DNA of 64,000 bases from Gottfriedia acidiceleris (GTDB lineage Bacteria > Bacillota > Bacilli > Bacillales > Bacillaceae_G). A program made the position numbers and the translations under genes. The number at the start of each line of letters is the position of its first letter. The stretch's first letter is position 1. The stretch is from assembly GCF_002128425.1 (NCBI RefSeq), contig NZ_NESS01000001.1, positions 62,001 to 126,000 of the forward strand, read 5' to 3'. Below the pieces are notes generated by a model. The model was given only the letters and a program-made list of their open reading frames with translations. It had not been told where the DNA came from and made no database searches. Below, one piece after another: positions 1 through 64,000 of the stretch.

Positions 1-282
1 TTTCCAGAAGCACTAACCGGAGGAAGAACGATTTCTCGATTATTTAGAACATATCCGTTTAGAGTTTTACATGCAAGTAGTGTTTTAAACGGAATCGATT
101 ATGGTTTTTCTGATCAAGAAGGAATGTTTTTTAGAACAACGATTGATACAAGTGCTAAAATCATTTCCCCTTATGAAGTAGTTGTCAATATAACATATGG
201 CTTTCGCTCTCGAGAATTCGATAAACGTACTGATGCTACAATTAAATATACTTTATTTTTAAACCAAGTTTATTGGCTTTAA
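1..282 (+). CDS. C-terminal end of an unrecognised protein (5' truncated by window edge)
   Basis: The frame starting at base 1 is open for 93 codons and ends in TAA at 280-282, so this is the 3' end of a plus-strand gene that begins outside the window. The visible part has alternating hydrophobic and polar residues, suggesting beta structure, and ends in NQVYWL. I see no motif that assigns a family. A strong hairpin terminator follows 18 bases later, supporting a genuine gene end. Function unknown. Confidence 0.6.
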   Translation, partial: FPEALTGGRTISRLFRTYPFRVLHASSVLNGIDYGFSDQEGMFFRTTIDTSAKIISPYEVVVNITYGFRSREFDKRTDATIKYTLFLNQVYWL

Positions 283-300
283 ATTTTATTCAAAAAGAAA

Positions 301-326
301 CACCTATAACATCTCGATTATAGGTG
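301..326. terminator. Bidirectional intrinsic terminator
   Basis: Nine-base-pair stem CACCTATAA (301-309) with TTATAGGTG (318-326), an 8-base loop and T-rich flanks on both strands. It lies between the plus-strand partial gene and the minus-strand yodM, which converge here. Confidence 0.85.
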
Positions 327-344
327 TACTTTTTGAATATTTAA

Positions 345-968
345 TTACAGCTGTTTTCTTTCATGTAAATTAATAAATACATTTTTACAAATACTGTACC
401 ATGCATATCCTACTAACCATCCAGCAATAATATCTGAAAAATGATGTACATGTAAGTAAATTCTACTCATTGATATTAAAAATATCATTAAAAGAACGAT
501 CAATTGAATCATTTTTTTGTGTTTCATCAACGCAGGTTGAATGACAATTAGAATAAACCCTAATGTTAGAAAGAAGGTCGTTGCCATAACTGCATGACCA
601 CTTGGGAAACTAAATCCACTTTCCACATAATACATCGAACTTGGTCGTGGTCTTTCATATAGATCTTTTAAAAAGGAAACAACCACTCTAGCTGTCAATA
701 ATGTAATAAGAAGCGATAAACCAGTCCAAATACGCTTACGTATAATTGAATAAACTAAAATGATGGCAGCAAATGTTAAATACATTTTTGAAGAACCAAA
801 ATCTCTTAAAAAATAACAAAATGAATCTAGTGCATCTGTTCGAATGAATTCAAAGAATTTAAACGCTGAATTATCCAAACTCCGAATCATTTTCGAATCA
901 TAAATAAGTCCTAAAATAACAAATAGAAAAATAGAAGTAAAAATTAGTATCCAATTATTTTTTTTCAT
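345..968 (-). CDS. yodM: PAP2-family membrane phosphatase (YodM-like)
   Basis: An integral membrane phosphatase of the PAP2 superfamily; members dephosphorylate lipid phosphates or undecaprenyl/phosphatidylglycerol phosphate at the outer membrane face. All three signature motifs are visible: KDLYERPRP, PSGHA and SRIYLHVHHFSDIIAG, with the catalytic histidines in the last two, embedded in five or six hydrophobic segments. The start at 968 (MKKNNW) is preferred over an upstream in-frame start because GGAGG (978-974) sits at proper distance. In B. subtilis the PAP2 gene yodM precedes yozD and yodN, the same order as here. The substrate cannot be read from sequence. Confidence 0.9.
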   Translation of the reverse strand: MKKNNWILIFTSIFLFVILGLIYDSKMIRSLDNSAFKFFEFIRTDALDSFCYFLRDFGSSKMYLTFAAIILVYSIIRKRIWTGLSLLITLLTARVVVSFLKDLYERPRPSSMYYVESGFSFPSGHAVMATTFFLTLGFILIVIQPALMKHKKMIQLIVLLMIFLISMSRIYLHVHHFSDIIAGWLVGYAWYSICKNVFINLHERKQL

Positions 969-1067
969 ACAAACCTCCAATATAATTTCCAATTAATGAG
1001 ATTTAATTGCTTGTACTTTGGATAAACAAAAGAAAAACGACGAGAGCTCCCGTCGCCACTTTCATGA

Positions 1068-1244
1068 CTATTCATCTTCCTCATCAATTTCATCAATCAT
1101 ACATTTTTCCAATAAGTACTCAAACGTAATATCCGCTAGTTCTTCAATTTCCTCTTCCTCAGGAACATACCCTCGCTGAATGAGCTGTTGATAGAAAAAT
1201 TCTGCTATTTCTTCCGTATCAATAACTACCTCAATTTCTTTCAC
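1068..1244 (-). CDS. yozD: YozD family small acidic protein
   Basis: A 58-residue acidic protein resembling B. subtilis YozD (MKEI..VIDTEEIAEFFY start, ITFEYLLEKCMIDE end). The start is taken as GTG at 1244-1242: AAGGGG (1258-1253) lies 8 bases upstream, and this gives the usual MKEIEVVIDTEE N-terminus, whereas the ATG at 1250 touches the ribosome site. Function is unknown in the family. Located between yodM and yodN as in B. subtilis. Confidence 0.85.
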   Translation of the reverse strand: MKEIEVVIDTEEIAEFFYQQLIQRGYVPEEEEIEELADITFEYLLEKCMIDEIDEEDE

Positions 1245-1397
1245 TAGCATCACCCCTTACTAGTTAATATGTGAAAAATGAGAAAATATGAAAAAAACCT
1301 TACCAAGCACAAAAAAATATTAATATGTAACCTTTAGCATAATACAACAATGACAAGCATATATTCAATTAAAACATGTTGAAGGAGCGATTTTAAT

Positions 1398-1553
1398 ATG
1401 ATGAAAATGGACAAGCTAGCTAATTTAAAAGAAATTATGGTTAATGAAGAAATGTTTGAAGAAGCTGTTGAAAAACTGACGACAATTGCATTTTTTATTT
1501 TAATAGGGATAGGCATACCTTTTATGATTCATATAATTCTACAATTATTGTAG
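1398..1553 (+). CDS. Small single-span membrane protein, unrecognised
   Basis: A 51-codon frame starting MMKMDKLANLKEIM with AAGGAG (1382-1387) 10 bases before the ATG. The first half is charged and helical; residues about 29-51 form one continuous hydrophobic segment ending at the stop. A good ribosome site and this composition argue for a real small membrane peptide. It is transcribed opposite to its neighbours yozD and yodN. No family recognised. Confidence 0.6.
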   Translation: MMKMDKLANLKEIMVNEEMFEEAVEKLTTIAFFILIGIGIPFMIHIILQLL

Positions 1554-1566
1554 AATATCCTCTCTC

Positions 1567-2148
1567 TCAATTTGTTTTCTTCTCTGAGAATTTATTTAAA
1601 TTTTTAAGCACTAAATCCATTACAATTTTGTATTCTTCGTCTTGGAAGATTGAATATAAAACAGCGTAATCATTATATATATCTAATAATCCATCAATAA
1701 TTTCTTGTTTTGTTGTTTTATTTCTGTTTTTATTAAAATCATTCATTGAGCGAAGTTTTTCTAAGTCTAATTTTGTAATGCCATTTTTATCATTTCTTAG
1801 TTTCTTTAAAATTGCATTTGCAGTTTGTGCTGATGCAATTAAGGTTAAATCTGTTTCATCGGCTTCTAACCATTCTCCATCAGTAATACGCGCTAATTCA
1901 TAGATTGTATCTTCCCACGCGTCATTTTTATATCGCCAAACTTCTGTACGATATCCAACAATTCGAAAGATTTCTTTTTCATATCCATTTACTTGAACGA
2001 GATCCCCAAAAGAAAATGAATAATTTACTTCTATCCATTCTTTCTCAAGTTTTTTCCCATCATATTCGTTGAGAAGCTGAAGAGTATTCTCAACATAAAG
2101 TCCGTCATGATTATTGACTTCATAAACAAAAACGCCATCCATCAGTTT
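1567..2148 (-). CDS. yodN: YodN, C-terminal part (gene interrupted by the serine recombinase element)
   Basis: Residues 30-222 of a protein whose first 29 residues are encoded at 6933-6847. The frame is open up to the junction (AAA CTG ATG GAT), with no ribosome site before the internal ATG at 2142. If the 4,698-bp element is removed, the N-terminal frame (ending ACA AAT ATT) runs straight into AAA CTG ATG with no shift. Position between yozD and yozE matches B. subtilis yodN, a gene of unknown function. The protein looks like a small KOW/SH3-like N-terminal domain (VDDIVVITLYGTVG) plus a helical acidic C-terminus. The yodN name rests on synteny and approximate length, not alignment. Confidence 0.75.
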   Translation of the reverse strand, partial: KLMDGVFVYEVNNHDGLYVENTLQLLNEYDGKKLEKEWIEVNYSFSFGDLVQVNGYEKEIFRIVGYRTEVWRYKNDAWEDTIYELARITDGEWLEADETDLTLIASAQTANAILKKLRNDKNGITKLDLEKLRSMNDFNKNRNKTTKQEIIDGLLDIYNDYAVLYSIFQDEEYKIVMDLVLKNLNKFSEKKTN

Positions 2149-2177
2149 AATATTTGTTAACTTTCTATTTTTATTGG
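2147..2177. repeat. Attachment-site junction at the yodN C-terminal side
   Basis: Contains the 13-bp core repeat (2147-2159), identical to 6845-6857, overlapping the 21-bp arm 2157-2177 (TTAACTTTCT...TATTGG). This arm is the exact reverse complement of 6828-6848. Sequence left of the core is host yodN; sequence right of it is element. Confidence 0.88.
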
Positions 2178-2206
2178 CTAACCAAACAAAGATACCACTT
2201 AAATTT

Positions 2207-2338
2207 TTAAGTGAGTGGCTTATTAGATGTATTTATTTTTATCTCTTCATTTTTTATTTTTATAGTTAATTTTAGTAATGCTTCAGCAGCAAGTTTTGCA
2301 TTAATCTTACCAATTTCTTCATATTTAAACTTATTCAT
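2207..2338 (-). CDS. 43-residue basic peptide beside the att site
   Basis: MNKFKYEEIGKINAKLAAEA begins a 43-residue lysine-rich, predominantly helical peptide. GAGGGGTG stands at a normal distance upstream of the ATG (2338-2336). It is the element gene nearest the C-terminal junction, only 30 bases from the attachment arm. Small basic proteins next to att sites in serine-recombinase elements are sometimes directionality factors; that role here is a guess from position and size only. Confidence 0.6.
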   Translation of the reverse strand: MNKFKYEEIGKINAKLAAEALLKLTIKIKNEEIKINTSNKPLT

Positions 2339-2424
2339 GAAGAAACACCCCTCTATAGACTATTCAGAGTTCTAGTCTATAGTTCATTGAAGCAGTTGGT
2401 AAAATATATGTGTAAAAGCATAAA

Positions 2425-2455
2425 AAACAACTCATCTGATTTATATGAGTTGTTT
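2425..2455 (-). terminator. Terminator after phaQ-phaP
   Basis: Stem AAACAACTCAT (2425-2435) pairs with ATGAGTTGTTT (2445-2455); on the minus strand it is followed by a run of T. It closes the phaQ-phaP unit just after the phaP stop codon. Confidence 0.85.
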
Positions 2456-2466
2456 AATAGTTAGTC

Positions 2467-3051
2467 TTATTTACTTTCAAATGTAAACATTTTAAAGCTA
2501 TCTTCAATACGATGGTTAAAGCTTGTATGAGCTGCCCTTAACTGTTCTAAGTAATGTTCATTTAATGATGACCAAACTCGATCTCTTTCCTTTAAACTCT
2601 CTATGTAGTATTCACCAGTTTGTTCACATTGCTCCTCCACTCTTTCAATTAACTCAACTGAGGCTTTGAAAGGAGTAGATAATAACTCACCAAATTTATT
2701 TACCGTTTCTTCAAATAGGTTTACACTTAATTGAACAGCTGAAGATTCATCTGAATTTGCGATTCTAATTTTAGATGTTCTTACTTTTAAATGATGATTA
2801 AAGTTCTTTACTTCCCCAAATAAACCATTTACTGCATTACGATATTCCTCATTAAATTTCCTTGTTTCTTTTAACACTTTCATAAACGAATTAAACCTTT
2901 GTTCTCTACTCGCTCTTAAGTGATTAAAACTATCTTCATATTGGTCCCAAAGTGTATTAAAAAAAGGATCCATAAAATAATTTTCTACTTTCTCAGCTTC
3001 AATTTTTGGAACAACTTCCGCTTTTTGTTTTGAAACTTTCTGAGTCGTCAA
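2467..3051 (-). CDS. phaP: PhaP-type phasin (polyhydroxyalkanoate granule protein)
   Basis: A 194-residue, highly helical, amphipathic protein without membrane spans or signal peptide. The DPFFNTLWDQYEDSF stretch and the LLSTPFKAS element followed by a long Gln/Glu-rich helix resemble Bacillus PhaP phasins, which coat polyhydroxybutyrate granules. It overlaps the phaQ stop by four bases (TTGA): the start is TTG at 3051 with AGGAGG 7 bases upstream, so the two genes are translationally coupled. Adjacent PhaQ supports the assignment. The synthase genes phaR-phaB-phaC are not in this window. It lies wholly within the element that splits yodN. Confidence 0.75.
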   Translation of the reverse strand: MTTQKVSKQKAEVVPKIEAEKVENYFMDPFFNTLWDQYEDSFNHLRASREQRFNSFMKVLKETRKFNEEYRNAVNGLFGEVKNFNHHLKVRTSKIRIANSDESSAVQLSVNLFEETVNKFGELLSTPFKASVELIERVEEQCEQTGEYYIESLKERDRVWSSLNEHYLEQLRAAHTSFNHRIEDSFKMFTFESK

Positions 3052-3470
3052 ATCTCTTCCTCCTCTTTTGATTTCGAATTTTTCTCTATTTTATCCTCTT
3101 TTTGTAATGGAGGAATGTAGAGCTCAAGAAAACTAGTGTACATTTTGAAAAATTGATCAAGCATTGATTGGTAAAGTTCGAGTTGTCTCGCGTTACCTCT
3201 TAAGTAAGCCTTCCCAGCTTCTGTAATTGAATAGCAGCGCTTAGCAGGTCCGCTTCCTTTTGTATCCCATTTTGATTGTACAAGGTTTTCTTTCTCTAGT
3301 TGTCTTAATAATCGATATAAATTTCCTTGGTCTAGTGTTTGAAACCCGAATGCGTGAAGCTTTTGAATTAATTCATATCCATGAAGTGTCATCCGACTAA
3401 GAAGTAGAAGAATAAAAGGCATAATAAAATTTTTTGAAGGAGCAATATTTTTATCTTTATCAATGTTCAT
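3048..3470 (-). CDS. phaQ: PhaQ-type PadR-family transcriptional repressor
   Basis: A 140-residue PadR-family winged-helix protein: FILLLLSRMTLHGYELIQKL and GNLYRLLRQLEKENLV form the helix-turn-helix and wing, SGPAKRCYSITEAGKAYL completes the domain, and a C-terminal amphipathic helix and charged tail follow. In B. megaterium PhaQ represses phaQP and is released by polyhydroxybutyrate; gene order here is the same. The start at 3470 (MNIDKDKN) follows GAGGTG; the track's upstream start lacks a site. A partial palindrome at 3493-3515 is a candidate operator. Ligand response is inferred from family only. Confidence 0.8.
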   Translation of the reverse strand: MNIDKDKNIAPSKNFIMPFILLLLSRMTLHGYELIQKLHAFGFQTLDQGNLYRLLRQLEKENLVQSKWDTKGSGPAKRCYSITEAGKAYLRGNARQLELYQSMLDQFFKMYTSFLELYIPPLQKEDKIEKNSKSKEEEEI

Positions 3471-3492
3471 TGGTAACACCTCTACATAAAAT

Positions 3493-3515
3493 CTATAGGT
3501 GTATTTTACACATAG
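3493..3515. promoter_or_regulatory. Candidate PhaQ operator
   Basis: An imperfect inverted repeat CTATAGGTGTA...TACACATAG lies 23 bases upstream of the phaQ start, in the divergent region between phaQ and the hydrolase gene. PadR proteins bind such sites near their own promoters. Assignment is by position and symmetry only. Confidence 0.4.
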
Positions 3516-3631
3516 ATGAATATACCGTCAATACACCAAATATAATTTATTATAAATTTTCTAAAAACTCCAAACATACCGTTTTTAACGTTAAATAATT
3601 TCGTAAAACCAATACCAAAGGAGTGATAAAA

Positions 3632-4414
3632 TTGTACGTTACTAAGACTGAAAAGATCAAACTGTATTACGACCGGTTAGGTACTGGAGAACCTCTCGTA
3701 TTAATTCATGGTCTTGGTGAAGTAAAAGAAAGTTGGATTAAACAATATGAGCTAGCAAATGAATTCGATTTAATTATTCCTGATTTGCGTGGCCATGGAG
3801 AAAATCATTTAACTGAAGGAATATCAATTAAGAATTTCGCAAAAGATGTCCTTGATTTAATGGATCAGTTAGAAATTGAAAGTGCACATATACTAGGCTT
3901 ATCTATGGGTGGGACTGTCGCACAAGAGATTTACCGTCAAGCACCTGCAAGATGTCGCTCTTTAATTCTAGTTAGTACATTTCATTTTGCTCCTAGATTA
4001 CTAGGTTTATGGTTTATTCATTATAAGGAGCTTCGATCAAAAATTTTTACACCACAACAAATAAGAGAGATGACAATAAGAGCGTGCCTATTTACATGGG
4101 AAGAAGAGTTATTACAACAATTTAAACAATATTATCGCCCAAATCCAGAAGGATATGACAAGTCAATGAGAGCCTGTTTTAACGTTGATAATAGAGAATT
4201 ATTACCAAATATAAAAGTACCAACGCTTATTATTGGTGGTGAGTATGATACCATTACTCCTGTATGGGTCCAATTAATAATGCATAAAAGTATTCCAAAT
4301 TCAAAATTAATTATTTTCAAAAATACTGGCCATGTAACCAAAATGGAAGCCGCAGAAAAATTTAATCAAACCATTCGCTCTTTTATAAATAAACAAGTAC
4401 ACGTAAAGAGTTAA
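3632..4414 (+). CDS. Alpha/beta hydrolase, possible PHB depolymerase or esterase
   Basis: A soluble alpha/beta-hydrolase fold protein of 260 residues. The nucleophile elbow GLSMGG, the oxyanion region LIHGLGEVKESW, a late acidic residue in GGEYDTITP and the histidine of NTGHVTKME give a complete Ser-Asp-His triad. The start is taken as TTG at 3632, with AAGGAG eight bases upstream; GTG at 3623 lies within that site. It is divergent from phaQ-phaP, so a role in polyhydroxybutyrate mobilisation is attractive, but the family is too broad for the sequence to decide; a general esterase or peroxidase-like hydrolase is equally possible. Confidence 0.8.
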   Translation: MYVTKTEKIKLYYDRLGTGEPLVLIHGLGEVKESWIKQYELANEFDLIIPDLRGHGENHLTEGISIKNFAKDVLDLMDQLEIESAHILGLSMGGTVAQEIYRQAPARCRSLILVSTFHFAPRLLGLWFIHYKELRSKIFTPQQIREMTIRACLFTWEEELLQQFKQYYRPNPEGYDKSMRACFNVDNRELLPNIKVPTLIIGGEYDTITPVWVQLIMHKSIPNSKLIIFKNTGHVTKMEAAEKFNQTIRSFINKQVHVKS

Positions 4415-4528
4415 TTTGTTAACTAGAAGACTTAGATCAACTTATTTCGCTATCTAATCGTATTACATCTAATTGTACTATTCTAAAAAAAGCCTCCATA
4501 TAGTTTACAAAAAAGGGAGGGGAGCAAT

Positions 4529-5152
4529 ATGTACGAAAATTGGCTCGATACATTATCTTCTAACGATTTATTTCTGACCATTCTATCAATATTAATTGGT
4601 GCGATAGGTGGCTATGCTAATATATTATTAGCAAATGAGGGCTATATTAGAAGTTATCGATTTAAAGATTCTGATGGTAGAGAACGATATTCATTAGGTT
4701 CTAAGAGAGAAATCATTCTTGGAGCTATGGCAGGTTGTGTATCATACCTTATTGCTGTTCTAACGACAACTGAACAAACTCCTGAATCCGTTATCATTTA
4801 TGCTTTTATTTGTGGAGTTAGCGGTGGTGCGTATTTAGAAAAATTAGTTGATAAAAACGTTAATGATAAAATAATTGATTTTAGTTCGACGCTTGAAGAA
4901 ATGGAGAAAGAGAAAAGTGAAAACAAAAAGACAAGTGCCCTCTCGATTCAGGAGGGAAATATGCATCAAACCGATACTGTTGTTGTCGATGAAATTGTCC
5001 AAAATAATGTTGATGACAGTACTAATGATGCGACCAATGAAGTAGTAGATTTTCATTACAATATTTTAAAGAAAAAATTAAAAAATGCAAGAAGCACTAA
5101 GGAAGCTGAAAAATACTTTAATGAATTAGTTAAATTGATCAATAACAGATAA
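4529..5152 (+). CDS. DUF4257-like membrane protein with charged C-terminal tail
   Basis: A 207-residue protein. Residues about 15-37, 64-84 and 90-108 are hydrophobic and glycine-rich (GAIGGYAN, LGAMAGCVSYL, ICGVSGGAYLEKLV), consistent with two or three membrane helices. The N-terminal half resembles DUF4257 proteins of Bacillus plasmids and islands; the rest is a hydrophilic, acidic then lysine-rich tail. A GGGAGGGG ribosome site precedes the ATG. It is the last plus-strand gene in the element and is followed by a strong terminator. Function unknown; the DUF call is from memory of the pattern. Confidence 0.55.
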   Translation: MYENWLDTLSSNDLFLTILSILIGAIGGYANILLANEGYIRSYRFKDSDGRERYSLGSKREIILGAMAGCVSYLIAVLTTTEQTPESVIIYAFICGVSGGAYLEKLVDKNVNDKIIDFSSTLEEMEKEKSENKKTSALSIQEGNMHQTDTVVVDEIVQNNVDDSTNDATNEVVDFHYNILKKKLKNARSTKEAEKYFNELVKLINNR

Positions 5153-5171
5153 ATTTTAATATTGCATGATA

Positions 5172-5217
5172 AAAAAGTTCAGTCCTATCTTTTCGGAGAT
5201 GGTTTGCTGAACTTTTT
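5172..5217 (+). terminator. Intrinsic terminator
   Basis: Stem AAAAAGTTCAG (5172-5182) with CTGAACTTTTT (5207-5217), loop containing a small inner hairpin, followed by T-rich sequence. Closes the plus-strand hydrolase/DUF4257 unit and may also stop minus-strand recombinase transcription from the other side. Confidence 0.8.
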
Positions 5218-5317
5218 ATTTTTTAAATTTAAGATTCTCAAAAAAAAATGACCTTACGTGGCTGTTTAATGGGAGATTTCTAGAGGGAATCGTTTAATAG
5301 AATGTTAGAATGTTGAA

Positions 5318-6787
5318 TTAGATCCATTCTATTTTAATAGTGGCAATTTCCTTACTTTGAGTAGTATCATGACTTGAATTCATATTACTACTAAACCATA
5401 TTTTATTAATAAATGTTTTTAAAAATTGGTTACATATTTCAGGATCTATTCGTTCTATATCGTCCAGAGTTTCAATTATCTTCTCTACTTTTTGATCATC
5501 ATCTTTTTTGTTTCTTAAATTCTCTATTTGAGTCTGATAGAGTACTAATTGCTCGTTCATTTGATTCATTTGAACGATTAGTTCATTTTTTAATTCTTCG
5601 TATTCATTTTTAGTAATTTCTCCATCCATCCTCATTTCTATAACGTTATTTTGACGTTTTTTAATTTTATCCTTTTGTTTTATTAATGAGTCGAGTTCAT
5701 TCATTAATCTCTGTTCTAGCTCAATTGTTTTTTGAGAATCTAGCATTTTTAGCGCGTTCTTTAGTTCTGATTTTTTTTCTTTAATGCTCTTTAAAACAAA
5801 CTCTTCAACTAATTCATATTTATAGCCTCGATCTTTACACTGATTGTTTGATATTTTATATGAACACGATTTAATAAAATCAATATTTGAACTATCTTTT
5901 TGAATATATCGCTTCCTCCCACAGCAATTACAGTATATTAAATTTTGTAACCTGCGAACTGTTTTTCGGTTTTGAAAATAAACATTTTTATTATTTTCTA
6001 ATATGTTTTGGACGGCAAAAAATTGCTCCTTTGTAATGATTGCCTCATGTGCATTTTCAATAAAAACTTCATCAATAATTTTATTATGAATACGTCTACT
6101 AGCTTGTATGACTCCATAATATACGGGATTTGTGCGTAATTGGCTAATATGTGATGTTGTAAGGATTTTACCTTGTCGACTCCTCCAATTTAATCTATTT
6201 AAATGCCTTGCTATTTCATTGACGGAAACTCGTTCTAACGTTTTATCGAATATTAGTCGAATGATCTTTGCTTCGTCTTCATTTATTTCTAATTTTTTTT
6301 CTGAATTTTTACGATATCCAAGTGGAGTCTTATTGCTCATTACCCATTTTCCTTGCTCCGCTGCCGCTAATCTACCTCTCGATAACCGCTTCTTTATTTG
6401 TTTATATTCAAAATTAGCCAATACTGCCTGAAATGAAAATAACATTTCATTCGTTTCCTGCGATAGATCTATTTTACCTTGTGGCGTTAATATTTTAATA
6501 TCATTTAATAGTAATACTTGCTTGATTTGTTCGGCATGTGCATTATCACGTGAAAGACGATCTATATCCATAATAATTAAATAATCAAATTCATGAATTT
6601 TCTTTAGTAATATATTTAATTGTTCACGCTCTGTATTTACACCACTCGAAATTTCCTGATAAATGATATATTTTAAATTATGTTGGTTTGCAAGCTTAAT
6701 CAAAGCATTTTTATGATTAAGTAACACTTCATCTACATCTTTTTGTTCTTCATTTCTTGAGAGTCTAAGATAAATAGCTGCTAACAT
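5318..6787 (-). CDS. Large serine recombinase (SpoIVCA-type site-specific recombinase)
   Basis: 489 residues with the full large-serine-recombinase architecture. The N-terminal resolvase domain spans about 1-145, with catalytic Ser10 in AIYLRLSRNE and conserved arginines in DIDRLSRDNAHA. A recombinase domain spans about 155-265 (PLGYRK..., NPVYYGVI). A zinc ribbon has Cys286/289 (CNCCG) and Cys308/317. A long coiled coil (about 330-440) and a C-terminal strand complete it. It sits at the very end of the element and its ATG overlaps the stop of the truncated yodN frame, with AAGGTGAT as ribosome site. It should catalyse excision and integration at the 13-bp core; this is family knowledge plus context. 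Confidence 0.93.
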   Translation of the reverse strand: MLAAIYLRLSRNEEQKDVDEVLLNHKNALIKLANQHNLKYIIYQEISSGVNTEREQLNILLKKIHEFDYLIIMDIDRLSRDNAHAEQIKQVLLLNDIKILTPQGKIDLSQETNEMLFSFQAVLANFEYKQIKKRLSRGRLAAAEQGKWVMSNKTPLGYRKNSEKKLEINEDEAKIIRLIFDKTLERVSVNEIARHLNRLNWRSRQGKILTTSHISQLRTNPVYYGVIQASRRIHNKIIDEVFIENAHEAIITKEQFFAVQNILENNKNVYFQNRKTVRRLQNLIYCNCCGRKRYIQKDSSNIDFIKSCSYKISNNQCKDRGYKYELVEEFVLKSIKEKKSELKNALKMLDSQKTIELEQRLMNELDSLIKQKDKIKKRQNNVIEMRMDGEITKNEYEELKNELIVQMNQMNEQLVLYQTQIENLRNKKDDDQKVEKIIETLDDIERIDPEICNQFLKTFINKIWFSSNMNSSHDTTQSKEIATIKIEWI

Positions 6788-6933
6788 AAAATCACCTTAT
6801 TATGCATTTTGGTAAAGTGTTGAATTCCCAATAAAAATAGAAAGTTAATATTTGTTATCTTTCCGACAGTACCATATAACGTTATCACGACAATATCATC
6901 CACGTTATATTTGGGTTGTTTTTTCTTCGTCAT
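6781..6933 (-). CDS. yodN: YodN, N-terminal part running into the element
   Basis: ATG at 6933 with AAGGAGG eight bases upstream starts MTKKKQPKYNVDDIVVITL. Residues 1-29 are host yodN; after codon 29 the frame enters the element and ends after residue 50 at TAG 6783-6781. That stop overlaps the recombinase start (ATGTTAG), so ribosomes finishing this fragment could reinitiate on the recombinase. On excision the codons ACA AAT ATT at 6855-6847 continue with AAA CTG ATG at 2148-2140 to give a 222-residue protein. The KYNVDDIVVITLYGTVG segment resembles a KOW/SH3-like strand pair. Confidence 0.8.
   Translation of the reverse strand: MTKKKQPKYNVDDIVVITLYGTVGKITNINFLFLLGIQHFTKMHNKVILC
6828..6857. 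repeat. Attachment-site junction at the yodN N-terminal side
   Basis: The 21-bp arm 6828-6848 (CCAATAAAAA...GTTAA) overlaps the 13-bp core 6845-6857. The arm is the exact reverse complement of 2157-2177. To the right of the core is host yodN; to the left is the element. Confidence 0.88.
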
Positions 6934-7131
6934 ACTTCTTACCTCCTTCTCCATTCGTCGTGACTAATTCGTTTTTACTGTATACTATGCAACCAATAGA
7001 TAATTGTCTGTCATTTTCATCGTAAATAAAAAAAGGGATTAGCCTATTTTGTAGGTAAGAAATAAAAACGGGTAATAAGAGAACTAATTGAAAAGAAAAG
7101 ACGTTTGAATTTTCTTGTTTATATAAAAAAA

Positions 7132-7160
7132 GATGCAACTTAGTTTACCTAAGTTACATC
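7132..7160 (-). terminator. Terminator after yozE
   Basis: Stem GATGCAACTTAG (7132-7143) with CTAAGTTACATC (7149-7160), one mismatch, followed on the minus strand by seven T. It starts directly at the yozE stop codon, so yodN needs its own promoter in 6940-7130. Confidence 0.9.
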
Positions 7161-7379
7161 TTATTGATCTTCTAAATATAAGTTCCATGCTTCGTCAAAA
7201 ACGCTCATCGATTGATGGAAAGTTCCATCAAACTCTAAATACGAGCTAATTTCGTCATAGCTTGAAGAATGTTTTGGAAATGAGTGATCATTAAAAAGAT
7301 GATCTGCCAATATTCCAATTTCGTTAGGAATTTTATAGTTTCTATGCTTCATCATATAATGGTAAAATGACTTTCTCAT
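7161..7379 (-). CDS. yozE: YozE family protein (SAM-like fold)
   Basis: A 72-residue protein matching the YozE pattern: MRKSFYHYMMKHR at the start, DHSFPKHSSSYDEISSYLE in the middle and FDEAWNLYL at the end. The B. subtilis homologue is a small helical protein with a SAM-like fold and no established role. GAGGGAG precedes the ATG. Lies between yodN and yokU, as in B. subtilis, and has its own terminator. Confidence 0.9.
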   Translation of the reverse strand: MRKSFYHYMMKHRNYKIPNEIGILADHLFNDHSFPKHSSSYDEISSYLEFDGTFHQSMSVFDEAWNLYLEDQ

Positions 7380-7488
7380 GATTCTCCCTCAGTTTTATAA
7401 TTTTTTTGTCTCTATTTCTAAAAATTGTTTCTTTATGAATGTACCTTATACAATAACAGAGTTATTTTATATTTTAAAAATACTCGTT

Positions 7489-7779
7489 CTAAGACGAGAA
7501 GTCAAAATAATTTCTTTTTAATAATCTCGGCTGCTTCATTAATTCATCAAATGTGACTGAAACCGGAAGTAATTTAGTTGAAATGAGAAACAACTGATCT
7601 TCTATCGATTTGACCATTTCTTCCTTTTGATAGGTAAATTTACACTGTTCGCAATGATATGATGGTACATCTGTAATTGTGATTGCTCGGGAACCATCAG
7701 GTAATTCCCAATGTACAACGGCTTTTGTTTCTTGTACATTGTCTTCCCCACACCAATCACACTTTAGTGTATTATTCAT
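7489..7779 (-). CDS. yokU: YokU family zinc-ribbon protein (MqsA-like N-terminal domain)
   Basis: 96 residues with two CxxC pairs, CDWCG near the N-terminus and CEQC about 34 residues later, forming a zinc ribbon like the N-terminal half of MqsA antitoxins; no helix-turn-helix is evident in the C-terminal half. It overlaps the kamA 3' end by eight bases and is translated after kamA from the same message. YokU of B. subtilis has the same place beside kamA; its function is unknown. Confidence 0.85.
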   Translation of the reverse strand: MNNTLKCDWCGEDNVQETKAVVHWELPDGSRAITITDVPSYHCEQCKFTYQKEEMVKSIEDQLFLISTKLLPVSVTFDELMKQPRLLKRNYFDFSS

Positions 7780-9181
7780 CTTTTTTTACACTTCCATCCA
7801 TTTTTTGAATTTGTGATTGATATTTTTTCTCCTTTAGTTCATCCCTTTTTTCTCGTTTATTTTTCAATGAACTATGTGCTGGATCTGTTTGATATTGTTC
7901 TCTTTTTTTCATTCTTTCTAAATCTGAAGGAATAAGACTTTGCACCTGATCATTCATAATACTAGCAATACCAACTTTAGCTGCTTTATTTAAATAATCA
8001 GGGTAAACAAGTGAAAAATACTCTTCAGCTGTATCCTCTTTATAGTTTTCAGGCTCTGGATAAGATGTGATGACACCCTCAAAATTTCGTAGTACTGTTT
8101 TTTTGCTACTTTGTGAGACGATATAGTTTGGCTGAAGTGAGATTTTACCTCCTCCGCCTGGTGCATCTACTACAAATGTAGGTACTGCATAACCAGAAGT
8201 ATGCCCCCGTAACCCTTCAATAATCTCCAACCCTTTTGCAACTGGTGCTCTAAAATGACCAATTCCTTCTGATAAATCACACTGATAAATATAATATGGT
8301 CTGACTCTAATTTTTACTAAGTCATGCATTAACTTTTTCATAATCGGTACGCTGTCATTAATTCCTGTTAGAATAACTGATTGGTTCCCAACTGGAACAC
8401 CAGCATTCGCAAGCATTTCACATGCTTTTTTTGCTTCTTCTGTTACTTCAATACTCGTATTAAAATGTGTGTTTAACCATACTGGATGATATTTTTTTAA
8501 TATTTCACATAAGTTTTCAGTAATTCTTTGGGGGAATACTACAGGTGCTCTAGTGCCAATTCTAATAATTTCTACATGATCAATTGCTCTTAAATTTTTT
8601 AAAATGTATTCCAAAATATTGTCATTAATTAATAATCCGTCTCCACCTGAAATAAGAACGTCTCTGACTTCTTCATTTTCACGAATATATGCAATTGCTT
8701 CATCTAATTGTTTTTTCGGTACTCCCATACCAATTTGCCCTGAAAATCGACGTCTTGTACAGTAGCGACAATACATTGAGCATTGATTTGTAACTAAAAA
8801 AAGCACTCGATCTGGATATCGATGCGTTAATCCAGGAACTGGACTATCATCATCCTCTCCAAGTGGATCTTCCGAATCATATTTTGTTTTATTTAATTCT
8901 TTACTAATTGGTACAGATTGCATTCTAATGGGGCAGCGTGGATCGGTTGGATTCATTAAAGAAGCATAGTATGGCGTAATATTTAATGGAATTGTTTTAG
9001 TTGATATTCTTACCCCTTCTTCTTCGTCCTTCGTTAAATCGATCACTTGTTTCAAGTCATCCAATGTTCTGACTGTATTTGTTAATTGCCATAGCCAATC
9101 GTTCCATTGTTCATCCGTAACATCTTTCCATAGAGGAATATCTTTCCAATGTCTTTGAGGTTTATAAAGCTGATTTTTCAT
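7772..9181 (-). CDS. kamA: L-lysine 2,3-aminomutase
   Basis: A 469-residue radical-SAM, PLP-dependent enzyme converting L-lysine to L-beta-lysine. The CSMYCRYCTRR motif binds the [4Fe-4S] cluster; SGGDGLL is the glycine-rich SAM contact, and the GGGGKISLQPNY segment contains the lysine expected to bind PLP. Zinc-ligand cysteines seen in clostridial enzymes are not obvious. The C-terminal tail is lysine-rich. AAGGAGG precedes the ATG. In B. subtilis kamA heads a sigma-E-dependent operon (kamA-yodP...) active in the mother cell; here only yokU follows, so the yodP-yodT part is absent from this locus. Confidence 0.95.
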   Translation of the reverse strand: MKNQLYKPQRHWKDIPLWKDVTDEQWNDWLWQLTNTVRTLDDLKQVIDLTKDEEEGVRISTKTIPLNITPYYASLMNPTDPRCPIRMQSVPISKELNKTKYDSEDPLGEDDDSPVPGLTHRYPDRVLFLVTNQCSMYCRYCTRRRFSGQIGMGVPKKQLDEAIAYIRENEEVRDVLISGGDGLLINDNILEYILKNLRAIDHVEIIRIGTRAPVVFPQRITENLCEILKKYHPVWLNTHFNTSIEVTEEAKKACEMLANAGVPVGNQSVILTGINDSVPIMKKLMHDLVKIRVRPYYIYQCDLSEGIGHFRAPVAKGLEIIEGLRGHTSGYAVPTFVVDAPGGGGKISLQPNYIVSQSSKKTVLRNFEGVITSYPEPENYKEDTAEEYFSLVYPDYLNKAAKVGIASIMNDQVQSLIPSDLERMKKREQYQTDPAHSSLKNKREKRDELKEKKYQSQIQKMDGSVKKDE

Positions 9182-9337
9182 TTATGGTCCTCCTTGTTTA
9201 ATAGGACAATTTAAATTAAATAAAATTAAGTAGAAGTTTCTAGTTATATACCTACTTCTTTATATGCACTGAATAAAAAGTTGGTGAAAAGTGTAAAACT
9301 TAAAAACGATATGAATACCTTGCAAAAATCAAATAAA

Positions 9338-9360
9338 CCGACTAACTAATTGTTAGTCGG
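9338..9360 (-). terminator. Terminator after the YjcZ-type gene
   Basis: Perfect 9-bp stem CCGACTAAC (9338-9346) with GTTAGTCGG (9352-9360), followed on the minus strand by TTTATTTGATTTTT. Lies just downstream of the small spore peptide gene. Confidence 0.8.
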
Positions 9361-9386
9361 TATTTGTGGCTGACGCTCAATATTTT

Positions 9387-9515
9387 TTAGCAAGTTACAA
9401 AAGACGCACCGATGATAATTAATAAAATAAACAATACAACGATTAACGCAAATCCTCCGCCGCATCCCCAGCCACAACCGTAGCCTCCGCCGTAGTAAGG
9501 TGAATATCCCTTCAT
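9387..9515 (-). CDS. YjcZ family sporulation peptide
   Basis: A 42-residue peptide too short for usual gene calling: a glycine/tyrosine-rich head ([17 protein letters not shown]) followed by one hydrophobic helix ([18 protein letters not shown]) and a final TC. This is the pattern of YjcZ/YrzQ-type sporulation peptides found in many copies in Bacilli. AAGGAGG lies at ideal distance before the ATG, and a terminator follows. Likely made during sporulation and membrane-associated; that role is inferred from the family. Confidence 0.88.
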
Positions 9516-9675
9516 AAAGATTGCCTCCTTCACTTAACTTTTAGAAATCACAATAAAGTATATGTAAGGTTCACAATCCTTGTTACATAGGCATTCGACT
9601 ATATTTTAGGTAAATTGAATAGATCTTAGATTATGAACATTAAACAAATTTTTCTTAATATCAAATTTAAAAAAT

Positions 9676-9711
9676 AAAAAAGTCTTGAGAAATCCTCTCT
9701 CAAGACTTTTT
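9676..9711 (-). terminator. Terminator after lactate permease gene
   Basis: Stem AAAAAGTCTTGAGA (9676-9690) with TCTCAAGACTTTTT (9698-9711); the minus-strand copy ends in a T run. Closes the permease transcription unit. Confidence 0.9.
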
Positions 9712-9721
9712 AACTTACTAA

Positions 9722-11293
9722 TTAGAAGAATAGTGATAATATAAATGTCCATATACAAACAAACGCTAGTAAACCAAAACTATATTTTAATGTCATTTTT
9801 GTTAATGTCGATTCATTACCTGTTTCACCTACTGCAGCTGTTGCGATTGCAATTGATTGAGGTGAAACTAGTTTTGCTATTACCCCACCTGCAGTATTTG
9901 CTGATACTAATAAAGAAGGATTTGTACCTATAATATTACCGGCTGAAACTTGAATTGGAGCAAATAAAGTGTTGTTATTTACTACAGAACCAGTCATAAA
10001 TACACCAATCCAACCTAAAATTGGAGATAAGAATGGAAATGCATCTCCTGTATGTGCAACTGCTTGACTTAAAGCACTTGTTAATCCTCCATACGTCATC
10101 AATTTTGCGATACTAATAATTGCACAAATCATAATGATTGGTATCCAAAATTCTGAAATTATTTTTTTAAGTAGAGATAAACCTTTACTAAAATTAATTG
10201 ATTTAGAAGAGAAAATTGTAACTAATCCTGCTAATAATATTGCAGTACCTGTCGCTCCGATTAGATCAATGCTGACATTTATTGTAGAACCTGGTACAAC
10301 GAATTTTATAACAGTAGAAGCTAGTGCTCCTCCTTCAACAAATAAACCCTTAAATGATTTTAAGCTCCAAATTAATACGAAAATTGTTAGTAAATAGAAT
10401 GGTGACCATGCTTTAATCACATTAGCCAAAGAATAAGATTCAATTTTGAATTTTTTCCCATTTAGTAAGAAAATATTTTTAGGTTGCCATTTTTTAAGAA
10501 ATAATGCTAAAACACCCATTGTTAATAATGAAGGAATAATATCTGCTAACTCTGGACCTAAAACGATTGTCATGATTGCTTGAGAAACTGTATAAGTAAT
10601 AGACGTTACTAAAATTGCTGGGAAAATTTCTTTTATTCCTTTAAATCCATCTATTAACCAAATTAAAAGAAATGGAATGGTAAAATTAATAATAGGTAAT
10701 GTTAGTGCTGTCATGATTGAAACTTTCATTGAAGTTACACCATGTAATCCAAATGTATCAATAATTCCTACTGGTATTCCAATTGCGCCAAACGCACCAG
10801 ATGCACCATTTGCAATTAAACAAAGCATAGCAGCTTGTAATGGTTTAAAACCGACTGAAACTAATAATACTGCACAAATAGCAATCGGTACGCCAAAACC
10901 TGCAGCCCCTTCAAGAAATGCGTTAAAACAAAATCCAATCAATAAAAACTGGATACGTTGATCACTTGAAATTCCAACTATACTGCTTCGTAAAATATCA
11001 AATTTCCCAGATTCTACTGTTATTTTGTATAACCACACAGCCATTATAATGATATAACCAATTGGCCATAACCCTTGAATGGTCCCTTGAGTAACACTAC
11101 CGATTGATTCACCGATTGGTAATTTAAAGATAGTCAGTACGATTATAAATGTAATTCCAAGGTTTAGTAGCGCTGCATAAATACCTTTCATTTTTAATAC
11201 TGTTAAGCATAAAAGAAATAAAAGAATCGGTACAGCCGCAACTAGTGCTGAAATTGCAAGGTTATCGAATGGATTAAAACTATCTACTAACAT
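9722..11293 (-). CDS. lctP: L-lactate permease
   Basis: 523 residues with about 12-14 hydrophobic helices, matching the LctP family of lactate:proton symporters in length and motifs (EGAAGFGVPIAI, NGASGAFGAIGIPV, MTGSVVNNNTLFAPIQ, ANTAGGVIAKLVSPQSIAIATAA). Imports or exports L-lactate across the cytoplasmic membrane. AAGGGAG precedes the start. Monocistronic here: terminator downstream, and no lactate dehydrogenase beside it. A Rex/Fnr-type palindrome 140 bases upstream indicates control by NADH or oxygen status. Confidence 0.93.
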   Translation of the reverse strand: MLVDSFNPFDNLAISALVAAVPILLFLLCLTVLKMKGIYAALLNLGITFIIVLTIFKLPIGESIGSVTQGTIQGLWPIGYIIIMAVWLYKITVESGKFDILRSSIVGISSDQRIQFLLIGFCFNAFLEGAAGFGVPIAICAVLLVSVGFKPLQAAMLCLIANGASGAFGAIGIPVGIIDTFGLHGVTSMKVSIMTALTLPIINFTIPFLLIWLIDGFKGIKEIFPAILVTSITYTVSQAIMTIVLGPELADIIPSLLTMGVLALFLKKWQPKNIFLLNGKKFKIESYSLANVIKAWSPFYLLTIFVLIWSLKSFKGLFVEGGALASTVIKFVVPGSTINVSIDLIGATGTAILLAGLVTIFSSKSINFSKGLSLLKKIISEFWIPIIMICAIISIAKLMTYGGLTSALSQAVAHTGDAFPFLSPILGWIGVFMTGSVVNNNTLFAPIQVSAGNIIGTNPSLLVSANTAGGVIAKLVSPQSIAIATAAVGETGNESTLTKMTLKYSFGLLAFVCIWTFILSLFF

Positions 11294-11432
11294 TTGGTTT
11301 ACTCCCTTGTTTAGGTTCTAAGATTTATCCATCAAATCTAGCACCTAATTATTTTGTTAAAAAACTTCACAAACATATATTTTTTATTATTGCCTTATAA
11401 AATGATTAATATTATTTCAAATGCGGTTATTA

Positions 11433-11448
11433 TGTGAAATAATTCACA
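11433..11448. promoter_or_regulatory. Rex/Fnr-type palindrome upstream of lctP
   Basis: TGTGAAATAATTCACA is a perfect palindrome apart from its centre. It fits the Rex operator core (TGTGAA-N4-TTCACA) and also Fnr (TGTGA-N6-TCACA). On the minus strand a TAATAT -10-like hexamer (11414-11409) would place the start about 40 bases from the site centre, the usual class II activator distance. B. subtilis lctP is under Rex/Fnr control. Which factor acts here cannot be told. Confidence 0.65.
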
Positions 11449-11664
11449 AATTGGATTAAAAAAATAAATTATCTACTAATTTACTCCGTTCTAATTTGTG
11501 AAGCATTTAACAATGTTGATTTTATACTAACTACTATTTCGTTTCAATCAACAATTTTTACCATTTATGGGGATTTCCTTTTTTGTTATGTATTTTCAAA
11601 ATATTAGAGGGTAAATTACATAAATGGACCAACATAAATCTACACATAGAAGGGAGTTATAGTC

Positions 11665-12621
11665 ATGTTGAAGTTCTTACGCATATGCCTTCTTTCTTTT
11701 CTAGTTTTCTTTCTAACCAGTTGTCAAATTATACCATCAGACCCTAGCCAAAGCCAATTAAACTCACTAAGTGAGCAAAATATGAGCTTTAAAAATAAAC
11801 TTTTAAAAAACTCATTATTTTTCCTTGTAATAGGTGTTGATTCTCGAGGTGAAAAAAACTCACGATCAGATAGTATTGCGGTTGTTCAATATAACGTTGA
11901 AGATCGAACTTTAAAAGTTGCATCAATCTTAAGGGATTCATATGTTAAAATTAATGGTTATAAGTATGGTTACGGAAAAATTAATCAGGCCTATTATTTA
12001 GGTGGAGAAAAACTACTAAAAGAAACTATCTATAATAATCTCGGTATTCCCATTGACCATACCGTTATAATTGATTTTAAAGGTTTTGTTGGAATTGTAG
12101 ATACTCTTGTACCAGAAGGTATAACTGTAAATGTTAGTGAATCAATCATTAATGATATGAACTTGAAAATGAAACCTGGAAGAAATAAATTACACGGTGA
12201 ACAGCTCTTAAAATACGTACGTTTTAGACATGATCAAGATAATGATTTTGGAAGAGTTCAACGCCAACAAGAAGTATTGTTAAAAGTTGTAATTGCCGTT
12301 AAAGAAAAGTTAAATACTTTTGGAGGCATCGCTAGAGTCCCTCTTTTATTAGACGAAACAACAAAATATGTTTCTACTGACTTAAAGTTAGATGAAATAC
12401 TTTCACTTACTTCTATTGCATTTTCTCAACCAATCGAAAAAATTGATCGCTTAAGTATTCCTGTAGATGCTGGTTTTACAAACGAAACTGTTAAACATTC
12501 AGGAGCAGTACTAAAATTAAACTTTTCAAAGAACAGACAAACAATCAAGCAATTTTTTAAAGCTCCTGCACCAGTCATAAAGAGTAAGAATAGTGATAGT
12601 AAAAAGTTAAAAAATAAATAA
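11665..12621 (+). CDS. LytR-CpsA-Psr (LCP) family lipoprotein
   Basis: 318 residues. The N-terminal 20 form a lipoprotein signal ending LTSC (Cys20), unusual because most LCP ligases have a plain N-terminal anchor helix. The LCP domain follows: FLVIGVDSRG...RSDSIAVV, VASILRDSYVKI, KINQAYYLGG, and YVRFRHDQDNDFGRVQRQQEVL with the conserved Arg/Asp residues that bind polyprenyl pyrophosphate. LCP enzymes transfer teichoic acid or other glycopolymers to peptidoglycan at the outer membrane face. GAAGGGAG precedes the ATG. Monocistronic, followed by a terminator. The specific polymer is unknown. Confidence 0.88.
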   Translation: MLKFLRICLLSFLVFFLTSCQIIPSDPSQSQLNSLSEQNMSFKNKLLKNSLFFLVIGVDSRGEKNSRSDSIAVVQYNVEDRTLKVASILRDSYVKINGYKYGYGKINQAYYLGGEKLLKETIYNNLGIPIDHTVIIDFKGFVGIVDTLVPEGITVNVSESIINDMNLKMKPGRNKLHGEQLLKYVRFRHDQDNDFGRVQRQQEVLLKVVIAVKEKLNTFGGIARVPLLLDETTKYVSTDLKLDEILSLTSIAFSQPIEKIDRLSIPVDAGFTNETVKHSGAVLKLNFSKNRQTIKQFFKAPAPVIKSKNSDSKKLKNK

Positions 12622-12650
12622 TAAAATTAATTTAAGCAACTATAAAGATG

Positions 12651-12683
12651 AAAAAAGAGAAGGACTGGAGCCTTCTCTTTTTT
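12651..12683. terminator. Terminator after the LCP gene
   Basis: Stem AAAAAAGAGAAGG (12651-12663) with CCTTCTCTTTTTT (12671-12683), T run on the plus strand. Symmetric enough to act for the convergent histidine phosphatase gene as well. Confidence 0.88.
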
Positions 12684-12759
12684 GATGGAATTAATGAATT
12701 TGTTTTGATTATTACGTTACCTTTAAGAGAATATAAAACGTTGACTATATTCAAGTGAA

Positions 12760-13410
12760 TTATTGATTAAAAGAAATAACTTTATATGTTTCAGACGAGT
12801 ATTCCAAGATTGTTATACTAGCATTTTTTATTTCCAATTCAATATTAAATTCCTCTGAAAACTTTTTTACAATATTGCGAATCGTATTTCCATGAGTGAC
12901 AATTAATACATTCTCATCGTTTTTATTATTTTCGATGATTAGTTCATTCAGCCCTTTTTCAATTCGCTCCCATAGCTCGGTGTAGCTCTCGGCATGATGG
13001 TATGGATCAGATTCTTTGATAAAATTTGTAACATCTTCTAGGGACCGATTTCTTAATAGTTCTCTAAAGGAAGAATAACCGTGATCAATTGCGACTTTCC
13101 CTAAGGCTACCGCTGAGTATTCGCCCTCAAAACTACCAAAAAAGGATTCTCGGAAGGCTTTTGTTTTTCTAATTACAGGGATTTCATAACTGTTCTGCTG
13201 TAAAATTAGTTCTGCCGTTTCAACTGTTCTACCTGAATCACTAGTATAGACACGATCAAACTGGATATGTGATAATCTATTTCCACATTCAATCGCAACT
13301 AGTTTCCCTTCTTCTGTTAATGGACTGTCGGCCCAGCCTTGCATTCTTTTATAACGATTTAAATAAGTTTCACCATGTCTAATTAAATATAAATGAATTC
13401 TATTTTTCAT
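12760..13410 (-). CDS. Histidine phosphatase family protein (phosphoglycerate mutase-like)
   Basis: 216 residues of the histidine phosphatase superfamily. LIRHGET gives the phospho-accepting His12; RMQGWADSPLTEEG, YTSDSGRTVETAELI, ESFFGSFEG and VTHGNTIR (second catalytic His) are all present. Could be a cofactor-independent-unrelated phosphoglycerate mutase paralogue or a broad phosphatase such as PhoE; the sequence does not decide. The ribosome site is weak (GGTGAT). It follows the FAD oxidoreductase gene with 33 bases between and may be co-transcribed. Confidence 0.87.
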   Translation of the reverse strand: MKNRIHLYLIRHGETYLNRYKRMQGWADSPLTEEGKLVAIECGNRLSHIQFDRVYTSDSGRTVETAELILQQNSYEIPVIRKTKAFRESFFGSFEGEYSAVALGKVAIDHGYSSFRELLRNRSLEDVTNFIKESDPYHHAESYTELWERIEKGLNELIIENNKNDENVLIVTHGNTIRNIVKKFSEEFNIELEIKNASITILEYSSETYKVISFNQ

Positions 13411-13443
13411 CTAATCACCCACAATGTGAATTTTAAAATCTAG

Positions 13444-14799
13444 TTAACAAGTTAAATATTGATTCTTATTTGCCAAAAACTTACCTAAATGAATACCACT
13501 AGCCGCTGCTTGAGACAACGAATGGGTAACTCCAGAGCAATCTCCAATTACAAATAAACCTTCTAAACTCGTTTCAAAGTTTGTATTTGTTTCAATAATA
13601 GGTGAATAAAACTTACCATCCATTCCGTAAAGAAGTGTATCCTTATCATTTGTCTCTCCAATAAATTCTTCCAACTGACTCAAAAATCCTTGTAATATAT
13701 TCAAATATAATTTAGGTATTTCATTATTAAGGTCACCATAATCGGCATCTAATGTCGGCTTTATACTGTTTTTTTCCATTTTCAATTTAGTCGTAGGCTC
13801 GCCACTAATTAAATCACCTAATCGTTGAACGACGATTCGATCTGAACCTTTATTTATTTTTCCAATGATTTTAGTAGCGTAAACATTTGCTTCTTTTAGT
13901 GAAGAAAAATATTTAGGAGTGAATAAAGTAAAATTTAAATTAGTTGTCCCTGATTCTTTTTCCCTAAAATTTTGTCCATCAGGCATAACTAGCCCTTCTT
14001 GAAACTTTCGAACGATTCTACCTTTTGGATTCATACAATATGTAGTTGAAATCAATTCATCAAATTCAAAAGCAAGTTTCGTTTCAAATGTATCTTGTAA
14101 AATTGAACGAAGCTGTTGTTCCTTCATTTCGACTCTAATCCCTAAATCTAAACGAGTTCTACCTTGTTTAACGCCAAGTGATGTACACTGATCATTTAAC
14201 CATTCTGTTCCGGATCTACCTGTTGCAAATACTACGTTTTCAGATTCAAATTTTCCTTTGTTAGTATTTAAAGAGAATAGATTATTCTCCTTTTTAATAT
14301 TTTCAATATCAACTTCAAAGCGAATATCAATCCTACTAGATAACTCGTTATATAGTCGTTGGAATATTTCTGTTGAAAGACGCGTACCAAGATGTCTAAC
14401 TTCAGTAGTTAACATATGCAAATTGCAATCCTCCGCTTTTTTAGCCAACTTTTCATTTACAGTCGAATATTTTTGTACAGAACTTCCACCAAAAAGGCAT
14501 AATATTTCATCTACCTCTTTCATTAATTGTTTAAGATTTTCTCTGCCTACCTTTTGAGCTAAATCTCCTCCAAAATCACAAGAGAAGTTAAATTTCCCTT
14601 CTGATTTACCAAGTCCTGCAAACCCATAATATTTACCACAAACATCGCAATTGCATATTCCGCCTTTGTCTGTAGCACATTCCCTTTCCTCTAAAGATTT
14701 TCCTTTTTCAAGTATTAATACTTTTTGATTTGATTGTAATAATGTATATGCTAAAAAAATGCTACTTACACCTGAACCGATAATTGTAATATCATACAT
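13444..14799 (-). CDS. NAD(P)/FAD-dependent oxidoreductase
   Basis: 451 residues. A dinucleotide-binding fold opens the protein (ITIIGSGVSSIFLAYTLLQ...VLILEKG), and the C-terminal FAD contact is GLFVIGDCSGVTHSLSQAAASG. A cysteine cluster near residues 41-57 (CATDKGGICNCDVCG) is notable and could be a metal or redox site. The layout resembles large FAD-dependent dehydrogenases annotated only as uncharacterised. It sits upstream of the phosphatase gene, likely in one transcript. Substrate unknown. Confidence 0.8.
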   Translation of the reverse strand: MYDITIIGSGVSSIFLAYTLLQSNQKVLILEKGKSLEERECATDKGGICNCDVCGKYYGFAGLGKSEGKFNFSCDFGGDLAQKVGRENLKQLMKEVDEILCLFGGSSVQKYSTVNEKLAKKAEDCNLHMLTTEVRHLGTRLSTEIFQRLYNELSSRIDIRFEVDIENIKKENNLFSLNTNKGKFESENVVFATGRSGTEWLNDQCTSLGVKQGRTRLDLGIRVEMKEQQLRSILQDTFETKLAFEFDELISTTYCMNPKGRIVRKFQEGLVMPDGQNFREKESGTTNLNFTLFTPKYFSSLKEANVYATKIIGKINKGSDRIVVQRLGDLISGEPTTKLKMEKNSIKPTLDADYGDLNNEIPKLYLNILQGFLSQLEEFIGETNDKDTLLYGMDGKFYSPIIETNTNFETSLEGLFVIGDCSGVTHSLSQAAASGIHLGKFLANKNQYLTC

Positions 14800-14904
14800 C
14801 TTTTTTCACCTTCTTGATTTTTTCACTTATTCTAATTGTACAATAGTTACTATACTTAAGTGAAATCCTCAAATTATAACTAACAGACATTATTATAAGA
14901 AAAA

Positions 14905-14927
14905 AAACACGCCTCTTAAGCGTGTTT
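14905..14927 (-). terminator. Terminator of the Hol-Tox-like gene
   Basis: Perfect 8-bp stem AAACACGC (14905-14912) with GCGTGTTT (14920-14927), then eight T on the minus strand. It overlaps the stop codon of the 32-residue peptide gene, typical of compact type I toxin transcripts. Confidence 0.85.
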
Positions 14928-15024
14928 AAGAATTTTTATTCTTATCCTTATCTTTAAACTCTAAAATGGCGATTACAAACATACCAAAGCTAATCATTAG
15001 TGATAAAACTTCGAAAGTAACTAT
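14926..15024 (-). CDS. Hol-Tox-like toxic peptide with ATA in place of a start codon
   Basis: A 32-residue frame reading (M)VTFEVLSLMISFGMFVIAI then a charged tail EFKDKDKNKNS. This is the pattern of the putative holin-like toxin family (TxpA/BsrG-like type I toxins): short N-terminal strand, SLMI.FG membrane helix, charged end. AAGGAGG lies eight bases before an in-frame ATA (15024-15022), exactly where ATG should be; no ATG, GTG or TTG is in frame there. Either ATA is used at low efficiency or the gene has lost its start. No antisense RNA gene was identified with confidence. Confidence 0.55.
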   Translation of the reverse strand: MVTFEVLSLMISFGMFVIAILEFKDKDKNKNS

Positions 15025-15100
15025 ACAAACCGCCTCCTTACTTTTAAGCCTTCCCGGAACCAAGTTTGTCCTATACATTCAACTATCACTTATTTTTTTC

Positions 15101-16192
15101 TTATTGTAATTTTTGAAAATACCCTTTAAAAAGGCTAATTAGTAAAAGAAAAAGCGGAATAATGCATTGAACAAGAAGTGCATAAAAAGGAAATGCAACG
15201 ATTTCATAGTGGCTAATCTCGACCGTGCTAGGTAATGACCAAAAACAAAATTCAACAATTAAAATCCCTACTGGCCATACTACAGGACGGTAATCGGATA
15301 TATTAAATAACTGAGCACTTGCTAGTACCGAAGCATAATAGAATATGGAAATTTTCACAAATGTTCCTAATATCCAAACAGCCATAAATATAGCCTCTAA
15401 ATGTTCAAAAAAATTCGCAATACTAATGTACCTTGCTACATTCATCAATGGGTATACTTTATAGTCTGTCGATGTTCCAAGTACTGCATATGTCGACATA
15501 TTTACGATTACTAAAGTAATCATTACTGCAAATACAGTTAACATCCCCGACTTTAGTCCTTTTTTAGAATCTCTTAAAAAAGGAAGGAGAAAAATAATTA
15601 AAAAAAATTCTGTAAACCAGCCTTGGAGTATAATTGATCCTTTTATCGAAGGCATAAGTCCATCTTCCATGATAGGGAAAATATTTTTGTAGTTGAAATC
15701 TGGAATTAATAACAGCAATAATAAAATTAGCGTTATGAGAAATATAGGCACAAATAACTCGGCCACTCTTCCTACTAATTCAATACCTCCTCGGATGGCA
15801 AATGCACAGACAAGTATCATAGATCCTGTGATGACAATAACTGGTGTATGTGGAAGAAAAGAGTCTACCACAAACTCTCCGTAGCTTCTTGTAATCAAAC
15901 CTGTGGTAGGAATATAAAAAAACAAAAATAGTAATCCTATTATTTTCCCAATGTACTGACCTAAGATTTGTTGGCTAAATTGAATGACGGTTTGATTTGG
16001 ATATCGTTTTGACAATTGATATGTGATAAAAACTGTAAAAAAACCGATTGAACTAGACCAAATAGGTGACAACCATAAATCCTGTTTGGCGTAATGAGCT
16101 GTAAAGCTTGGTACCATGAGAATAGCTGTAGCTATAATTGTTGGATAGATCATGAATGCTAATTGAAGGGATGAAATTTTTCCATTTTCCAT
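15101..16192 (-). CDS. gerB: Spore germination receptor B subunit (GerAB-type permease)
   Basis: 363 residues with about ten hydrophobic helices, an APC-superfamily transporter fold used by germinant-receptor B subunits (MENGKISSLQLAFMIYPTIIATAIL at the start; WFTEFFLIIFLLPFLRDSKKGLK in the middle). In the spore inner membrane the B subunit is thought to bind the germinant. Last gene of a four-gene ger operon on the minus strand. Which germinant is recognised cannot be predicted; the symbol is generic. Confidence 0.92.
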   Translation of the reverse strand: MENGKISSLQLAFMIYPTIIATAILMVPSFTAHYAKQDLWLSPIWSSSIGFFTVFITYQLSKRYPNQTVIQFSQQILGQYIGKIIGLLFLFFYIPTTGLITRSYGEFVVDSFLPHTPVIVITGSMILVCAFAIRGGIELVGRVAELFVPIFLITLILLLLLLIPDFNYKNIFPIMEDGLMPSIKGSIILQGWFTEFFLIIFLLPFLRDSKKGLKSGMLTVFAVMITLVIVNMSTYAVLGTSTDYKVYPLMNVARYISIANFFEHLEAIFMAVWILGTFVKISIFYYASVLASAQLFNISDYRPVVWPVGILIVEFCFWSLPSTVEISHYEIVAFPFYALLVQCIIPLFLLLISLFKGYFQKLQ

Positions 16193-16250
16193 GGCCGTCT
16201 CCTTCCAATAATGGTATGTATTTTCTTACGGCTGTATAGTATATTGACAG

Positions 16251-16466
16251 TTACAAATATTTTTCAAAAGGTTTAAAAATGGATTCAACCCATGTAATGG
16301 GTCCATCTAATTGTTGTAGATTAAACAAAGAAAAAATCCATCCTATAAAAAGTAACAAAATAAACCCAATCTTATCTTTTTTAGGAGATTGTTTCATTCT
16401 TGTCCATTCGAAAAAGAAAATTAGCGATACAACTACTGTTGTACCAATAAAAGCACCCCACTTCAT
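16251..16466 (-). CDS. Germinant receptor D subunit-like small membrane protein
   Basis: 71 residues with two predicted membrane helices (about 5-22 and 33-51). It lies between the C and B subunit genes and overlaps the C gene by four bases, so it is a member of the operon. Small two-span D subunits of this size have been described in Bacillus ger operons (for example gerKD), where they modulate receptor function. The assignment rests on size, topology and position. Confidence 0.78.
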   Translation of the reverse strand: MKWGAFIGTTVVVSLIFFFEWTRMKQSPKKDKIGFILLLFIGWIFSLFNLQQLDGPITWVESIFKPFEKYL

Positions 16467-17692
16467 TCTTTACTAACCTCTTTCTCAGGTATTGCTCCTG
16501 GTTTATTTATATAACCTTGTCTGCGAATGTTGGCATCGACATCAATTTTTACTGTTACTTTTGGAAACTTTTCTTCCCAGTGATTTTCGACTTTTTTCCA
16601 CTCGTTCGGATATTCTCGATGATACTCCTCTGCGAAACCAATAATATCTGACTTTAGATTTTGTTGTGTTTTCTGAAGAGATTGTTCGATACTTTCTTTG
16701 ATTTTATCTTGAAAAACTTTTTCTAGTTTCTTTTTAAATAATGCATTAGAATAATCTAAATTCGTTCCATTTTGCGCGATCGCTCCATTTGCCTCTACTT
16801 TTACGATCATTTTCCATTTATTATGTTTAATTTCTGGAACAAGCTTTGTATGAAGCACAACTGGATATAATGATACATTCCCTTTCATATCAGAAGATTC
16901 TAAGGTAACAGTAAATTCTTTCTGTTCATTTCTTAGCAACAATACTCCTCTTGTTTCTCTTTCAGTAAGCTGACCGATCATTTTATCCTTATTTAAAACT
17001 ACGGTACCAATAATGACTGGTAGTTTATTCGATTGTATTTTCTCATCATCCTGAGGAATTGTTATCAAATCAAGCAACGGAATTGCAGCTGTCTTAGCTT
17101 TTCCTGTTAACATCTCTTCAAAAGACTGCAAAGTAACAAGCATTGAAAAACGGAATTCAGAAAGTCCCATTATCGTTTCTGCTGAATAGCGCTCTAAAGG
17201 TGTAGACACTTCGAGTATTTTCTTTGGATCTCCTTTGCTTACGAATAAATAGGCTCGTTCTCTTGGTTGAGGATGTCGGAGTAAAAAATCCATTTGCTCC
17301 TCTACCCCTTTTTTTGCTAATTGTTCACTAAAAATATATACTTCGCATTGTCCCCAAAATATTTTTCTAGGTAATTTAGCTTGGAGCTTTGAGATTGCGT
17401 CGGCAATATTTTTTCCTTTTTGAGATCTAACCAATGTAAGCGATGCTTGCTGATTTGCTCCTGCTTGTCCATTACCAGAGCTTAAATCTTTCGGTATAAT
17501 TACTTGGATTGAAAGTTCAATTGTATTCTCGTCTATTTGATCAATCGCAGCGGCAGTGACGATTGCTAAATCATTAATTTCCAATCGATCCCAACAACCA
17601 CTTAACAATAGAATCATTCCACATAAGGAAATCAAACAGAGTAAACGTTTCATTGTACGATTTTTCTTTTTTCTTACTTTAAAATTTTTCAC
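16463..17692 (-). CDS. gerC: Ger(x)C family spore germination lipoprotein
   Basis: About 409 residues. A lipoprotein signal (MKRLLCLISLCGMILLLSGC) is followed by WDRLEINDLAIVTAAAIDQ, the family hallmark, and KKVEAN...-type C-terminal regions with GAIAQNG. C subunits are lipidated and displayed on the outer face of the spore inner membrane. The annotated GTG at 17692 overlaps the A-subunit stop (GTGA) for translational coupling, which adds 13 basic residues before the lipoprotein signal; an ATG at codon 14 gives a cleaner signal but has no ribosome site. Confidence 0.92.
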   Translation of the reverse strand: MKNFKVRKKKNRTMKRLLCLISLCGMILLLSGCWDRLEINDLAIVTAAAIDQIDENTIELSIQVIIPKDLSSGNGQAGANQQASLTLVRSQKGKNIADAISKLQAKLPRKIFWGQCEVYIFSEQLAKKGVEEQMDFLLRHPQPRERAYLFVSKGDPKKILEVSTPLERYSAETIMGLSEFRFSMLVTLQSFEEMLTGKAKTAAIPLLDLITIPQDDEKIQSNKLPVIIGTVVLNKDKMIGQLTERETRGVLLLRNEQKEFTVTLESSDMKGNVSLYPVVLHTKLVPEIKHNKWKMIVKVEANGAIAQNGTNLDYSNALFKKKLEKVFQDKIKESIEQSLQKTQQNLKSDIIGFAEEYHREYPNEWKKVENHWEEKFPKVTVKIDVDANIRRQGYINKPGAIPEKEVSKE

Positions 17693-19251
17693 TCTTTTTC
17701 GTTTCCTTTGTCTAAATTTGGTGATTGTCCTTCAGATTGGCGATATAAATTGGTCTTACCAGTTAGGTGAGGACGAGTATCCATCATCCATAATGGTGAT
17801 CTCCATAAAACATCCTTAATTTCTTTGGCTTTTAGCGGTGCAAGTGGAGATAAATATGGTACTCCAAATGAACGTAAACTACATAAATGAATTACGATCA
17901 AGATGATTCCCAACATAATTCCAACTAGCCCTAATGAACCAGCAAGCAAAATCATGGGAAAGCGGAGTAAACGAATTGCAATTCCTGCAATATAACGAGG
18001 TAACATAAATGAAGCGATTCCAGTAATCGCTACTACAATAACCATTGGTGATGAAACCAATCCTGCCTGGACAGCAGCTTGACCAATAACTAGCGCTCCC
18101 ACGATACTTACAGCTGCACCTATCTGTTTAGGCAATCGAACCCCCGCTTCTCGAAGTGCTTCAAATGAAACTTCCATTATCAGAACCTCTACGATGGATG
18201 GAAAAGGTATTGGCTCTCGTGAGGCAGCCATACTAAGTAACAAATTAGTTGGAACCATTTCTTGATGGAAAGTCATAATCGCTACATAAAATGAAGGAAG
18301 CAAAAGTGAAATTCCAAGAAATAAATAGCGTAGCCAACGAATAGCCGAACTAACAATAAAACGTTGATAATAATCTTCGTGAGACTGAATCAGCGAAAAA
18401 AAAGATATAGGAGCTATTAAACAAAATGGCGTTCCTTCAACTAAAATTGCTGCCCTACCCTCGAGTAAATTAGAGCAAACTACGTCCGGACGCTCTGTGG
18501 ACAGAATCTGAGGAAAAGGAGAAAAAGGGTTATCTTCAATCATTTCTTCAATATATTCACTTTCCAAAATTCCATCAACTTCAATGCCACTTAATCGATT
18601 AGTAATCTCATTTATTAACGATTGATCTGCAATTCCTTCAATATAGGCAATTACTACTGTCGTATTCGTATATCTCCCAATTTTCAACGATTGCATTTTA
18701 AGAGAAGGACTTTTAATAATACGGCGTAGTTGAGATTTACTAATCTCTAAAGATTCATTAAATCCCTCTCTGGGACCTTTAATTCCTACCTCTGCTGTCG
18801 GTTCTTCAATCGATCGTTTTTCCCACTTAGCAAGCCCTAAAGAAAACCCTACACTTACTCCTTCAAATAAAAGAACAGGGTTTCCTGCTGAAATCGACTC
18901 AATACACTCCTGAAATGAATGAACTTTTTTCACTTTAGAAACTGGTATTTTTTCCTCAAATAAATCATTTACCGTTCGATTTACGCTTGATGTTTTTTCC
19001 ATAAGTGGTATTAAAACAAAATTCTCAATTCCTTCTACATCTGATAAACCTTCGATATAAATAATCGTAGCTTTTGTTTTTCCAAAAAGTAAGAATGAAC
19101 GAAAAATTACGTCAGAGCAATTATCATAGATTAAATGGAAGGCTTCAATATTTTGACCGTAACTATCAGAAAGGGGATCATGCTTGTCGATCTTTTCGTC
19201 ATTGATTTTTGACTTGAACCTTTGAAGCAATTTATGTTTATTACGAATCAA
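17689..19251 (-). CDS. gerA: Spore germination receptor A subunit (GerAA-type)
   Basis: 520 residues. A soluble N-terminal half (ending near residue 290) contains the two-lobed GerA domain (IYIEGLSD..., VLLFEGVSVGFSLGLAKWEKRSIEEP); then five membrane helices follow, with the conserved EVLIMEVSFEALREAGVRLPK and IGAAVSIVGALVIGQAAVQAG segments. First gene of the operon; it starts with TTG at 19251, preceded by GGGGGAG. A subunits form the oligomeric channel of the receptor in the spore inner membrane. Expression would be sigma-G dependent by analogy. Confidence 0.94.
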   Translation of the reverse strand: MIRNKHKLLQRFKSKINDEKIDKHDPLSDSYGQNIEAFHLIYDNCSDVIFRSFLLFGKTKATIIYIEGLSDVEGIENFVLIPLMEKTSSVNRTVNDLFEEKIPVSKVKKVHSFQECIESISAGNPVLLFEGVSVGFSLGLAKWEKRSIEEPTAEVGIKGPREGFNESLEISKSQLRRIIKSPSLKMQSLKIGRYTNTTVVIAYIEGIADQSLINEITNRLSGIEVDGILESEYIEEMIEDNPFSPFPQILSTERPDVVCSNLLEGRAAILVEGTPFCLIAPISFFSLIQSHEDYYQRFIVSSAIRWLRYLFLGISLLLPSFYVAIMTFHQEMVPTNLLLSMAASREPIPFPSIVEVLIMEVSFEALREAGVRLPKQIGAAVSIVGALVIGQAAVQAGLVSSPMVIVVAITGIASFMLPRYIAGIAIRLLRFPMILLAGSLGLVGIMLGIILIVIHLCSLRSFGVPYLSPLAPLKAKEIKDVLWRSPLWMMDTRPHLTGKTNLYRQSEGQSPNLDKGNEKE

Positions 19252-19510
19252 TTAAGTCTCCCCCATTATGTAAACATTTACCTTTACTATAATTTTCAAA
19301 TTTTTACTAAATATACGGAAATTATTGGAATTTCCCCTGATTAAGCAAACTTATAAAAGTTCTCGAACTTAGTGAGCCATTTTCATTCTCTTCTCTTCAT
19401 TTCCATGAAGATTATTTCATTGTTACCGTTAATCCAATTTCTTCCACAATCCTTTTTAGGTCTATTTTTTGTTAATAATTGGAACAATATCACCGACAGG
19501 AGGAATAGTA

Positions 19511-19741
19511 ATGGATCATTTCGAAGCATTTTTGAATAGTAAGAATTGGATTGATAATGATTTAGATGCCAGATATATAAACATAAACCACCCTTATGCG
19601 ATCTTAATTTCTGGAGAAGAAGGACAAATTACATTAAGAGGAAACACCGGTATTGATAATGGTCAAAACGGAGAAGAAATCTTCTCTTTTACGTCATTAA
19701 AAGAGCTCCAGGAGTGGTTTGAGGATAATATCGGGGAATGA
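19511..19741 (+). CDS. Small conserved-looking acidic protein, unrecognised
   Basis: 76 residues starting MDHFEAFLNSKNW. ATG at 19511 has AGGAGG close upstream; an upstream in-frame TTG lacks a ribosome site. Acidic, no membrane segment. ITLRGNTG and FTSLKELQEWFEDN suggest a small mixed alpha/beta fold. Function unknown; flanked by the ger operon on the other strand. Confidence 0.6.
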   Translation: MDHFEAFLNSKNWIDNDLDARYININHPYAILISGEEGQITLRGNTGIDNGQNGEEIFSFTSLKELQEWFEDNIGE

Positions 19742-19891
19742 ATTAGTTGTATGAAATAAGTAATTATACTCATGCCAAAATCACTAATTATTGGCTGAGT
19801 TTTTTTTTACTTGAATTGATTTTAAAAAAGCAGTATACATAAAGGATATTGAAGCATTTGCAACGAATAATTTTCTTTGGAGGTGTTTAAT

Positions 19892-20116
19892 ATGAGTAGT
19901 AAAAATATTGAATTGAATTGTAATAAAGATGATTTATATCTTGAGGTAATCAACGAAATGAAAGGAATACAAATTCATTTGCTAGAAGAGATTAATAGGC
20001 TAAACAGCGAAGTTAATTTTCTAATATCAGTTGTACTACCAAATATAGATAGAGATAGTTTAAATAATGATCAATTGGCCATGTTCGGAGAGATCGTTTT
20101 GAATAAAAGAAGTTAA
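19892..20116 (+). CDS. Small coiled-coil protein, unrecognised
   Basis: 74 residues beginning MSSKNIELNCNKDD. GGAGGTG stands before the ATG at 19892. The central stretch (INEMKGIQIHLLEEINRLNSEV) shows a heptad-like pattern of leucine and isoleucine, suggesting a short coiled coil. No family recognised. Confidence 0.55.
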   Translation: MSSKNIELNCNKDDLYLEVINEMKGIQIHLLEEINRLNSEVNFLISVVLPNIDRDSLNNDQLAMFGEIVLNKRS

Positions 20117-20347
20117 AGTCAATATTAAGTATTCCATAATGCTGTATTATATGAGATATGCTGTTTGTATTTTAATCTTGTTTCACCAATTACTTCTCTT
20201 TCCTCTTATATATATTTACCACTTTGTTTAGTCGTTGGATTGTTGAACATGAATCCATTGAAGTAGTATGTACCTTTTAAAGTAATGCTAAAAACAATAT
20301 ACTTTTTATTTCATTGTAAATCTATTTCTGTATTTAATTCAGCTAAA

Positions 20348-20578
20348 TTACTCTTCAATCTTTTTAGAAAAAACTTTACCATTATTTAATTGACACCAAT
20401 CAAGATCTGTTGTGTCACTGTATTTTGCGTTAAATTCGTCTATCGAAAGGAATATTTCAATATTACCTTTTTCAAGTTCTAAAAGAAGTGTATATGGAGT
20501 TAAACCGTAAACATTAGAAACTGCAATTAATTCACCTATATGTATTTTTTCTGAAAAATCAATTTTATCTTCCAACAT
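20348..20578 (-). CDS. Small protein, unrecognised
   Basis: 76 residues from ATG 20578, or 75 from TTG 20575, which has better spacing (8 bases) to AAAGGAG at 20590-20584. Acidic, soluble, with alternating strand-like pattern (IHIGELIAVSNVYGLTPYTLLLELEKGNIEIFLSIDEF). Codon use is like its neighbours. Function unknown. Confidence 0.55.
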   Translation of the reverse strand: MLEDKIDFSEKIHIGELIAVSNVYGLTPYTLLLELEKGNIEIFLSIDEFNAKYSDTTDLDWCQLNNGKVFSKKIEE

Positions 20579-20761
20579 AATCACTCCTTTAGAATATATT
20601 TTTATATTCTGCCCTTATTTCGAATTTATTTTGCAGTATTTTTCATTGATTCTGTATTGATCAGATTCATTTAACAAAATTAAAACCACTCAATAATTAA
20701 CTTGAGTCATTTTTTTAGTTTTTAATACGACTTACTTAGTTACATACTTATAATGGAGGTC

Positions 20762-20872
20762 ATGAGTTACTAAAATAGCTACATTATGTAATTTACTTAC
20801 TCATAAGAGGTTCATGAGTTAATAAAATGGCTGAATTATGTATTTTACTAACTCATAAGCGGTTTATGAGTT
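20762..20872. repeat. 52-bp tandem repeat with internal palindrome, about 2.1 copies
   Basis: Units begin ATGAGTTA at 20762, 20814 and 20866, exactly 52 bases apart, and each ends with the complementary TACTCATAAG or TAACTCATAAG. Two full units differ at about ten positions; the third is truncated after ATGAGTTA. Each unit can fold on itself through ATGAGTTA/TAACTCAT. No gene covers the region. Confidence 0.75.
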
Positions 20873-20904
20873 ATTTACCTATACCGACTATATAATTAAC
20901 AAAA

Positions 20905-20933
20905 AAAGACTCCTAAGTAAACTAGGAGTCTTT
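20905..20933 (-). terminator. Terminator after adenine deaminase gene
   Basis: Perfect 11-bp stem AAAGACTCCTA (20905-20915) with TAGGAGTCTTT (20923-20933), T run on the minus strand. Confidence 0.9.
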
Positions 20934-20944
20934 ACTTATTTCAT

Positions 20945-22666
20945 TTATTCACTAAGAAAAACTGGAATAAATTTAAATTCATTTACATTAAATAACCCTT
21001 TGGTAGTAATTTTTATACTTGGTATAACTGGTAGTGCTAGAAACGATAAAGTTAAAAATGCGTTAAATGTATTGTCTGGCCTAATTTGTAGTAATGTTTT
21101 TTCAATTTGATGCAAACCAGCCTCTACTTCTTCTGAAGATTTATTACTCATCAATCCACCAATTGGTAATGATAATTTGGCCATTACTTTTCCAGAAGAT
21201 ACGACTACTATTCCACCATTCATTTCTTCAATTGTTTTAATTGCAAGATACATATCAGCATCATTCATACCGGCAACGATTAATTGATGTGAATCATGAG
21301 CAATGGTTGTAGCGATTGCTCCATCAATTAAATTTAAACCTTTAACAATTCCTAGACCAATCTCTTTTTCAGAATGGTAGCGATCTATTACTGCTATTTT
21401 ACATAAGTTTTCGGCTACATTTGGAACAAAATAATTATTTTCATTTGATATTTTTTCAATTAAATGATTTGTAACAATACTATTTGGATTAATTTCTATA
21501 ATATTGCCTAGCGTTTTAGAGAATGTTTTTAATTCAAGATCTTCAATCTTTAGATCTCCTAAGCTTACTTTTGAATCAATCAAAGTCGGCTCTTCATTTT
21601 TGATTATTTTACTAATTTTTTTGTTTTTAACGATAAACTCGTTTTTACACCATACGTCTGTAACATCTACTGATTCTAAGTTATTTAAAAAGACTAAGTT
21701 TGCTTCATAGCCAGGAGCAATTGCACCTTTTCGCTTTAATCCATAGCATGTTGCTGGATTTAATGTTGCCATTGAATAGGCAGTCACTGGGTGAATTCCA
21801 TTTTCGATTGCTGTTCGAATACAAAAATCAATCGTACCCTCTTTTATGATATCGTCTAAATGTTTGTCGTCTGTGCAATACATAATACGCCCTGCATTTT
21901 GTTCATTTACTGCTGGTAATAAATCCTTTAGATTTCTTGCAGCAGACCCTTCTCTAAATGCAACATATAACCCGGCTCTAAGTCTTTCCATTACTTCCCT
22001 GACATTTGTACATTCATGATCAGTTGAAATTCCTGCATAGGAATATGTGTTTATTTCATTTTTAGTTAGTCCAGCTAAATGACCATCGATTGGCTTTTGA
22101 TAAGCATGAGCTAATTTTAATTTATCAATCATTTGTTTTTCCATTGACATAACAGCAGGATAATCCATCACTTCTGCTAATCCTAGTACTCTTGGATGAG
22201 TCATAAATGGCTCTAGATGTTCTGCATATAGTATGGCTCCTCCACGTTCTAATGAAGTTGCAGGTACACAGGACGGCAACATTACTCTAACGTCTAACGG
22301 AATATTATCTGATGCGTCTAACATCATTTTTATTCCATCCACCCCAGAAACATTTGCGATTTCATGTGGATCGCAAATAACCGTTGTTACTCCATGTGGT
22401 AGCACAGTTCTTGCGTATTCACTAGGTAAAACCATCGATGATTCGATATGAACGTGGGAATCAATAAAGCTTGGTGATATATATTTTCCTTCAGCCTCTA
22501 TTATTACATTAGCTTCATAATCACCTATTCCGACTATTACTCCATTTGTAATTGCAATCGAGTCTTCTATTATTTCTTTCGTAAAAACATTTATTATTTT
22601 TCCATTTATAATTAAATAGTCAGCCTTTTCAGCTTTAGTTGATGTTTTCATTTCGTGTAAGTTCAT
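20945..22666 (-). CDS. ade: Adenine deaminase
   Basis: 573 residues of the amidohydrolase superfamily, converting adenine to hypoxanthine and ammonia for purine salvage. Metal-binding motif SHVHIESSM, the EVMDYPAVM segment, GHLAGLTKNE with a metal-site His, and YCTDDKHLDDI are visible; the C-terminal ADE domain contains TIAHDSHQLIVAGMND and GLMSNKSSEEV. Length matches bacterial Ade. AGGAGG lies eight bases upstream of the ATG, and this site is inside a riboswitch-controlled hairpin. Single gene with its own terminator. Confidence 0.95.
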   Translation of the reverse strand: MNLHEMKTSTKAEKADYLIINGKIINVFTKEIIEDSIAITNGVIVGIGDYEANVIIEAEGKYISPSFIDSHVHIESSMVLPSEYARTVLPHGVTTVICDPHEIANVSGVDGIKMMLDASDNIPLDVRVMLPSCVPATSLERGGAILYAEHLEPFMTHPRVLGLAEVMDYPAVMSMEKQMIDKLKLAHAYQKPIDGHLAGLTKNEINTYSYAGISTDHECTNVREVMERLRAGLYVAFREGSAARNLKDLLPAVNEQNAGRIMYCTDDKHLDDIIKEGTIDFCIRTAIENGIHPVTAYSMATLNPATCYGLKRKGAIAPGYEANLVFLNNLESVDVTDVWCKNEFIVKNKKISKIIKNEEPTLIDSKVSLGDLKIEDLELKTFSKTLGNIIEINPNSIVTNHLIEKISNENNYFVPNVAENLCKIAVIDRYHSEKEIGLGIVKGLNLIDGAIATTIAHDSHQLIVAGMNDADMYLAIKTIEEMNGGIVVVSSGKVMAKLSLPIGGLMSNKSSEEVEAGLHQIEKTLLQIRPDNTFNAFLTLSFLALPVIPSIKITTKGLFNVNEFKFIPVFLSE

Positions 22667-22675
22667 GTTTGTTTC

Positions 22676-22782
22676 CTCCTAAAAATTTAGGAGAGATTAT
22701 GCAAAGGCATTTCTCTCGTAGTCAAACTATATCGGCAGCTTGGTAGATACTTTTGGACCGTTAATTTCCAAAATTATACGAG
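22676..22782 (-). promoter_or_regulatory. Purine riboswitch (guanine-type) controlling ade translation
   Basis: The aptamer spans 22782-22715 on the minus strand. P1 pairs CTCGTA (5') with TACGAG (3'); junction motifs TATCTACC and GACTACG are conserved; P2 is TTTTGGA/TCCAAAA with ACGG in its loop, P3 is AAGCT/AGTTT with GCCG in its loop, so the loops can kiss. The residue before TACGAG is C (GAC), the guanine/hypoxanthine specifier; adenine aptamers have U. Downstream, CTCCTAAA/TTTAGGAG (22676-22693) pairs the ribosome site, and a competing hairpin joins 22691-22696 to 22712-22717. That suggests translational control. Confidence 0.82.
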
Positions 22783-22993
22783 CGTATTAAGAACCACTTT
22801 ACTTAAAGTGAATGAACTTAATTAGCTAATATTTAATTGTAAAAAACTATATTAAACGTATTCTATTAAATTTTAAGACTAAAAAGCAATAACTATTTTA
22901 AGAGTTTTAAATATAAAATAATTCATAATTTTCTCTTTAATGAATACTATTTTAAATGGAATTGTAGGATGGTATTCATGGGAGGTATGTAGT

Positions 22994-23731
22994 TTGAACA
23001 ACGAGGTACAAAATCTTAATCAATTTTCATCCCATTCAAATAAAAAGGACGATTTTCATCTTTATTATAAGCAATTTGATTCGTTCCAAAGGCTTATAAA
23101 AAATAATGATTCACCATTAAGTTATAAACAGGATAAAATAAAAAAGCAAAATTTAGCTTTTATAAGACTCATAAATGTTTTACCTAAAAAAATAAGCTTA
23201 ACTATTTACCTTAATCGAACTAAATTTATTTCCAGTTTAACTTATAAAGAATCAACTCAATATTTAACTTTACCTTCAGGGGTACATCTTGTTGAGATTT
23301 TTAAAACAAATGATCTATCAAAACCAATTTATTCTGAACAAATAACTTTACTTGCTGAGCAAAATTATACGTTTGCTATTGGTAATTATTTAGACCAAAT
23401 CTCGCTGTTTTCATATATGGATAATAATTCTTTACCTAGAGGAGAATCTAAAATTCGCTTTATTAATTTATCCCCTAATTCACCAAATCTTGATTTCGCT
23501 GTGAAGTCTGGTGAAGGTGATGTTGTTTTTCCAAACGTCCCGTACCGGAAAGCCTCAGAATATCTGCCTATTTCGCCTATGACAGTTAATTTAGAAATAC
23601 GATTAACAGGTACGAAAATGATTTTATTTCCCCTCTATAGATCAAAATTTGAAGAAAATATAGTATATGATTTAATTTCAGTAGGGTGTGTTGAAGAGAA
23701 CCCCAAATTTGAAGTTATTACATTATTTTAG
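22994..23731 (+). CDS. DUF4397 domain-containing protein
   Basis: About 245 residues. The DUF4397 pattern appears twice as FIRLINVLPKK... and IRFINLSPNSPNLDFAVKSG, with PYRKASEYLPISP between strands; the whole is beta-rich. No signal peptide is visible. The start is placed at TTG 22994 because GGGAGG lies 8 bases upstream; an in-frame ATG at 22940 has no site. DUF4397 proteins are of unknown function, some spore- or surface-associated. Ends at a shared terminator. Confidence 0.7.
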   Translation: MNNEVQNLNQFSSHSNKKDDFHLYYKQFDSFQRLIKNNDSPLSYKQDKIKKQNLAFIRLINVLPKKISLTIYLNRTKFISSLTYKESTQYLTLPSGVHLVEIFKTNDLSKPIYSEQITLLAEQNYTFAIGNYLDQISLFSYMDNNSLPRGESKIRFINLSPNSPNLDFAVKSGEGDVVFPNVPYRKASEYLPISPMTVNLEIRLTGTKMILFPLYRSKFEENIVYDLISVGCVEENPKFEVITLF

Positions 23732-23765
23732 ACTGTTCACTAACTTCTTATCTTTTATATAAAAT

Positions 23766-23797
23766 AAAAAACTCGGACAGATGATCCGAGTTTTTTT
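23766..23797. terminator. Bidirectional terminator
   Basis: Stem AAAAACTCGGA (23766-23776) with TCCGAGTTTTTTT (23785-23797). Serves the convergent DUF4397 gene and the kinase gene. Confidence 0.88.
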
Positions 23798-24899
23798 ATG
23801 CCTCTTTTGGCAATTTTATGTAAAATGCTGTCCATTCATCATCAGAAAAACATTCAATTTTACCATCGTGTTTTTCAATTATTTGTTTACATACAAATAA
23901 GCCAATTCCAGTACCATGATTTTTTGTCGTAACAAATGGTTCAAAAATTGTCCGTATGCTTTCTTCACTAATTTTAGGTCCATTATTTCTTATTTGAATT
24001 TCAATCATCTCCTCTAGATCTGAAACTTGATAATGAATTGTTTTTTGACCATCGTTTTCTGCCAAGGCATCGATTGAATTCATTAATATATTAAGTAAAA
24101 CTTGACGAAGTTCATTTCTGAAACCCGGTATGTATATATCTTGTGAAATTCCTTCTTGTAAAATTACATTCGAATTTACAATACTTGGATATAAGAATTC
24201 GGTAATTTCTTTAAATAAATCATTAATTAAAAAGGATTCCACCATTTGGTCATGATCCTTTTTCGAGACATGAAGAAATTGATCTATTCTAAAGTTTAAT
24301 TGATGCAATTCATGATCTATGATGTCTAAATACTTCAATTGTGGATGATCACCTTTAAGTAATTTTACAAAACCAATAATTGAAGTAAGTGGATTTCTAA
24401 ATTCATGAACAAAACTAGCAGACATTTGTCCTAGAATAGTAAGTCTCTCTTTGTGAGTCTCGTCAATGAATTGTTTCTTTGCTTCGATATCTTGTGTAAT
24501 GATATAAGAATAATGTTTTGCTGTAAAATAAATAAACTGGTCAAATACGTAGTTAATTTTATTGATAAGTGGCTGAAGTAAGCTAATACTTTCTTCAAAT
24601 TCAGACAAATGTTTAAAGAGTTCACTTCTAGCTATATTTGAGTTATATACAAAATCTCCGATGTTAGCACTTGCTTTAGCACGCTCAAGGGCAATTTTAT
24701 GTGCCAATTCTTTGACTTGATCCTCATTAATTTTACCTTCAATAAATAATAACGTAAAGTCAATCAATTTAGTTCCATTAATGATAATCTCGGATTTAAA
24801 TGGATCATTATCGCTAATTACCGCTTGAGCGACCCAATTCTTTACTAATGTAGGCATACTTTCCTGTATGAAAGTGCTATACCTACTCTCTATTGACAT
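23796..24899 (-). CDS. Sporulation-type sensor histidine kinase (soluble)
   Basis: About 367 residues with no membrane helix. The N-terminal 160 residues are helical and resemble the HisK_N sensor domain of Bacillus kinases. The H-box is SASFVHEFRNPLTSIIGFVKLL with phospho-acceptor His, the form typical of the KinA-E sporulation kinases feeding the Spo0F phosphorelay. N, F and G boxes are LLNILMNSIDAL, TIFEPFVTTK and GTGIGLFVCKQI. No response regulator gene is adjacent, as usual for orphan phosphorelay kinases. The ATG at 24899 is 14 bases from GGAGG; an in-frame ATT at 24905 is better spaced, so the start is uncertain. Confidence 0.85.
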   Translation of the reverse strand: MSIESRYSTFIQESMPTLVKNWVAQAVISDNDPFKSEIIINGTKLIDFTLLFIEGKINEDQVKELAHKIALERAKASANIGDFVYNSNIARSELFKHLSEFEESISLLQPLINKINYVFDQFIYFTAKHYSYIITQDIEAKKQFIDETHKERLTILGQMSASFVHEFRNPLTSIIGFVKLLKGDHPQLKYLDIIDHELHQLNFRIDQFLHVSKKDHDQMVESFLINDLFKEITEFLYPSIVNSNVILQEGISQDIYIPGFRNELRQVLLNILMNSIDALAENDGQKTIHYQVSDLEEMIEIQIRNNGPKISEESIRTIFEPFVTTKNHGTGIGLFVCKQIIEKHDGKIECFSDDEWTAFYIKLPKEA

Positions 24900-25211
24900 A
24901 TCAATAAGGAACACCTCCAATAAAAAATCTATTAATTAAATAGTAACAAATTTTTAAATATTCGTTAAGTAAAAAAATAAAAATTTGTCGAATTTATTAC
25001 GACAAAGTAATATTTTTTACAATATTCTGATTAAGTTGTAAATTAAGTTTATGAATATTTCTTTCATTTCAGTGGAGCAACTGAACTTTTACGATTACCA
25101 CTTATCTAATTATTAATAAACTAAAAGTATGCAAAAATGTCAATAATATGGTGTGTAGAATAGAATAAAGTTAGATACAATTAAATTAATAAACTGAAAG
25201 TAGGTATTTCT

Positions 25212-25601
25212 ATGGCTGGAAATAAGGTGGAAGATTATTTAATTAAAGGTATCTATGGTGAAAAACAAATAAAAATTGAAGAACGAAACATTTTTTTAGG
25301 AACAATTCGTGAAAGAGTTGAAATTGCATTAACTACAAGTCAAGTAATGGCGAATACGATTTATCCGATCGTTGAACAATCAATAAATAAGAAAAATGTT
25401 ACTTTATTATTAAATGGTACACTTCCCTATAATGCAATTTCGAAATATATTTTAATGGCAAAGAAAAAAAATATTCCATTTTCACTTGTCAATAATTTAC
25501 CAGTCCCTACGCCGATCGGACTTGTCGTTACGCATAATAACGCAGTTGATAAAAATGAAATATTTATTAAAGATGAACTTTATAAATCAACAAATTTTTA
25601 A
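25212..25601 (+). CDS. yueI: YueI family protein (DUF1694)
   Basis: 129 residues matching YueI: VEDYLIKGIYGEKQIKIEERNIFLGTIRERV..ALT at the start and LLLNGTLPYNAISKYILMAKKKNIPFSLVNN in the centre. A small soluble alpha/beta protein of unknown function, structurally related to ribosomal protein L7Ae-like folds. Monocistronic, followed by a hairpin shared with the convergent gene. Confidence 0.9.
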   Translation: MAGNKVEDYLIKGIYGEKQIKIEERNIFLGTIRERVEIALTTSQVMANTIYPIVEQSINKKNVTLLLNGTLPYNAISKYILMAKKKNIPFSLVNNLPVPTPIGLVVTHNNAVDKNEIFIKDELYKSTNF

Positions 25602-25637
25602 TTTATACGGTATGTGAAATTCCTAAATATATTGATA

Positions 25638-25677
25638 AAAGCGCAGCTTAATTGTTTTACAATTTAAGTTGCGCTTT
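25638..25677. terminator. Bidirectional terminator overlapping a coding end
   Basis: Fourteen-pair stem AAAGCGCAGCTTAA (25638-25651) with TTAAGTTGCGCTTT (25664-25677), one G-T pair. The right arm includes the stop codon of the CNNM/CBS gene. Confidence 0.8.
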
Positions 25678-27004
25678 CTTCTTGGCTTTCAGGTTTTTTT
25701 ACAGTTTCACGTGTTAATTCAATCGATTTAATATAATGTCCGTCTAACTTAAGTACTTTAAATGAACAATTTTGATATTTAATCGAATCTCCCTCTTGCA
25801 CATCAAAATTTTCAGTTAAAATCCATCCACCAATCGTATCAACATCTGTATCATCAATGTCTAAGCTAAAAACATCATTAATTTCACTAATTAAAACTTT
25901 ACCTGCAATGACGAATTTATTTTCGTTTACTTTACTTATGTCCTCTTTTTCATCAACATCAAACTCATCTCGTATTTCTCCAACAATTTCTTCTAAAATA
26001 TCTTCAACTGTTACTAAGCCAGATGTACCTCCGTATTCATCAACTAAAATCGACATATGTATATGTTCTCTTTGCATTTTAACAAGTAAATCATGAACAG
26101 ATATTGATTCAATAACTTGAATGATTGGTCTAATATATTGTTCAAGTGTTTTTACCTCTGCCTCCCCTTTGTGAAGAACAAAATCAGTAAAAACATCTTT
26201 AAAATTTATTAATCCAACGACATGGTCTTTATCTCCATCTACAACAGGAAAACGAGTATATTTTTCTGTACTCATAAAATGAATATTCTCATGAAAAGGT
26301 TCACTCAAGTCAATTGCAACCATTTCTGTTCTAGGTACCATTATTTCTTTTGCTACTCGCATATTGAAATCAAATATATTGTTTACATACTTAAATTCAG
26401 ATTGATTTATTTCACCACTCTTATAGCTTTCAGAAAGTAGAATTCTTAATTCCTCCTCTGAATGCGCAACTTCATGTTCTGAAGCAGGAGGAAGTCCAAA
26501 TATTTTTAGGACCATCCTTGCTGAATTATTAAACAACCAAATGAACGGATATGTAATTTTGTAAAAAAGTATTAAAGGTGGTGCAAACGATAATGTAATT
26601 TGCTCAGCCTTTTGAATAGCAATCGTTTTAGGTGCTAATTCACCAACTACAACATGGATAAATGTAATAATACCAAAAGCAAGTAAAAAAGAGATTGTGC
26701 CACTTACTGCAGTTGGCAATTGCAAATCGTCAAGTAATGGATGCAGTAGGGCATCTACAGTTGGCTCACCTAACCACCCTAAACCTAAACTCGTTACTGT
26801 AATACCAAGTTGACAAGCTGAAAGATATTCATCAAGATGTGTTATTACCCTTTTTACAGCTCTTGCTTTTTTATTTCCCTCACCAATTAATTGATCAATT
26901 CTAGTACTTCTAATTTTTACGATTGCAAATTCTGAAGCAACAAAAAAGGCAGTAAATGCAATTAAAACAACAACTAATAATAACTTCGTACCAATTCCGA
27001 ACAA
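25664..27004 (-). CDS. Hemolysin-C/CNNM family protein with CBS pair (probable divalent cation exporter)
   Basis: About 446 residues: CNNM membrane domain with four helices (about 1-190; ASEFAIVKIRSTRIDQL), a CBS pair (about 205-330; EIMVPRTEMVAID, VDEYGGTSGLVTVEDILEEIVGEI) and a C-terminal CorC/HlyC transporter-associated domain (VIAGKVLISEIND...DTIGGWIL). Homologues such as MpfA/YhdP are linked to magnesium efflux. GGAGGG touches the ATG at 27013, so TTG at 27004, nine bases downstream, is the likelier start. Confidence 0.88.
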   Translation of the reverse strand: MFGIGTKLLLVVVLIAFTAFFVASEFAIVKIRSTRIDQLIGEGNKKARAVKRVITHLDEYLSACQLGITVTSLGLGWLGEPTVDALLHPLLDDLQLPTAVSGTISFLLAFGIITFIHVVVGELAPKTIAIQKAEQITLSFAPPLILFYKITYPFIWLFNNSARMVLKIFGLPPASEHEVAHSEEELRILLSESYKSGEINQSEFKYVNNIFDFNMRVAKEIMVPRTEMVAIDLSEPFHENIHFMSTEKYTRFPVVDGDKDHVVGLINFKDVFTDFVLHKGEAEVKTLEQYIRPIIQVIESISVHDLLVKMQREHIHMSILVDEYGGTSGLVTVEDILEEIVGEIRDEFDVDEKEDISKVNENKFVIAGKVLISEINDVFSLDIDDTDVDTIGGWILTENFDVQEGDSIKYQNCSFKVLKLDGHYIKSIELTRETVKKPESQEESAT

Positions 27005-27013
27005 TTGAGTCAT

Positions 27014-27503
27014 CCCTCCAATTGGAAGTGAAGGCCATCTTCATAATTATTATTTTTATATTGGCTTATCTTAGTATATTCAGTTAAAGAATTTGTTATC
27101 AAAATTTTTTTATTTAGGCATTTTAATAAAAATAGAAAGGATCATTGTTTTAACGAAGACCTTTCTAACCACATTATGCCTTCTTCTCTTATTACCATTC
27201 TTTACATTATTCCTAATTTCCTTCTCCGATAAGTGTCTTGCATTATATTCTATAAATCAACTTTATATTCTAAAATTTGTAGAATATTTTGCTAATAATA
27301 TTCTAAAAAACCGCATTTCGATAAAAAGCAATACAAAAGTAATAAAGTTTACATTTTCAGCCATTTTGAATGGTTAGAACATATTTATTCGAGGTATTAT
27401 AAGAACTTTTGCCGAGTCAACACTAGTTTTGTCAACCTCAAAGGAATGTGAAGTTTAATAAAGAATTTTTAATATATAAATTATTTGGAGGAGGAATAGC
27501 TAT
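27014..27503. other. Intergenic region, 490 bases
   Basis: AT-rich sequence between the CNNM/CBS gene and the RacA-like gene. A 94-codon frame at 27093-27377 has a hydrophobic N-terminal half but no usable start codon with a ribosome site, so I do not call it. The last part holds the GGAGGAGG ribosome site of the next gene. No repeat or RNA element was recognised. Confidence 0.4.
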
Positions 27504-27971
27504 ATGTATACAACTTCTCAAGTGGCAGAACAACTTCAATTAACAAATAAAAAAGTATTATTATTTTCAAAAAAAGGAAATTTAAAAGTTGAGAAAACTC
27601 ATAATGGATATTTATTTACAGAAGAACAAGTCGAGCAAATTAAAGAAATTTATGAAGCTTCTCTGCAAACGGTTGAACCAAAACAAAATGAGACAGAGAA
27701 CATTGACATAATAAGAGAATTAACTCAAAAATTAATAAAACTTGAAGAAAAAGTTGAAACAAAAGCAAATGAAGTCGTTTCAGTTCAAATTTTGGAACAT
27801 CGATGTGAAATTGAAGATTTAAAAAAAGTAGTTGTTAAACTTGAAAATCAAGTAGAACAATTAAATGAACAAGTGACTTTATTAAAAGCGGATTTAGAAG
27901 ATCAGAAAAAGATCATTACATTTAAACCAAAAAAACGTTTTGCAATTTTATCTATATTCGGCGGGGTCTGA
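27504..27971 (+). CDS. MerR-like HTH plus coiled-coil protein (RacA-like)
   Basis: 155 residues. The N-terminal 45 form a MerR-type helix-turn-helix (YTTSQVAEQLQLTNKKVLLFSKKGNLKVEKTHNGYLFTEEQVEQI). Residues about 70-135 are an uninterrupted coiled coil, and the C-terminus is a basic patch KPKKRFAIL. This layout is that of RacA, which anchors the chromosome to the cell pole in sporulating Bacillus; a phage or generic DNA-binding coiled-coil protein is the alternative. GGAGGAGG precedes the ATG. Own terminator. Confidence 0.65.
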   Translation: MYTTSQVAEQLQLTNKKVLLFSKKGNLKVEKTHNGYLFTEEQVEQIKEIYEASLQTVEPKQNETENIDIIRELTQKLIKLEEKVETKANEVVSVQILEHRCEIEDLKKVVVKLENQVEQLNEQVTLLKADLEDQKKIITFKPKKRFAILSIFGGV

Positions 27972-28003
27972 AAATCAAGTTTTTGGACTTTGCTCATTCT
28001 TTG

Positions 28004-28031
28004 AAACGTAGAAGAATTTTCTTCTACGTTT
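28004..28031 (+). terminator. Terminator after the RacA-like gene
   Basis: Stem AAACGTAGAAG (28004-28014) with CTTCTACGTTT (28021-28031) followed by T-rich sequence. Confidence 0.9.
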
Positions 28032-28089
28032 TTTACATACTTAAATGATTGTTGGTTAAAAATAAATTTGTATGAAGGGAGGAATTTCT

Positions 28090-28281
28090 ATGCAAAAAAA
28101 TGCGCGTCAATATACTCAGGATGCAACTACTGAACTTAAACAAGCAATTGAATGTCTTCAATCTGCATTAGAAACCGTTGAAAAACCACAAAATCATGAA
28201 AAAATCGAACAAGCGCTTCAAGCTTGTCAAACAGCTTATAATCAAACGAATCAAGCAGCAGGTATTCTTGAACAAGAATAG
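28090..28281 (+). CDS. Small helical protein, unrecognised
   Basis: 63 residues starting MQKNARQYTQDAT; GGGAGGA lies before the ATG at 28090. Glutamine/glutamate-rich helices (ELKQAIECLQSALETVE, KIEQALQACQTAYNQTNQAAGIL) suggest a two-helix hairpin with one cysteine in each. Own terminator. No family recognised. Confidence 0.65.
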   Translation: MQKNARQYTQDATTELKQAIECLQSALETVEKPQNHEKIEQALQACQTAYNQTNQAAGILEQE

Positions 28282-28292
28282 TATGCAAAATG

Positions 28293-28320
28293 AAAAACTC
28301 AGGATTATCCCTGAGTTTTT
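28293..28320. terminator. Bidirectional terminator
   Basis: Stem AAAAACTCAGG (28293-28303) with CCTGAGTTTTT (28310-28320), between the convergent small helical gene and the acetyltransferase gene. Confidence 0.9.
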
Positions 28321-28325
28321 CGCAA

Positions 28326-28883
28326 TTATTTATCATAATACATTAATATTTCTTTAAATTCATTTGAATATTTTAATAGTTTTATAGCATGCTTAATATC
28401 CAATAAAAATGGTACAGCAATGATATCATCACTTATTTCAAAATATTCATCAATCGGTAAAATTTTAAACCCTGCACTTCTAGCAAACATATATAGTCTT
28501 TTATTTATTGTACCAATATACCAATCTGCGTTAGTATTATTGGCATGATCATAGCACGCTAGTAAAATTTGTTTAAAAAATCCTTTACCTCTATTTTCCC
28601 TTGTAATTAATAATTTACCAATTTCATAGATTTTTTCATTTTGAATATATTTTATATATTTGTTTTCGGAAAAATTATAATAATATTTGTTTTTATCCTC
28701 ATTTTCAATATTGTATTTACTAAACTCGAGGGTACCAATTAACTTTTTATCCGAATTACAAATTCCATAACGAGTAACTTCATTACTTCTTACTAAGAAA
28801 GGTATTTCGTTTTCTTCACAAAAATCTCCCCAAAGCTCGTTAAATAAATTATTCTCTTCTTTTGTATGAATAACACGAAACAC
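28326..28883 (-). CDS. GNAT-fold acetyltransferase-like protein
   Basis: About 185 residues. IYEIGKLLITRENRGKGFFKQILLACYDHANN is the acetyl-CoA binding region (RGKG replaces RxxGxG/A), and MFARSAGFKILP is the usual motif B end. The N-terminus resembles acyl-homoserine-lactone synthase-type or PEP-CTERM-linked GNAT proteins. GTG at 28883 is chosen since AGGGG lies nine bases upstream; the outer GTG at 28889 is too close. Substrate unknown. Confidence 0.7.
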   Translation of the reverse strand: MFRVIHTKEENNLFNELWGDFCEENEIPFLVRSNEVTRYGICNSDKKLIGTLEFSKYNIENEDKNKYYYNFSENKYIKYIQNEKIYEIGKLLITRENRGKGFFKQILLACYDHANNTNADWYIGTINKRLYMFARSAGFKILPIDEYFEISDDIIAVPFLLDIKHAIKLLKYSNEFKEILMYYDK

Positions 28884-29225
28884 TCTCACTCACCCCTAAA
28901 ATTCCTATATAAATATTCTTATCTTACGTCTATAAAACAACGTTTATACCAAATTTTAATATTGTCTCTTTAAATCTATTTAGTTATTTTGTTAAAAAAA
29001 TATTTAATTGGCTGTTTATATATGGCTCTATTGTATGGTAAATTTTAGCTTTTGGCAACGCTTACATATCTAATTATGTATAATTTATGAAATCAAAATT
29101 ATCTCATAATTAGTTTTGTAGTATAGATTAATACGATAATGTATGGTTTTAATCGAAATATTATTTCGTAATTTATAATAAAAACAATGTATCAAACTGT
29201 CAAAGAACATCCTATTTTAAAAATT
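28884..29225. other. Intergenic region, AT-rich, no gene seen
   Basis: About 340 bases between the start of the acetyltransferase gene and the end of the McrBC-like operon. Very AT-rich with many stops in all frames. One weak catabolite-repressor-like match near 29052 was not convincing. Nothing else supported. Confidence 0.4.
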
Positions 29226-29256
29226 ATGCCCAATGCCTTCGATTGGTAAAGGGCAT
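29226..29256 (-). terminator. Hairpin after the McrBC-like operon
   Basis: ATGCCC (29226-29231) pairs with GGGCAT (29251-29256); on the minus strand AATTTTTAAAAT follows. A plausible but short-stemmed terminator for the two-gene restriction module. Confidence 0.55.
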
Positions 29257-29321
29257 ATACATTTTGATTAATTGATTTTCTATATTTAGTTTCAAATACA
29301 ATAGAAATGTTCAAGTTTGGA

Positions 29322-31190
29322 TTATTTAAGTTCTTCAAATGTTCTGTTTATGATATCTACTAACTCTCTTTCACCAACTAATTCATAAAAATCCTCGCCT
29401 TTTTTCTTAGGATAAAACTGAATATAAGTACCACAACCCGCTTCCAAAACTTTACGATGAACATTACTACCCGGATATAAGCAAATCACTTCATTGATCG
29501 GTTTTCGGACATATGTCATTTTACCGTTAACACGTTCAACATACTTTAGTCCCCAGTATTTATACATTTGTTCCATTGCCTTTGTATTGCCTACTGGTTG
29601 ATAGATATTAAACATTGGACTATATTTAATTTCAAAAATGATCGACGCAACATATTCTTTATTTTTTTTACGATAAAAGTCTAATCTTATATCTGGTTTT
29701 TTAGATTCTTCACCACTAAAAAAATTGGTTCCTTTTAACAGTGATACTTGCGGACTTCCTTCGATAATTTCGTTATAAACTAAATTAATTATCCAGCCTT
29801 TATTTTCAAGGGACACAAATGCTCCATCCATTAACTCATCGTCTTTTATATGCATTAAAATCTGTTCGGCTAATGGTTCGGAATCATTTTTGAATTTTAA
29901 CTTTAAGAAAATATCACATAATGAGAAAAAGACAAAGTATTCATATAGTAAAAAAGTTGGCTTATATACAGGTAAAAGCATTTGTTTTTTTCCATATTCC
30001 TTTACTTTTTTATCAAATAAGCTTAAGGAATGGATAAAATTTAAAAATACTTTCGATGGACTAGTTGGATATTTTGAAGTATCATCCGTCGCTATACGAA
30101 AAATCCCAATCGTATATTCTCTAAAATAAACTTCATAAAGTTTTTCCAAGGAATTCGTAATGCGTTCTTTTTCTGAAACACTTTTAGTTAATTTTTCTAA
30201 TTCCATCTCTTTTAACATTTTTGATTGTCTATATTTAGCTTTTTCTCGATCAGTAATTGAGCCATTCCCTACAACATTCTGCATCATTTTTTCAATATCC
30301 TTCACTTGAAAATCAATTTGCTCCATTTTATCTTTGTCTTTTACTAATTCATATTTTACAAAGGTTAATAAAGTTTCAATTGTAAGTAGAAATTTACGAA
30401 CTTTATTTTTAGCATATTTTATCTCATCTATATAATTCTCTTCTTGAACAACCGGTTGCATCGTTAAATTTGTTGCATTGGATATGGCAGGATGCAATAA
30501 GGTCCATCTAATCGTATTAAAATCTAATTTTTTCACTTGCCTTTTTAGTTCATATTCCTTTTTTTGTTTCCGCTTTAATTTACTAATAAATTGTTGAATT
30601 GCAACTAGTAGTCTCTCTTCATTTGCCTCGATAAATCGAATAATTGGCCAAAAATACATTGTTCCATTTTGAGTAAATGAAGCAGAAGATTTTTTAAAGT
30701 ATTGGGAGTCATTCATTATTCCGTTTATTTGTTGATGCAAAGTTGAATGCATCCACTCTAATTGATCATAATCTAAATTTTTCGGTACTATTTTAATCAT
30801 CCCGTAAAAGTGCTGTTCTTGATAAATAATACAAAATTCATAATATCCGCATCTCCATGGATACGCATTCTCAGTTTTACCATGTTCGTATATTAATATT
30901 TTTCGATTTTCAGATGTAAAAATAAACTGCTGATCATCTAGGTTTTCTTGTTGAAAATGATAAAGATTATTCCAAATGAAAGTAATTTTACCATCAAACT
31001 CACCATCGACTTGAAATAAAAATCGTTTTAGTTCCTGTATTTCATAGGCAAATAAGTAAGCCTCTTTTGGGTTCATTGTAAGTGCATCAAGGGATATTTT
31101 TTCCTCTTTTCCTCTAGTACCGACAAGTATTGCAATCGTAAATGGTAGATAAAGCGGCTCAAAAACTTCTGGACTATTATTAGTTGACAT
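29322..31190 (-). CDS. DUF2357 protein with PD-(D/E)XK nuclease domain (McrC-like partner)
   Basis: About 622 residues. The N-terminal part is beta-rich; a helical region with coiled coil (about 200-340) follows. The C-terminal third has a PD-(D/E)XK nuclease core: KKPDIRLDFYRKKNKEYVASIIFEIKYSP supplies Asp and Glu-x-Lys. DUF2357 proteins pair with McrB-type AAA+ motors and correspond to McrC. The start is set at ATG 31190 (MSTNNSPEV), ten bases after GGAG; the gene overlaps the AAA+ gene 3' end by 11 bases. Probable DNA cleavage subunit of a modified-DNA restriction system; target modification unknown. Confidence 0.8.
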   Translation of the reverse strand: MSTNNSPEVFEPLYLPFTIAILVGTRGKEEKISLDALTMNPKEAYLFAYEIQELKRFLFQVDGEFDGKITFIWNNLYHFQQENLDDQQFIFTSENRKILIYEHGKTENAYPWRCGYYEFCIIYQEQHFYGMIKIVPKNLDYDQLEWMHSTLHQQINGIMNDSQYFKKSSASFTQNGTMYFWPIIRFIEANEERLLVAIQQFISKLKRKQKKEYELKRQVKKLDFNTIRWTLLHPAISNATNLTMQPVVQEENYIDEIKYAKNKVRKFLLTIETLLTFVKYELVKDKDKMEQIDFQVKDIEKMMQNVVGNGSITDREKAKYRQSKMLKEMELEKLTKSVSEKERITNSLEKLYEVYFREYTIGIFRIATDDTSKYPTSPSKVFLNFIHSLSLFDKKVKEYGKKQMLLPVYKPTFLLYEYFVFFSLCDIFLKLKFKNDSEPLAEQILMHIKDDELMDGAFVSLENKGWIINLVYNEIIEGSPQVSLLKGTNFFSGEESKKPDIRLDFYRKKNKEYVASIIFEIKYSPMFNIYQPVGNTKAMEQMYKYWGLKYVERVNGKMTYVRKPINEVICLYPGSNVHRKVLEAGCGTYIQFYPKKKGEDFYELVGERELVDIINRTFEELK

Positions 31191-33099
31191 ATCCATCAAT
31201 CTCCAGCTGCTTTCTTTTCTTTTTCAATTCTTTAATAGAATACTCAAAATCAGAAATTGACCTTCCTAAATTAGATTTCATGACCATATTTAGTAGCCCT
31301 TCTTGTTCGTTCCCTTCACCTGTGCCAATTAATTCTTCTAGATTAGCAAATAATCCTCTAACTTTAGTTAATACGCGTTGCTTAACAAAGAGATCGATTG
31401 CTTCTTTGCGTTCGAATTGAATATGAGAAGGAAGAATAGGTATGTTAGCTAAATAATTTGATAAATCTTTAATCATACGCGGAGAGATTATTCGTTCACT
31501 GAGTGATTGTTCAACTATATTATTAAACTCATCAAAAAACTTTAATTCATCACTTGTAAGCTCAGATGCACTTATCGTTTTCTTTGTCCAATTACTATAG
31601 TTTTCAGCATTAATATAAATTTGTGGTACAGTTTCATAAATATTTTCGTTATTCATCTTTTCTGCATAATTTACGAAAGACGTTGATCTAAGTGAGATAA
31701 TATTTACACGATCTAACAATCTTAAAGAAAACTCACTTGATGTTTCATCAAAGTTAACTGTTCCAACAAATATAATGTTATTTCCTATTCTTACTTTGGG
31801 CTTATAATATTGATTAATGACTACATTATGATCATGGAATAAGGTAATGACTCTCTTATCCTGAGGCATTTCTAAAATTGATAGAAATTTACTAAACCAA
31901 TGTTCAATTTGAGAAAGATTCATTTCATCAAATATGACCATATACATCCTGTGTGGAAATTGTTCAGCCTCTATAAGTAATTTCGTTAATCCCGTCTCAG
32001 AGTCTATATAAATACCAGTAGTCGGATTTAAATAACCTAATAAATCATAATGCTCTCGATAAGACGGTGAGATTGGAACAAATAAAAGCTCTTTTCCAAA
32101 TTCAAGTCCTAACGTTTCGCCATATATACGTGCTAATTGAGATTTCCCAGTACCACTTACACCACCTAAAATTGTTAGAGCCTGGAATTTACAACATATA
32201 TGAAAATTAATAATATCTTTTTTTTCGTATAACAAGCCTTGCTGCAAACAATTTTGGTAAAATCGTTCAATAAATGCATTTTCAGTATCATTACTCCATT
32301 CAATTGGAAAAGCCTGTTTCTCGGTAAATTCTTGCGTATAAATTAGTTCTTTGCATTCTTTTTTAAAGTTTTTACACAACTCTTCCCACTGTTTTTCGGG
32401 AATAAAATAGATTAAATGATTTAAATGAATGAAGGAGTTTTTAAGTTCATCTTCATCATAATCTTGAAATGTAACTTCATTTTGTTTTTCTAAGTAACTA
32501 ATATCATTCATCATCGATTTTAAAAACAAATTGCCATATAGTCTATTTTCATAAAAGACAAATTCCGGTTGATCAAAGTCATTAAAATATTTTGGTAGAT
32601 GAATTGGCAAAGAACCTTTTATTAATCGGTTTTCGACCTCTTCGCGCTTTCCTTCCCCCCGAAGTTCAATGACAGGCAGTAGATGGTAGGAAGAGTCTCT
32701 TTTCCCATCAAAAAACTCAACTAGATCTACTGTAACTATTTCATTGGCATATTCAAGACGAAACATAACTAATTTAGAATCAAAAATCTTTTTTAATCCT
32801 GCAATTATGTCATCTTTTTTCTTACTTTTAATTAGTGGTTTTATTTTACTTTCATTATTTTTATTTGCAGTTGTTCCTACAAACAAAACATCTTGAGTTG
32901 AAAAACTAGCTTTTAATTTTGATGGAATTGGCGATAAGCACTCTACATAAAAACGAATATGATCTTCATCTTCATAATAAAGTAAGCTCTGCTTCTCTTG
33001 ATCCACTACTCTTTCTGTAACAATTTTTCCAAGGAATAAAAAGTTATGAATTTTTTTCGCTAATTTCTGGGTCAATGCGCGTTTTAATTTCAAAGTCAT
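31180..33099 (-). CDS. McrB-type AAA+ NTPase
   Basis: About 640 residues. The first 300 are a family-specific region that may recognise DNA. The AAA+ domain follows: Walker A GGVSGTGKSQLARIYG (about residue 312), Walker B MVIFDEMNLSQIEHWFSKFLSILE, and sensor-1 region FVGTVNFDETSSEFSLRLLDRV, typical of the McrB/dynein-like clade. McrB motors use GTP, but the nucleotide cannot be fixed from sequence here. The start is uncertain: GTG 33108, ATG 33099 or TTG 33093, the last best spaced to GGGGG. First gene of the two-gene module. Confidence 0.85.
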   Translation of the reverse strand: MTLKLKRALTQKLAKKIHNFLFLGKIVTERVVDQEKQSLLYYEDEDHIRFYVECLSPIPSKLKASFSTQDVLFVGTTANKNNESKIKPLIKSKKKDDIIAGLKKIFDSKLVMFRLEYANEIVTVDLVEFFDGKRDSSYHLLPVIELRGEGKREEVENRLIKGSLPIHLPKYFNDFDQPEFVFYENRLYGNLFLKSMMNDISYLEKQNEVTFQDYDEDELKNSFIHLNHLIYFIPEKQWEELCKNFKKECKELIYTQEFTEKQAFPIEWSNDTENAFIERFYQNCLQQGLLYEKKDIINFHICCKFQALTILGGVSGTGKSQLARIYGETLGLEFGKELLFVPISPSYREHYDLLGYLNPTTGIYIDSETGLTKLLIEAEQFPHRMYMVIFDEMNLSQIEHWFSKFLSILEMPQDKRVITLFHDHNVVINQYYKPKVRIGNNIIFVGTVNFDETSSEFSLRLLDRVNIISLRSTSFVNYAEKMNNENIYETVPQIYINAENYSNWTKKTISASELTSDELKFFDEFNNIVEQSLSERIISPRMIKDLSNYLANIPILPSHIQFERKEAIDLFVKQRVLTKVRGLFANLEELIGTGEGNEQEGLLNMVMKSNLGRSISDFEYSIKELKKKRKQLEIDGYVN

Positions 33100-33183
33100 T
33101 TCCCCCACTTTCCGACATTTCTCCTACATTTTACGTTCGTAGTATAGAAATTATGAATAATACGGCCTTTTTACATTTAAAAA

Positions 33184-33203
33184 CACCCAGGTAAACCTGA
33201 GTG
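33184..33203 (-). terminator. Terminator behind dispersed repeat copy A
   Basis: CACCCAGGT (33184-33192) pairs with ACCTGAGTG (33195-33203), with one wobble on the minus strand, followed by TTTTTAA there. It ends the minus-strand transcript of the acetyltransferase gene after the repeat. Confidence 0.65.
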
Positions 33204-33205
33204 CT

Positions 33206-33313
33206 AGACTGCCCGCCAAACCGCTCGCTTTCTTCGTTGCTTCGCCTGTTGAGCGATGCTCATATCCGTCAAAGGTAATTCCGCTCCTCACCGGGTTTCG
33301 CGTCTCGAAAGAC
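33206..33313 (-). repeat. Dispersed intergenic repeat, copy A
   Basis: About 108 bases closely matching 41176-41280: shared blocks include CGCTTTCTTCGTTGCTTCGC, TCAAAGGTAA, CCGCTCCTCACC and CTCGAAAGAC in the same order and spacing. It has higher GC than its surroundings. It lies in the 3' untranslated part of a minus-strand gene and just before a terminator, as does copy B. Confidence 0.8.
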
Positions 33314-33356
33314 TCTGTTTTTTTCAATTTATCCCTTCTAGATTGTAGAATTTGTA

Positions 33357-33842
33357 CTATAACATTAATTGATAATATACAATATCTAGCCATTGATTAA
33401 ATTTCTGGCCTACTTTGTAAAAATGACCTACCTTTTTAAAACCTAATTTCTCATGTAATTTTTCACTAACTTCATTTCCGCTAGTAATACAAGAAATAAT
33501 TGTAAAATGACCTAATTTTTTAGCAGTTTCAATCATTTCAGTCATTAATGCTTTTGCTAGCCCTTTACGACGATGGTCAGAATGAATATATACAGATAGT
33601 TCAACCGTGTGTTTATATGCATCTTTTTCCTTAAACTGTGTAAGTGAGCAATAACCAGTTACTAGACCATTTTCTTTAGAAACAATTACTGGGTAAAGTT
33701 CTGTATGGTTAGAAAACCATTTTAGCATTTCTTCTTCCGTTTTTACTTTCGTATCAAATGTGGCTTTAGTATTTAAAATTGCATCATTATAAATTGTTAC
33801 AATTTCTAATACATCATCTTTTGTTGCTAAAAGTATTTCCAT
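33357..33842 (-). CDS. GNAT family N-acetyltransferase (phosphinothricin acetyltransferase-like)
   Basis: 161 residues from ATG 33842 (MEILLATKDD), preceded by AGAGGAAG. VELSVYIHSDHRRKGLAKALM is the acetyl-CoA site and SGNEVSEKLHEKLGFKKVGHFYKVGQKFNQWLDIVYYQL is the characteristic PAT/YwnH-type C-terminus. Such enzymes acetylate phosphinothricin-like amino compounds or methionine sulfoximine. An upstream in-frame start lacks a ribosome site. Confidence 0.87.
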   Translation of the reverse strand: MEILLATKDDVLEIVTIYNDAILNTKATFDTKVKTEEEMLKWFSNHTELYPVIVSKENGLVTGYCSLTQFKEKDAYKHTVELSVYIHSDHRRKGLAKALMTEMIETAKKLGHFTIISCITSGNEVSEKLHEKLGFKKVGHFYKVGQKFNQWLDIVYYQLML

Positions 33843-34007
33843 TCTACTTCCTCTTCTCACGTTTTTTCTTTCCATTCATTGTACTTTACTAAAAGTGATT
33901 TTCAACATTAGTATTCATCTTTTTCACATTTTCCCTACATCTAAACATGCACAGTGTTTAGGCTCCTTACATATACTGCGTTAGTCAGAATGATAGGAGG
34001 TATGAAT

Positions 34008-34493
34008 ATGAGTGAAAAAGAAAAAAACAACGCTCAAGATGAAAAACAAAGTCATTCATCTATTGATCTTCAACATTATTTAAAAAAGGTGGATGATCTA
34101 ATAGATCAGTCGCCTATTAGAGGTCTTTTTGATGAAATTGATAAATTCTTTCATAAACACGGAGTTTTTTCTTCAATCGGTGTAGAGATCATTGAAAACG
34201 GTGAGGAATTAATCATTCAGGCAAGTATGCCAGGTGTAAGTAAAGAACAAATTTATATGGACCTTGAAGGTACAATCTTAACAATTGGCTTAAAAACTGA
34301 TACAACAACTGAAGTACAAAATGATCAATCAAACTACTCCTATAAAAAATATTCTTATAGCCAATCCCAAAGGGTCGTTAAATTACCTTTTCCAATTAAT
34401 GCAACAACTGCATCAGCATCGTACGAAAACGGTATGCTTGTTATAAAAGGTACAAAATTACCTGAATACCAAAAACAAATCTTTTTAGATTAA
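34008..34493 (+). CDS. Hsp20/alpha-crystallin small heat shock protein
   Basis: 161 residues from ATG 34008, with AGGAGG seven bases upstream. The N-terminal ~50 residues are charged; the alpha-crystallin domain runs from about 55 (VEIIENGEELIIQASMPGVSKEQIYMDLEGTILTI) to the end (VKLPFPINATTASASYENGMLVIKGTK). The C-terminal IxI motif is replaced by QIFLD. Some Bacillus homologues (CotP/CotM) are spore coat proteins; a general chaperone role is equally likely. Confidence 0.87.
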   Translation: MSEKEKNNAQDEKQSHSSIDLQHYLKKVDDLIDQSPIRGLFDEIDKFFHKHGVFSSIGVEIIENGEELIIQASMPGVSKEQIYMDLEGTILTIGLKTDTTTEVQNDQSNYSYKKYSYSQSQRVVKLPFPINATTASASYENGMLVIKGTKLPEYQKQIFLD

Positions 34494-34542
34494 AAAATAA
34501 AACTGATTGAAACACCGACAACCGTAAGAGTATCCGATGTGG

Positions 34543-34564
34543 TCGGGTTTTAACCGACTTTTTT
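34543..34564 (+). terminator. Terminator after the Hsp20 gene
   Basis: GTCGG (34543-34547) pairs with CCGAC (34554-34558), followed by six T on the plus strand. Confidence 0.65.
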
Positions 34565-34606
34565 AGGTAGTGGTGATCAGATAATTAACTTAATTCAAAT
34601 TAAACA

Positions 34607-34641
34607 AAAAAACTGAGTATCATTTAGAAACTCAGTTTTTT
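34607..34641. terminator. Bidirectional terminator
   Basis: AAAAAACTGAGT (34607-34618) with ACTCAGTTTTTT (34630-34641), between the Hsp20 gene and the convergent SCO gene. Confidence 0.88.
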
Positions 34642-34679
34642 ATTAAATAAATATATTTTTTTTTACTAAAAATGCAGCA

Positions 34680-35264
34680 TTATTTCCCTGTCAATGTTTC
34701 GATATCAGATAAGATTTCATCAAATGGCACATTACTTACACCACTATAATCTTTAACGATTTTTCCATCTTGATCAATTAAATAAAATTTAGTACCATGG
34801 ATAACTTGTGAATTGTTTTCAGGCTTCTTAACAATCGTTTTAAAATTTTCAGATGCAAATTTTTCAATCTGTTTTTGAGAATATCCCGTTAAGAAATTCC
34901 AATTACTAAAATCAGCATTAAATTTATTTGCGAATGTAGTTAATAATTGTGGCGTATCAACTTCAGGATCAATACTAAATGAGATGAAGTCTACATTCAA
35001 CTTCTTCTCTGCAGCCTTTTGTTGAAGTTTTGCCATATTTGCTGTCATTGGAGGACAAACTGTTTCACAACTTGTAAAGATAAAATCTGTTAGCCAGACT
35101 TTTCCTTTTAAATCTTTTGTCCCAAAAGTCTTACCGTCTTGGTTAGTGTATGTAAATTTTTCTAAATCCCAATTTAAAGGATTATCAATTTTATTTCCAC
35201 AGCCACTTAATAATGCAAGACATAAAATCATTATTAATGTCATAAATACCGTATTTCTCTTCAT
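34680..35264 (-). CDS. SCO1/SenC family lipoprotein (copper delivery to cytochrome oxidase)
   Basis: 194 residues from ATG 35264 (MKRNTVFM), with AGGGGG upstream. A lipoprotein signal ends LLSGC. The thioredoxin-like domain has the copper motif CETVCPP and the later His in VIHGTKFYLID. SCO proteins insert copper into the CuA centre of cytochrome c oxidase at the outer membrane face; B. subtilis YpmQ is the counterpart. No oxidase genes are adjacent. Single gene. Confidence 0.92.
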   Translation of the reverse strand: MKRNTVFMTLIMILCLALLSGCGNKIDNPLNWDLEKFTYTNQDGKTFGTKDLKGKVWLTDFIFTSCETVCPPMTANMAKLQQKAAEKKLNVDFISFSIDPEVDTPQLLTTFANKFNADFSNWNFLTGYSQKQIEKFASENFKTIVKKPENNSQVIHGTKFYLIDQDGKIVKDYSGVSNVPFDEILSDIETLTGK

Positions 35265-35434
35265 TCTTATCCCCCTATGTTGCATTGTACTTGTCCATTG
35301 TATCAAAAACAGGTAGTTTCTTTCTAATATTTTAAATTAATTAACATATATATTTAAAATTTTTCAAATGATACTTTTACAAAGTAAAGTTAAACTAAAC
35401 ATATTGATAAAGAATCTTGAAAGGATGAATGATA

Positions 35435-36385
35435 ATGGCCAATAAAAAATATGAAAATTTAGACACGAGTTATCGTAAAACTTTTAAAGATTTTATCAAA
35501 TGCGGAATAGAAAGAAGTAAGACAAAAAAGGATTATAGTAGTGTAATTCAACAATGTAGTCAGAAAAAAATCTCCTATTTAAAGCAAAATCGTGATGAAA
35601 CAACAATTACTTGGATAGGACACTCTACATTTTTAATTCAATTAAAAGGAATCAATATATTAACAGATCCTGTTTATGCTAATCAAATGGCTTTAAAAAA
35701 ACGATTGTCAAAACCAGGAATACTTATATCAGAATTACCTCCAATAGACATAATTTGTATTTCTCATGGTCACTATGATCATCTAGATTTTAATACATTG
35801 AGGCATTTCCCTAAAAAAACACTATTTATTTTACCAATCGGCTTAAAACAAAAATTTGTTAGTAAAGGCTTTAAAAATGTCCATGAAATGAAATGGTGGG
35901 AGACAAGGGGCTATTTGGGGATCGATATTTCATTTGTACCTTCTCAACATTGGACGAAGAGAACTTTATTTGACAGGAATAAGTCACATTGGGGTGGATT
36001 TGTATTCAAAACGTCAAATGAATGCATATATCATGTTGGTGATAGTGCTTATTTTTCAGGCTTCAAAGAAATCGGTAAAAGATTTCAAATTGATACAGCA
36101 ATCATTCCAATCGGAGCATATGAACCTGAATGGTTTATGAAACACAACCATATGTCACCTGAAGAAGCTGTTCAAGCGTTTTTAGATTTAAACGCAAAGC
36201 TATTTATTCCAATGCATTACGGAACATTTAAACTTGCAGACGATACTCCTTTAGAAGCTTTAGAGCGATTATGTTCTGAATGGAAAAGGAAAAAAATAAA
36301 ACCTGAAAAGCTTAAAATTTCTTTACTAGGCGAAACAATTCACCATTCAAAAGTTGGAAATAAAAAAGAAGAAGCCATTTATTAA
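35435..36385 (+). CDS. Metallo-beta-lactamase fold hydrolase (NAPE-PLD-like)
   Basis: About 316 residues. TWIGHSTFLIQLKGINILTDPVY opens the fold; SHGHYDHLD is the metal motif; PSQHWTKRTLFDRNKSHWGGFVF, HVGDSAYF and MHYGTFKLADD give further ligands. This motif set is that of the N-acyl-phosphatidylethanolamine phospholipase D-like group. Natural substrate in bacteria is unknown. The start is ATG 35435, nine bases after AAAGGA, rather than ATG 35429. Confidence 0.87.
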   Translation: MANKKYENLDTSYRKTFKDFIKCGIERSKTKKDYSSVIQQCSQKKISYLKQNRDETTITWIGHSTFLIQLKGINILTDPVYANQMALKKRLSKPGILISELPPIDIICISHGHYDHLDFNTLRHFPKKTLFILPIGLKQKFVSKGFKNVHEMKWWETRGYLGIDISFVPSQHWTKRTLFDRNKSHWGGFVFKTSNECIYHVGDSAYFSGFKEIGKRFQIDTAIIPIGAYEPEWFMKHNHMSPEEAVQAFLDLNAKLFIPMHYGTFKLADDTPLEALERLCSEWKRKKIKPEKLKISLLGETIHHSKVGNKKEEAIY

Positions 36386-36396
36386 GCTTCTTCTTT
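36364..36396 (+). terminator. Terminator overlapping the hydrolase stop
   Basis: AAAAGAAGAAGC-type arm (36364-36374) with GCTTCTTCTTT (36386-36396). The left arm codes for the last residues KKEEA of the protein. Confidence 0.75.
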
Positions 36397-36431
36397 TCCT
36401 ATGTTTAAAAATAAACTGTTGAATATGAAAT

Positions 36432-37274
36432 CTATTCAGCATAAAAAACGAAACCTATAGCACCTTTTCCTGTATGTGTACTAATTACTGGAGTTGTATA
36501 ATCAGTTTCATTTAATTCAATATTCGTTAGCTGTTGAATCGAATTTCTAAGATTCTCTGCAAGCTCTGGAGCATCTGCATGTGCAATTCCTACACCTTTA
36601 ATCGCTTTTCCAAGTGTATCTTGTTCAAAATATTTAGTTAAAGTTTTTACTACTTGCTGATGGCTACGCACTTTACCAACTGGAGAATAAACTCCTCCCT
36701 CAAGTGATGCAATTGGTTTAATATTTAGCAATGACCCAATGAATGCTTTACCCTTACCAATTCTTCCACCTTTAACTAAATTTTCAAGTGTATCTACCAT
36801 AATATATAAATACGTACTATTTTTTATTTCCGTAACGCGGTTAACAATGTCTTCAACAGTGGATCCGTCTTCTGCCATCTGTGCTGCCTCGATGACTTGA
36901 AAAGCCATTGCTCTTGTAATAAAAGCTGAATCAATTACTGTTACATCACCATCAACCATCCCTGCAGCTGCACATGCAGTTGAATAAGTACCACTTAACC
37001 CACTAGATAAGTGAATTGAAATAACTTTACTACCATCAGCTGTCAATTTTTCAAATGTTTCAACAAATGTTCCTACAGCTGGTTGGGATGTCTTTGGCAA
37101 TTCGACTGATTGTTGCATTTCATCAATAAATTGCTTTGGAGATATATTAACTCCATCTAAATATGTTCCACCATTTATTTGAATTGTTAAAGGAATGACT
37201 GTTATATTTAAATTTTCAATTTCTTCTTTTAATAAGTCGGCTGTTGAGTCAGTTACAATCTTAATGTTTGCCAA
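36432..37274 (-). CDS. DegV family fatty-acid-binding protein
   Basis: 280 residues matching the DegV fold: IVTDSTADLLKEEIENLNITVIPLTI, the TSQPAVGTF lid motif, ISIHLSSGLSGTYSTA for carboxylate binding, and THTGKGAIGFVFY at the end. DegV/FakB proteins present fatty acids to the kinase FakA for phosphorylation. Start is TTG at 37274 (LANIKIVTDS) with a weak AAAG site. FakA is not nearby. Confidence 0.92.
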   Translation of the reverse strand: MANIKIVTDSTADLLKEEIENLNITVIPLTIQINGGTYLDGVNISPKQFIDEMQQSVELPKTSQPAVGTFVETFEKLTADGSKVISIHLSSGLSGTYSTACAAAGMVDGDVTVIDSAFITRAMAFQVIEAAQMAEDGSTVEDIVNRVTEIKNSTYLYIMVDTLENLVKGGRIGKGKAFIGSLLNIKPIASLEGGVYSPVGKVRSHQQVVKTLTKYFEQDTLGKAIKGVGIAHADAPELAENLRNSIQQLTNIELNETDYTTPVISTHTGKGAIGFVFYAE

Positions 37275-37468
37275 TCAATTCACATCTTTCTTCTCTAAAA
37301 TTCTACAAATTTTGCAAAGCTAATTAATTATATCATTTTTATTTTCAGTTAACAGTAAATATTAAAGTTCCATTAAAAGTTCAATAATTCTTTGAAAATC
37401 ATATTGACAAGAGGAGGAATTTAAGTTAAAGGTAGGGTAATAAAAGGATAAATTTTTCCAAAAAAAAA

Positions 37469-37488
37469 ACTCGGTACTTTTACCGAGT
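37469..37488 (-). terminator. Terminator after tatA
   Basis: Perfect stem ACTCGGTA (37469-37476) with TACCGAGT (37481-37488), then a long T run on the minus strand. Confidence 0.88.
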
Positions 37489-37499
37489 CTTTTACTGAT

Positions 37500-37682
37500 T
37501 TATTTGCCGTTCTTTTCGTCTTTGTCTTCTAAAAGATCATTTGTTAATCCTTGTGTAGAACGCTTAAATTCTCTAAGTGTATCTCCAAATGCTCTTCCGA
37601 TTTCAGGTAATTTCTTTGGTCCAAATATAATTAAAGCTAAAATTAGAATTAATATTAAACCTGGAAAGCCTATGTTAGCCAT
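37500..37682 (-). CDS. tatA: Twin-arginine translocase subunit TatA
   Basis: 60 residues from ATG 37682 ([42 protein letters not shown]), with GGGGGAA upstream. One N-terminal membrane helix, the [11 protein letters not shown] hinge and an amphipathic helix are the TatA/E hallmarks; the C-terminus is charged. TatA forms the protein-conducting pore for folded proteins. No tatC is adjacent, so its partner lies elsewhere. Confidence 0.92.
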
Positions 37683-37860
37683 TATTTTCCCCCAACTTCC
37701 ATCCACTATTAATAAGTAAGTACCAAACTTTCCTTATATAGTAATATTGTCAAAAATTTGTTCATTCGTCAAATAATTTCAAGGAATTTTAATAAATTTT
37801 AATAACTTATCAAACATTAGTTTACATAATATTATTATCAAATTGATTTTTTTAAAAAAT

Positions 37861-38907
37861 TTATATCAATTTTTCTTTAAACTGTAAATACTCTTTTTTA
37901 TTACTAGGTACTACTAAAGCACCTGTTTGAATTTTTTCCTTATATTCATTAACCTTTACTAAAATTGGGTCCTCAACATTATTATCCGCCAGTATTAATT
38001 TTATACCATCTTCATTTAAACCATAAATTAACGTTTTACCACCATGAAATTCATTTGATTTTGTTTGTTTGGCTAAATCGTAAACTGCTTGATCAATTTT
38101 TTTTACAAGTGAGAAAAGAGTTACGTTTTCAGGTAAACCGTGTTTATACTCATTACGGTCAGCTCCTATTACCCATACTTCTCCTTGATTTGATCTCCTA
38201 ATCTTTTTTGCAGTAGTAAATACGCCTTTATTTGTTAAACCCGTTACAGGAAAAATAATATCAACGTCTTTACTAAAAAAGTCGCCTGCTATTCTTGATC
38301 CTATTTTAGGATCGTTAAAGGTATTTGAATTCGCTGTTAGAACTTCAATTTCTTTATTTACTGATTTTACTCCAGAAATAAAGCCATATTTATATCTGTT
38401 AATAATTTCGTTGTCATCTCCACCGATAAATCCAATTTTTTTTGTTTTTGTTTTCATCGCTGCTATTACACCTGCTAAAAAACTTCCGTCTTGTTCAGTA
38501 AAATTAATACTAATTACATTTGGTTGGTCTACCCTTGAATCAATTAACCCAAATTTAGTACTCTTATAATTTTCTGCAACCTTATTCATTACTGTAGATA
38601 AATTATTACCTATTCCAATAATTAAATCATAATTTGAATCAGCCATTTTAGTAATTTTCTTTTCAAAACTTTTATTACTTGTTGTTGTAATGTATTTATA
38701 ATTTTTATCTTTTTTTAAATTTTCCTCTTTTGCAAATTTAACAATACCTTTCATTGCAATTGAGTTTAAATAACTGTTGTTTTTTCCATTTGAATTTGAA
38801 ACGATCCCGATTTTGAAAGTATTACTTGTTTCTTGATTATTACTGCAAGCCGAAATGACGACTGCAATTATCGAAATTAAGATTAATGCAGTCTTTTTTA
38901 TATACAA
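37861..38907 (-). CDS. BMP family substrate-binding lipoprotein (Med/PnrA-like)
   Basis: About 348 residues. The lipoprotein signal reads ILISIIAVVISAC. The domain has the basic-membrane-protein pattern: KIGIVSNSNGKNNSYLNSIAMKGI, KMADSNYDLIIGIG, GSFLAGVIAAMKTKTKKIGFIGGDD, and VWVIGADRNEYKHG. Homologues bind nucleosides for ABC import (PnrA/BmpA) or act as the positive competence regulator Med. No transporter genes adjoin, which favours a Med-like role. Start is TTG 38907, six bases after GAGGTG. Confidence 0.83.
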   Translation of the reverse strand: MYIKKTALILISIIAVVISACSNNQETSNTFKIGIVSNSNGKNNSYLNSIAMKGIVKFAKEENLKKDKNYKYITTTSNKSFEKKITKMADSNYDLIIGIGNNLSTVMNKVAENYKSTKFGLIDSRVDQPNVISINFTEQDGSFLAGVIAAMKTKTKKIGFIGGDDNEIINRYKYGFISGVKSVNKEIEVLTANSNTFNDPKIGSRIAGDFFSKDVDIIFPVTGLTNKGVFTTAKKIRRSNQGEVWVIGADRNEYKHGLPENVTLFSLVKKIDQAVYDLAKQTKSNEFHGGKTLIYGLNEDGIKLILADNNVEDPILVKVNEYKEKIQTGALVVPSNKKEYLQFKEKLI

Positions 38908-39157
38908 ATCATTCACCTCATTCGAATACAATTATTTCTAGTATTAATTTTCGATTATTCTTTTATTCGTTGAAAAGTGCATCGAAGAGGAAATTTGAGG
39001 TTGGAGATAGGAAAATAATATAAAAAACAGGTAGTATATCAGCTAAATTCACAATTTTAATTTTAAAAAGCCATTAAAGTATAAACTCATTTATATTTAA
39101 TCGCTGAAAGCAAGTGTTGCTTTGTACTTCTCTCTTTACTATATACTTAAAATAAAT

Positions 39158-40324
39158 TCATTCAAACGTACCTTTTACTAATACTTCCTTATCTTGCATC
39201 ATGATTTTTCCTTTTGAAATAACTGCTTCTATTTCTAGTGTGGCTTTATTTAGGAAGACTAAATCTGCATCATATCCATTTTTAATTTGTCCTTTTTGTA
39301 ATTTTAATATTTTGGCTGGATTTTTAGTTATTACGCTAATTGCATCTTCAATCTTGATGCCTTCATTTAAAATTGCGTCTTTTACTTCGTTATATAAACT
39401 GCTTACTCTTCCAACCTTCATGCCTCTTAATATCCCATTTTCATCAAAATCGGGTAGACTTCCTTGTCCATCTGATGTAAACGTGATTTGTTCAATGTTA
39501 ACACCTGAATTGAGCATTCTTTTCAATCCTACGCTACATTTCACTTCACCATTATTCAAAAAGTGCGGGATCGAGCTAGTTGTAAAATCAATATACCCTC
39601 CTTTTTTAGCAAAGTTAATTCCTGCTTCAAATAAATAGCTATTTCGGTTGATATGTGTTGGGTAAAATTGAGTGATTGGTAGTTCGGTTTCTTCTACAAT
39701 CTCCTCGATCATTGATAACATTTTTCTACTATCTCCTATATGTACATTCACAACGCCGGACTTTCCTGAAAGCAAGCCACCATTTCGAGCTTGTGCAGCT
39801 ATTCTTGCAAATTCTTCTTTTGTCGGTTGAGATGATCGATGGTCAGAGATTGCTATTTCTCCTACACCAATAATCTTATCAATTAGGATAATGTCTTCTT
39901 CAATTTTATTAAATAACGTTTTGACAGGTGTTTGGTACGAGCCTGTGTAGACAAATGAAGTTATTCCTTCTTCCTCTAGTGCTCTGCATTTAGCTAGTAA
40001 GCTAGCCATTGTTCTTGTCGTTCCATCTGTACCTATTACTCCTACAACGGTGGTGATACCTCCTTTAATACAATTAGACAACAATAATTCTGGTGTTCTT
40101 GTTTTAAAGCCACCTTCACCTCCACCGCCTATCAGATGAACATGTGCATCAATGAAGCCAGGCACAATATAGTAGGCAGATGCATCCAATATTTGTATAG
40201 GTACAGAAGATGAGGAAATGTCTATTTTTTCATGAACAAACTCAAATTTTTCATTCGATATTAAAATATCGTTTTTACCTATTGATTTTGGTGTAAATAT
40301 TTCACCATTTTTTATGAGTAACAT
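39158..40324 (-). CDS. iadA: Isoaspartyl dipeptidase (beta-aspartyl peptidase)
   Basis: 388 residues of the amidohydrolase superfamily. PGFIDAHVHLIGGGGEGGFKTRTPE is the metal motif and family signature; GVGEIAISDHRSSQPT, VNVHIGDSRK, FYPTHINRN and FTSDGQGSLPDFD complete the binuclear zinc site with the catalytic Asp. It cleaves beta-aspartyl dipeptides from damaged proteins. GGAGGTAGG precedes the ATG. Single gene. Confidence 0.94.
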   Translation of the reverse strand: MLLIKNGEIFTPKSIGKNDILISNEKFEFVHEKIDISSSSVPIQILDASAYYIVPGFIDAHVHLIGGGGEGGFKTRTPELLLSNCIKGGITTVVGVIGTDGTTRTMASLLAKCRALEEEGITSFVYTGSYQTPVKTLFNKIEEDIILIDKIIGVGEIAISDHRSSQPTKEEFARIAAQARNGGLLSGKSGVVNVHIGDSRKMLSMIEEIVEETELPITQFYPTHINRNSYLFEAGINFAKKGGYIDFTTSSIPHFLNNGEVKCSVGLKRMLNSGVNIEQITFTSDGQGSLPDFDENGILRGMKVGRVSSLYNEVKDAILNEGIKIEDAISVITKNPAKILKLQKGQIKNGYDADLVFLNKATLEIEAVISKGKIMMQDKEVLVKGTFE

Positions 40325-40517
40325 ATATACCTACCTCCGATTAAATAATTTTGTTTAATTTCAGATTACCATATATGTCTGTTTTTCGAAGAAACGTTGA
40401 AAATGACCTGTCAAAATTATACATACAGCTAAAAAATATTGAAAACATTAAATCTCTAGATTTGTTCATAATACTCTCAAGGATAAAAATGATTCAATTA
40501 AAATAGGAGGCATTTTT

Positions 40518-41144
40518 ATGAGTAGATCAATGAAAGAAGAATTAGCAAATGCTATTACTCATGGGATTGGTGCATTACTGAGTATCCCAGCACTATATTA
40601 TTTAATTAATAAGGCTATGAATAAAGGGACACCTTGGCATTTAATTTCCTTTACAATCTTTGGTTTGTCTATGTTGCTACTATATATTTGCTCAACATTA
40701 CTCCATAGCGTCAGAGACCCAAAACTAATTAGGTTATTTACAATTTTAGATCACTCTGCAATTTATTTATTAATTGCTGGAACATATACTCCATTTTTAC
40801 TCATAACATTAAGAGGAAAGATAGGCTGGTCCTTATTTACAATTATTTGGGGTTTGGCAGTTTCAGGTGTAATTTTTAAATTTATATATGTTAATAGGTT
40901 TGAATTATTTTCAACCATCGTTTATTTAATGATGGGCTGGCTAATGATTTTTGCAATTAAGCCTATTTATGTGGGACTATCTGGGATAGGATTTTTCTAC
41001 TTATTATTAGGAGGGCTATTTTATTCGATCGGCACAATTTTTTTTCTAGTCAAAAGATGGCCATATAGTCATGCAATATGGCATTTATTTGTATTATTAG
41101 GTAGTGCCTCTATGTATTTTTGTATAGTTAAATTTGTTGTTTAA
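40518..41144 (+). CDS. Hemolysin III family membrane protein
   Basis: 208 residues with seven hydrophobic helices. ELANAITHGIGALLSI, STLLHSVRDP, LDHSAIYLLIAGTYTPF and PYSHAIWHLFVLLGS are the HlyIII/PAQR motifs, with the metal-site His and Asp residues in the 2nd, 3rd and last. Homologues are B. subtilis YplQ and YqfA-type proteins; the cellular role is unclear. AGGAGG precedes the ATG. Confidence 0.93.
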   Translation: MSRSMKEELANAITHGIGALLSIPALYYLINKAMNKGTPWHLISFTIFGLSMLLLYICSTLLHSVRDPKLIRLFTILDHSAIYLLIAGTYTPFLLITLRGKIGWSLFTIIWGLAVSGVIFKFIYVNRFELFSTIVYLMMGWLMIFAIKPIYVGLSGIGFFYLLLGGLFYSIGTIFFLVKRWPYSHAIWHLFVLLGSASMYFCIVKFVV

Positions 41145-41147
41145 AAA

Positions 41148-41174
41148 AAGCGCTCCATTTTTAAATGAGCGCTT
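41148..41174. terminator. Bidirectional terminator behind dispersed repeat copy B
   Basis: AAGCGCTC (41148-41155) pairs with GAGCGCTT (41167-41174); the minus strand then reads seven T. It ends both the hemolysin III transcript and the minus-strand plsC transcript with its repeat. Confidence 0.8.
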
Positions 41175-41175
41175 C

Positions 41176-41280
41176 AGACTGTTGACAAACGTTCGCTTTC
41201 TTCGTTGCTTCGCCTGTCTACGGTGCTCATTACCATCAAAGGTAACCCCGCTCCTCACCAAGCTTCTCGCCTCGAAAGAC
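41176..41280 (-). repeat. Dispersed intergenic repeat, copy B
   Basis: About 105 bases matching copy A at 33206-33313, in the same orientation. On the minus strand the order is gene stop, about 45 bases, repeat, terminator, exactly as in copy A. The flanks add a short inverted repeat, CAGACTG before and CAGTCTG after. Open frames across it are not conserved between copies. Confidence 0.8.
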
Positions 41281-41326
41281 AAGCGCTTGCAATCAGTCTG
41301 ATAATCAAGTTTTTAAGCGTTTTCGT

Positions 41327-42034
41327 TTATTTTTCAATAATCTCTTTAATATAGTTAGTTAATTCTTTTGGATCAGTTATTCCAATTTGTTCGGGATAAA
41401 CTGGTGGATATACTTTAAGTGTAACATTTGCTGGTTTGATTCGATTACCATTAGCTTCTAAAATGTTATATGTCCCTTCAATTCTTACAGGAATAACAGG
41501 TACTCCTGATTTAGTTGCTAAATGGAAACTACCTGATTTAAATTCTCCAATTTTACTACTTTTACTTCTAGTACCTTCTGGAAAGATAACTAGTGAATGA
41601 CCGTTTTTTAGTTTATCTATGCCTTCTTTTATAGCTTTAAGTGATTGTCTTCGATCACTTCTATCCATAAATACACTATGCATTTGTTCCATCCAATGTG
41701 GTACGATCGGTAGTTTCTTTAATTCGATTTTTGCAATAAATCCGATTGGCTTATTTAAATAGCCTAATAATAGTGGAATGTCAAAATTACTTTGATGATT
41801 ACTCACAAATAGGACACCCTGGTCTCTAGGTATATTTTCTAACCCTTCAACCTTTACGTTACTACCAGTACAACCAATCATCATTTTCCCGAAATAATCA
41901 GGAAATTCGTGCATTCTACGATCTCTTTCATGTACAGGTAATTCTTTTGGTAATTTTTTTACTGATGATAATTTTAGCTTTGCTTCAATTACACCAATGA
42001 CAATGCGTGTTGCAGCAAATATTGTGCGAAACAT
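41327..42034 (-). CDS. plsC: 1-acyl-sn-glycerol-3-phosphate acyltransferase family protein
   Basis: 235 residues. The acyltransferase boxes are FVSNHQSNFDIPLLL (HX4D), GFIAKIELKKLP, VFMDRSDRRQSLKA and FPEGTRSKSSKIGEFKSG, followed by IPVRIEGTYNI. It transfers an acyl chain to lysophosphatidic acid to form phosphatidic acid at the cytoplasmic membrane. GGAGG precedes the ATG. Single gene with the dispersed repeat in its 3' region. A paralogue with other lysophospholipid specificity is possible. Confidence 0.9.
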   Translation of the reverse strand: MFRTIFAATRIVIGVIEAKLKLSSVKKLPKELPVHERDRRMHEFPDYFGKMMIGCTGSNVKVEGLENIPRDQGVLFVSNHQSNFDIPLLLGYLNKPIGFIAKIELKKLPIVPHWMEQMHSVFMDRSDRRQSLKAIKEGIDKLKNGHSLVIFPEGTRSKSSKIGEFKSGSFHLATKSGVPVIPVRIEGTYNILEANGNRIKPANVTLKVYPPVYPEQIGITDPKELTNYIKEIIEK

Positions 42035-42216
42035 ATTAATCCTCCGATAATTGAGTATGTTAATTATTATACAAAATGCCCAACCACTTGAAAAGTATTA
42101 TTCATCGTGTTTGGCTTTTAAGAGTATGTAAGCATTTCGTACTAAAAATATATAAGTAGCAATTAAGGGATTGAAATCGTAGACAAGATACTTGAATCGA
42201 GTAGACAAAGCTAAAT

Positions 42217-42357
42217 GTAGAAACAGTAAAAAACGTAAAATCAATTCGATCAACAGAAAAGGTAAAAAACTACCGGACAATTGTTAAAAGCAGTGGGCTG
42301 ATTAATAGCGGTTCCAGGATTTATGACATAATCATACAGGATTATTTCAATAAGTGA
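42217..42357 (+). pseudogene. Remnant of a tyrosine recombinase/integrase N-terminus
   Basis: The frame reads VETVKNVKSIRSTEKVKNYR then INSGSRIYDIIIQDYF before a stop. This resembles the start of short Bacillus tyrosine integrases (pattern KTV..IRS.EKV...L......INSGLRISDIL). Stops surround it and the central part is missing. The call is by eye on a short match. Confidence 0.35.
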
Positions 42358-42521
42358 TCCATACCTCTAAGGTTTAGTCCTATCTATCCTCTCAAATACC
42401 TTCAATGTTTACTAAAACTAATAACTTCTTGAAAAGTTTAACAAAAACTTCCTGATTATGTTGTACGAGTTATGGCATTAGTTGAAATTAAAATTAAAGA
42501 AGATAGAGAAGTTATTAAACG
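42358..42521. other. Decayed intergenic stretch
   Basis: Together with 42035-42216, this stretch holds no intact gene. A short open frame, PDYVVRVMALVEIKIKEDRE, runs from about 42450 into the following terminator and looks like a coding remnant, but I could not assign it. Confidence 0.4.
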
Positions 42522-42548
42522 AAAAAAGGGCGAACCAGGCCCTTTTTT
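42522..42548. terminator. Bidirectional terminator
   Basis: AAAAAAGGGC (42522-42531) with GCCCTTTTTT (42539-42548), perfect 10-bp stem. Confidence 0.85.
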
Positions 42549-42580
42549 CGTTTATTACTTATTAGTACGATAAACCATAT

Positions 42581-43599
42581 TTAATGAGTTAAGATTGAAA
42601 CGAAAGGATTTTCGTCTAATCTATTCCAGCTTACTGCCCCTGAAGTACTGAACGTTGGTCTGTAACCCGAATCAGCTGAAAGAGTGATGCTGCCAATACT
42701 TATATACTTATGAGCGTATGCACCGTATAAATTAAAATATTCATCCTCAGGAACTTTACTTTTAGTTTGCATTATTCTAAGGTACATTCTACCAGAGCCT
42801 TTGTAAACACCAGACGCACCACGTATGTCATATTTAGACTCAGCCGCATGCGCTTTCACATTAATTGGAATATCCTTCCTAGTTATGCCATTAGTATAAT
42901 ATCCGTCATAAAAACTATCATCTTCTGCCCAATATTCTCCGCTCCAAGTAAAACCAACAGTATCTGTCCATGTTTGATTCGGTGAAATACTCCACTCCCA
43001 GTTAATACCAAGTACATGACCAAATGTTTTGGTATCATCAGATCTGTAGTCATCTACCCACGCAGTCAAAGTAGCTCCATCCATATTCTCTGATTTTTTT
43101 TTACTACTAACACCCATTGTTGATATTGCTCCACTTTTTTCACTATTAACAAATTCATTTTCAATTTTTTTATAGTATGTAGCAAGCTCTTTTTCTTCTG
43201 AACTTATAGTGGGGTTAATACTTAGTTCGTTCAATTTTTTAATAATAACTTCTTCTTTATTTATTTTAAAATTTTCAAATTCTATTTTGCTTAATGGTAA
43301 CATTAATGGTTTATTTGCATAAGAAAAATCAATTTCTCCATCAACAACTTTTCTTAAAAGTAATTCATAAGACTTAGTAGATGAACTACCGTATCTAACA
43401 CTATCATTTTTTAAGATATTTTTTATTTCCTTAGTATCAAGTCTTTCAATGGTTTCAACATCGAATCCTTTTGATATTAATTTTTGTTGTTCCTTATATG
43501 TTAAATCAGAAACATTTTAGTGTCTGCATTAACAGTTGAAACTGATATAGATAATGCAATAGCCGTTGACAAGAATAAACCCGATTTTTTTCCTAACAT
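42581..43599 (-). pseudogene. Secreted protein gene broken by a single-base frameshift
   Basis: ATG at 43599 with AAGGAGG upstream starts a signal peptide (MLGKKSGLFLSTAIALSISV...VNA). The frame stops after about 32 codons at the run ACTAAAATG. With one extra A there, reading continues TKNVSDLTYKEQQKL and runs without stops to 42581, through KPLMLPLSK and a beta-rich C-terminal domain (GATLTAWVDDYRSDDTK..., SGVYKGSGRMYLRI). The intact protein would be about 339 residues, secreted. No family recognised. A sequencing error in the A run, decay or slippage are all possible. Confidence 0.75.
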
Positions 43600-43643
43600 T
43601 TCAGTACCTCCTTAATATATTGTAAGCGTGCTTACTCTATAAA

Positions 43644-43826
43644 TTAAAACTCGATATTACCAATGCAAGCCCATAATATAAGAATGATAATAATTGAGAA
43701 TAGTAGAGTATTAATATTTTCAATAATTTTATTTTCTTTTTTATCAATTATGTTTTTTAACATCTTTATTAATAATTTAAAAAATAAAATCGCTAAGAGC
43801 CAAACTATTAAAATAAGGTACAGCAT
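43644..43826 (-). CDS. Small two-span membrane protein, unrecognised
   Basis: 60 residues: MLYLILIVWLLAILFFKLLI, a short charged loop KMLKNIIDKKENKIIEN, then a second hydrophobic helix ending CIGNIEF. AAGGAGG precedes the ATG at good distance. It lies just upstream of the broken secreted-protein gene in the same direction, so the two may have formed a unit. Function unknown. Confidence 0.6.
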   Translation of the reverse strand: MLYLILIVWLLAILFFKLLIKMLKNIIDKKENKIIENINTLLFSIIIILILWACIGNIEF

Positions 43827-43859
43827 ATTTTACTACCTCCTTTTTTAGATAATTGTAAA

Positions 43860-44114
43860 ATATTAAACTAAAAAAACATAATTTTTTTCAAGAAAAATGC
43901 AAAATTATTCTTAATTAAGAATTACCCTCTATTATATTTGCAATTTTCTAACAAAACATTCAATTTTTCTAATAAGACCCTAATATTTCCATTATTATCA
44001 GATCTTAATTCGAAATTAACTCCAGTTCTATAAAAAAAAAAGAACATAGGTGTTATTATCCCCTCAAAGTAGACAGTAAAAAGAATGGGTTCTAATATCT
44101 ACGTTGGAAGGGCT
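43860..44114. other. AT-rich intergenic region
   Basis: About 255 bases with no supported gene or hairpin. Many homopolymer A and T runs. Confidence 0.35.
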
Positions 44115-44360
44115 TTAAATGGAAAGTGATATATGATGAATATTACTCATCATATTTGTTACGAACCCGCCTTCAGGTGAGAATAATGAAATTTTCTCAT
44201 CATTATTCACTAATGTAGTGACCGATGATTCTGTTGTTATATCCTCAACAATCATTTGTCCAACTGGTTCAACAATTTTTGTTTGGGATGAATTCGAATA
44301 ACCATTGTTCATCAATAATTGATGGCAAAGTTGCCAAGCCAAGTGATTATAAAATGTCAT
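44115..44360 (-). CDS. Doubtful small open frame, unrecognised
   Basis: 81 codons beginning MTFYNHLAWQLCHQLLMNNG. No ribosome site is visible before the ATG. The middle is acidic and threonine-rich. It may be a fragment of a longer gene, in keeping with the decayed look of 42035-44400. Kept at low confidence for completeness. Confidence 0.25.
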   Translation of the reverse strand: MTFYNHLAWQLCHQLLMNNGYSNSSQTKIVEPVGQMIVEDITTESSVTTLVNNDEKISLFSPEGGFVTNMMSNIHHISLSI

Positions 44361-44446
44361 TTATGTTTACTAATATTCCTGTTTGAGATCTCCTTATTTC
44401 GCCTATATCCATACTTCCTAAAAATTTATGAGTTAAATCAAAAAAA

Positions 44447-44476
44447 AAAGAATCGGCTTTTATTTGCCGATTCTTT
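44447..44476 (-). terminator. Terminator after azoreductase gene
   Basis: AAAGAATCGGC (44447-44457) with GCCGATTCTTT (44466-44476), then a long T run on the minus strand. Confidence 0.9.
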
Positions 44477-44491
44477 TAATATTGTGAATCT

Positions 44492-45148
44492 TTAGTTCGA
44501 AATTTTTGCGCCACTGAATTCTGCAGCAAGAACTTTAGCTTTTTCAATTGCATTTGCTTTAATTTCTTGTGCTTTATCTGGCATAGCAGCCATACCTTCT
44601 ACGAATAATGTAGTTACATCAGTAACCCCAACAAAGTTTAAGATACTTGTTAAGTATGGGCTAGAGAAATTAATTCCAGCAGCAGGACCTTCTGAATATA
44701 CGCCACCACTTGCTTGAATGTGTAATGCTTTTTTATTCTCAAGTAAACCAACTGGACCATTTTCAGTATATTTAAATGTTTTACCAGCAATTGAGATATT
44801 ATCAATAAAGTTTTTTACAACTGATGGGAAACTAAAGTTCCAGAATGGAGTTACAAAAACATACTCATCAGCTTGAGTGAAAATTTCTAAGTTACGATTC
44901 ATAGCAGCTAAAGTAGCTTGTTGATCAGCACTTAATTCTTCAAAAGCAGTACCGTTACCTAATTTGCCCCATGCATCAAATACATTTCCATCTAACATAG
45001 GAACATTTTCTTTAAATAAATCAAAATGAACAACTTCATTTTCAGGATTTGCTTTTTTGTACTCGTTAATAAATGCTTCCCCTACAGTTAGACCAAATGA
45101 ATTTTCAATTGCATTTGGATTTGCAGTAATATAAAGTAATTTTTTCAT
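44492..45148 (-). CDS. azoR: FMN-dependent NADH-azoreductase
   Basis: 218 residues with a flavodoxin-like fold: LLYITANPNAIENSFG binds the FMN phosphate, PFWNFSFPSVVKNFIDNI is the family signature, and HIQASGGVYSEG contacts the isoalloxazine ring. AzoR enzymes reduce quinones and azo compounds using NADH and protect from thiol stress. AGAGGAAG precedes the ATG. Single gene with its own terminator. Confidence 0.93.
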   Translation of the reverse strand: MKKLLYITANPNAIENSFGLTVGEAFINEYKKANPENEVVHFDLFKENVPMLDGNVFDAWGKLGNGTAFEELSADQQATLAAMNRNLEIFTQADEYVFVTPFWNFSFPSVVKNFIDNISIAGKTFKYTENGPVGLLENKKALHIQASGGVYSEGPAAGINFSSPYLTSILNFVGVTDVTTLFVEGMAAMPDKAQEIKANAIEKAKVLAAEFSGAKISN

Positions 45149-45204
45149 CTTAACATCTTCCTCTCAGTTTCGTTTATCTTTAATTCGAGATTTATTATTA
45201 AAAA

Positions 45205-45228
45205 TTAAGGGATAACCAAATCCCTTAA
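45205..45228 (-). terminator. Terminator after dfrA
   Basis: Perfect stem TTAAGGGAT (45205-45213) with ATCCCTTAA (45220-45228), followed by TTTTT on the minus strand. Confidence 0.85.
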
Positions 45229-45257
45229 CCTCATAATAATATCTTTAATTCAAGATG

Positions 45258-45740
45258 TCAATACTTTTTTTCATAAACAAAATATCTATATTTAATTTTT
45301 GATTTTTCATCGACTTGTACTTCAGATACAGATTTAACATTCCAGTCTTCCTTTGAAAAATTAGGGAAGAACGTATCCCCTTCAAAATTATGTTCAATTT
45401 CAGTAATATAAAGTGTATCTAAAAATGGGAATGTTAAATTAAAAATTTCCGCCCCACCGATAATAAATAAATCCTTATTTTTATTTTCTTCAACATAACT
45501 TATAACATCATTAATGACTGTAACACCTTCTGCTTGAAAGTCCTTTTGTCTTGTCACAACGATATTTTCTCGGTTTGGAAGTGGTCTACCAATCGAATCA
45601 AAAGTTTTTCTTCCCATAATAATTGTATACCCAGTAGTGACTTTTTTAAAATAAGCAAGCTCTTGTGGAAGATGCCAAGGCATCTTATTATTTAAGCCGA
45701 TTACATTGTTTTCTGACATTGCAACTAATGCAGCAATCAT
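45258..45740 (-). CDS. dfrA: Dihydrofolate reductase
   Basis: 160 residues. [35 protein letters not shown] is the classic DHFR start with the catalytic acidic residue region; [18 protein letters not shown] and [15 protein letters not shown] bind NADPH. It regenerates tetrahydrofolate after thymidylate synthesis. It overlaps the thyA 3' end by four bases (ATGA) and is translated from the same message. Length and motifs are those of an ordinary chromosomal DHFR. Confidence 0.96.
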
Positions 45741-46531
45741 ACACTAACTACCCCTTTGATTGCAGGATGAAATTCATAATCTTCTAATGTAAAATCCTCA
45801 AATTTAAATTCAAAAATGTTTTTAATTTCAGGATTTAACTTCATTTTAGGTAAATTATGAGGCTTTCTTGTTAGTTGTAAATTTATTTGATCAAGATGAT
45901 TTGTATAAATATGTGCGTCACCAAATGTATGTACAAAATCACCTAATTCTAAATCACATACTTGAGCAATCATCATTGTTAATAGTGCATAAGAAGCGAT
46001 ATTAAATGGAACTCCTAGGAAAATGTCAGCACTTCTTTGATAAAGCTGACAAGAAAGTTTTCCATCATTCACATAAAATTGGAAAAAACAATGACATGGT
46101 GCTAAAGCCATTTTATCAAGTTCTCCAACATTCCAAGCAGAAACAATCAGTCTTCGAGAATCTGGATTTGTTTTAATCTGATTAATCACTTCAGTAATTT
46201 GATCAATTGTTGAGCCGTCAGCAGCTTTCCATGATCTCCATTGTTCACCATAAACGGGACCTAAATTACCATTTTCATCTGCCCACTCATTCCAAATACG
46301 TACACCATTTTCTTTTAAATATTGAATGTTTGTGTCACCTTTTAAAAACCATAATAATTCATGAATGATTGATTTTAAATGAACTTTCTTAGTTGTTACT
46401 AAAGGAAAGCCCTCTTGAAGATTAAATCGCATTTGATAACCGAATGTACTAATCGTTCCTGTTCCAGTACGGTCTGTTTTTGTCATGCCATTGTCTAATA
46501 CGTGTTTACATAAATCTAAGTATTGCTTCAT
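45737..46531 (-). CDS. thyA: Thymidylate synthase
   Basis: 264 residues, the short ThyA form like B. subtilis Thy[33 protein letters not shown] with the catalytic Cys, [18 protein letters not shown] and [11 protein letters not shown] are present. It methylates dUMP to dTMP with methylene-tetrahydrofolate. First gene of the thyA-dfrA pair. Confidence 0.97.
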
Positions 46532-46561
46532 ATCGGCCTCCTAATTATGTATTATTCATTC

Positions 46562-47350
46562 TTAATGATGATCTTCACTAATTTCAATATAACCAAAGTG
46601 AAATTCTGATGATTTTCGAATTAATTGATTAAATCCATATTTTTTAAATCTTTCACTTCTAAAATGGTCTTTCAAAACTACTCTTTTTTTGGCAACGCGC
46701 TTAGCTTCGTTAATCACTTCATATGTCAGATCATCATATGCAGCTAAATTTTTCAATGCTGCAATCCCCGAAGAGGCTTCGATATTTTTTTCAAACATCG
46801 GATCAAAATAAACGATATCAAAAGATTGATCTGGAAGTGTCTTCAAATATGCTTTGTAATCTATATTTTTCACTTCAATTTTGTTAATGATATTCGACCA
46901 ATCTAAAATGTTCTGTTTATTTGTTTTTAAACCTACCTTAGTCAAGTAAGCGATAATTTCGTTTTTCTCTAAGCCTATAACTTTTCCTTCGTCACCTACA
47001 ACATAACTTGCAACAATACTATCTGAAGCCATTCCAAGCGTACAGTCTAATAGTGAATCACCTTTTGTTAATAAACAAGCGTCACAAAATGGATCATGTT
47101 CACCCTTTTTCAATCGTCTAATTCTAAAAACTGATGAGTTCGGGTGAAAAAAATATGGAATTGCTTGATCATCCTCATACCATTCTAATCTATTTTTACC
47201 TAATACTAGTATAGGTTTTTTAAATTTATCGTAGATTTCTTCAATGCTAAATTCTTTTCGGAGAATTAACTGTCCATTTAAGTCTGAAGCAATTTTTTCA
47301 GCTTCCTTTTCTAAATAAACATTTGGCCTTAAGCAAGTTGTAATAATCAT
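46562..47350 (-). CDS. ypiP: Class I SAM-dependent methyltransferase (YpiP-like)
   Basis: 262 residues. The N-terminal ~90 residues are a separate domain; then DPFCDACLLTKGDSLLDCTLGMASDSIVASYVVG is the SAM-binding glycine region, FDIVYFDPMFE is the catalytic-type motif IV, and KRVVLKDHFRSERFKKYGFNQL follows. This resembles the RsmJ-like group represented by B. subtilis YpiP. The target (probably RNA) is not known. AAGGAG precedes the ATG. It lies just upstream of thyA-dfrA on the same strand. Confidence 0.82.
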   Translation of the reverse strand: MIITTCLRPNVYLEKEAEKIASDLNGQLILRKEFSIEEIYDKFKKPILVLGKNRLEWYEDDQAIPYFFHPNSSVFRIRRLKKGEHDPFCDACLLTKGDSLLDCTLGMASDSIVASYVVGDEGKVIGLEKNEIIAYLTKVGLKTNKQNILDWSNIINKIEVKNIDYKAYLKTLPDQSFDIVYFDPMFEKNIEASSGIAALKNLAAYDDLTYEVINEAKRVAKKRVVLKDHFRSERFKKYGFNQLIRKSSEFHFGYIEISEDHH

Positions 47351-47369
47351 ACGTCTCCTTAATTAAGAA

Positions 47370-47393
47370 AAAAGAGGAAAAAAATCCTCTTTT
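47370..47393 (-). terminator. Terminator after brxA
   Basis: AAAAGAGGA (47370-47378) with TCCTCTTTT (47385-47393). The right arm overlaps the brxA stop codon; on the minus strand the stem runs into TTTCTTAATT. Confidence 0.7.
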
Positions 47394-47820
47394 ACATTTG
47401 TGCAAATATAGATTGAATTCTAGCTTTAATATCTTCAGGAGTTGAGCCTTCAATTTGTTCGCGAGGAATAAATCCAACTACTTCTTTACCTTTAAATACT
47501 GCCATTGACGGTGAAGAAGGTGGGAAGTCAGCTAAATATTCTCTTAACGTTGCAGTTGCTTCTTTATCTTGTCCAGCAAATACCGTCATAACATTTGCAG
47601 GTTTCTTTTCTGATTCAATAACAGCTTGGACTGCAGAAGGTCTAGCAAGTCCAGCAGCACAACCACAAACTGAATTGATTACAAAAAATGCAGTATCATT
47701 TAATTCATTCATAAATGACTCTACTTCTTCCCCAGTAGTTAATTCTGTAAAACCATTTGAAGTTAGTTCTTCTCTCATTGGTTTTACGATCCCTTTCATG
47801 TACTCATCATATGCATTCAT
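47392..47820 (-). CDS. brxA: Bacilliredoxin BrxA (YphP)
   Basis: 142 residues with a thioredoxin-like fold and the redox motif CGC in NSVCGCAAGLARPS, the bacilliredoxin signature. BrxA removes bacillithiol from bacillithiolated proteins. Its ATG overlaps the ypgR stop (TAATG), so it is translationally coupled to ypgR. In B. subtilis yphP lies near ypgR. This implies the cell makes bacillithiol. Confidence 0.95.
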   Translation of the reverse strand: MNAYDEYMKGIVKPMREELTSNGFTELTTGEEVESFMNELNDTAFFVINSVCGCAAGLARPSAVQAVIESEKKPANVMTVFAGQDKEATATLREYLADFPPSSPSMAVFKGKEVVGFIPREQIEGSTPEDIKARIQSIFAQM

Positions 47821-48974
47821 TAGTTTGTTTCTCCTTTTTCATTTTCTAATTTATTTCGTTCAGTCATTTGTTTCCATACTGAACCTAGTGCTTCCTCACC
47901 ATTCTCAATTCGATGTAAAGCAAGCTGAACTTGTAATTTCACTTCGAATTCTGGGTCTTCTAATGCAGCTTTTAATGCTGGAATTGCACTTTCATCACCT
48001 AGTTCAAAAAGAAACATTGCTGCACGCCATCTAACTAATTTGCTTGGATCTTTTAATGCTTCAATCATAGATGGCATTGCTTCTTCATATCCTAAGTCTG
48101 ATAGACAATCTCCAGCAATTCGTCTTACACCGACTGCCTTATCCTTTAAAGCCTCATATAAATAAGGTAACACTAATTCTGATTTTAACATACCTAAATA
48201 AGCTGTAGCTAATCTTCTTATTGAAACATGCTCATCTTTTAATGCGATTTTTAGTAAAGGTAAATCTTCAAGTGTAGGATCGATTTTTATAAATCTAGCA
48301 TACCTTTTTTTCCAATCTTTTTCTTCAAAAATATCTGCAGTAAATGGTTCAAATTTAGGAACTTCTTTTTTCTCTACATTAGAAACATGATCCGTCATCA
48401 CTTCGTTCACGATATTCTTTATATCGTTTTCAGTGTGAGTAGCAGTTAATTCATCAATAATTTCTTTTTCAATTGTTGATAATTCACCATAACGAATTCC
48501 ATAATCAATCCACTGTCTTTCAAATACAACATTTGATGAAGATGTTGTTAATTTCATAATTGCTTCTTTATAGTATGGTGGTAAAGCTGCTCTTTGTTCT
48601 TCACCATTTACAATTAATTTCAATTGCATTGGAATATTATGATACATTTGAACAAATACTTGGACCTCACCAAAATGATTATCAATTATCGTTTCATTTG
48701 TAGCTTCATCATTTACTTCTTCACCAAATACATTTCTGACTTGAAGTAAAATAGTTTGCCAATTTGCATTTGACTTACGATCAATGGCAATGAAATCAGC
48801 AACATGATAGACACTTTTGATTCCTTCAATCCCCAATATTTCTTGTATTATTAATGGTGCCTTGTCAATATTATCAATAGAATAATGATTTCTACTTCCT
48901 GATGGCAATTCCTCATCTAATAACACTTTCATTGTATTAGGACTTGGTGTTGGTTCGATAGACTTAATTTTCAT
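47820..48974 (-). CDS. ypgR: YpgR / conserved virulence factor C family, Nfu-N plus HEAT repeats
   Basis: 384 residues. Residues 1-85 resemble the Nfu N-terminal domain (PTPSPNTMKVLLDEELPSG...IKSVYHVADFIAIDRKSNANW). From about 215 on are HEAT-like repeats: PLLKIALKDEHVSIRRLATAYLG, PYLYEALKDKAVGVRRIAGDCLSDLG, PSMIEALKDPSKLVRWRAAMFLFELG, PALKAALEDPEFEVKLQVQLAL. Staphylococcal CvfC is a homologue. It may act in protein or iron-sulfur handling; not established. First gene of the ypgR-brxA pair. Confidence 0.9.
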   Translation of the reverse strand: MKIKSIEPTPSPNTMKVLLDEELPSGSRNHYSIDNIDKAPLIIQEILGIEGIKSVYHVADFIAIDRKSNANWQTILLQVRNVFGEEVNDEATNETIIDNHFGEVQVFVQMYHNIPMQLKLIVNGEEQRAALPPYYKEAIMKLTTSSSNVVFERQWIDYGIRYGELSTIEKEIIDELTATHTENDIKNIVNEVMTDHVSNVEKKEVPKFEPFTADIFEEKDWKKRYARFIKIDPTLEDLPLLKIALKDEHVSIRRLATAYLGMLKSELVLPYLYEALKDKAVGVRRIAGDCLSDLGYEEAMPSMIEALKDPSKLVRWRAAMFLFELGDESAIPALKAALEDPEFEVKLQVQLALHRIENGEEALGSVWKQMTERNKLENEKGETN

Positions 48975-49029
48975 CTTAATCTCCTCTTCTTGTTATTTAG
49001 TCCATTCTATCAAAAAGAGGAAAATCTCA

Positions 49030-49419
49030 CTATTGTAACGCCTTAACGAATTCTTCAAAGTCATTCGTACTTGATTCGACTGCGTTGTGAGCTAATTCTT
49101 CAGATCGACGAGTAAAAAGGTGAAATTTCTCAACTATTATTTCCGTCACATAAATAGGTTTTTCAGAATCCTTTACATAACTAGAGGTTTTAATAACACC
49201 TTCAATCGATACTTCCATACCTCTTTTTGCTTTTTTAGTAGCATACTCAGCAATTTGACCCCATAATTTTACTGAAACATAATTCGTTCTCGTTTTTTTC
49301 AGATAATCTGAATAAACATTCGTAGCAATATTAATAAAAGTTGTTTTCCTTCCATTCGGTGTAGTTTGTAAAATGGGTTCTTTTGTTAATCTTCCTACTA
49401 TTACAACATTGTTTATCAT
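49030..49419 (-). CDS. Single-stranded DNA-binding protein (SsbB-like, short)
   Basis: 129 residues from ATG 49419 (MINNVVIVGRLTKEPILQ); GGAG lies nine bases upstream, while the ATG at 49428 touches the site. The OB fold is complete: RKTTFINIATN, YVSVKLWGQIAEYATKKAKRGMEVSIEGVIKTSSY. The acidic DDDIPF-type C-terminal tip of housekeeping SSB is missing; the end is DFEEFVKALQ. It is thus a paralogue, like competence SsbB, rather than the replicative SSB. Confidence 0.88.
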   Translation of the reverse strand: MINNVVIVGRLTKEPILQTTPNGRKTTFINIATNVYSDYLKKTRTNYVSVKLWGQIAEYATKKAKRGMEVSIEGVIKTSSYVKDSEKPIYVTEIIVEKFHLFTRRSEELAHNAVESSTNDFEEFVKALQ

Positions 49420-49583
49420 TATTACCATCTCCTTTATTTTTTTCTACAATACAAAATTATTGTAAGTTCGTAAAAAAAGGAAAATAGTATTTTAAATAAA
49501 CTTTTATTTTTAAAAATACATTATGGAATAAAAAATCTTGATTAGTAAAATGACATAATAATCCAAAACTCAAATTTAATAAT

Positions 49584-51473
49584 CTACTTTAAACTTTCAA
49601 CTAGATCACTTAAAACTGACCAACGCTCCATTTTCTGTTCTAACCCTGCTTCTTTCTCTTCAATTTCTTTAGAAAGTTTATAAGCCTCATCAAAATTAGA
49701 ACCTACACCTTGTAATTTTTCATTTAGTGTCTCAATCTCATTTTCAAGTTTTTCAATATCTGATTCAATGCTATCCCATTCTTTTTGTTCTTGATAAGTT
49801 AATCGCTTTTTCTTCTGTTCTTTTTGATAAACTGGTTTTTCAATTGTCTCTTTTATAACATCGACTTCACGTTTTTCGTTAGATTGTCGTTCTAAATAAT
49901 CCGTATAGCTTTCTAATGTAGATGAAATTTTTCCTTCACCTTCGAAAATTAATAATTTATTTGTAACTTTATCTAAGAAATAACGATCATGTGATACAGT
50001 AACTACTACGCCACTAAAATTCTCGATATAGTCTTCTAAAACTGTTAACGTATCGATATCTAAATCGTTTGTTGGTTCATCAAGTAATAATAAATTTGGA
50101 GCAGTCATTAACAGTCTTAGTAAATAGAGTCTTCTTTTCTCGCCACCAGAAAGTTTACCCAATTGTACACCATGAGATTGAGTAGGAAATAAGAATGTTT
50201 CAAGCATTTGTGAAGCTGAAATTGTTTTTCCATCTGGGGTATGAATGACTTCTGCTTCTTCCTTAATATAATCGATCATTCTCATAGTTGGTTTCACATT
50301 TTCTTGTATTTGAGTATAGTATGCTACTTTAACTGTTTGTCCAATTTCAATTTCACCTGAATCAACTTGTTCTTCTCCAACAAGCATTTTCAATAAAGTT
50401 GTCTTACCCGCACCGTTTTCACCAATTATTCCAATTCGATCAGTTTGAAGTAAAAGTAAATTAAAATTATCTAAAATCGTTTTCTCATTGAATGACTTAT
50501 TAACATGTTTAAACTCAACAACTTTTTTACCTAAACGAGTTTGTTGAAAGTTCATCTCTAATTCTACTTTTTCTTGATTATTAAGTTTACCCGATAGTTC
50601 ATCAAATCGTTGAATACGAGCTTTTTGCTTAGTCGTTCTAGCTTTAGCCCCTCTACGCATCCAAGCTAATTCTCTTCTAAATAGGTTGTTTCTTTTTTCA
50701 TTTGTAGCTGCCTCTTGCTCTTCCCTGGCAGCTCTTTGTTCAATATAATACTGATAGTTTCCTTCATAGCGATAGATATTACTATTTGATAACTCTAATA
50801 ATGCTGTTGTAACTTCATCTAAAAAATAACGATCATGTGTGACAAATAATACCGCATTTTGCAGTCTTTTTATGTATTCTTGTAAAAACACGATACATTC
50901 ATAATCCAAATGGTTCGTAGGCTCATCTAAAATTAATAAATCACATGGATGTATTAATGCTTTTGCTAAGGCTACTCGTTTCTTCTGACCACCTGAAAGT
51001 AATGAGACATCTAAATTTAAATTTGATAAACCTAATTTCGATAAAATTGTCTTTGCATTTGCTTCCAGATCCCAACCATTTAATGTATCCATTTCAGCTT
51101 GTAATTTTAATAATTCATTTTGAAGGCTTTGATTTAATGGATCTTCTCCGAGTGCTTGTAATGTTTTTTCATATGATTTTACTAAAACCATTACTTTATC
51201 ATCACTCTCAAATACTGCTTCGAGAATCGTTTGGTTTTTATCAAAGTCTTCATGTTGAGGCAAATAACTTATTACATAATCTTTTGGAGTCGTTATTTTT
51301 CCTTCATCTGCTGACTCGACCCCAGCTATAATTTTTAATAAACTCGATTTACCTGTTCCATTTATACCTAATAATCCAATTTTTTGACCTTCACTTACGG
51401 TAAATGAAATTTTATCGAATAAAGTTTTTTCTCCATACGTTTTAATTAAATTTTCTACACTTAAAATCTTCAT
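49584..51473 (-). CDS. yfmR: ABC-F family ribosome-associated ATPase (YfmR/Uup-type)
   Basis: 629 residues, same length as B. subtilis YfmR. Two ATPase domains: Walker A GINGTGKSSLLK and GENGAGKTTLLK, signatures LLSGGQKKRVALAKAL and LSGGEKRRLYLLRLL, Walker B LLILDEPTNHLDYE and LLLLDEPTNDLDID. A linker with basic residues (RRGAKARTTKQKARIQRFDEL) and a C-terminal coiled coil (about 550-629) define the Uup group. Such proteins bind the ribosomal E site and relieve stalls; YfmR works alongside EF-P. No membrane domain. It overlaps the ypgQ stop by four bases. Confidence 0.93.
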   Translation of the reverse strand: MKILSVENLIKTYGEKTLFDKISFTVSEGQKIGLLGINGTGKSSLLKIIAGVESADEGKITTPKDYVISYLPQHEDFDKNQTILEAVFESDDKVMVLVKSYEKTLQALGEDPLNQSLQNELLKLQAEMDTLNGWDLEANAKTILSKLGLSNLNLDVSLLSGGQKKRVALAKALIHPCDLLILDEPTNHLDYECIVFLQEYIKRLQNAVLFVTHDRYFLDEVTTALLELSNSNIYRYEGNYQYYIEQRAAREEQEAATNEKRNNLFRRELAWMRRGAKARTTKQKARIQRFDELSGKLNNQEKVELEMNFQQTRLGKKVVEFKHVNKSFNEKTILDNFNLLLLQTDRIGIIGENGAGKTTLLKMLVGEEQVDSGEIEIGQTVKVAYYTQIQENVKPTMRMIDYIKEEAEVIHTPDGKTISASQMLETFLFPTQSHGVQLGKLSGGEKRRLYLLRLLMTAPNLLLLDEPTNDLDIDTLTVLEDYIENFSGVVVTVSHDRYFLDKVTNKLLIFEGEGKISSTLESYTDYLERQSNEKREVDVIKETIEKPVYQKEQKKKRLTYQEQKEWDSIESDIEKLENEIETLNEKLQGVGSNFDEAYKLSKEIEEKEAGLEQKMERWSVLSDLVESLK

Positions 51474-52117
51474 ATTTTAAAATTCCACTCTTTCATAAAT
51501 TCATCGATGAATTTTTCTACAAATAGATGCCTTTCCTCGGCTAATTCTAATGCTGTATTTGTATTCATTAAGTCTTTTAGTTTTAATATTTTTTCATAGA
51601 AGTGATGTAATGAAGAACTTTTGTCACTTCTATATTCTTCGATCGTCATGTTTTCTCTTATTTTAAATTCTGGGTTAAACATACTACGACCTTTTTTACC
51701 TCCGTACGCAAACGTTCTTGCAACTCCAATTGCTCCAATTGCATCCAAACGATCAGCATCTTGTACAATTTTACCTTCTAATGTTGATGGAATAACACCA
51801 TTCCCTCCTTTATAGGAGATATTTTCGATTATGTACATGATTGTATTTACGTTTTCTTTACTATTTAATAATTCATTTAGAACTGTTTCTAATTGAGTTT
51901 TCTGAGCTTCAAGATTATCATGTAATTTATCATCTATTACATCGTGCACTAATGCAGCACACTCTACGATGAATTGATTTGCATTTTCTTTTTGAGCAAT
52001 ATGTACTGCTAAGTTTCTAACCCGGTCAATATGATACCAGTCATGTCCAGAACTATCACCTTGATGAAGATTTCGAACATAATTTTCTAATTGTAATATG
52101 ATTTCCTGCTGATTCAT
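51470..52117 (-). CDS. ypgQ: HD-domain phosphohydrolase (YpgQ)
   Basis: 215 residues of the HD superfamily: SGHDWYHIDRVRNLAVHIA, CAALVHDVIDDK (HD motif) and IVQDADRLDAIGAIGVARTFAYGG carry the metal ligands. B. subtilis YpgQ is a manganese-dependent pyrophosphohydrolase acting on nucleotides. It is followed directly by yfmR with a four-base overlap, and bsaA lies upstream, as near ypgQ in B. subtilis. Confidence 0.92.
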   Translation of the reverse strand: MNQQEIILQLENYVRNLHQGDSSGHDWYHIDRVRNLAVHIAQKENANQFIVECAALVHDVIDDKLHDNLEAQKTQLETVLNELLNSKENVNTIMYIIENISYKGGNGVIPSTLEGKIVQDADRLDAIGAIGVARTFAYGGKKGRSMFNPEFKIRENMTIEEYRSDKSSSLHHFYEKILKLKDLMNTNTALELAEERHLFVEKFIDEFMKEWNFKI

Positions 52118-52210
52118 ACTCGTACCTCCATAAATCGACTAGTGATATTATATCATTTTTCTATCACCGTAAAACATTAATAGGTTAAGAGGCAATCAAA
52201 TTTATAAAAA

Positions 52211-52235
52211 AAACCTTCACTTTTTGTGGAGGTTT
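52211..52235 (-). terminator. Terminator after bsaA
   Basis: AAACCTTCAC (52211-52220) with GTGGAGGTTT (52226-52235), one G-T pair, then a T run on the minus strand. Confidence 0.8.
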
Positions 52236-52299
52236 TTAGAGTGTAGATAAAGTCTACAATTATGATTTTATATTTCATTAATAGCTATCTAATTCTATT

Positions 52300-52782
52300 T
52301 TACGCTTTCAATAATTTCTCAATTGTCGATCTCATCTCTTGAGGATTTGTTTGAGGAGCAAATCGTTCAATGACTTCACCATTTTTATCAATAATAAATT
52401 TAGTAAAGTTCCATTTTATTGATTTTAACCCCATAATACCTGGAGCTTTTGAGCTTAAATATTTAAAAAGTGGATCTGCTTTGTCACCATTTACATCAAT
52501 TTTTCCAAAAACAGGGAAGGTTACACCAAAATTTAATTCACAAAAACTTTGAATTTCTTCATTTGAACCTGGTTCTTGATTCATAAATTGATTACATGGA
52601 AAACCAAGAATCACTAATCCCTCTTCTTTATATTCTTCATATAATGCCTGTAAATCTTTATATTGAGGAGTATATCCACATGCACTTGCAGTATTTACAA
52701 CAATAATCACTTTATCTTTATAATTTGAAAGAGATACATCTTCGCCTTTGCTATCTTTTACTTCAAAATCATAAATACTCAT
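52300..52782 (-). CDS. bsaA: Glutathione peroxidase family protein (BsaA)
   Basis: 160 residues. NTASACGYTPQYKDLQALYEEY has the peroxidatic Cys where animal enzymes have selenocysteine; LGFPCNQFMNQEPGSNEEI and WNFTKFIIDKNGEVIERF supply the Gln and Trp of the catalytic tetrad. In Bacilli the reductant is probably thioredoxin or bacillithiol rather than glutathione. AGGAGG precedes the ATG. Monocistronic. Confidence 0.94.
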   Translation of the reverse strand: MSIYDFEVKDSKGEDVSLSNYKDKVIIVVNTASACGYTPQYKDLQALYEEYKEEGLVILGFPCNQFMNQEPGSNEEIQSFCELNFGVTFPVFGKIDVNGDKADPLFKYLSSKAPGIMGLKSIKWNFTKFIIDKNGEVIERFAPQTNPQEMRSTIEKLLKA

Positions 52783-52950
52783 TTCACATTCCTCCTACTT
52801 CCTTATAATGTTAATAGTAATTATTTTCCATCAAAAAGTCTAATTCTAAATACTATATTTTGAAAAAAATCTTCAAACATATTAGTATTTAACTTATAGT
52901 TTAATTAAACTATTTTCTTCACCTTTAAATTTAAGAATGGAGGTAAGATT

Positions 52951-53895
52951 ATGCAAGATTTAGGCTTTAATACATATTTAATTGATTTATTTGATTTGTC
53001 GTTTAAGGAACGAACGGGTAGCTACATTATTTTTGATGATGATATTACAATCATAGAAACAAGTGCAAGCCCTTCCCATGAGTATTTATTACAAGGATTA
53101 AAAGAGCTACAAATTTCATTTGACAGAATTAAACGTGTTATCGTAACACATATTCATTTAGATCACTCAGGTGGCGCTGGCTTACTAATGGAAAAATGTC
53201 CTAATGCAACTCTTTTTGTACATCCTAAAGGAGCTAGACATTTAGAAGATCCGACAAAATTAATTGCGAGTGCGAAACAAGTTTATGGTGATGATTTTGA
53301 TCGATTATTTAATCCAATTCTTCCTATTGACTCTTCTAAAATTTATCAAGTAGCCGATGGCGAAGAACTTGTTATTAGTAAAAATCGTAAACTAACATTT
53401 TTACATACTCCAGGACATGCCAATCACCATATTTCAATTTTCGATTCTTCTAGTAAATTTATGTATACAGGAGATACATTAGGTATTTATTATCCACAGC
53501 TTCAAAAGGAAATAGGGACGTTTATTTTACCATCGACATCACCTAACCAATTTTCATCCGAAGCAACGCTAAGTTCATCAGAAAAAATTCAAAAGTATAA
53601 TCCAAATGCTATTTGCTTCGGTCATTTTGGATTAACTAGAGATACAAGTTTCGTATATGAGTCTTTAAAACAATATTTAGATCGTTTTATAAAACTGACT
53701 GCTTCCACGCTTGAAGAAAATAAAGAGCAACCTTTTTATGAGAAAAGTAGGATTCTATCATCGGCACTATACAATGAAGTAAAGCACGATCTTCAAAATA
53801 AGAATATTGATGAGAATCATCCAGTTTTCGAGATTATTAAGTTAGATTTAGAAGTTTCAGCTATGGGATTAGTACTAGCTATGGATCAAAATTAA
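52951..53895 (+). CDS. Metallo-beta-lactamase fold hydrolase
   Basis: 314 residues. VIVTHIHLDHSGGAG is the binuclear metal motif; FVHPKGARHLEDPTKL, LHTPGHANHHISIFD and YTGDTLGIYY supply the other ligands; ICFGHFG is late. The C-terminal third is helical. Glyoxalase II-like or lactonase-like in layout but with no feature fixing the substrate. GGAGGTAAG precedes the ATG. It shares a terminator with the convergent helicase gene. Confidence 0.88.
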   Translation: MQDLGFNTYLIDLFDLSFKERTGSYIIFDDDITIIETSASPSHEYLLQGLKELQISFDRIKRVIVTHIHLDHSGGAGLLMEKCPNATLFVHPKGARHLEDPTKLIASAKQVYGDDFDRLFNPILPIDSSKIYQVADGEELVISKNRKLTFLHTPGHANHHISIFDSSSKFMYTGDTLGIYYPQLQKEIGTFILPSTSPNQFSSEATLSSSEKIQKYNPNAICFGHFGLTRDTSFVYESLKQYLDRFIKLTASTLEENKEQPFYEKSRILSSALYNEVKHDLQNKNIDENHPVFEIIKLDLEVSAMGLVLAMDQN

Positions 53896-53901
53896 CAAAC
53901 T

Positions 53902-53932
53902 AAAAAACTTCAGCCATTTGGCTGAAGTTTTT
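53902..53932. terminator. Bidirectional terminator
   Basis: AAAAAACTTCAGCC (53902-53915) with GGCTGAAGTTTTT (53920-53932), a strong stem with a four-base loop. Confidence 0.92.
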
Positions 53933-53933
53933 G

Positions 53934-55151
53934 TTATTTTTTATTTTTTTTCATTGGTTTATTTTTGCTTGAAACTAACTTTTTATTTTGATTCGAAACT
54001 GGTTTCGTTTGTGTTTCATTCAATTGGTTTTCTTTCATTTCGAATTTTTGTATTTCACCATGTGAAACTATTAAATGTTCAAAAAACAATTTTTGAGTTC
54101 CTCTTAAGCTAAATAAATTCTTTTTCTCTCGAGGTGTTACTAAGTTTATGACAGTACCTTGTTTACCCATTCTTCCTACACGGCCACTTCGATGAGTATA
54201 TTGTTCAACTTTTTCAGGTACATCAAGTGTTATGACATATGGCAACTCTTGTAAATCAATCCCTCGTGCTGCTACGTCAGTAGAAAATAGTAAAGTAGTT
54301 TTACCAACTTGAAGATCTTTTAAAACTCGGCTTCTTTCCATTTTCCCTAATTTTGAATGGAGTACCGCTGTTTTAATTCCTCTAAAATTTAATTTAGAAG
54401 CGAATCCTTCAAGTTTAAATGGATCATTACTAAATACGATTGCTTTCATATTTTGAACAGAACCAATTCTTCTAAGTAATTCTAGCTTCTCTCGTTCTTC
54501 ACATGGAATAAACCCATGAACAATATTTCCTTCCAAGCTTTGCTCAATCGAAATTTCTTTTAGATTTGAACTAGTTTCTTTTGCAAACTGCATTGCCGCT
54601 GGTGTAATCGTTGCAGATAAAAATAATAGTTGGCGATCTTTCATTGTTGCTTTGACAATTTGCGGTAAATCATTTTGATCATCCGTTTTTAATAATTCAT
54701 CTACTTCATCAAAAACAATTGTCTTAACACAATGCATTTTTAATTTTTTTTGTTTAATTAGTTGTGAGATTCGGCCTGGTGATCCAACGATAATTTTAGG
54801 CTTCTGTTTTAATTTTTCGATCTGACGTTTTATATCAGCTCCTCCAACAATTGAGGCAACCTTAATATTTGTATTTTGTGTATAGTCTTGAACAACCTGA
54901 AAAATTTGCATTACAAGTTCACGAGTTGGAGCCATAATAATAATTTGAGGATTTTCTTCCTTTTCATCAACCTTATTAATCAAGGGTAAAACATATGCAA
55001 GCGTCTTACCAGTACCAGTGGGAGATTGCGCTATAACATCGTTCCCTTCTAAAATCGCGGGAATTGCTTCCTCTTGAACTGCTGTCCATTTCGTAATATT
55101 ATTTGCTTTTATTTTTAAGATTGTTTGTTCTGCTAATTGAAAATGTTCCAT
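53934..55151 (-). CDS. DEAD-box RNA helicase (YfmL-like)
   Basis: 405 residues with all helicase motifs: Q motif WTAVQEEAIP, Walker A SPTGTGKT, PTRELVMQI, GSPGRI, motif II DEVD (not DEAD), SAT, VFSNDPFKLEG, STDVAARGID and HRSGRVGRMGKQG. The C-terminal tail is rich in Lys and Asn (NQNKKLVSSKNKPMKKNKK), suited to RNA binding. B. subtilis YfmL, a ribosome assembly helicase, is a likely counterpart. The ATG directly follows the upstream gene's stop (TAAATG). Confidence 0.9.
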   Translation of the reverse strand: MEHFQLAEQTILKIKANNITKWTAVQEEAIPAILEGNDVIAQSPTGTGKTLAYVLPLINKVDEKEENPQIIIMAPTRELVMQIFQVVQDYTQNTNIKVASIVGGADIKRQIEKLKQKPKIIVGSPGRISQLIKQKKLKMHCVKTIVFDEVDELLKTDDQNDLPQIVKATMKDRQLLFLSATITPAAMQFAKETSSNLKEISIEQSLEGNIVHGFIPCEEREKLELLRRIGSVQNMKAIVFSNDPFKLEGFASKLNFRGIKTAVLHSKLGKMERSRVLKDLQVGKTTLLFSTDVAARGIDLQELPYVITLDVPEKVEQYTHRSGRVGRMGKQGTVINLVTPREKKNLFSLRGTQKLFFEHLIVSHGEIQKFEMKENQLNETQTKPVSNQNKKLVSSKNKPMKKNKK

Positions 55152-55679
55152 TTAAATCTCCTTTAATATTTGCTCATCGTACCATTGTAACATTATTTCT
55201 GTTATATGTACCAATTCTTCTATAAGATCGAAGTCATCTTCGGTCATTTTATTTTGAAATTTTATGTTTACTGACGATTCAATAATATTTTTATCTAAAA
55301 TAGAGTGTTTAATGTTATAAACGGGAGTATATTGCTCTTTTGTCTTATTTTGAAATAAAAGTAGACTTCTTTGAATAATTTCGATTTCTAATGGTATAGG
55401 AAAAGAAAATTCAATTTCAATATAACATCCTACTTCAGTATTTCCATTAATTAATTCATTATATAAATCACTAGCTGTTGTTCTCATTGAAAATGTGCAA
55501 CTTGTTTTTTTAGTCGACATGTTTAACTTTTTAAATTGAATTGAGAATACTCGATCCATTTTGGATAGATTAACCAAGTCATTTCTGTCGATGATTTCAT
55601 ATTCTCCATCTAAATCTTTGTCATATATAAGCCCTTCTACTATAACCTTCATATTATCAAAAGCGGTCGGATCAAACAT
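55152..55679 (-). CDS. Protein of unknown function, co-transcribed with the helicase
   Basis: 175 residues, soluble, acidic, beta-rich in the centre (CYIEIEFSFPIPLEIEIIQRSLLLF) and helical at the end (LIEELVHITEIMLQWYDEQILKEI). AAAGGAG precedes the ATG. Its stop codon abuts the helicase start, so the two form an operon and a role in RNA or ribosome handling is possible. No family recognised. Confidence 0.65.
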   Translation of the reverse strand: MFDPTAFDNMKVIVEGLIYDKDLDGEYEIIDRNDLVNLSKMDRVFSIQFKKLNMSTKKTSCTFSMRTTASDLYNELINGNTEVGCYIEIEFSFPIPLEIEIIQRSLLLFQNKTKEQYTPVYNIKHSILDKNIIESSVNIKFQNKMTEDDFDLIEELVHITEIMLQWYDEQILKEI

Positions 55680-55762
55680 TATACAAACTCCTTTAATTTA
55701 AAGATTCCCAAATTCGCTTATTTTCTATTATGTTTCATCATAAACGAACCACACAAAAAATA

Positions 55763-55797
55763 ATCCGATAAAATCACCTTAATCAATTTTATCGGAT
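55763..55797 (-). terminator. Terminator after the ABC exporter operon
   Basis: ATCCGATAAAAT (55763-55774) with ATTTTATCGGAT (55786-55797), perfect 12-bp stem, then TATTTTTTG on the minus strand. Confidence 0.9.
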
Positions 55798-55803
55798 CTA
55801 GAT

Positions 55804-57675
55804 TTATTTAATTACTTCAAATTGGCTATTATAAAGGTTTGCATAGTAACCTTCTTTATCAATTAATTCATCATGCGTACCTTGTTCAATAATATCGCCA
55901 TCCTTCATACAAAGAATCAAATCTGCATTTCGAATAGTCGAAAGGCGATGCGCAATCACAAAACTTGTTCTTCCTACCATTAAATTGTCCATTGCTTTTT
56001 GAATGAGTGCTTCAGTTCTCGTATCAACACTACTTGTTGCTTCATCTAAAATTAATATTTCAGGATCTGCCAAAATCGCTCGAGCAATTGTTATAAGCTG
56101 CTTTTGACCTTGGGATATATTAGTCACTTCTTCGTTAAGTACCATATTGTATCCATCAGGCAAGGCACGAATAAAATGATCAGCCTGTGCAGAAATAGAG
56201 GCATTTGAAACTTCTTCATCCGTTGCAGTAAGTCTTCCATACCTGATATTATCTGCAATTGTTCCATTAAAAAGCCACGTATCTTGAAGTACCATTCCAA
56301 ATAGAGATCTAAGATCATCTCTTTTAAACTTCTTTATATTATGTCCACCGATTGTGATTTCTCCACTATTAACATCGTAAAACCGCATTAATAAATTAAC
56401 GATTGTTGATTTCCCTGCACCAGTTGGTCCAACAATTGCAATTTTTTGGCCAGGTTTAACTAATAAATTAAAATCATGAATAATCATTTTTTCAGGTGTA
56501 TAACCAAATGCAACGTGATTAAAACGAACTTGACTAGTTATTTCATTCTGCTTAATTGAAAAAGCATTCGTTTCTTCATGTACTTCTTCTACTTCATCTA
56601 AAAATTCAAATACTCTTTCTGCCGCAGCTGCTGTTTGTTGAAGTACATTTGATATATTAGCAATCTGAGAAATCGGCTGAGTAAATGATCGAACATATTG
56701 AATGAAAGCTTGAATTCCACCAACTGTCATAGATCCGTTTGCAGTAAAATATCCACCTAGTATACAAATCGCAACGTAACCAATGTTTCCAATAAAGGAT
56801 GTAATTGGAATCATAAGCCCTGATAGGAAATTTGCTCTCCATGCCGATTTATACAACGCATCATTATACTCTCTAAAAGCTCTTGTTGAATCCTCTTCAC
56901 CATTAAATGCTTTTACTATTACATGATTACCTAACATCTCTTCTACATGTCCATTTACTTTACCTAAATACTTCTGTTGATTAATAAAATGTTTTTGAGA
57001 TTTTTTAACTATCATCATTACAAATACCATTGAAAGAGGCAAAATACATAACGCTACAATTGTAAGTTTCCAACTAATCGATATCATCATAATTGATATA
57101 CCAATAATCGAAGTAATAGATGTGATTATCTGCGTTAAACTTTGGTTTAATGTTTGATTAATTGTATCGACATCATTTGTAATTCTAGAAAGAACTTCAC
57201 CATGACTCGTCTGATCTAAATACCTTAAAGGTAACTTATGAATCTTATCATTTATATCACTTCTAAGCTTATATGTTACTTTCATCGTAACACCACTCAT
57301 TACATAGCCTTGTAAATATGCAAAAAGAGAGCTTAATAAATATAAACCTATTAACCATAATCCAATTACACTAATTTTTCCGAAGTTAATTTTTCCACTA
57401 CCACTAATTTGTTTCATAACTCCAGAAAAAATTTCATCAGTCGCTTTACCAAGAATTTTTGGACCTAATATTGTAAAAACCGTTGAAACAATTGCTAATA
57501 GAAAAACGAAAAAGATTGTTCTTTTATGGACTCCTAAATAACTCATCAATTTAGCCATTGAACCTTTAAAATCTTTAGCTTTTTGACCAGCCATTGGAAT
57601 ATTTCTTCCAAACATATGTCCGTGCCCACGACCACCGCTCTGATTTTGAAATATATTTTTATTAGAATTGCTCAT
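55804..57675 (-). CDS. Heterodimeric ABC exporter, subunit with catalytic site
   Basis: About 623 residues from ATG 57675 (MSNSNKNIFQ), preceded by AAGGAGG; the longer upstream frame is out of the ribosome site. Six membrane helices (about 60-330) then an ATPase domain: Walker A GPTGAGKSTIVNL, signature ISQGQKQL (degenerate LSGGQ), Walker B LILDEATSSVDTRTE with the catalytic Glu. This asymmetry pairs with the neighbouring subunit. Glycine/histidine-rich N-terminus (SGGRGHGHMFGRN). Multidrug or peptide export is likely; substrate unknown. Confidence 0.9.
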   Translation of the reverse strand: MSNSNKNIFQNQSGGRGHGHMFGRNIPMAGQKAKDFKGSMAKLMSYLGVHKRTIFFVFLLAIVSTVFTILGPKILGKATDEIFSGVMKQISGSGKINFGKISVIGLWLIGLYLLSSLFAYLQGYVMSGVTMKVTYKLRSDINDKIHKLPLRYLDQTSHGEVLSRITNDVDTINQTLNQSLTQIITSITSIIGISIMMISISWKLTIVALCILPLSMVFVMMIVKKSQKHFINQQKYLGKVNGHVEEMLGNHVIVKAFNGEEDSTRAFREYNDALYKSAWRANFLSGLMIPITSFIGNIGYVAICILGGYFTANGSMTVGGIQAFIQYVRSFTQPISQIANISNVLQQTAAAAERVFEFLDEVEEVHEETNAFSIKQNEITSQVRFNHVAFGYTPEKMIIHDFNLLVKPGQKIAIVGPTGAGKSTIVNLLMRFYDVNSGEITIGGHNIKKFKRDDLRSLFGMVLQDTWLFNGTIADNIRYGRLTATDEEVSNASISAQADHFIRALPDGYNMVLNEEVTNISQGQKQLITIARAILADPEILILDEATSSVDTRTEALIQKAMDNLMVGRTSFVIAHRLSTIRNADLILCMKDGDIIEQGTHDELIDKEGYYANLYNSQFEVIK

Positions 57676-59906
57676 GCTAATTCCTCCTTGGATAACTGCG
57701 ATGAAGCAATTTCTAAGTATTCTGGGCAATTTTTAAGTAGTTCTTTATGAGTACCTTGACCTACAATCCTGCCATTATCTAAAACAATGATTTGTTCGGC
57801 ATTCATAATCGTATTTACACGTTGAGCAATAATGATCATCGTACTAGTTTCTATATTTTCACTTAAAGCCTTTCTTAATGCCAAATCCGTCTTAAAATCA
57901 AGTGCTGAGAAACTATCGTCAAAAATAAGAATTTCGGGTTTCTTTGCTAGTGCTCGGGCGATTGAAATTCTTTGTTTTTGACCGCCAGAAACATTATCCC
58001 CACCTTGAGAAATGTCAGAATTAAAGTGACCTTCTTTTTGGGAGATAAATTCACTTGCTTGAGCAATCTGAGAAACTTTTTCCATTTCTTCATCAGAAAT
58101 ATTTTTATTACCGTATTTTATATTTGAAGCAATTGTTCCCGTTAATAGCAGTCCCTTTTGAGGTACATAACCTATTTTAGCTCTTAAATCTTTTTGGTTA
58201 ACTTCTCGTAGATCAACACCATTTACTAAAACTTCCCCTTTGGAAACATCATAAAAACGGAGAATTAAATTTGCGATTGTAGATTTTCCCGAGCCAGTTG
58301 GACCGATAATAGCAGTTGTTTGTCCGGGTTTTGTAACAAATGAAATATGATTTAAAACATCATTTTCAGCACCTTCATATCGGAAACAAACATTTTTAAA
58401 TTCAATTAATCCTTTTTTATCCGCATCAAAACTTTTATTATTTTCTGGATCGATAATTGATACATCGGTAGACAGTACTTCAGAAATTCGTGTAGCAGAA
58501 ACAGCAGCTCTAGGTACAAGGATAAACATGATTGATATCATTAAAAATGCTGTGATAATTTGCATTGCATATTGCATAAATGCTATCATATCACCCACTT
58601 GCATATCAGATTTTGCTATTTGATGTGCTCCTACCCAAATGATTAATAATGATGAACCATTCATAATCAACATCATAGCAGGCATCATCATCGTCATCGT
58701 TCTGTTCACAAATAAATTCGTTTTTGTTAAATCGCTGTTTACGTCTTGAAATCGCTTTTTTTCATAGGAAGCATTTCCAAAAGCTCTTATTACCATTAAA
58801 CCAGTTAAATTTTCTCTTGAAACTAGATTTAACTTATCAATTAACTTTTGAATCAATTTAAACTTTGGAATTGCAACCGTCATGATCGCCATAATTAAAC
58901 TAAGTAGCACTATGACAGCAAGTGCAATTATCCAGCTCATCGAAGCGGATTTATTGATCGCCATGATGATTCCGCCGATCCCCATAATTGGTGCATAACA
59001 GATCATTCGAATTCCCATCATTAATAGAGTTTGAATTTGCATTACATCATTCGTACATCTTGTAATAAGAGAAGCTGTTGAGAATTTATCAAATTCATTG
59101 TTTGAAAAGCTTTCAATTTTTTTGAAAACATCTTTGCGTAAATTCCTAGCAACACCTGAGGCAATCCTTGAGGACAAAAAGCTGACTATGACTGTTGCTA
59201 TTCCACCAAGCAAAGCAATTGCAATCATAATTAAACCAATTTTAACGATATATAAATTTCCTATTTTATGTAAATTAACCCCTAGTTCAGTATAAAATGC
59301 TTTCGTCATCAAAATACCACTTTGAGTAAGTAAGGTTTTATCGGACGAAATCGCTTTATTATGTGCGTTTATTATCGTATTTCCAGAAAGCTTATCAAAC
59401 ATTGGTTGCAACTCATATAGTTTATTCAAATCGATCTTATTTGAACGCTGTGAAGAACTATTATTAGTATGATTGACTTTTCCAGTAGATTCTTCTTGTA
59501 TTAAAGTAAAAAGAGTCCAAGTAGCAACACCAAATGAATAATCAAGTTGGTTTTCTATTTTCTTATTTGTTTCTTTTTTGACATATAAGTTTTTATCTGC
59601 CTTTTTGTAAATACTTTTGTAAGTTTTACCTTTTTGGTTTTTATCCGATGTAGATTTTAAATCATAATGATTCATTACAATTTCTTTTTCTTTTTCTGTC
59701 ATAAAGGTAGTCATTAGTTTCATACCTTTTTGACTAATTGCATCTGGAGCAACATGCAATATGCCATTTTGCTGAATGCCATTGTTTACGATTTCGGACA
59801 TATAGTTAGGTAAGTTCAGATCACACATAGCCTGACCAAATAGGAATAATATAGCTAAAATTACGCTTGTACTAAATGCTTTTAAATACTTAGCTAACTT
59901 GATCAA
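57672..59906 (-). CDS. Heterodimeric ABC exporter, subunit with degenerate site and extracellular insert
   Basis: 744 residues. Start is TTG 59906 with GGGGAG eight bases upstream. TM1 (about 10-30) is followed by an unusual ~170-residue hydrophilic segment (about 35-210, Lys/Ser/Asn-rich) before TM2, predicted to lie outside the cell. The ATPase has Walker A GPTGSGKSTIANL, canonical VSGGQKQR, and Walker B LIFDDSFSALD, where Asp replaces the catalytic Glu. With its partner this forms a TM287/288-type exporter having one active site. The stop overlaps the partner's ATG (ATGA). Confidence 0.9.
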   Translation of the reverse strand: MIKLAKYLKAFSTSVILAILFLFGQAMCDLNLPNYMSEIVNNGIQQNGILHVAPDAISQKGMKLMTTFMTEKEKEIVMNHYDLKSTSDKNQKGKTYKSIYKKADKNLYVKKETNKKIENQLDYSFGVATWTLFTLIQEESTGKVNHTNNSSSQRSNKIDLNKLYELQPMFDKLSGNTIINAHNKAISSDKTLLTQSGILMTKAFYTELGVNLHKIGNLYIVKIGLIMIAIALLGGIATVIVSFLSSRIASGVARNLRKDVFKKIESFSNNEFDKFSTASLITRCTNDVMQIQTLLMMGIRMICYAPIMGIGGIIMAINKSASMSWIIALAVIVLLSLIMAIMTVAIPKFKLIQKLIDKLNLVSRENLTGLMVIRAFGNASYEKKRFQDVNSDLTKTNLFVNRTMTMMMPAMMLIMNGSSLLIIWVGAHQIAKSDMQVGDMIAFMQYAMQIITAFLMISIMFILVPRAAVSATRISEVLSTDVSIIDPENNKSFDADKKGLIEFKNVCFRYEGAENDVLNHISFVTKPGQTTAIIGPTGSGKSTIANLILRFYDVSKGEVLVNGVDLREVNQKDLRAKIGYVPQKGLLLTGTIASNIKYGNKNISDEEMEKVSQIAQASEFISQKEGHFNSDISQGGDNVSGGQKQRISIARALAKKPEILIFDDSFSALDFKTDLALRKALSENIETSTMIIIAQRVNTIMNAEQIIVLDNGRIVGQGTHKELLKNCPEYLEIASSQLSKEELA

Positions 59907-59967
59907 ATGAGCATCTCCCCTATTATGATGTATTTTTTGTTCTTAACACTAACTCATACTGAAAAAA

Positions 59968-59986
59968 CTCGCATCAAATGCGAGTA
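59968..59986 (-). terminator. Terminator after fhs
   Basis: Perfect stem ACTCGCAT (59968-59975) with ATGCGAGT (59979-59986), followed by TTTTTT on the minus strand. Confidence 0.88.
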
Positions 59987-60015
59987 TATTTTTCAGTATA
60001 AAGTTATTAAGTTAA

Positions 60016-61695
60016 TTAAAACAATCCTTTTGGACGACCTAGTTCATCTACGTCCATATTTAATGCTGCCGGTTTTTTCGGTAAACCTGGCATAGTCATT
60101 ACGTTACCTGTTAGTGCAACAATGAAACCTGCACCAATTGATGCTTTAAGCTCTCTTATTTCTACTTTAAAACCAGATGGTCTTCCAACTAAATTTGGTT
60201 GATCTGATAAAGAATATTGAGTTTTTGCCATACAAATTGGTAGGTTGCCCCAACCATTCTCATTAAATTCCAAAATTTGTTTTTTTGCTTTAGGAGAAAT
60301 ATTCACTCCGTCTGCACCATAAACTTCTTTAGCAATTTTTTCTATTTTATTTTCAATTGAATCAGATAATTCATATAAATAATTAAATTTTTCTTTATGA
60401 TTTTTTAACATATTAACAAGAGATTCAGCTAACTCTACGCCACCTTTACCACCATGTTCCCAAACTTCAGTTAAGACGATCTTAATACCGTTTTCTTGTC
60501 CCCATTGTTTTAATACACTTATTTCTTCCTCTGAGTCAGAAATAAATTTATTAATTGCTACAACAACAGGTACATTGAATTTGCGAACTGTTTCCACGTG
60601 CTTTTCAAGGTTTTGAATTCCATCTTTAACCGCTAAAGCGTTTTCATTAGTCAATTCGTTTTTATTTACTCCACCATGCATTTTTAATGCTCTAATTGTT
60701 GCTACAATTACGACTGCATCAGGTGTAACACCTAAAGCTCTAGTTTTGATATTTAAGAATTTTTCTGCTCCTAAATCTGCACCAAAACCAGCTTCTGTTA
60801 CAACATATTCCCCTAATTTCATAGCCATTTTAGTTGCAATAACACTGTTACAACCATGAGCAATATTAGCAAATGGACCACCATGAATAATTGCAGGAGT
60901 GTGTTCAATAGTTTGAACAAGATTTGGTTTAATTGCATCTTTAAGTAATAATGCTAGAGCTCCTTCTACTTTTAAATCTCCAACTGTTACTGGAGTTTTA
61001 TGTATAGTATAGGCAACAACAATTCGTTTAAGTCTTTCTTTTAAGTCTTGAACTGATGTCGCTAAACAAAGAACTGCCATGATTTCAGAAGCAACAGTTA
61101 TATCAAACCCATCTTCTCTTGGAACCCCTCCAGTTGGACCACCTAAACCGACAACGACATTTCTTAAAGCACGATCATTTAAATCAACTACTCTCTTCCA
61201 ATTAATTCTACGCACATCTATTTCAAGTTCATTTCCTTGATGGATATGATTGTCAATAAATGCTGCTAAAGCATTATTTGTCGTAGTAATGGCATGGATA
61301 TCACCGTTAAAATGCAAATTAATATCGTCCATTGGTAAAACTTGAGAATAGCCTCCTCCAGTTGCACCACCTTTAACTCCCATTGTTGGTCCTAAAGAAG
61401 GTTCACGTAACGCAACCATTGCATTTTTGCCAATTTTGTGGAAAGCTTGTGCAAGCCCAACAGTCACCGTTGATTTACCTTCTCCAGCTGGCGTTGGATT
61501 TATTGAAGTAACTAAGATTAATTTACCATCTTCATTATCTTTTAAACGATCTAAAATTGATAAAGACAATTTAGCTTTATAATGTCCATAGTTTTCAACA
61601 TCTTCATCAAAAAGATTTAAATTATCTGCAATTTCACTTATTTTTTTCATTTCTGATTCAAAAGCAATTTCTAAATCTGACTTAACTTGACTCAT
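60016..61695 (-). CDS. fhs: Formate-tetrahydrofolate ligase
   Basis: 559 residues, usual length. [23 protein letters not shown] is the ATP-binding P-loop and family signature; [23 protein letters not shown] and the [17 protein letters not shown] and [15 protein letters not shown] segments are conserved; [10 protein letters not shown] is near the end. It makes 10-formyl-tetrahydrofolate from formate, ATP and tetrahydrofolate, joining the folate chemistry of thyA-dfrA. GGAG precedes the ATG. Single gene. Confidence 0.96.
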
Positions 61696-61877
61696 CCACT
61701 CATCTCCAATTGCACTTCATTATAATCTAAATTATAGCACAATTTTACAAAAAATTCATTTTCAAAAATTCGAAATTTTTAATCACTTCATCCAAAATTA
61801 CTAATACTTTCTACTTATTGATGGTACCAAAAGTTACATACTAAAGGTAAGGCATTAAAAGAAAGGAGTGTAATTTT

Positions 61878-62231
61878 ATGTATCGTCATAAAAAGCATAA
61901 AGAACAAAAACGTAATCACAATTTACCAAAGGATCAAAATGAAGAGTATAGTGCAGAGTTTTATCCCACAAGGAATGTATTTTATTCAGAAACAACTTCA
62001 GATAAATCTCATACCACTGGTATTGTAATTGGATACGTAGCTCTATTTTTTTCACTATTTTCGTTATTTTTAATGCCTGTATTATTTGGGATCGTTGGAA
62101 TTGCACTAGGAATATACGCTGTAACTAAAGGCCATTCGACTTTAGGTTATACAGCAATTGGGTTTGGATTATTTTCGGTTATTGTAACTATTTTCTATAA
62201 TTTATTAATCGTATTAAGTGCAATTCTTTAA
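61878..62231 (+). CDS. DUF4190-like two-span membrane protein
   Basis: 117 residues. The first 55 are charged and histidine/lysine-rich (YRHKKHKEQKRNHNL); two membrane helices follow: TGIVIGYVALFFSLFSLFLMPVLFGIVGIALGIYAV and LGYTAIGFGLFSVIVTIFYNLLIVL, with GHS between. This is the DUF4190 layout. GAAAGGAG precedes the ATG. Function unknown. Confidence 0.7.
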   Translation: MYRHKKHKEQKRNHNLPKDQNEEYSAEFYPTRNVFYSETTSDKSHTTGIVIGYVALFFSLFSLFLMPVLFGIVGIALGIYAVTKGHSTLGYTAIGFGLFSVIVTIFYNLLIVLSAIL

Positions 62232-62261
62232 GGATAAATTGAAAAAAAGCAAAAAAAGACC

Positions 62262-62318
62262 TTTAAGGTCCTTTCAGAATTATTGTAGACTTCATCTACA
62301 TACTGAAAGGACCTTAAA
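62262..62318 (-). terminator. Long double-stem hairpin, terminator for the following minus-strand gene
   Basis: Outer 16-bp perfect stem 62262-62277 (TTTAAGGTCCTTTCAG) with 62303-62318, enclosing an inner 6-bp stem TGTAGA (62284-62289)/TCTACA (62295-62300). On the minus strand it is followed by a seven-T run, so it can terminate the 62405-63175 gene; it is longer than needed. Confidence 0.75.
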
Positions 62319-62404
62319 TGCCCACTTAAATTCCCGCTGACAATTCACTTACTTAAGTAGTGTATCAACTTACTTAATTCACAAATCAATGACAATCAAT
62401 TTCT

Positions 62405-63175
62405 TTAAACTTGAACGACAGACCATTCGTCATCTTTCTTTGAATAAGTTAAATTTGCAAAATGATTTGTAAGGTCACGATACTCTTCAACGTTTTCTAA
62501 AATTTCATCTACTCCAGAATAAAAATCAACTCGGAAAATTGGTATTTCGATTACTTTTCTATTTTCAACACGCTCACTTAAATCAATTATTAACCCGTCC
62601 TCCATTAAAGGATATAAAGTCAACATTAATTTAATATTGATTGGATTAATTTGTTTTGAACGATTAAATATATTTAAACTTCTTCTCTGAAGTTGTGTAA
62701 TTTTATATGATATTACATTACAGAGCATAAAAATAAAGTCATTAGTTCGTTTATAATAAACCTTTTGATACATTCCATCACTAATGTTCATGTAAGCAAA
62801 AGAATTGTTTAATCTTGGTATAAATGGTTTTTGTAATGGTTCTTTTTTGTGAGCAAGATAAAGTAATTCTGCAATTTCTTTAGGCTCAAGCTCGTCTAAA
62901 TCCGCTAATTCTTCAAAATCGATCCAACAAAGGTCATCATGTTCACTATGTTCTAAAATAAATTGATTAATATATTCTCTTTCAACATAATAAAAAGAGG
63001 AATTTAAATTAAATTCGGACCATTGAATATCGTGTTTTAGCAAAAGAATGTTTTGAAGAGGAAAAGGAAGTCCTTGAACAAACTCTTTATAATTTATGCC
63101 AGATGTTATAAAGCAATGATTATGGTTATCACCATAAATATAGATAATCTCCTTTATTGAATCAATTCCCGCCAA
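62405..63175 (-). CDS. Protein of unknown function
   Basis: About 256 residues, soluble, with no signal peptide. IYIYGDNHNHCFITSG near the N-terminus, an acidic helix ELADLDELEPKEIAELLYLAHKKEPLQ in the middle, and repeated aromatic residues. It could bind nucleotide or act as a reporter-like fold, but I recognise nothing. Start is probably TTG 63175, since AAAGGTG lies nine bases upstream and abuts the GTG at 63187. Confidence 0.65.
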   Translation of the reverse strand: MAGIDSIKEIIYIYGDNHNHCFITSGINYKEFVQGLPFPLQNILLLKHDIQWSEFNLNSSFYYVEREYINQFILEHSEHDDLCWIDFEELADLDELEPKEIAELLYLAHKKEPLQKPFIPRLNNSFAYMNISDGMYQKVYYKRTNDFIFMLCNVISYKITQLQRRSLNIFNRSKQINPINIKLMLTLYPLMEDGLIIDLSERVENRKVIEIPIFRVDFYSGVDEILENVEEYRDLTNHFANLTYSKKDDEWSVVQV

Positions 63176-63320
63176 CGATATTGCCACCTTTAAATTTTTT
63201 CTTTATCATATCATACTTTATACTAAATTTATCATCAAAAATGATAAATTTAATTCTTTTTACCTAATATATTTTTACATTTTTTACCAAAATTTCGCAT
63301 GTCCTATCTCAAAAATACTA

Positions 63321-63704
63321 CTATACTGGAGGTCTACATAAAGAAGTAGTTTTTGTTTGAATTGGTTCTTTAGTAACAGAGCGAATACTCCATTCACCGT
63401 CATCATTTGAAAAATTAAATTTTACAAGAGTGTATGGTGGTTGTTGATCTTGTTTATATGCAACTAATTGAATTGTTGCTCCAAATACGTATGTACCATT
63501 ATATTTCTTTTTTATATTCGTTATTGACGCACAATTATATTGTTCTCCTGGACCGAACATTTTATATAAACGGTTATTTATACTAGGAAATAAGATTGAT
63601 AATACCGCGTCTTCTAATACTTCATTTTGTACTGCAACTGCATTTGCTGGTTTTGATGTTGCAATTAAGCACATTAATAAAATGATTATAAATCCTCTTT
63701 TCAT
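63321..63704 (-). CDS. DUF3888 domain secreted protein
   Basis: 127 residues. A signal peptide (MKRGFIIILLMCLIATSKPANAVA) is followed by the DUF3888 pattern: LEDAVLSILFPSINNRLYKMFG, then a beta-rich half with YNCASITNIKK and PYTLVKFNFSNDDGEWSI. GGAGG precedes the ATG. Function unknown; family is common in Bacilli and probably extracytoplasmic. Confidence 0.82.
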   Translation of the reverse strand: MKRGFIIILLMCLIATSKPANAVAVQNEVLEDAVLSILFPSINNRLYKMFGPGEQYNCASITNIKKKYNGTYVFGATIQLVAYKQDQQPPYTLVKFNFSNDDGEWSIRSVTKEPIQTKTTSLCRPPV

Positions 63705-63821
63705 ATCTAATCCTCCATCTTAGGTTTTTAACAATTTTCTTAGTATCTATTCTTTACAATTATCTAAAAGGATATGAAAGCGAGTTTAAAAGCATATGGA
63801 TACGTAAAAGCCGGAGCAACG

Positions 63822-63865
63822 AAAAAGAAGACCATGAAAATTCTATCTTTTCTCGGTCTTCTTTT
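63822..63865 (-). terminator. Terminator after spoIIP
   Basis: AAAAAGAAGACC (63822-63833) with GGTCTTCTTTT (63855-63865), T-rich on the minus strand end; sits just downstream of the spoIIP stop. Confidence 0.82.
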
Positions 63866-63877
63866 CAGTTAATTACA

Positions 63878-64000
63878 CTACTGATGATCCCAATAGTATT
63901 TGCTTAATATATCTGAGAGCAAGTCGATTGTTCTATAAAGTTCAGGCAATGTATTATCGACTCCTCCTACTTCAATTAATATTGAGTTTGGAGATAAATC
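63878..64000 (-). CDS. spoIIP: Stage II sporulation protein P, C-terminal end (truncated by window edge)
   Basis: Forty codons are visible before TAG at 63880-63878. SPNSILIEVGGVDNTLPELYRTIDLLSDIL matches the C-terminal end of SpoIIP, including IEVGGVDN, in which the acidic residue is part of the zinc amidase site. SpoIIP is an amidase and endopeptidase that, with SpoIID and SpoIIM, thins septal peptidoglycan so that the forespore can be engulfed. The rest of the gene is beyond 64000. Confidence 0.85.
   Translation of the reverse strand, partial: DLSPNSILIEVGGVDNTLPELYRTIDLLSDILSKYYWDHQ

Follow-up and report, generated by a model that had tools for sequence, protein, structure and literature searches.

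An element of 4,698 bp, with serine-recombinase att sites at both ends, interrupts codon 28 of the yodN gene in Gottfriedia acidiceleris, one of the Bacillus-related soil bacteria. We consider it probable that this element belongs with skin, SPbeta in spsM and gin among the sporulation gene-intervening elements, with a new target and a new recombinase pair. The original prediction of a skin-like element able to rebuild yodN is supported by intact relatives, exact alignment, selection, use of the same codon in other genera, a circle junction, a partner gene and mother-cell-type promoter motifs. These data suggest that precise excision rejoins yodN, and the excision would probably be timed to spore formation. 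No paper on yodN or its rearrangement was found in the open-access literature that was searched, as judged by titles.

Results

Structure of the split yodN gene

All coordinates refer to the window, the whole 64,000-nt stretch that was analysed (GCF_002128425.1, contig NZ_NESS01000001.1, positions 62,001 to 126,000). As originally proposed, the 5' piece of yodN (29 codons, 6933-6847) and the 3' piece (193 codons plus stop, 2148-1567) are both encoded on the minus strand, and 4,698 bp separate one copy of the core from the other. The NCBIfam model NF058646, named 'germination protein YodN', matches both the head ORF (positions 1-28) and the tail (positions 28-217, E 2.5e-72). The expected alignment of the joined product to YodN was also obtained, since both pieces exactly match the intact YodN of the close relatives G006 and G012 (29/29 positions for the head and 194/194 for the tail, stop counted). 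yodN is a probable spore gene, the spore role of YodN being taken from its NCBIfam name. The frame of the head continues into the element and stops at 6781-6783, overlapping the recombinase start.

The flanking order is a PAP2 gene, a small ORF (1068-1253), [yodN], YozE, YokU and KamA. Of the Bacillus subtilis-like order proposed originally, the PAP2 gene, YozE, YokU and KamA hold by family match, and yozD is placed by position only, with no NCBIfam match for ORF 1068-1253. The divisibility of 4,698 by three, previously offered as evidence, had to be abandoned: the head-tail distance modulo 3 is 0, 1, 2, 0, 1, 0 and 2 in seven split genomes, and this divisibility is meaningless because only crossover at the core sets the frame.

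att sites and excision junctions

The predicted 13-bp repeat, TTAATATTTGTTA, is present at 2147-2159 and 6845-6857 and sits in a 19-bp direct repeat with one mismatch. This repeat belongs to a larger structure that the original prediction lacked: the element ends form a 30-nt inverted repeat (2148-2177 and 6828-6857, 87% complementary), which represents both arms of the attP site for a serine recombinase. attL (6828-6870) consists of the B half of yodN, the core AACAAATATT (6856-6847) and the P' arm (6846-6828), and attR (2135-2177) of the P arm (2177-2159), the core (2158-2149) and the B' half of yodN. The element encodes a serine recombinase and has its att sites at the gene junctions, as sporulation gene-intervening elements do.

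Precise removal restores the reading frame in the sequence, and close relatives with uninterrupted yodN, G006 and G012, carry a scarless junction that matches the predicted one. The draft assembly of AFS001701 contains the predicted attP circle junction, with attL and attR on other contigs. The circle junction is known from this single draft assembly, which comprises many contigs. It lies at the end of one of them, together with an extra partial copy of the arm that was not seen in the other elements, and a tandem copy would produce an identical junction. An assembler chimera was rejected as its source, as attL and attR have only 6 bp in common at the core.

Recombinase, partner gene and cargo

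The recombinase (489 aa, 5318-6787, minus strand) is a large serine recombinase with Resolvase (PF00239) and Recombinase (PF07508) domains above cut-off and a zinc ribbon (PF13408) matched below its cut-off. It matches the PHROG 95 integrase (5e-90), its nearest solved chains in the PDB are those of YokA of SPbeta, and its mean dN/dS is 0.105. In 7/7 Gottfriedia elements examined, its start overlaps the stop of the yodN head by 7 bases. The interval from the core to the recombinase yielded no promoter-like site on the yodN strand. A search of plasmid records at E 1e-60 returned no match. Of the phage records 523 matched, all with <60% identity and the best rows at about 30%, and viral contigs yielded six relatives (25-33%) and no occurrence of the attP pattern.

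Two genes recur in every element examined, whereas the cargo varies: the recombinase and a protein of 39-46 residues, encoded near att or the recombinase, which is likely a directionality factor. In the window this candidate is a 43-aa ORF (2207-2338, minus strand), with a moderate dN/dS of 0.43 in Gottfriedia. Neither family nor structure searches gave a convincing match for the small protein: among eight members, one matched a PHROG (at 0.014) and two matched a Pfam model (best 0.02), and the PDB match at 5e-06 was to a repeat protein over 13 residues.

The cargo here comprises a PhaP-like protein (2467-3051, minus strand; PF09602, 1.1e-18), a PhaQ-type PadR repressor (3048-3479, minus strand; TIGR02719 above cut-off), an alpha/beta hydrolase (3623-4414, plus strand; PF00561) and a membrane-protein-like ORF (4529-5152, plus strand) with no family above cut-off. 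The PhaQ-type repressor is a second copy, another being encoded elsewhere in the genome. Besides the integrase, no phage structural or replication genes were detected among the six element proteins scanned, and in this respect the element does not qualify as a prophage. The Robertmurraya element has a DnaB-like helicase gene and a terminase small-subunit-like gene.

Promoter motifs

A mother-cell-type promoter-like motif, AC-N16-CATAGTATA (6981-7007, minus strand), lies before yodN and hence before the recombinase, and a second one, AC-N17-AATAGTCTA (2356-2383, minus strand), lies before the 43-aa ORF. The box of the latter begins with A, unlike the sigma-K consensus box, which begins with C. 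The box of this small gene differs between genera: Gottfriedia has AATAGTCTA, and in the three Neobacillus the last two bases are TG instead of TA. Before yodN, the CATANNNTA box was found in 47/65 upstream regions (4.2 expected); it is absent in 18/65, G015 included, and the full motif occurs in 26/65 only. Alternatively, the yodN promoter may be of sigma-A type: a sigma-A fit with at most two mismatches was found in 10/65 upstream regions (3.2 expected), and the box contains TATACT or TATAAT in many of the 65 rows. The best sigma-A fit upstream of Gottfriedia yodN has four mismatches. The split host gene is a candidate sporulation-related gene, with a germination-protein name in NCBIfam and, upstream, a mother-cell-type motif that may instead reflect a sigma-A promoter.

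Distribution and selection

yodN is split in 8/13 Gottfriedia genomes and, at the same codon, in seven genomes outside the genus (Robertmurraya, Peribacillus, Neobacillus and others). Cytobacillus depressus G025 was left out of this count; its yodN is intact, and a relative of the recombinase, itself broken, lies at a different site. The tail frame is unbroken in 13/15 split genomes, one of the other two being G021, in which the tail is beyond the contig end. In Neobacillus pocheonensis G024 both tail and recombinase are frameshifted, possibly by sequencing errors.

Both yodN halves are under very strong purifying selection in split genomes. Among seven split Gottfriedia copies the tail differs by 0-2 amino-acid-changing codons versus 7-43 silent ones, and over the 21 pairs its dN is 0-0.0043 and its dS 0.064-0.514. 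In the same pairs, the head has zero amino-acid changes while silent sites vary.

Within Gottfriedia the distribution fits an element gained once, by the common ancestor of a clade of 10 genomes. In the rpoB tree the intact genomes G006 and G012 fall among the split ones; their yodN is scarless, and they have no close recombinase. The rpoB and recombinase trees conflict on G002 and G009. Outside the genus, Robertmurraya yapensis and Bacillus sp. CECT 9360 have near-identical recombinases and element ends but different host yodN bases, which indicates recent transfer.

Discussion

Several other explanations of the split gene were weighed. The element could be a mobile element that uses yodN as attB by chance. 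Its excision would then not be timed to sporulation but would occur constantly at a low rate or as a step in transfer, with enough intact-yodN cells to maintain selection. The circle junction in the AFS001701 assembly, the recent transfer indicated by the Robertmurraya yapensis and Bacillus sp. CECT 9360 elements and a possible sigma-A-type yodN promoter all fit this explanation. However, near-zero dN across the split gene would be hard to maintain if YodN were made in rare cells only, none of the six scanned proteins resembles the product of a phage structural or transfer gene, a single gain accounts for the element within Gottfriedia, and yodN and the small gene each have a mother-cell-type motif in front; we therefore regard this explanation as unlikely.

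Much less probable is an ordinary insertion, in which yodN would be dead in split genomes and its halves not yet decayed. The G024 frameshifts resemble such decay, but up to 43 silent versus 0-2 replacement codons separate the split copies, and 13/15 split genomes keep the tail frame. It is at least as improbable that the pieces act as two separate proteins, with the head as a leader peptide of the recombinase and the tail as a shortened YodN. The overlap of the head ORF with the recombinase start and, in G001, G002 and G010, a start codon within the element that opens the tail frame would agree with such a use. Against it, in 7/7 genomes no ribosome-binding-like sequence precedes the tail's first ATG, the upstream tail starts are not common to all seven, and the head is without amino-acid change among the seven split genomes despite varying silent sites.

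With a sporulation gene-intervening element as the preferred reading, the following course can be proposed. During growth yodN would be split and silent. A sigma-K/E-type promoter would transcribe the yodN head in the mother cell, and in Gottfriedia, ribosomes finishing the head ORF could reinitiate at the recombinase ORF that overlaps it. Made from its own mother-cell-type promoter, the 43-aa protein would switch the recombinase to excision, and recombination between attL and attR would release the element as a circle. The yodN promoter would then read intact yodN and no longer the recombinase. The germ line would keep the element because the mother cell dies, and rare excision outside the mother cell could give rise to the scarless intact relatives. 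A broader picture is possible but doubtful: a self-triggering developmental repair switch, in which the mother-cell promoter and first 29 codons of the host gene drive a recombinase that rebuilds this gene and is later cut off from the promoter, would have spread horizontally to at least five genera. In Gottfriedia it would have been reduced to a minimal form of 4.7 kb that is passed on vertically, and excision would at the same time remove its polyhydroxyalkanoate-related cargo from the mother-cell chromosome.

Like skin in sigK, the yodN element would be precisely excised from a split sporulation gene, although gene, recombinase and size differ. The vfbin element targets spoVFB. Gottfriedia very likely has a vfbin-like element as well, because a second serine recombinase lies 32 bp away from a dpaB/spoVFB piece that is truncated (positions 1-137 of the 187 in the model) and located next to dpaA; this recombinase is separate from that of the yodN element and about 30% identical to it. 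The gin element of Bacillus cereus ATCC10987, which lies in gerE and uses GirC and GirX, resembles the yodN element in being non-phage and located in a small sporulation gene (a probable one in the case of yodN), in combining a serine recombinase with a small directionality factor (a candidate in the yodN element) and in having a short common core within an imperfect inverted repeat (PMC5595907). Compared with gin, which has 28.6 kb and three recombinases (PMC5595907), the yodN element measures 4.7 kb, targets another gene and has a single recombinase, with a start that overlaps the head ORF of the host gene. In SPbeta, an active prophage in spsM that uses SprA and SprB, the recombinase is of the same superfamily, and the yodN recombinase has about 30% identity to SPbeta-type records. 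In both systems the small partner gene has a mother-cell promoter to itself, a putative one in the yodN element; the candidate directionality factors (39-46 aa) are comparable in size to the SPbeta partner SprB (58 aa; PMC4191935) and the directionality factor GirX (42 aa; PMC5595907). In contrast to sprA, for which a sigma-A promoter is predicted (PMC4191935), the yodN-element recombinase showed no promoter-like site of its own on the yodN strand after the core.

In conclusion, the short list of known sporulation gene rearrangements would gain from the yodN element a target gene and a recombinase-partner pair that are both new, and with 4.7 kb and two recombination genes the element is small enough for easy dissection. 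For yodN itself, a poorly studied gene, the upstream motif gives a hint of a role in the mother cell. In addition, since this one locus exists as split, intact and circle forms within the Gottfriedia clade, the question why such elements persist becomes testable.

Structure and conservation of the split yodN gene

The two pieces of yodN described in the original prediction were confirmed on the sequence of the window's genome (G000; 4.77 Mb, 45 contigs). The head (29 codons, 6933-6847, minus strand) covers positions 1-28 of the NF058646 model "germination protein YodN", and the tail (193 codons plus stop, 2148-1567) covers positions 28-217. The divisibility of their distance by three, which had been offered as part of the case, plays no role, since the remainder varies (0, 1, 2, 0, 1, 0, 2) among seven split Gottfriedia genomes. 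The junction sites were compared in the same seven genomes, the eighth, G008, being left out because it is spread over contigs. The head-side site (attL) reads ATAACAAATATWAACTTTCTATTTTTATTGG, with one differing base in G010, and the tail-side site (attR) reads CCAATAAAAATAGAAAGTTAAYAAATATTAAACTG. Because the two sides differ on both flanks of AAATAT in 4/7 genomes, the crossover can be assigned to this 6-bp stretch (codons 27-29). The ends of the element form an inverted repeat of 30 nt (87% complementary), and joining both ends results in an attP, the circle junction, with 19-bp arms.

Among the seven split copies, the 193 codons of the tail show 7-43 silent and 0-2 replacement codons, with dN of 0-0.0043 and dS of 0.064-0.514 (NG86, 21 pairs), and the head shows no replacement in the same pairs. 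For the genes of the Gottfriedia elements, mean dN/dS was 0.105 for the large serine recombinase (489 aa, 5318-6787, minus strand), 0.128 for the hydrolase, 0.156 for PhaQ, 0.158 for the membrane-like gene, 0.427 for the 43-aa ORF (2207-2338, minus strand) and 0.383 for the PhaP-like gene (six of seven genomes; G009 was excluded, as no such ORF is listed there and its frame has an internal stop). Thus, no gene of the element is as well conserved as the split yodN.

Distribution and history of the element

All 13 Gottfriedia genomes have yodN, split in eight and intact in five. The recombinase is 86-95% identical to that of the window in the seven other split genomes (on two overlapping contigs in G008), and the intact genomes have relatives only at about 33% identity or less; named relatives in the search were G. 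acidiceleris, G. luciferensis and several AFS isolates. Outside Gottfriedia, orthologues with 58-70% identity adjoin a yodN head in seven genomes: G015 (same family as Gottfriedia), Robertmurraya yapensis (G019), Bacillus sp. CECT 9360 (G020), Peribacillus asahii (G021), Neobacillus vireti (G022), Neobacillus sp. SuZ13 (G023) and N. pocheonensis (G024). In all seven, yodN is split at the same codon; on inspection, the two central bases of the att site are AA with the host codon AAT (Gottfriedia and G015) and GA with GAT. The distance from head to tail is about 26, 28, 30 and 37 kb in N. vireti, strain SuZ13, R. yapensis and N. pocheonensis, respectively. The tail frame is unbroken in 13 of the 15 split genomes (eight Gottfriedia and seven others); in N. 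pocheonensis both tail and recombinase are frameshifted, and in P. asahii the tail is missing because the contig terminates just beyond the core. In a sample of 397 genomes from the order, 183 gave a YodN match and nine gave the recombinase at E 1e-100, seven of these being Gottfriedia, so the element is uncommon.

A genome of another genus, G237, is probably a further carrier. Its yodN tail is cut exactly at the core by a contig end, and the small-protein profile A1, built from eight rows, matches a different contig (E 2e-20) at 107 bases from its end; the P arm follows this match and extends to the core. No head was found among its YodN-family matches, nor with a pattern from the P. asahii head (a weak test), and recombinase matches in G237 are only 25-29% identical. 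In Cytobacillus depressus (G025), where yodN is intact, a frameshifted recombinase relative with a P' arm (L074:9900-11285) is a decayed copy at a secondary chromosomal site. All 13 Gottfriedia genomes also encode a protein related to the C-terminal region of YodN (about 150 aa, about 30% identity; L016-L028), and this protein might in part substitute for YodN.

In the rpoB tree, the eight split Gottfriedia and the intact G006 and G012 form one clade (support 100/99), in which G006 groups with G004, G008 and G009 (98/98) and G012 is sister to G011 (100/100). The recombinase tree (seven Gottfriedia rows; G008, split over contigs, G015, and the frameshifted G024 and G025 were left out) places G011 first and then G000, as in the rpoB tree. 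This pattern fits one gain and two precise losses. However, G002 pairs with G009 in the recombinase tree (96/95) and with G001 in the rpoB tree (92/80), and on account of this conflict some exchange or independent gains within Gottfriedia are possible. Outside Gottfriedia, the element appears to move: R. yapensis and Bacillus sp. CECT 9360 have almost identical recombinases and identical element ends, whereas their rpoB genes are far apart and the adjacent yodN bases differ.

A probable circle junction in AFS001701

Contig NZ_NTZO01000628.1 of AFS001701 (L075) ends with CCAATAAAAATAGAAAGTTAATAAATAT-AAACTTTCTATTTT, the right end of the element fused to its left end at the core, and the same end was read from contig C540 of G008. 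AFS001701 also has attL (L072) and attR (L009); the base after the core is A in the circle junction, as in its own attL, and T in its own attR. An assembler jump was considered and rejected, because the 6 bp common to attL and attR at the core are too few for one. The sequenced DNA contained the element as a circle or as a tandem copy. Two features call for caution: the contig runs 14 bases beyond the junction and stops, and a partial extra arm copy, which other elements do not have, lies just before the P arm. Contigs also break at or beside the core in G008, G237 and P. asahii, which is only suggestive of a mixture of forms.

The recombinase, its candidate small partner and their predicted expression

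Two genes recur across the elements, the recombinase and a small protein (39-46 residues) in which nine columns are invariant across eight aligned rows; the four Gottfriedia cargo proteins had no convincing match in the examined parts of the large elements. The small protein, a candidate directionality factor, is found in seven Gottfriedia elements and in G008. Its gene lies just downstream of the recombinase in G015, starts about 230-250 bp ahead of the tail in G019, G020, G022, G023 and G024, and is near the contig end in P. asahii; G237 also has one. The solved chains nearest to the recombinase are YokA of SPbeta, which is SprA, alone or fused to YotN. According to PMC4191935, YotN is SprB, a 58-aa protein proposed as the directionality factor of SPbeta, and PMC5595907 shows the 42-aa GirX of gin to be a directionality factor; the small protein of the yodN element is comparable in size.

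Regions upstream of yodN were compared in 65 loci, near-duplicates included (12 Gottfriedia, 8 from other split hosts or a relative of these, 30 order-wide and 15 extra, the last being those of 20 placed by a start finder). CATANNNTA occurs within 150 bp of yodN in 47/65 regions (4.2 expected from block shuffles) and AC-N15..17-CATANNNTA in 26/65 (0.68 expected); both are absent from G015. Among 34 non-redundant rows, selected for having the box, the preceding base is always G and the strongest -35 signal is C at -18 (71%). With the sigma-K and sigma-E consensus as the comparison standard, we infer mother-cell-type regulation of yodN. A sigma-A promoter is also possible: TTGACA/TATAAT was matched with up to two mismatches in 10/65 regions (3.2 expected) and with up to three in 36/65 (23 expected), and TATACT or TATAAT lies within many of the boxes. 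For the 12 Gottfriedia rows, no sigma-A fit is better than four mismatches.

Upstream of the small gene, AC-N17-CATANNNT[AG] starts 43-47 bases before the start codon in 5/5 non-Gottfriedia regions tested (shuffle p 0.004-0.017 each; the three from Neobacillus, ending in TG, are related), and AC-N17-AATAGTCTA is present in both Gottfriedia regions examined. The layout is like that of SPbeta SprB, for which PMC4191935 gives a perfect -10, an imperfect -35 and mother-cell expression. The recombinase starts about 60 bp past the core, and a sigma-70-type scan of 6700-7110 gave one site, on the other strand (2.0 by chance). Its ATG overlaps the head stop by 7 bases in 7/7 Gottfriedia elements, but the head frame ends elsewhere in other hosts; joint transcription with the head, rather than translational coupling, would therefore be the general feature.

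Relation to known systems and cargo

In its anatomy, the yodN element resembles gin and SPbeta-spsM and is predicted from sequence to work like them, through excision in the mother cell. No report of a yodN rearrangement was found among the titles listed from an open-access library. A second large serine recombinase in G000 (L002:1492-4348; contig C41, about 197 kb) is separated by 32 bp from a dpaB/spoVFB piece that adjoins dpaA and is truncated to 142 codons (positions 1-137 of the 187 in the model). This piece, 98-100% identical, stands beside the recombinase in 11/17 loci checked, and a vfbin-like element in Gottfriedia is very likely.

Ten proteins of the R. yapensis element (L123, L124) were scanned, and they include SpoVAC, SpoVAD, DUF1657, a coat-F protein, a cell-wall hydrolase, two YetF-type proteins, one phospholipase-D-type protein, a DnaB-like helicase and a terminase small-subunit-like protein. 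This spore-gene cluster is reminiscent of mobile spoVA operons, which are linked to spore heat resistance. The Gottfriedia elements carry a PhaP-like protein, a PhaQ-type repressor and an alpha/beta hydrolase. All 13 Gottfriedia genomes have PhaQ outside the element (82571-82963 on contig C45 in G000), and the eight split genomes have a second copy on it (3048-3479 in the window). Through this element copy, polyhydroxyalkanoate metabolism may possibly be linked to sporulation in Gottfriedia.
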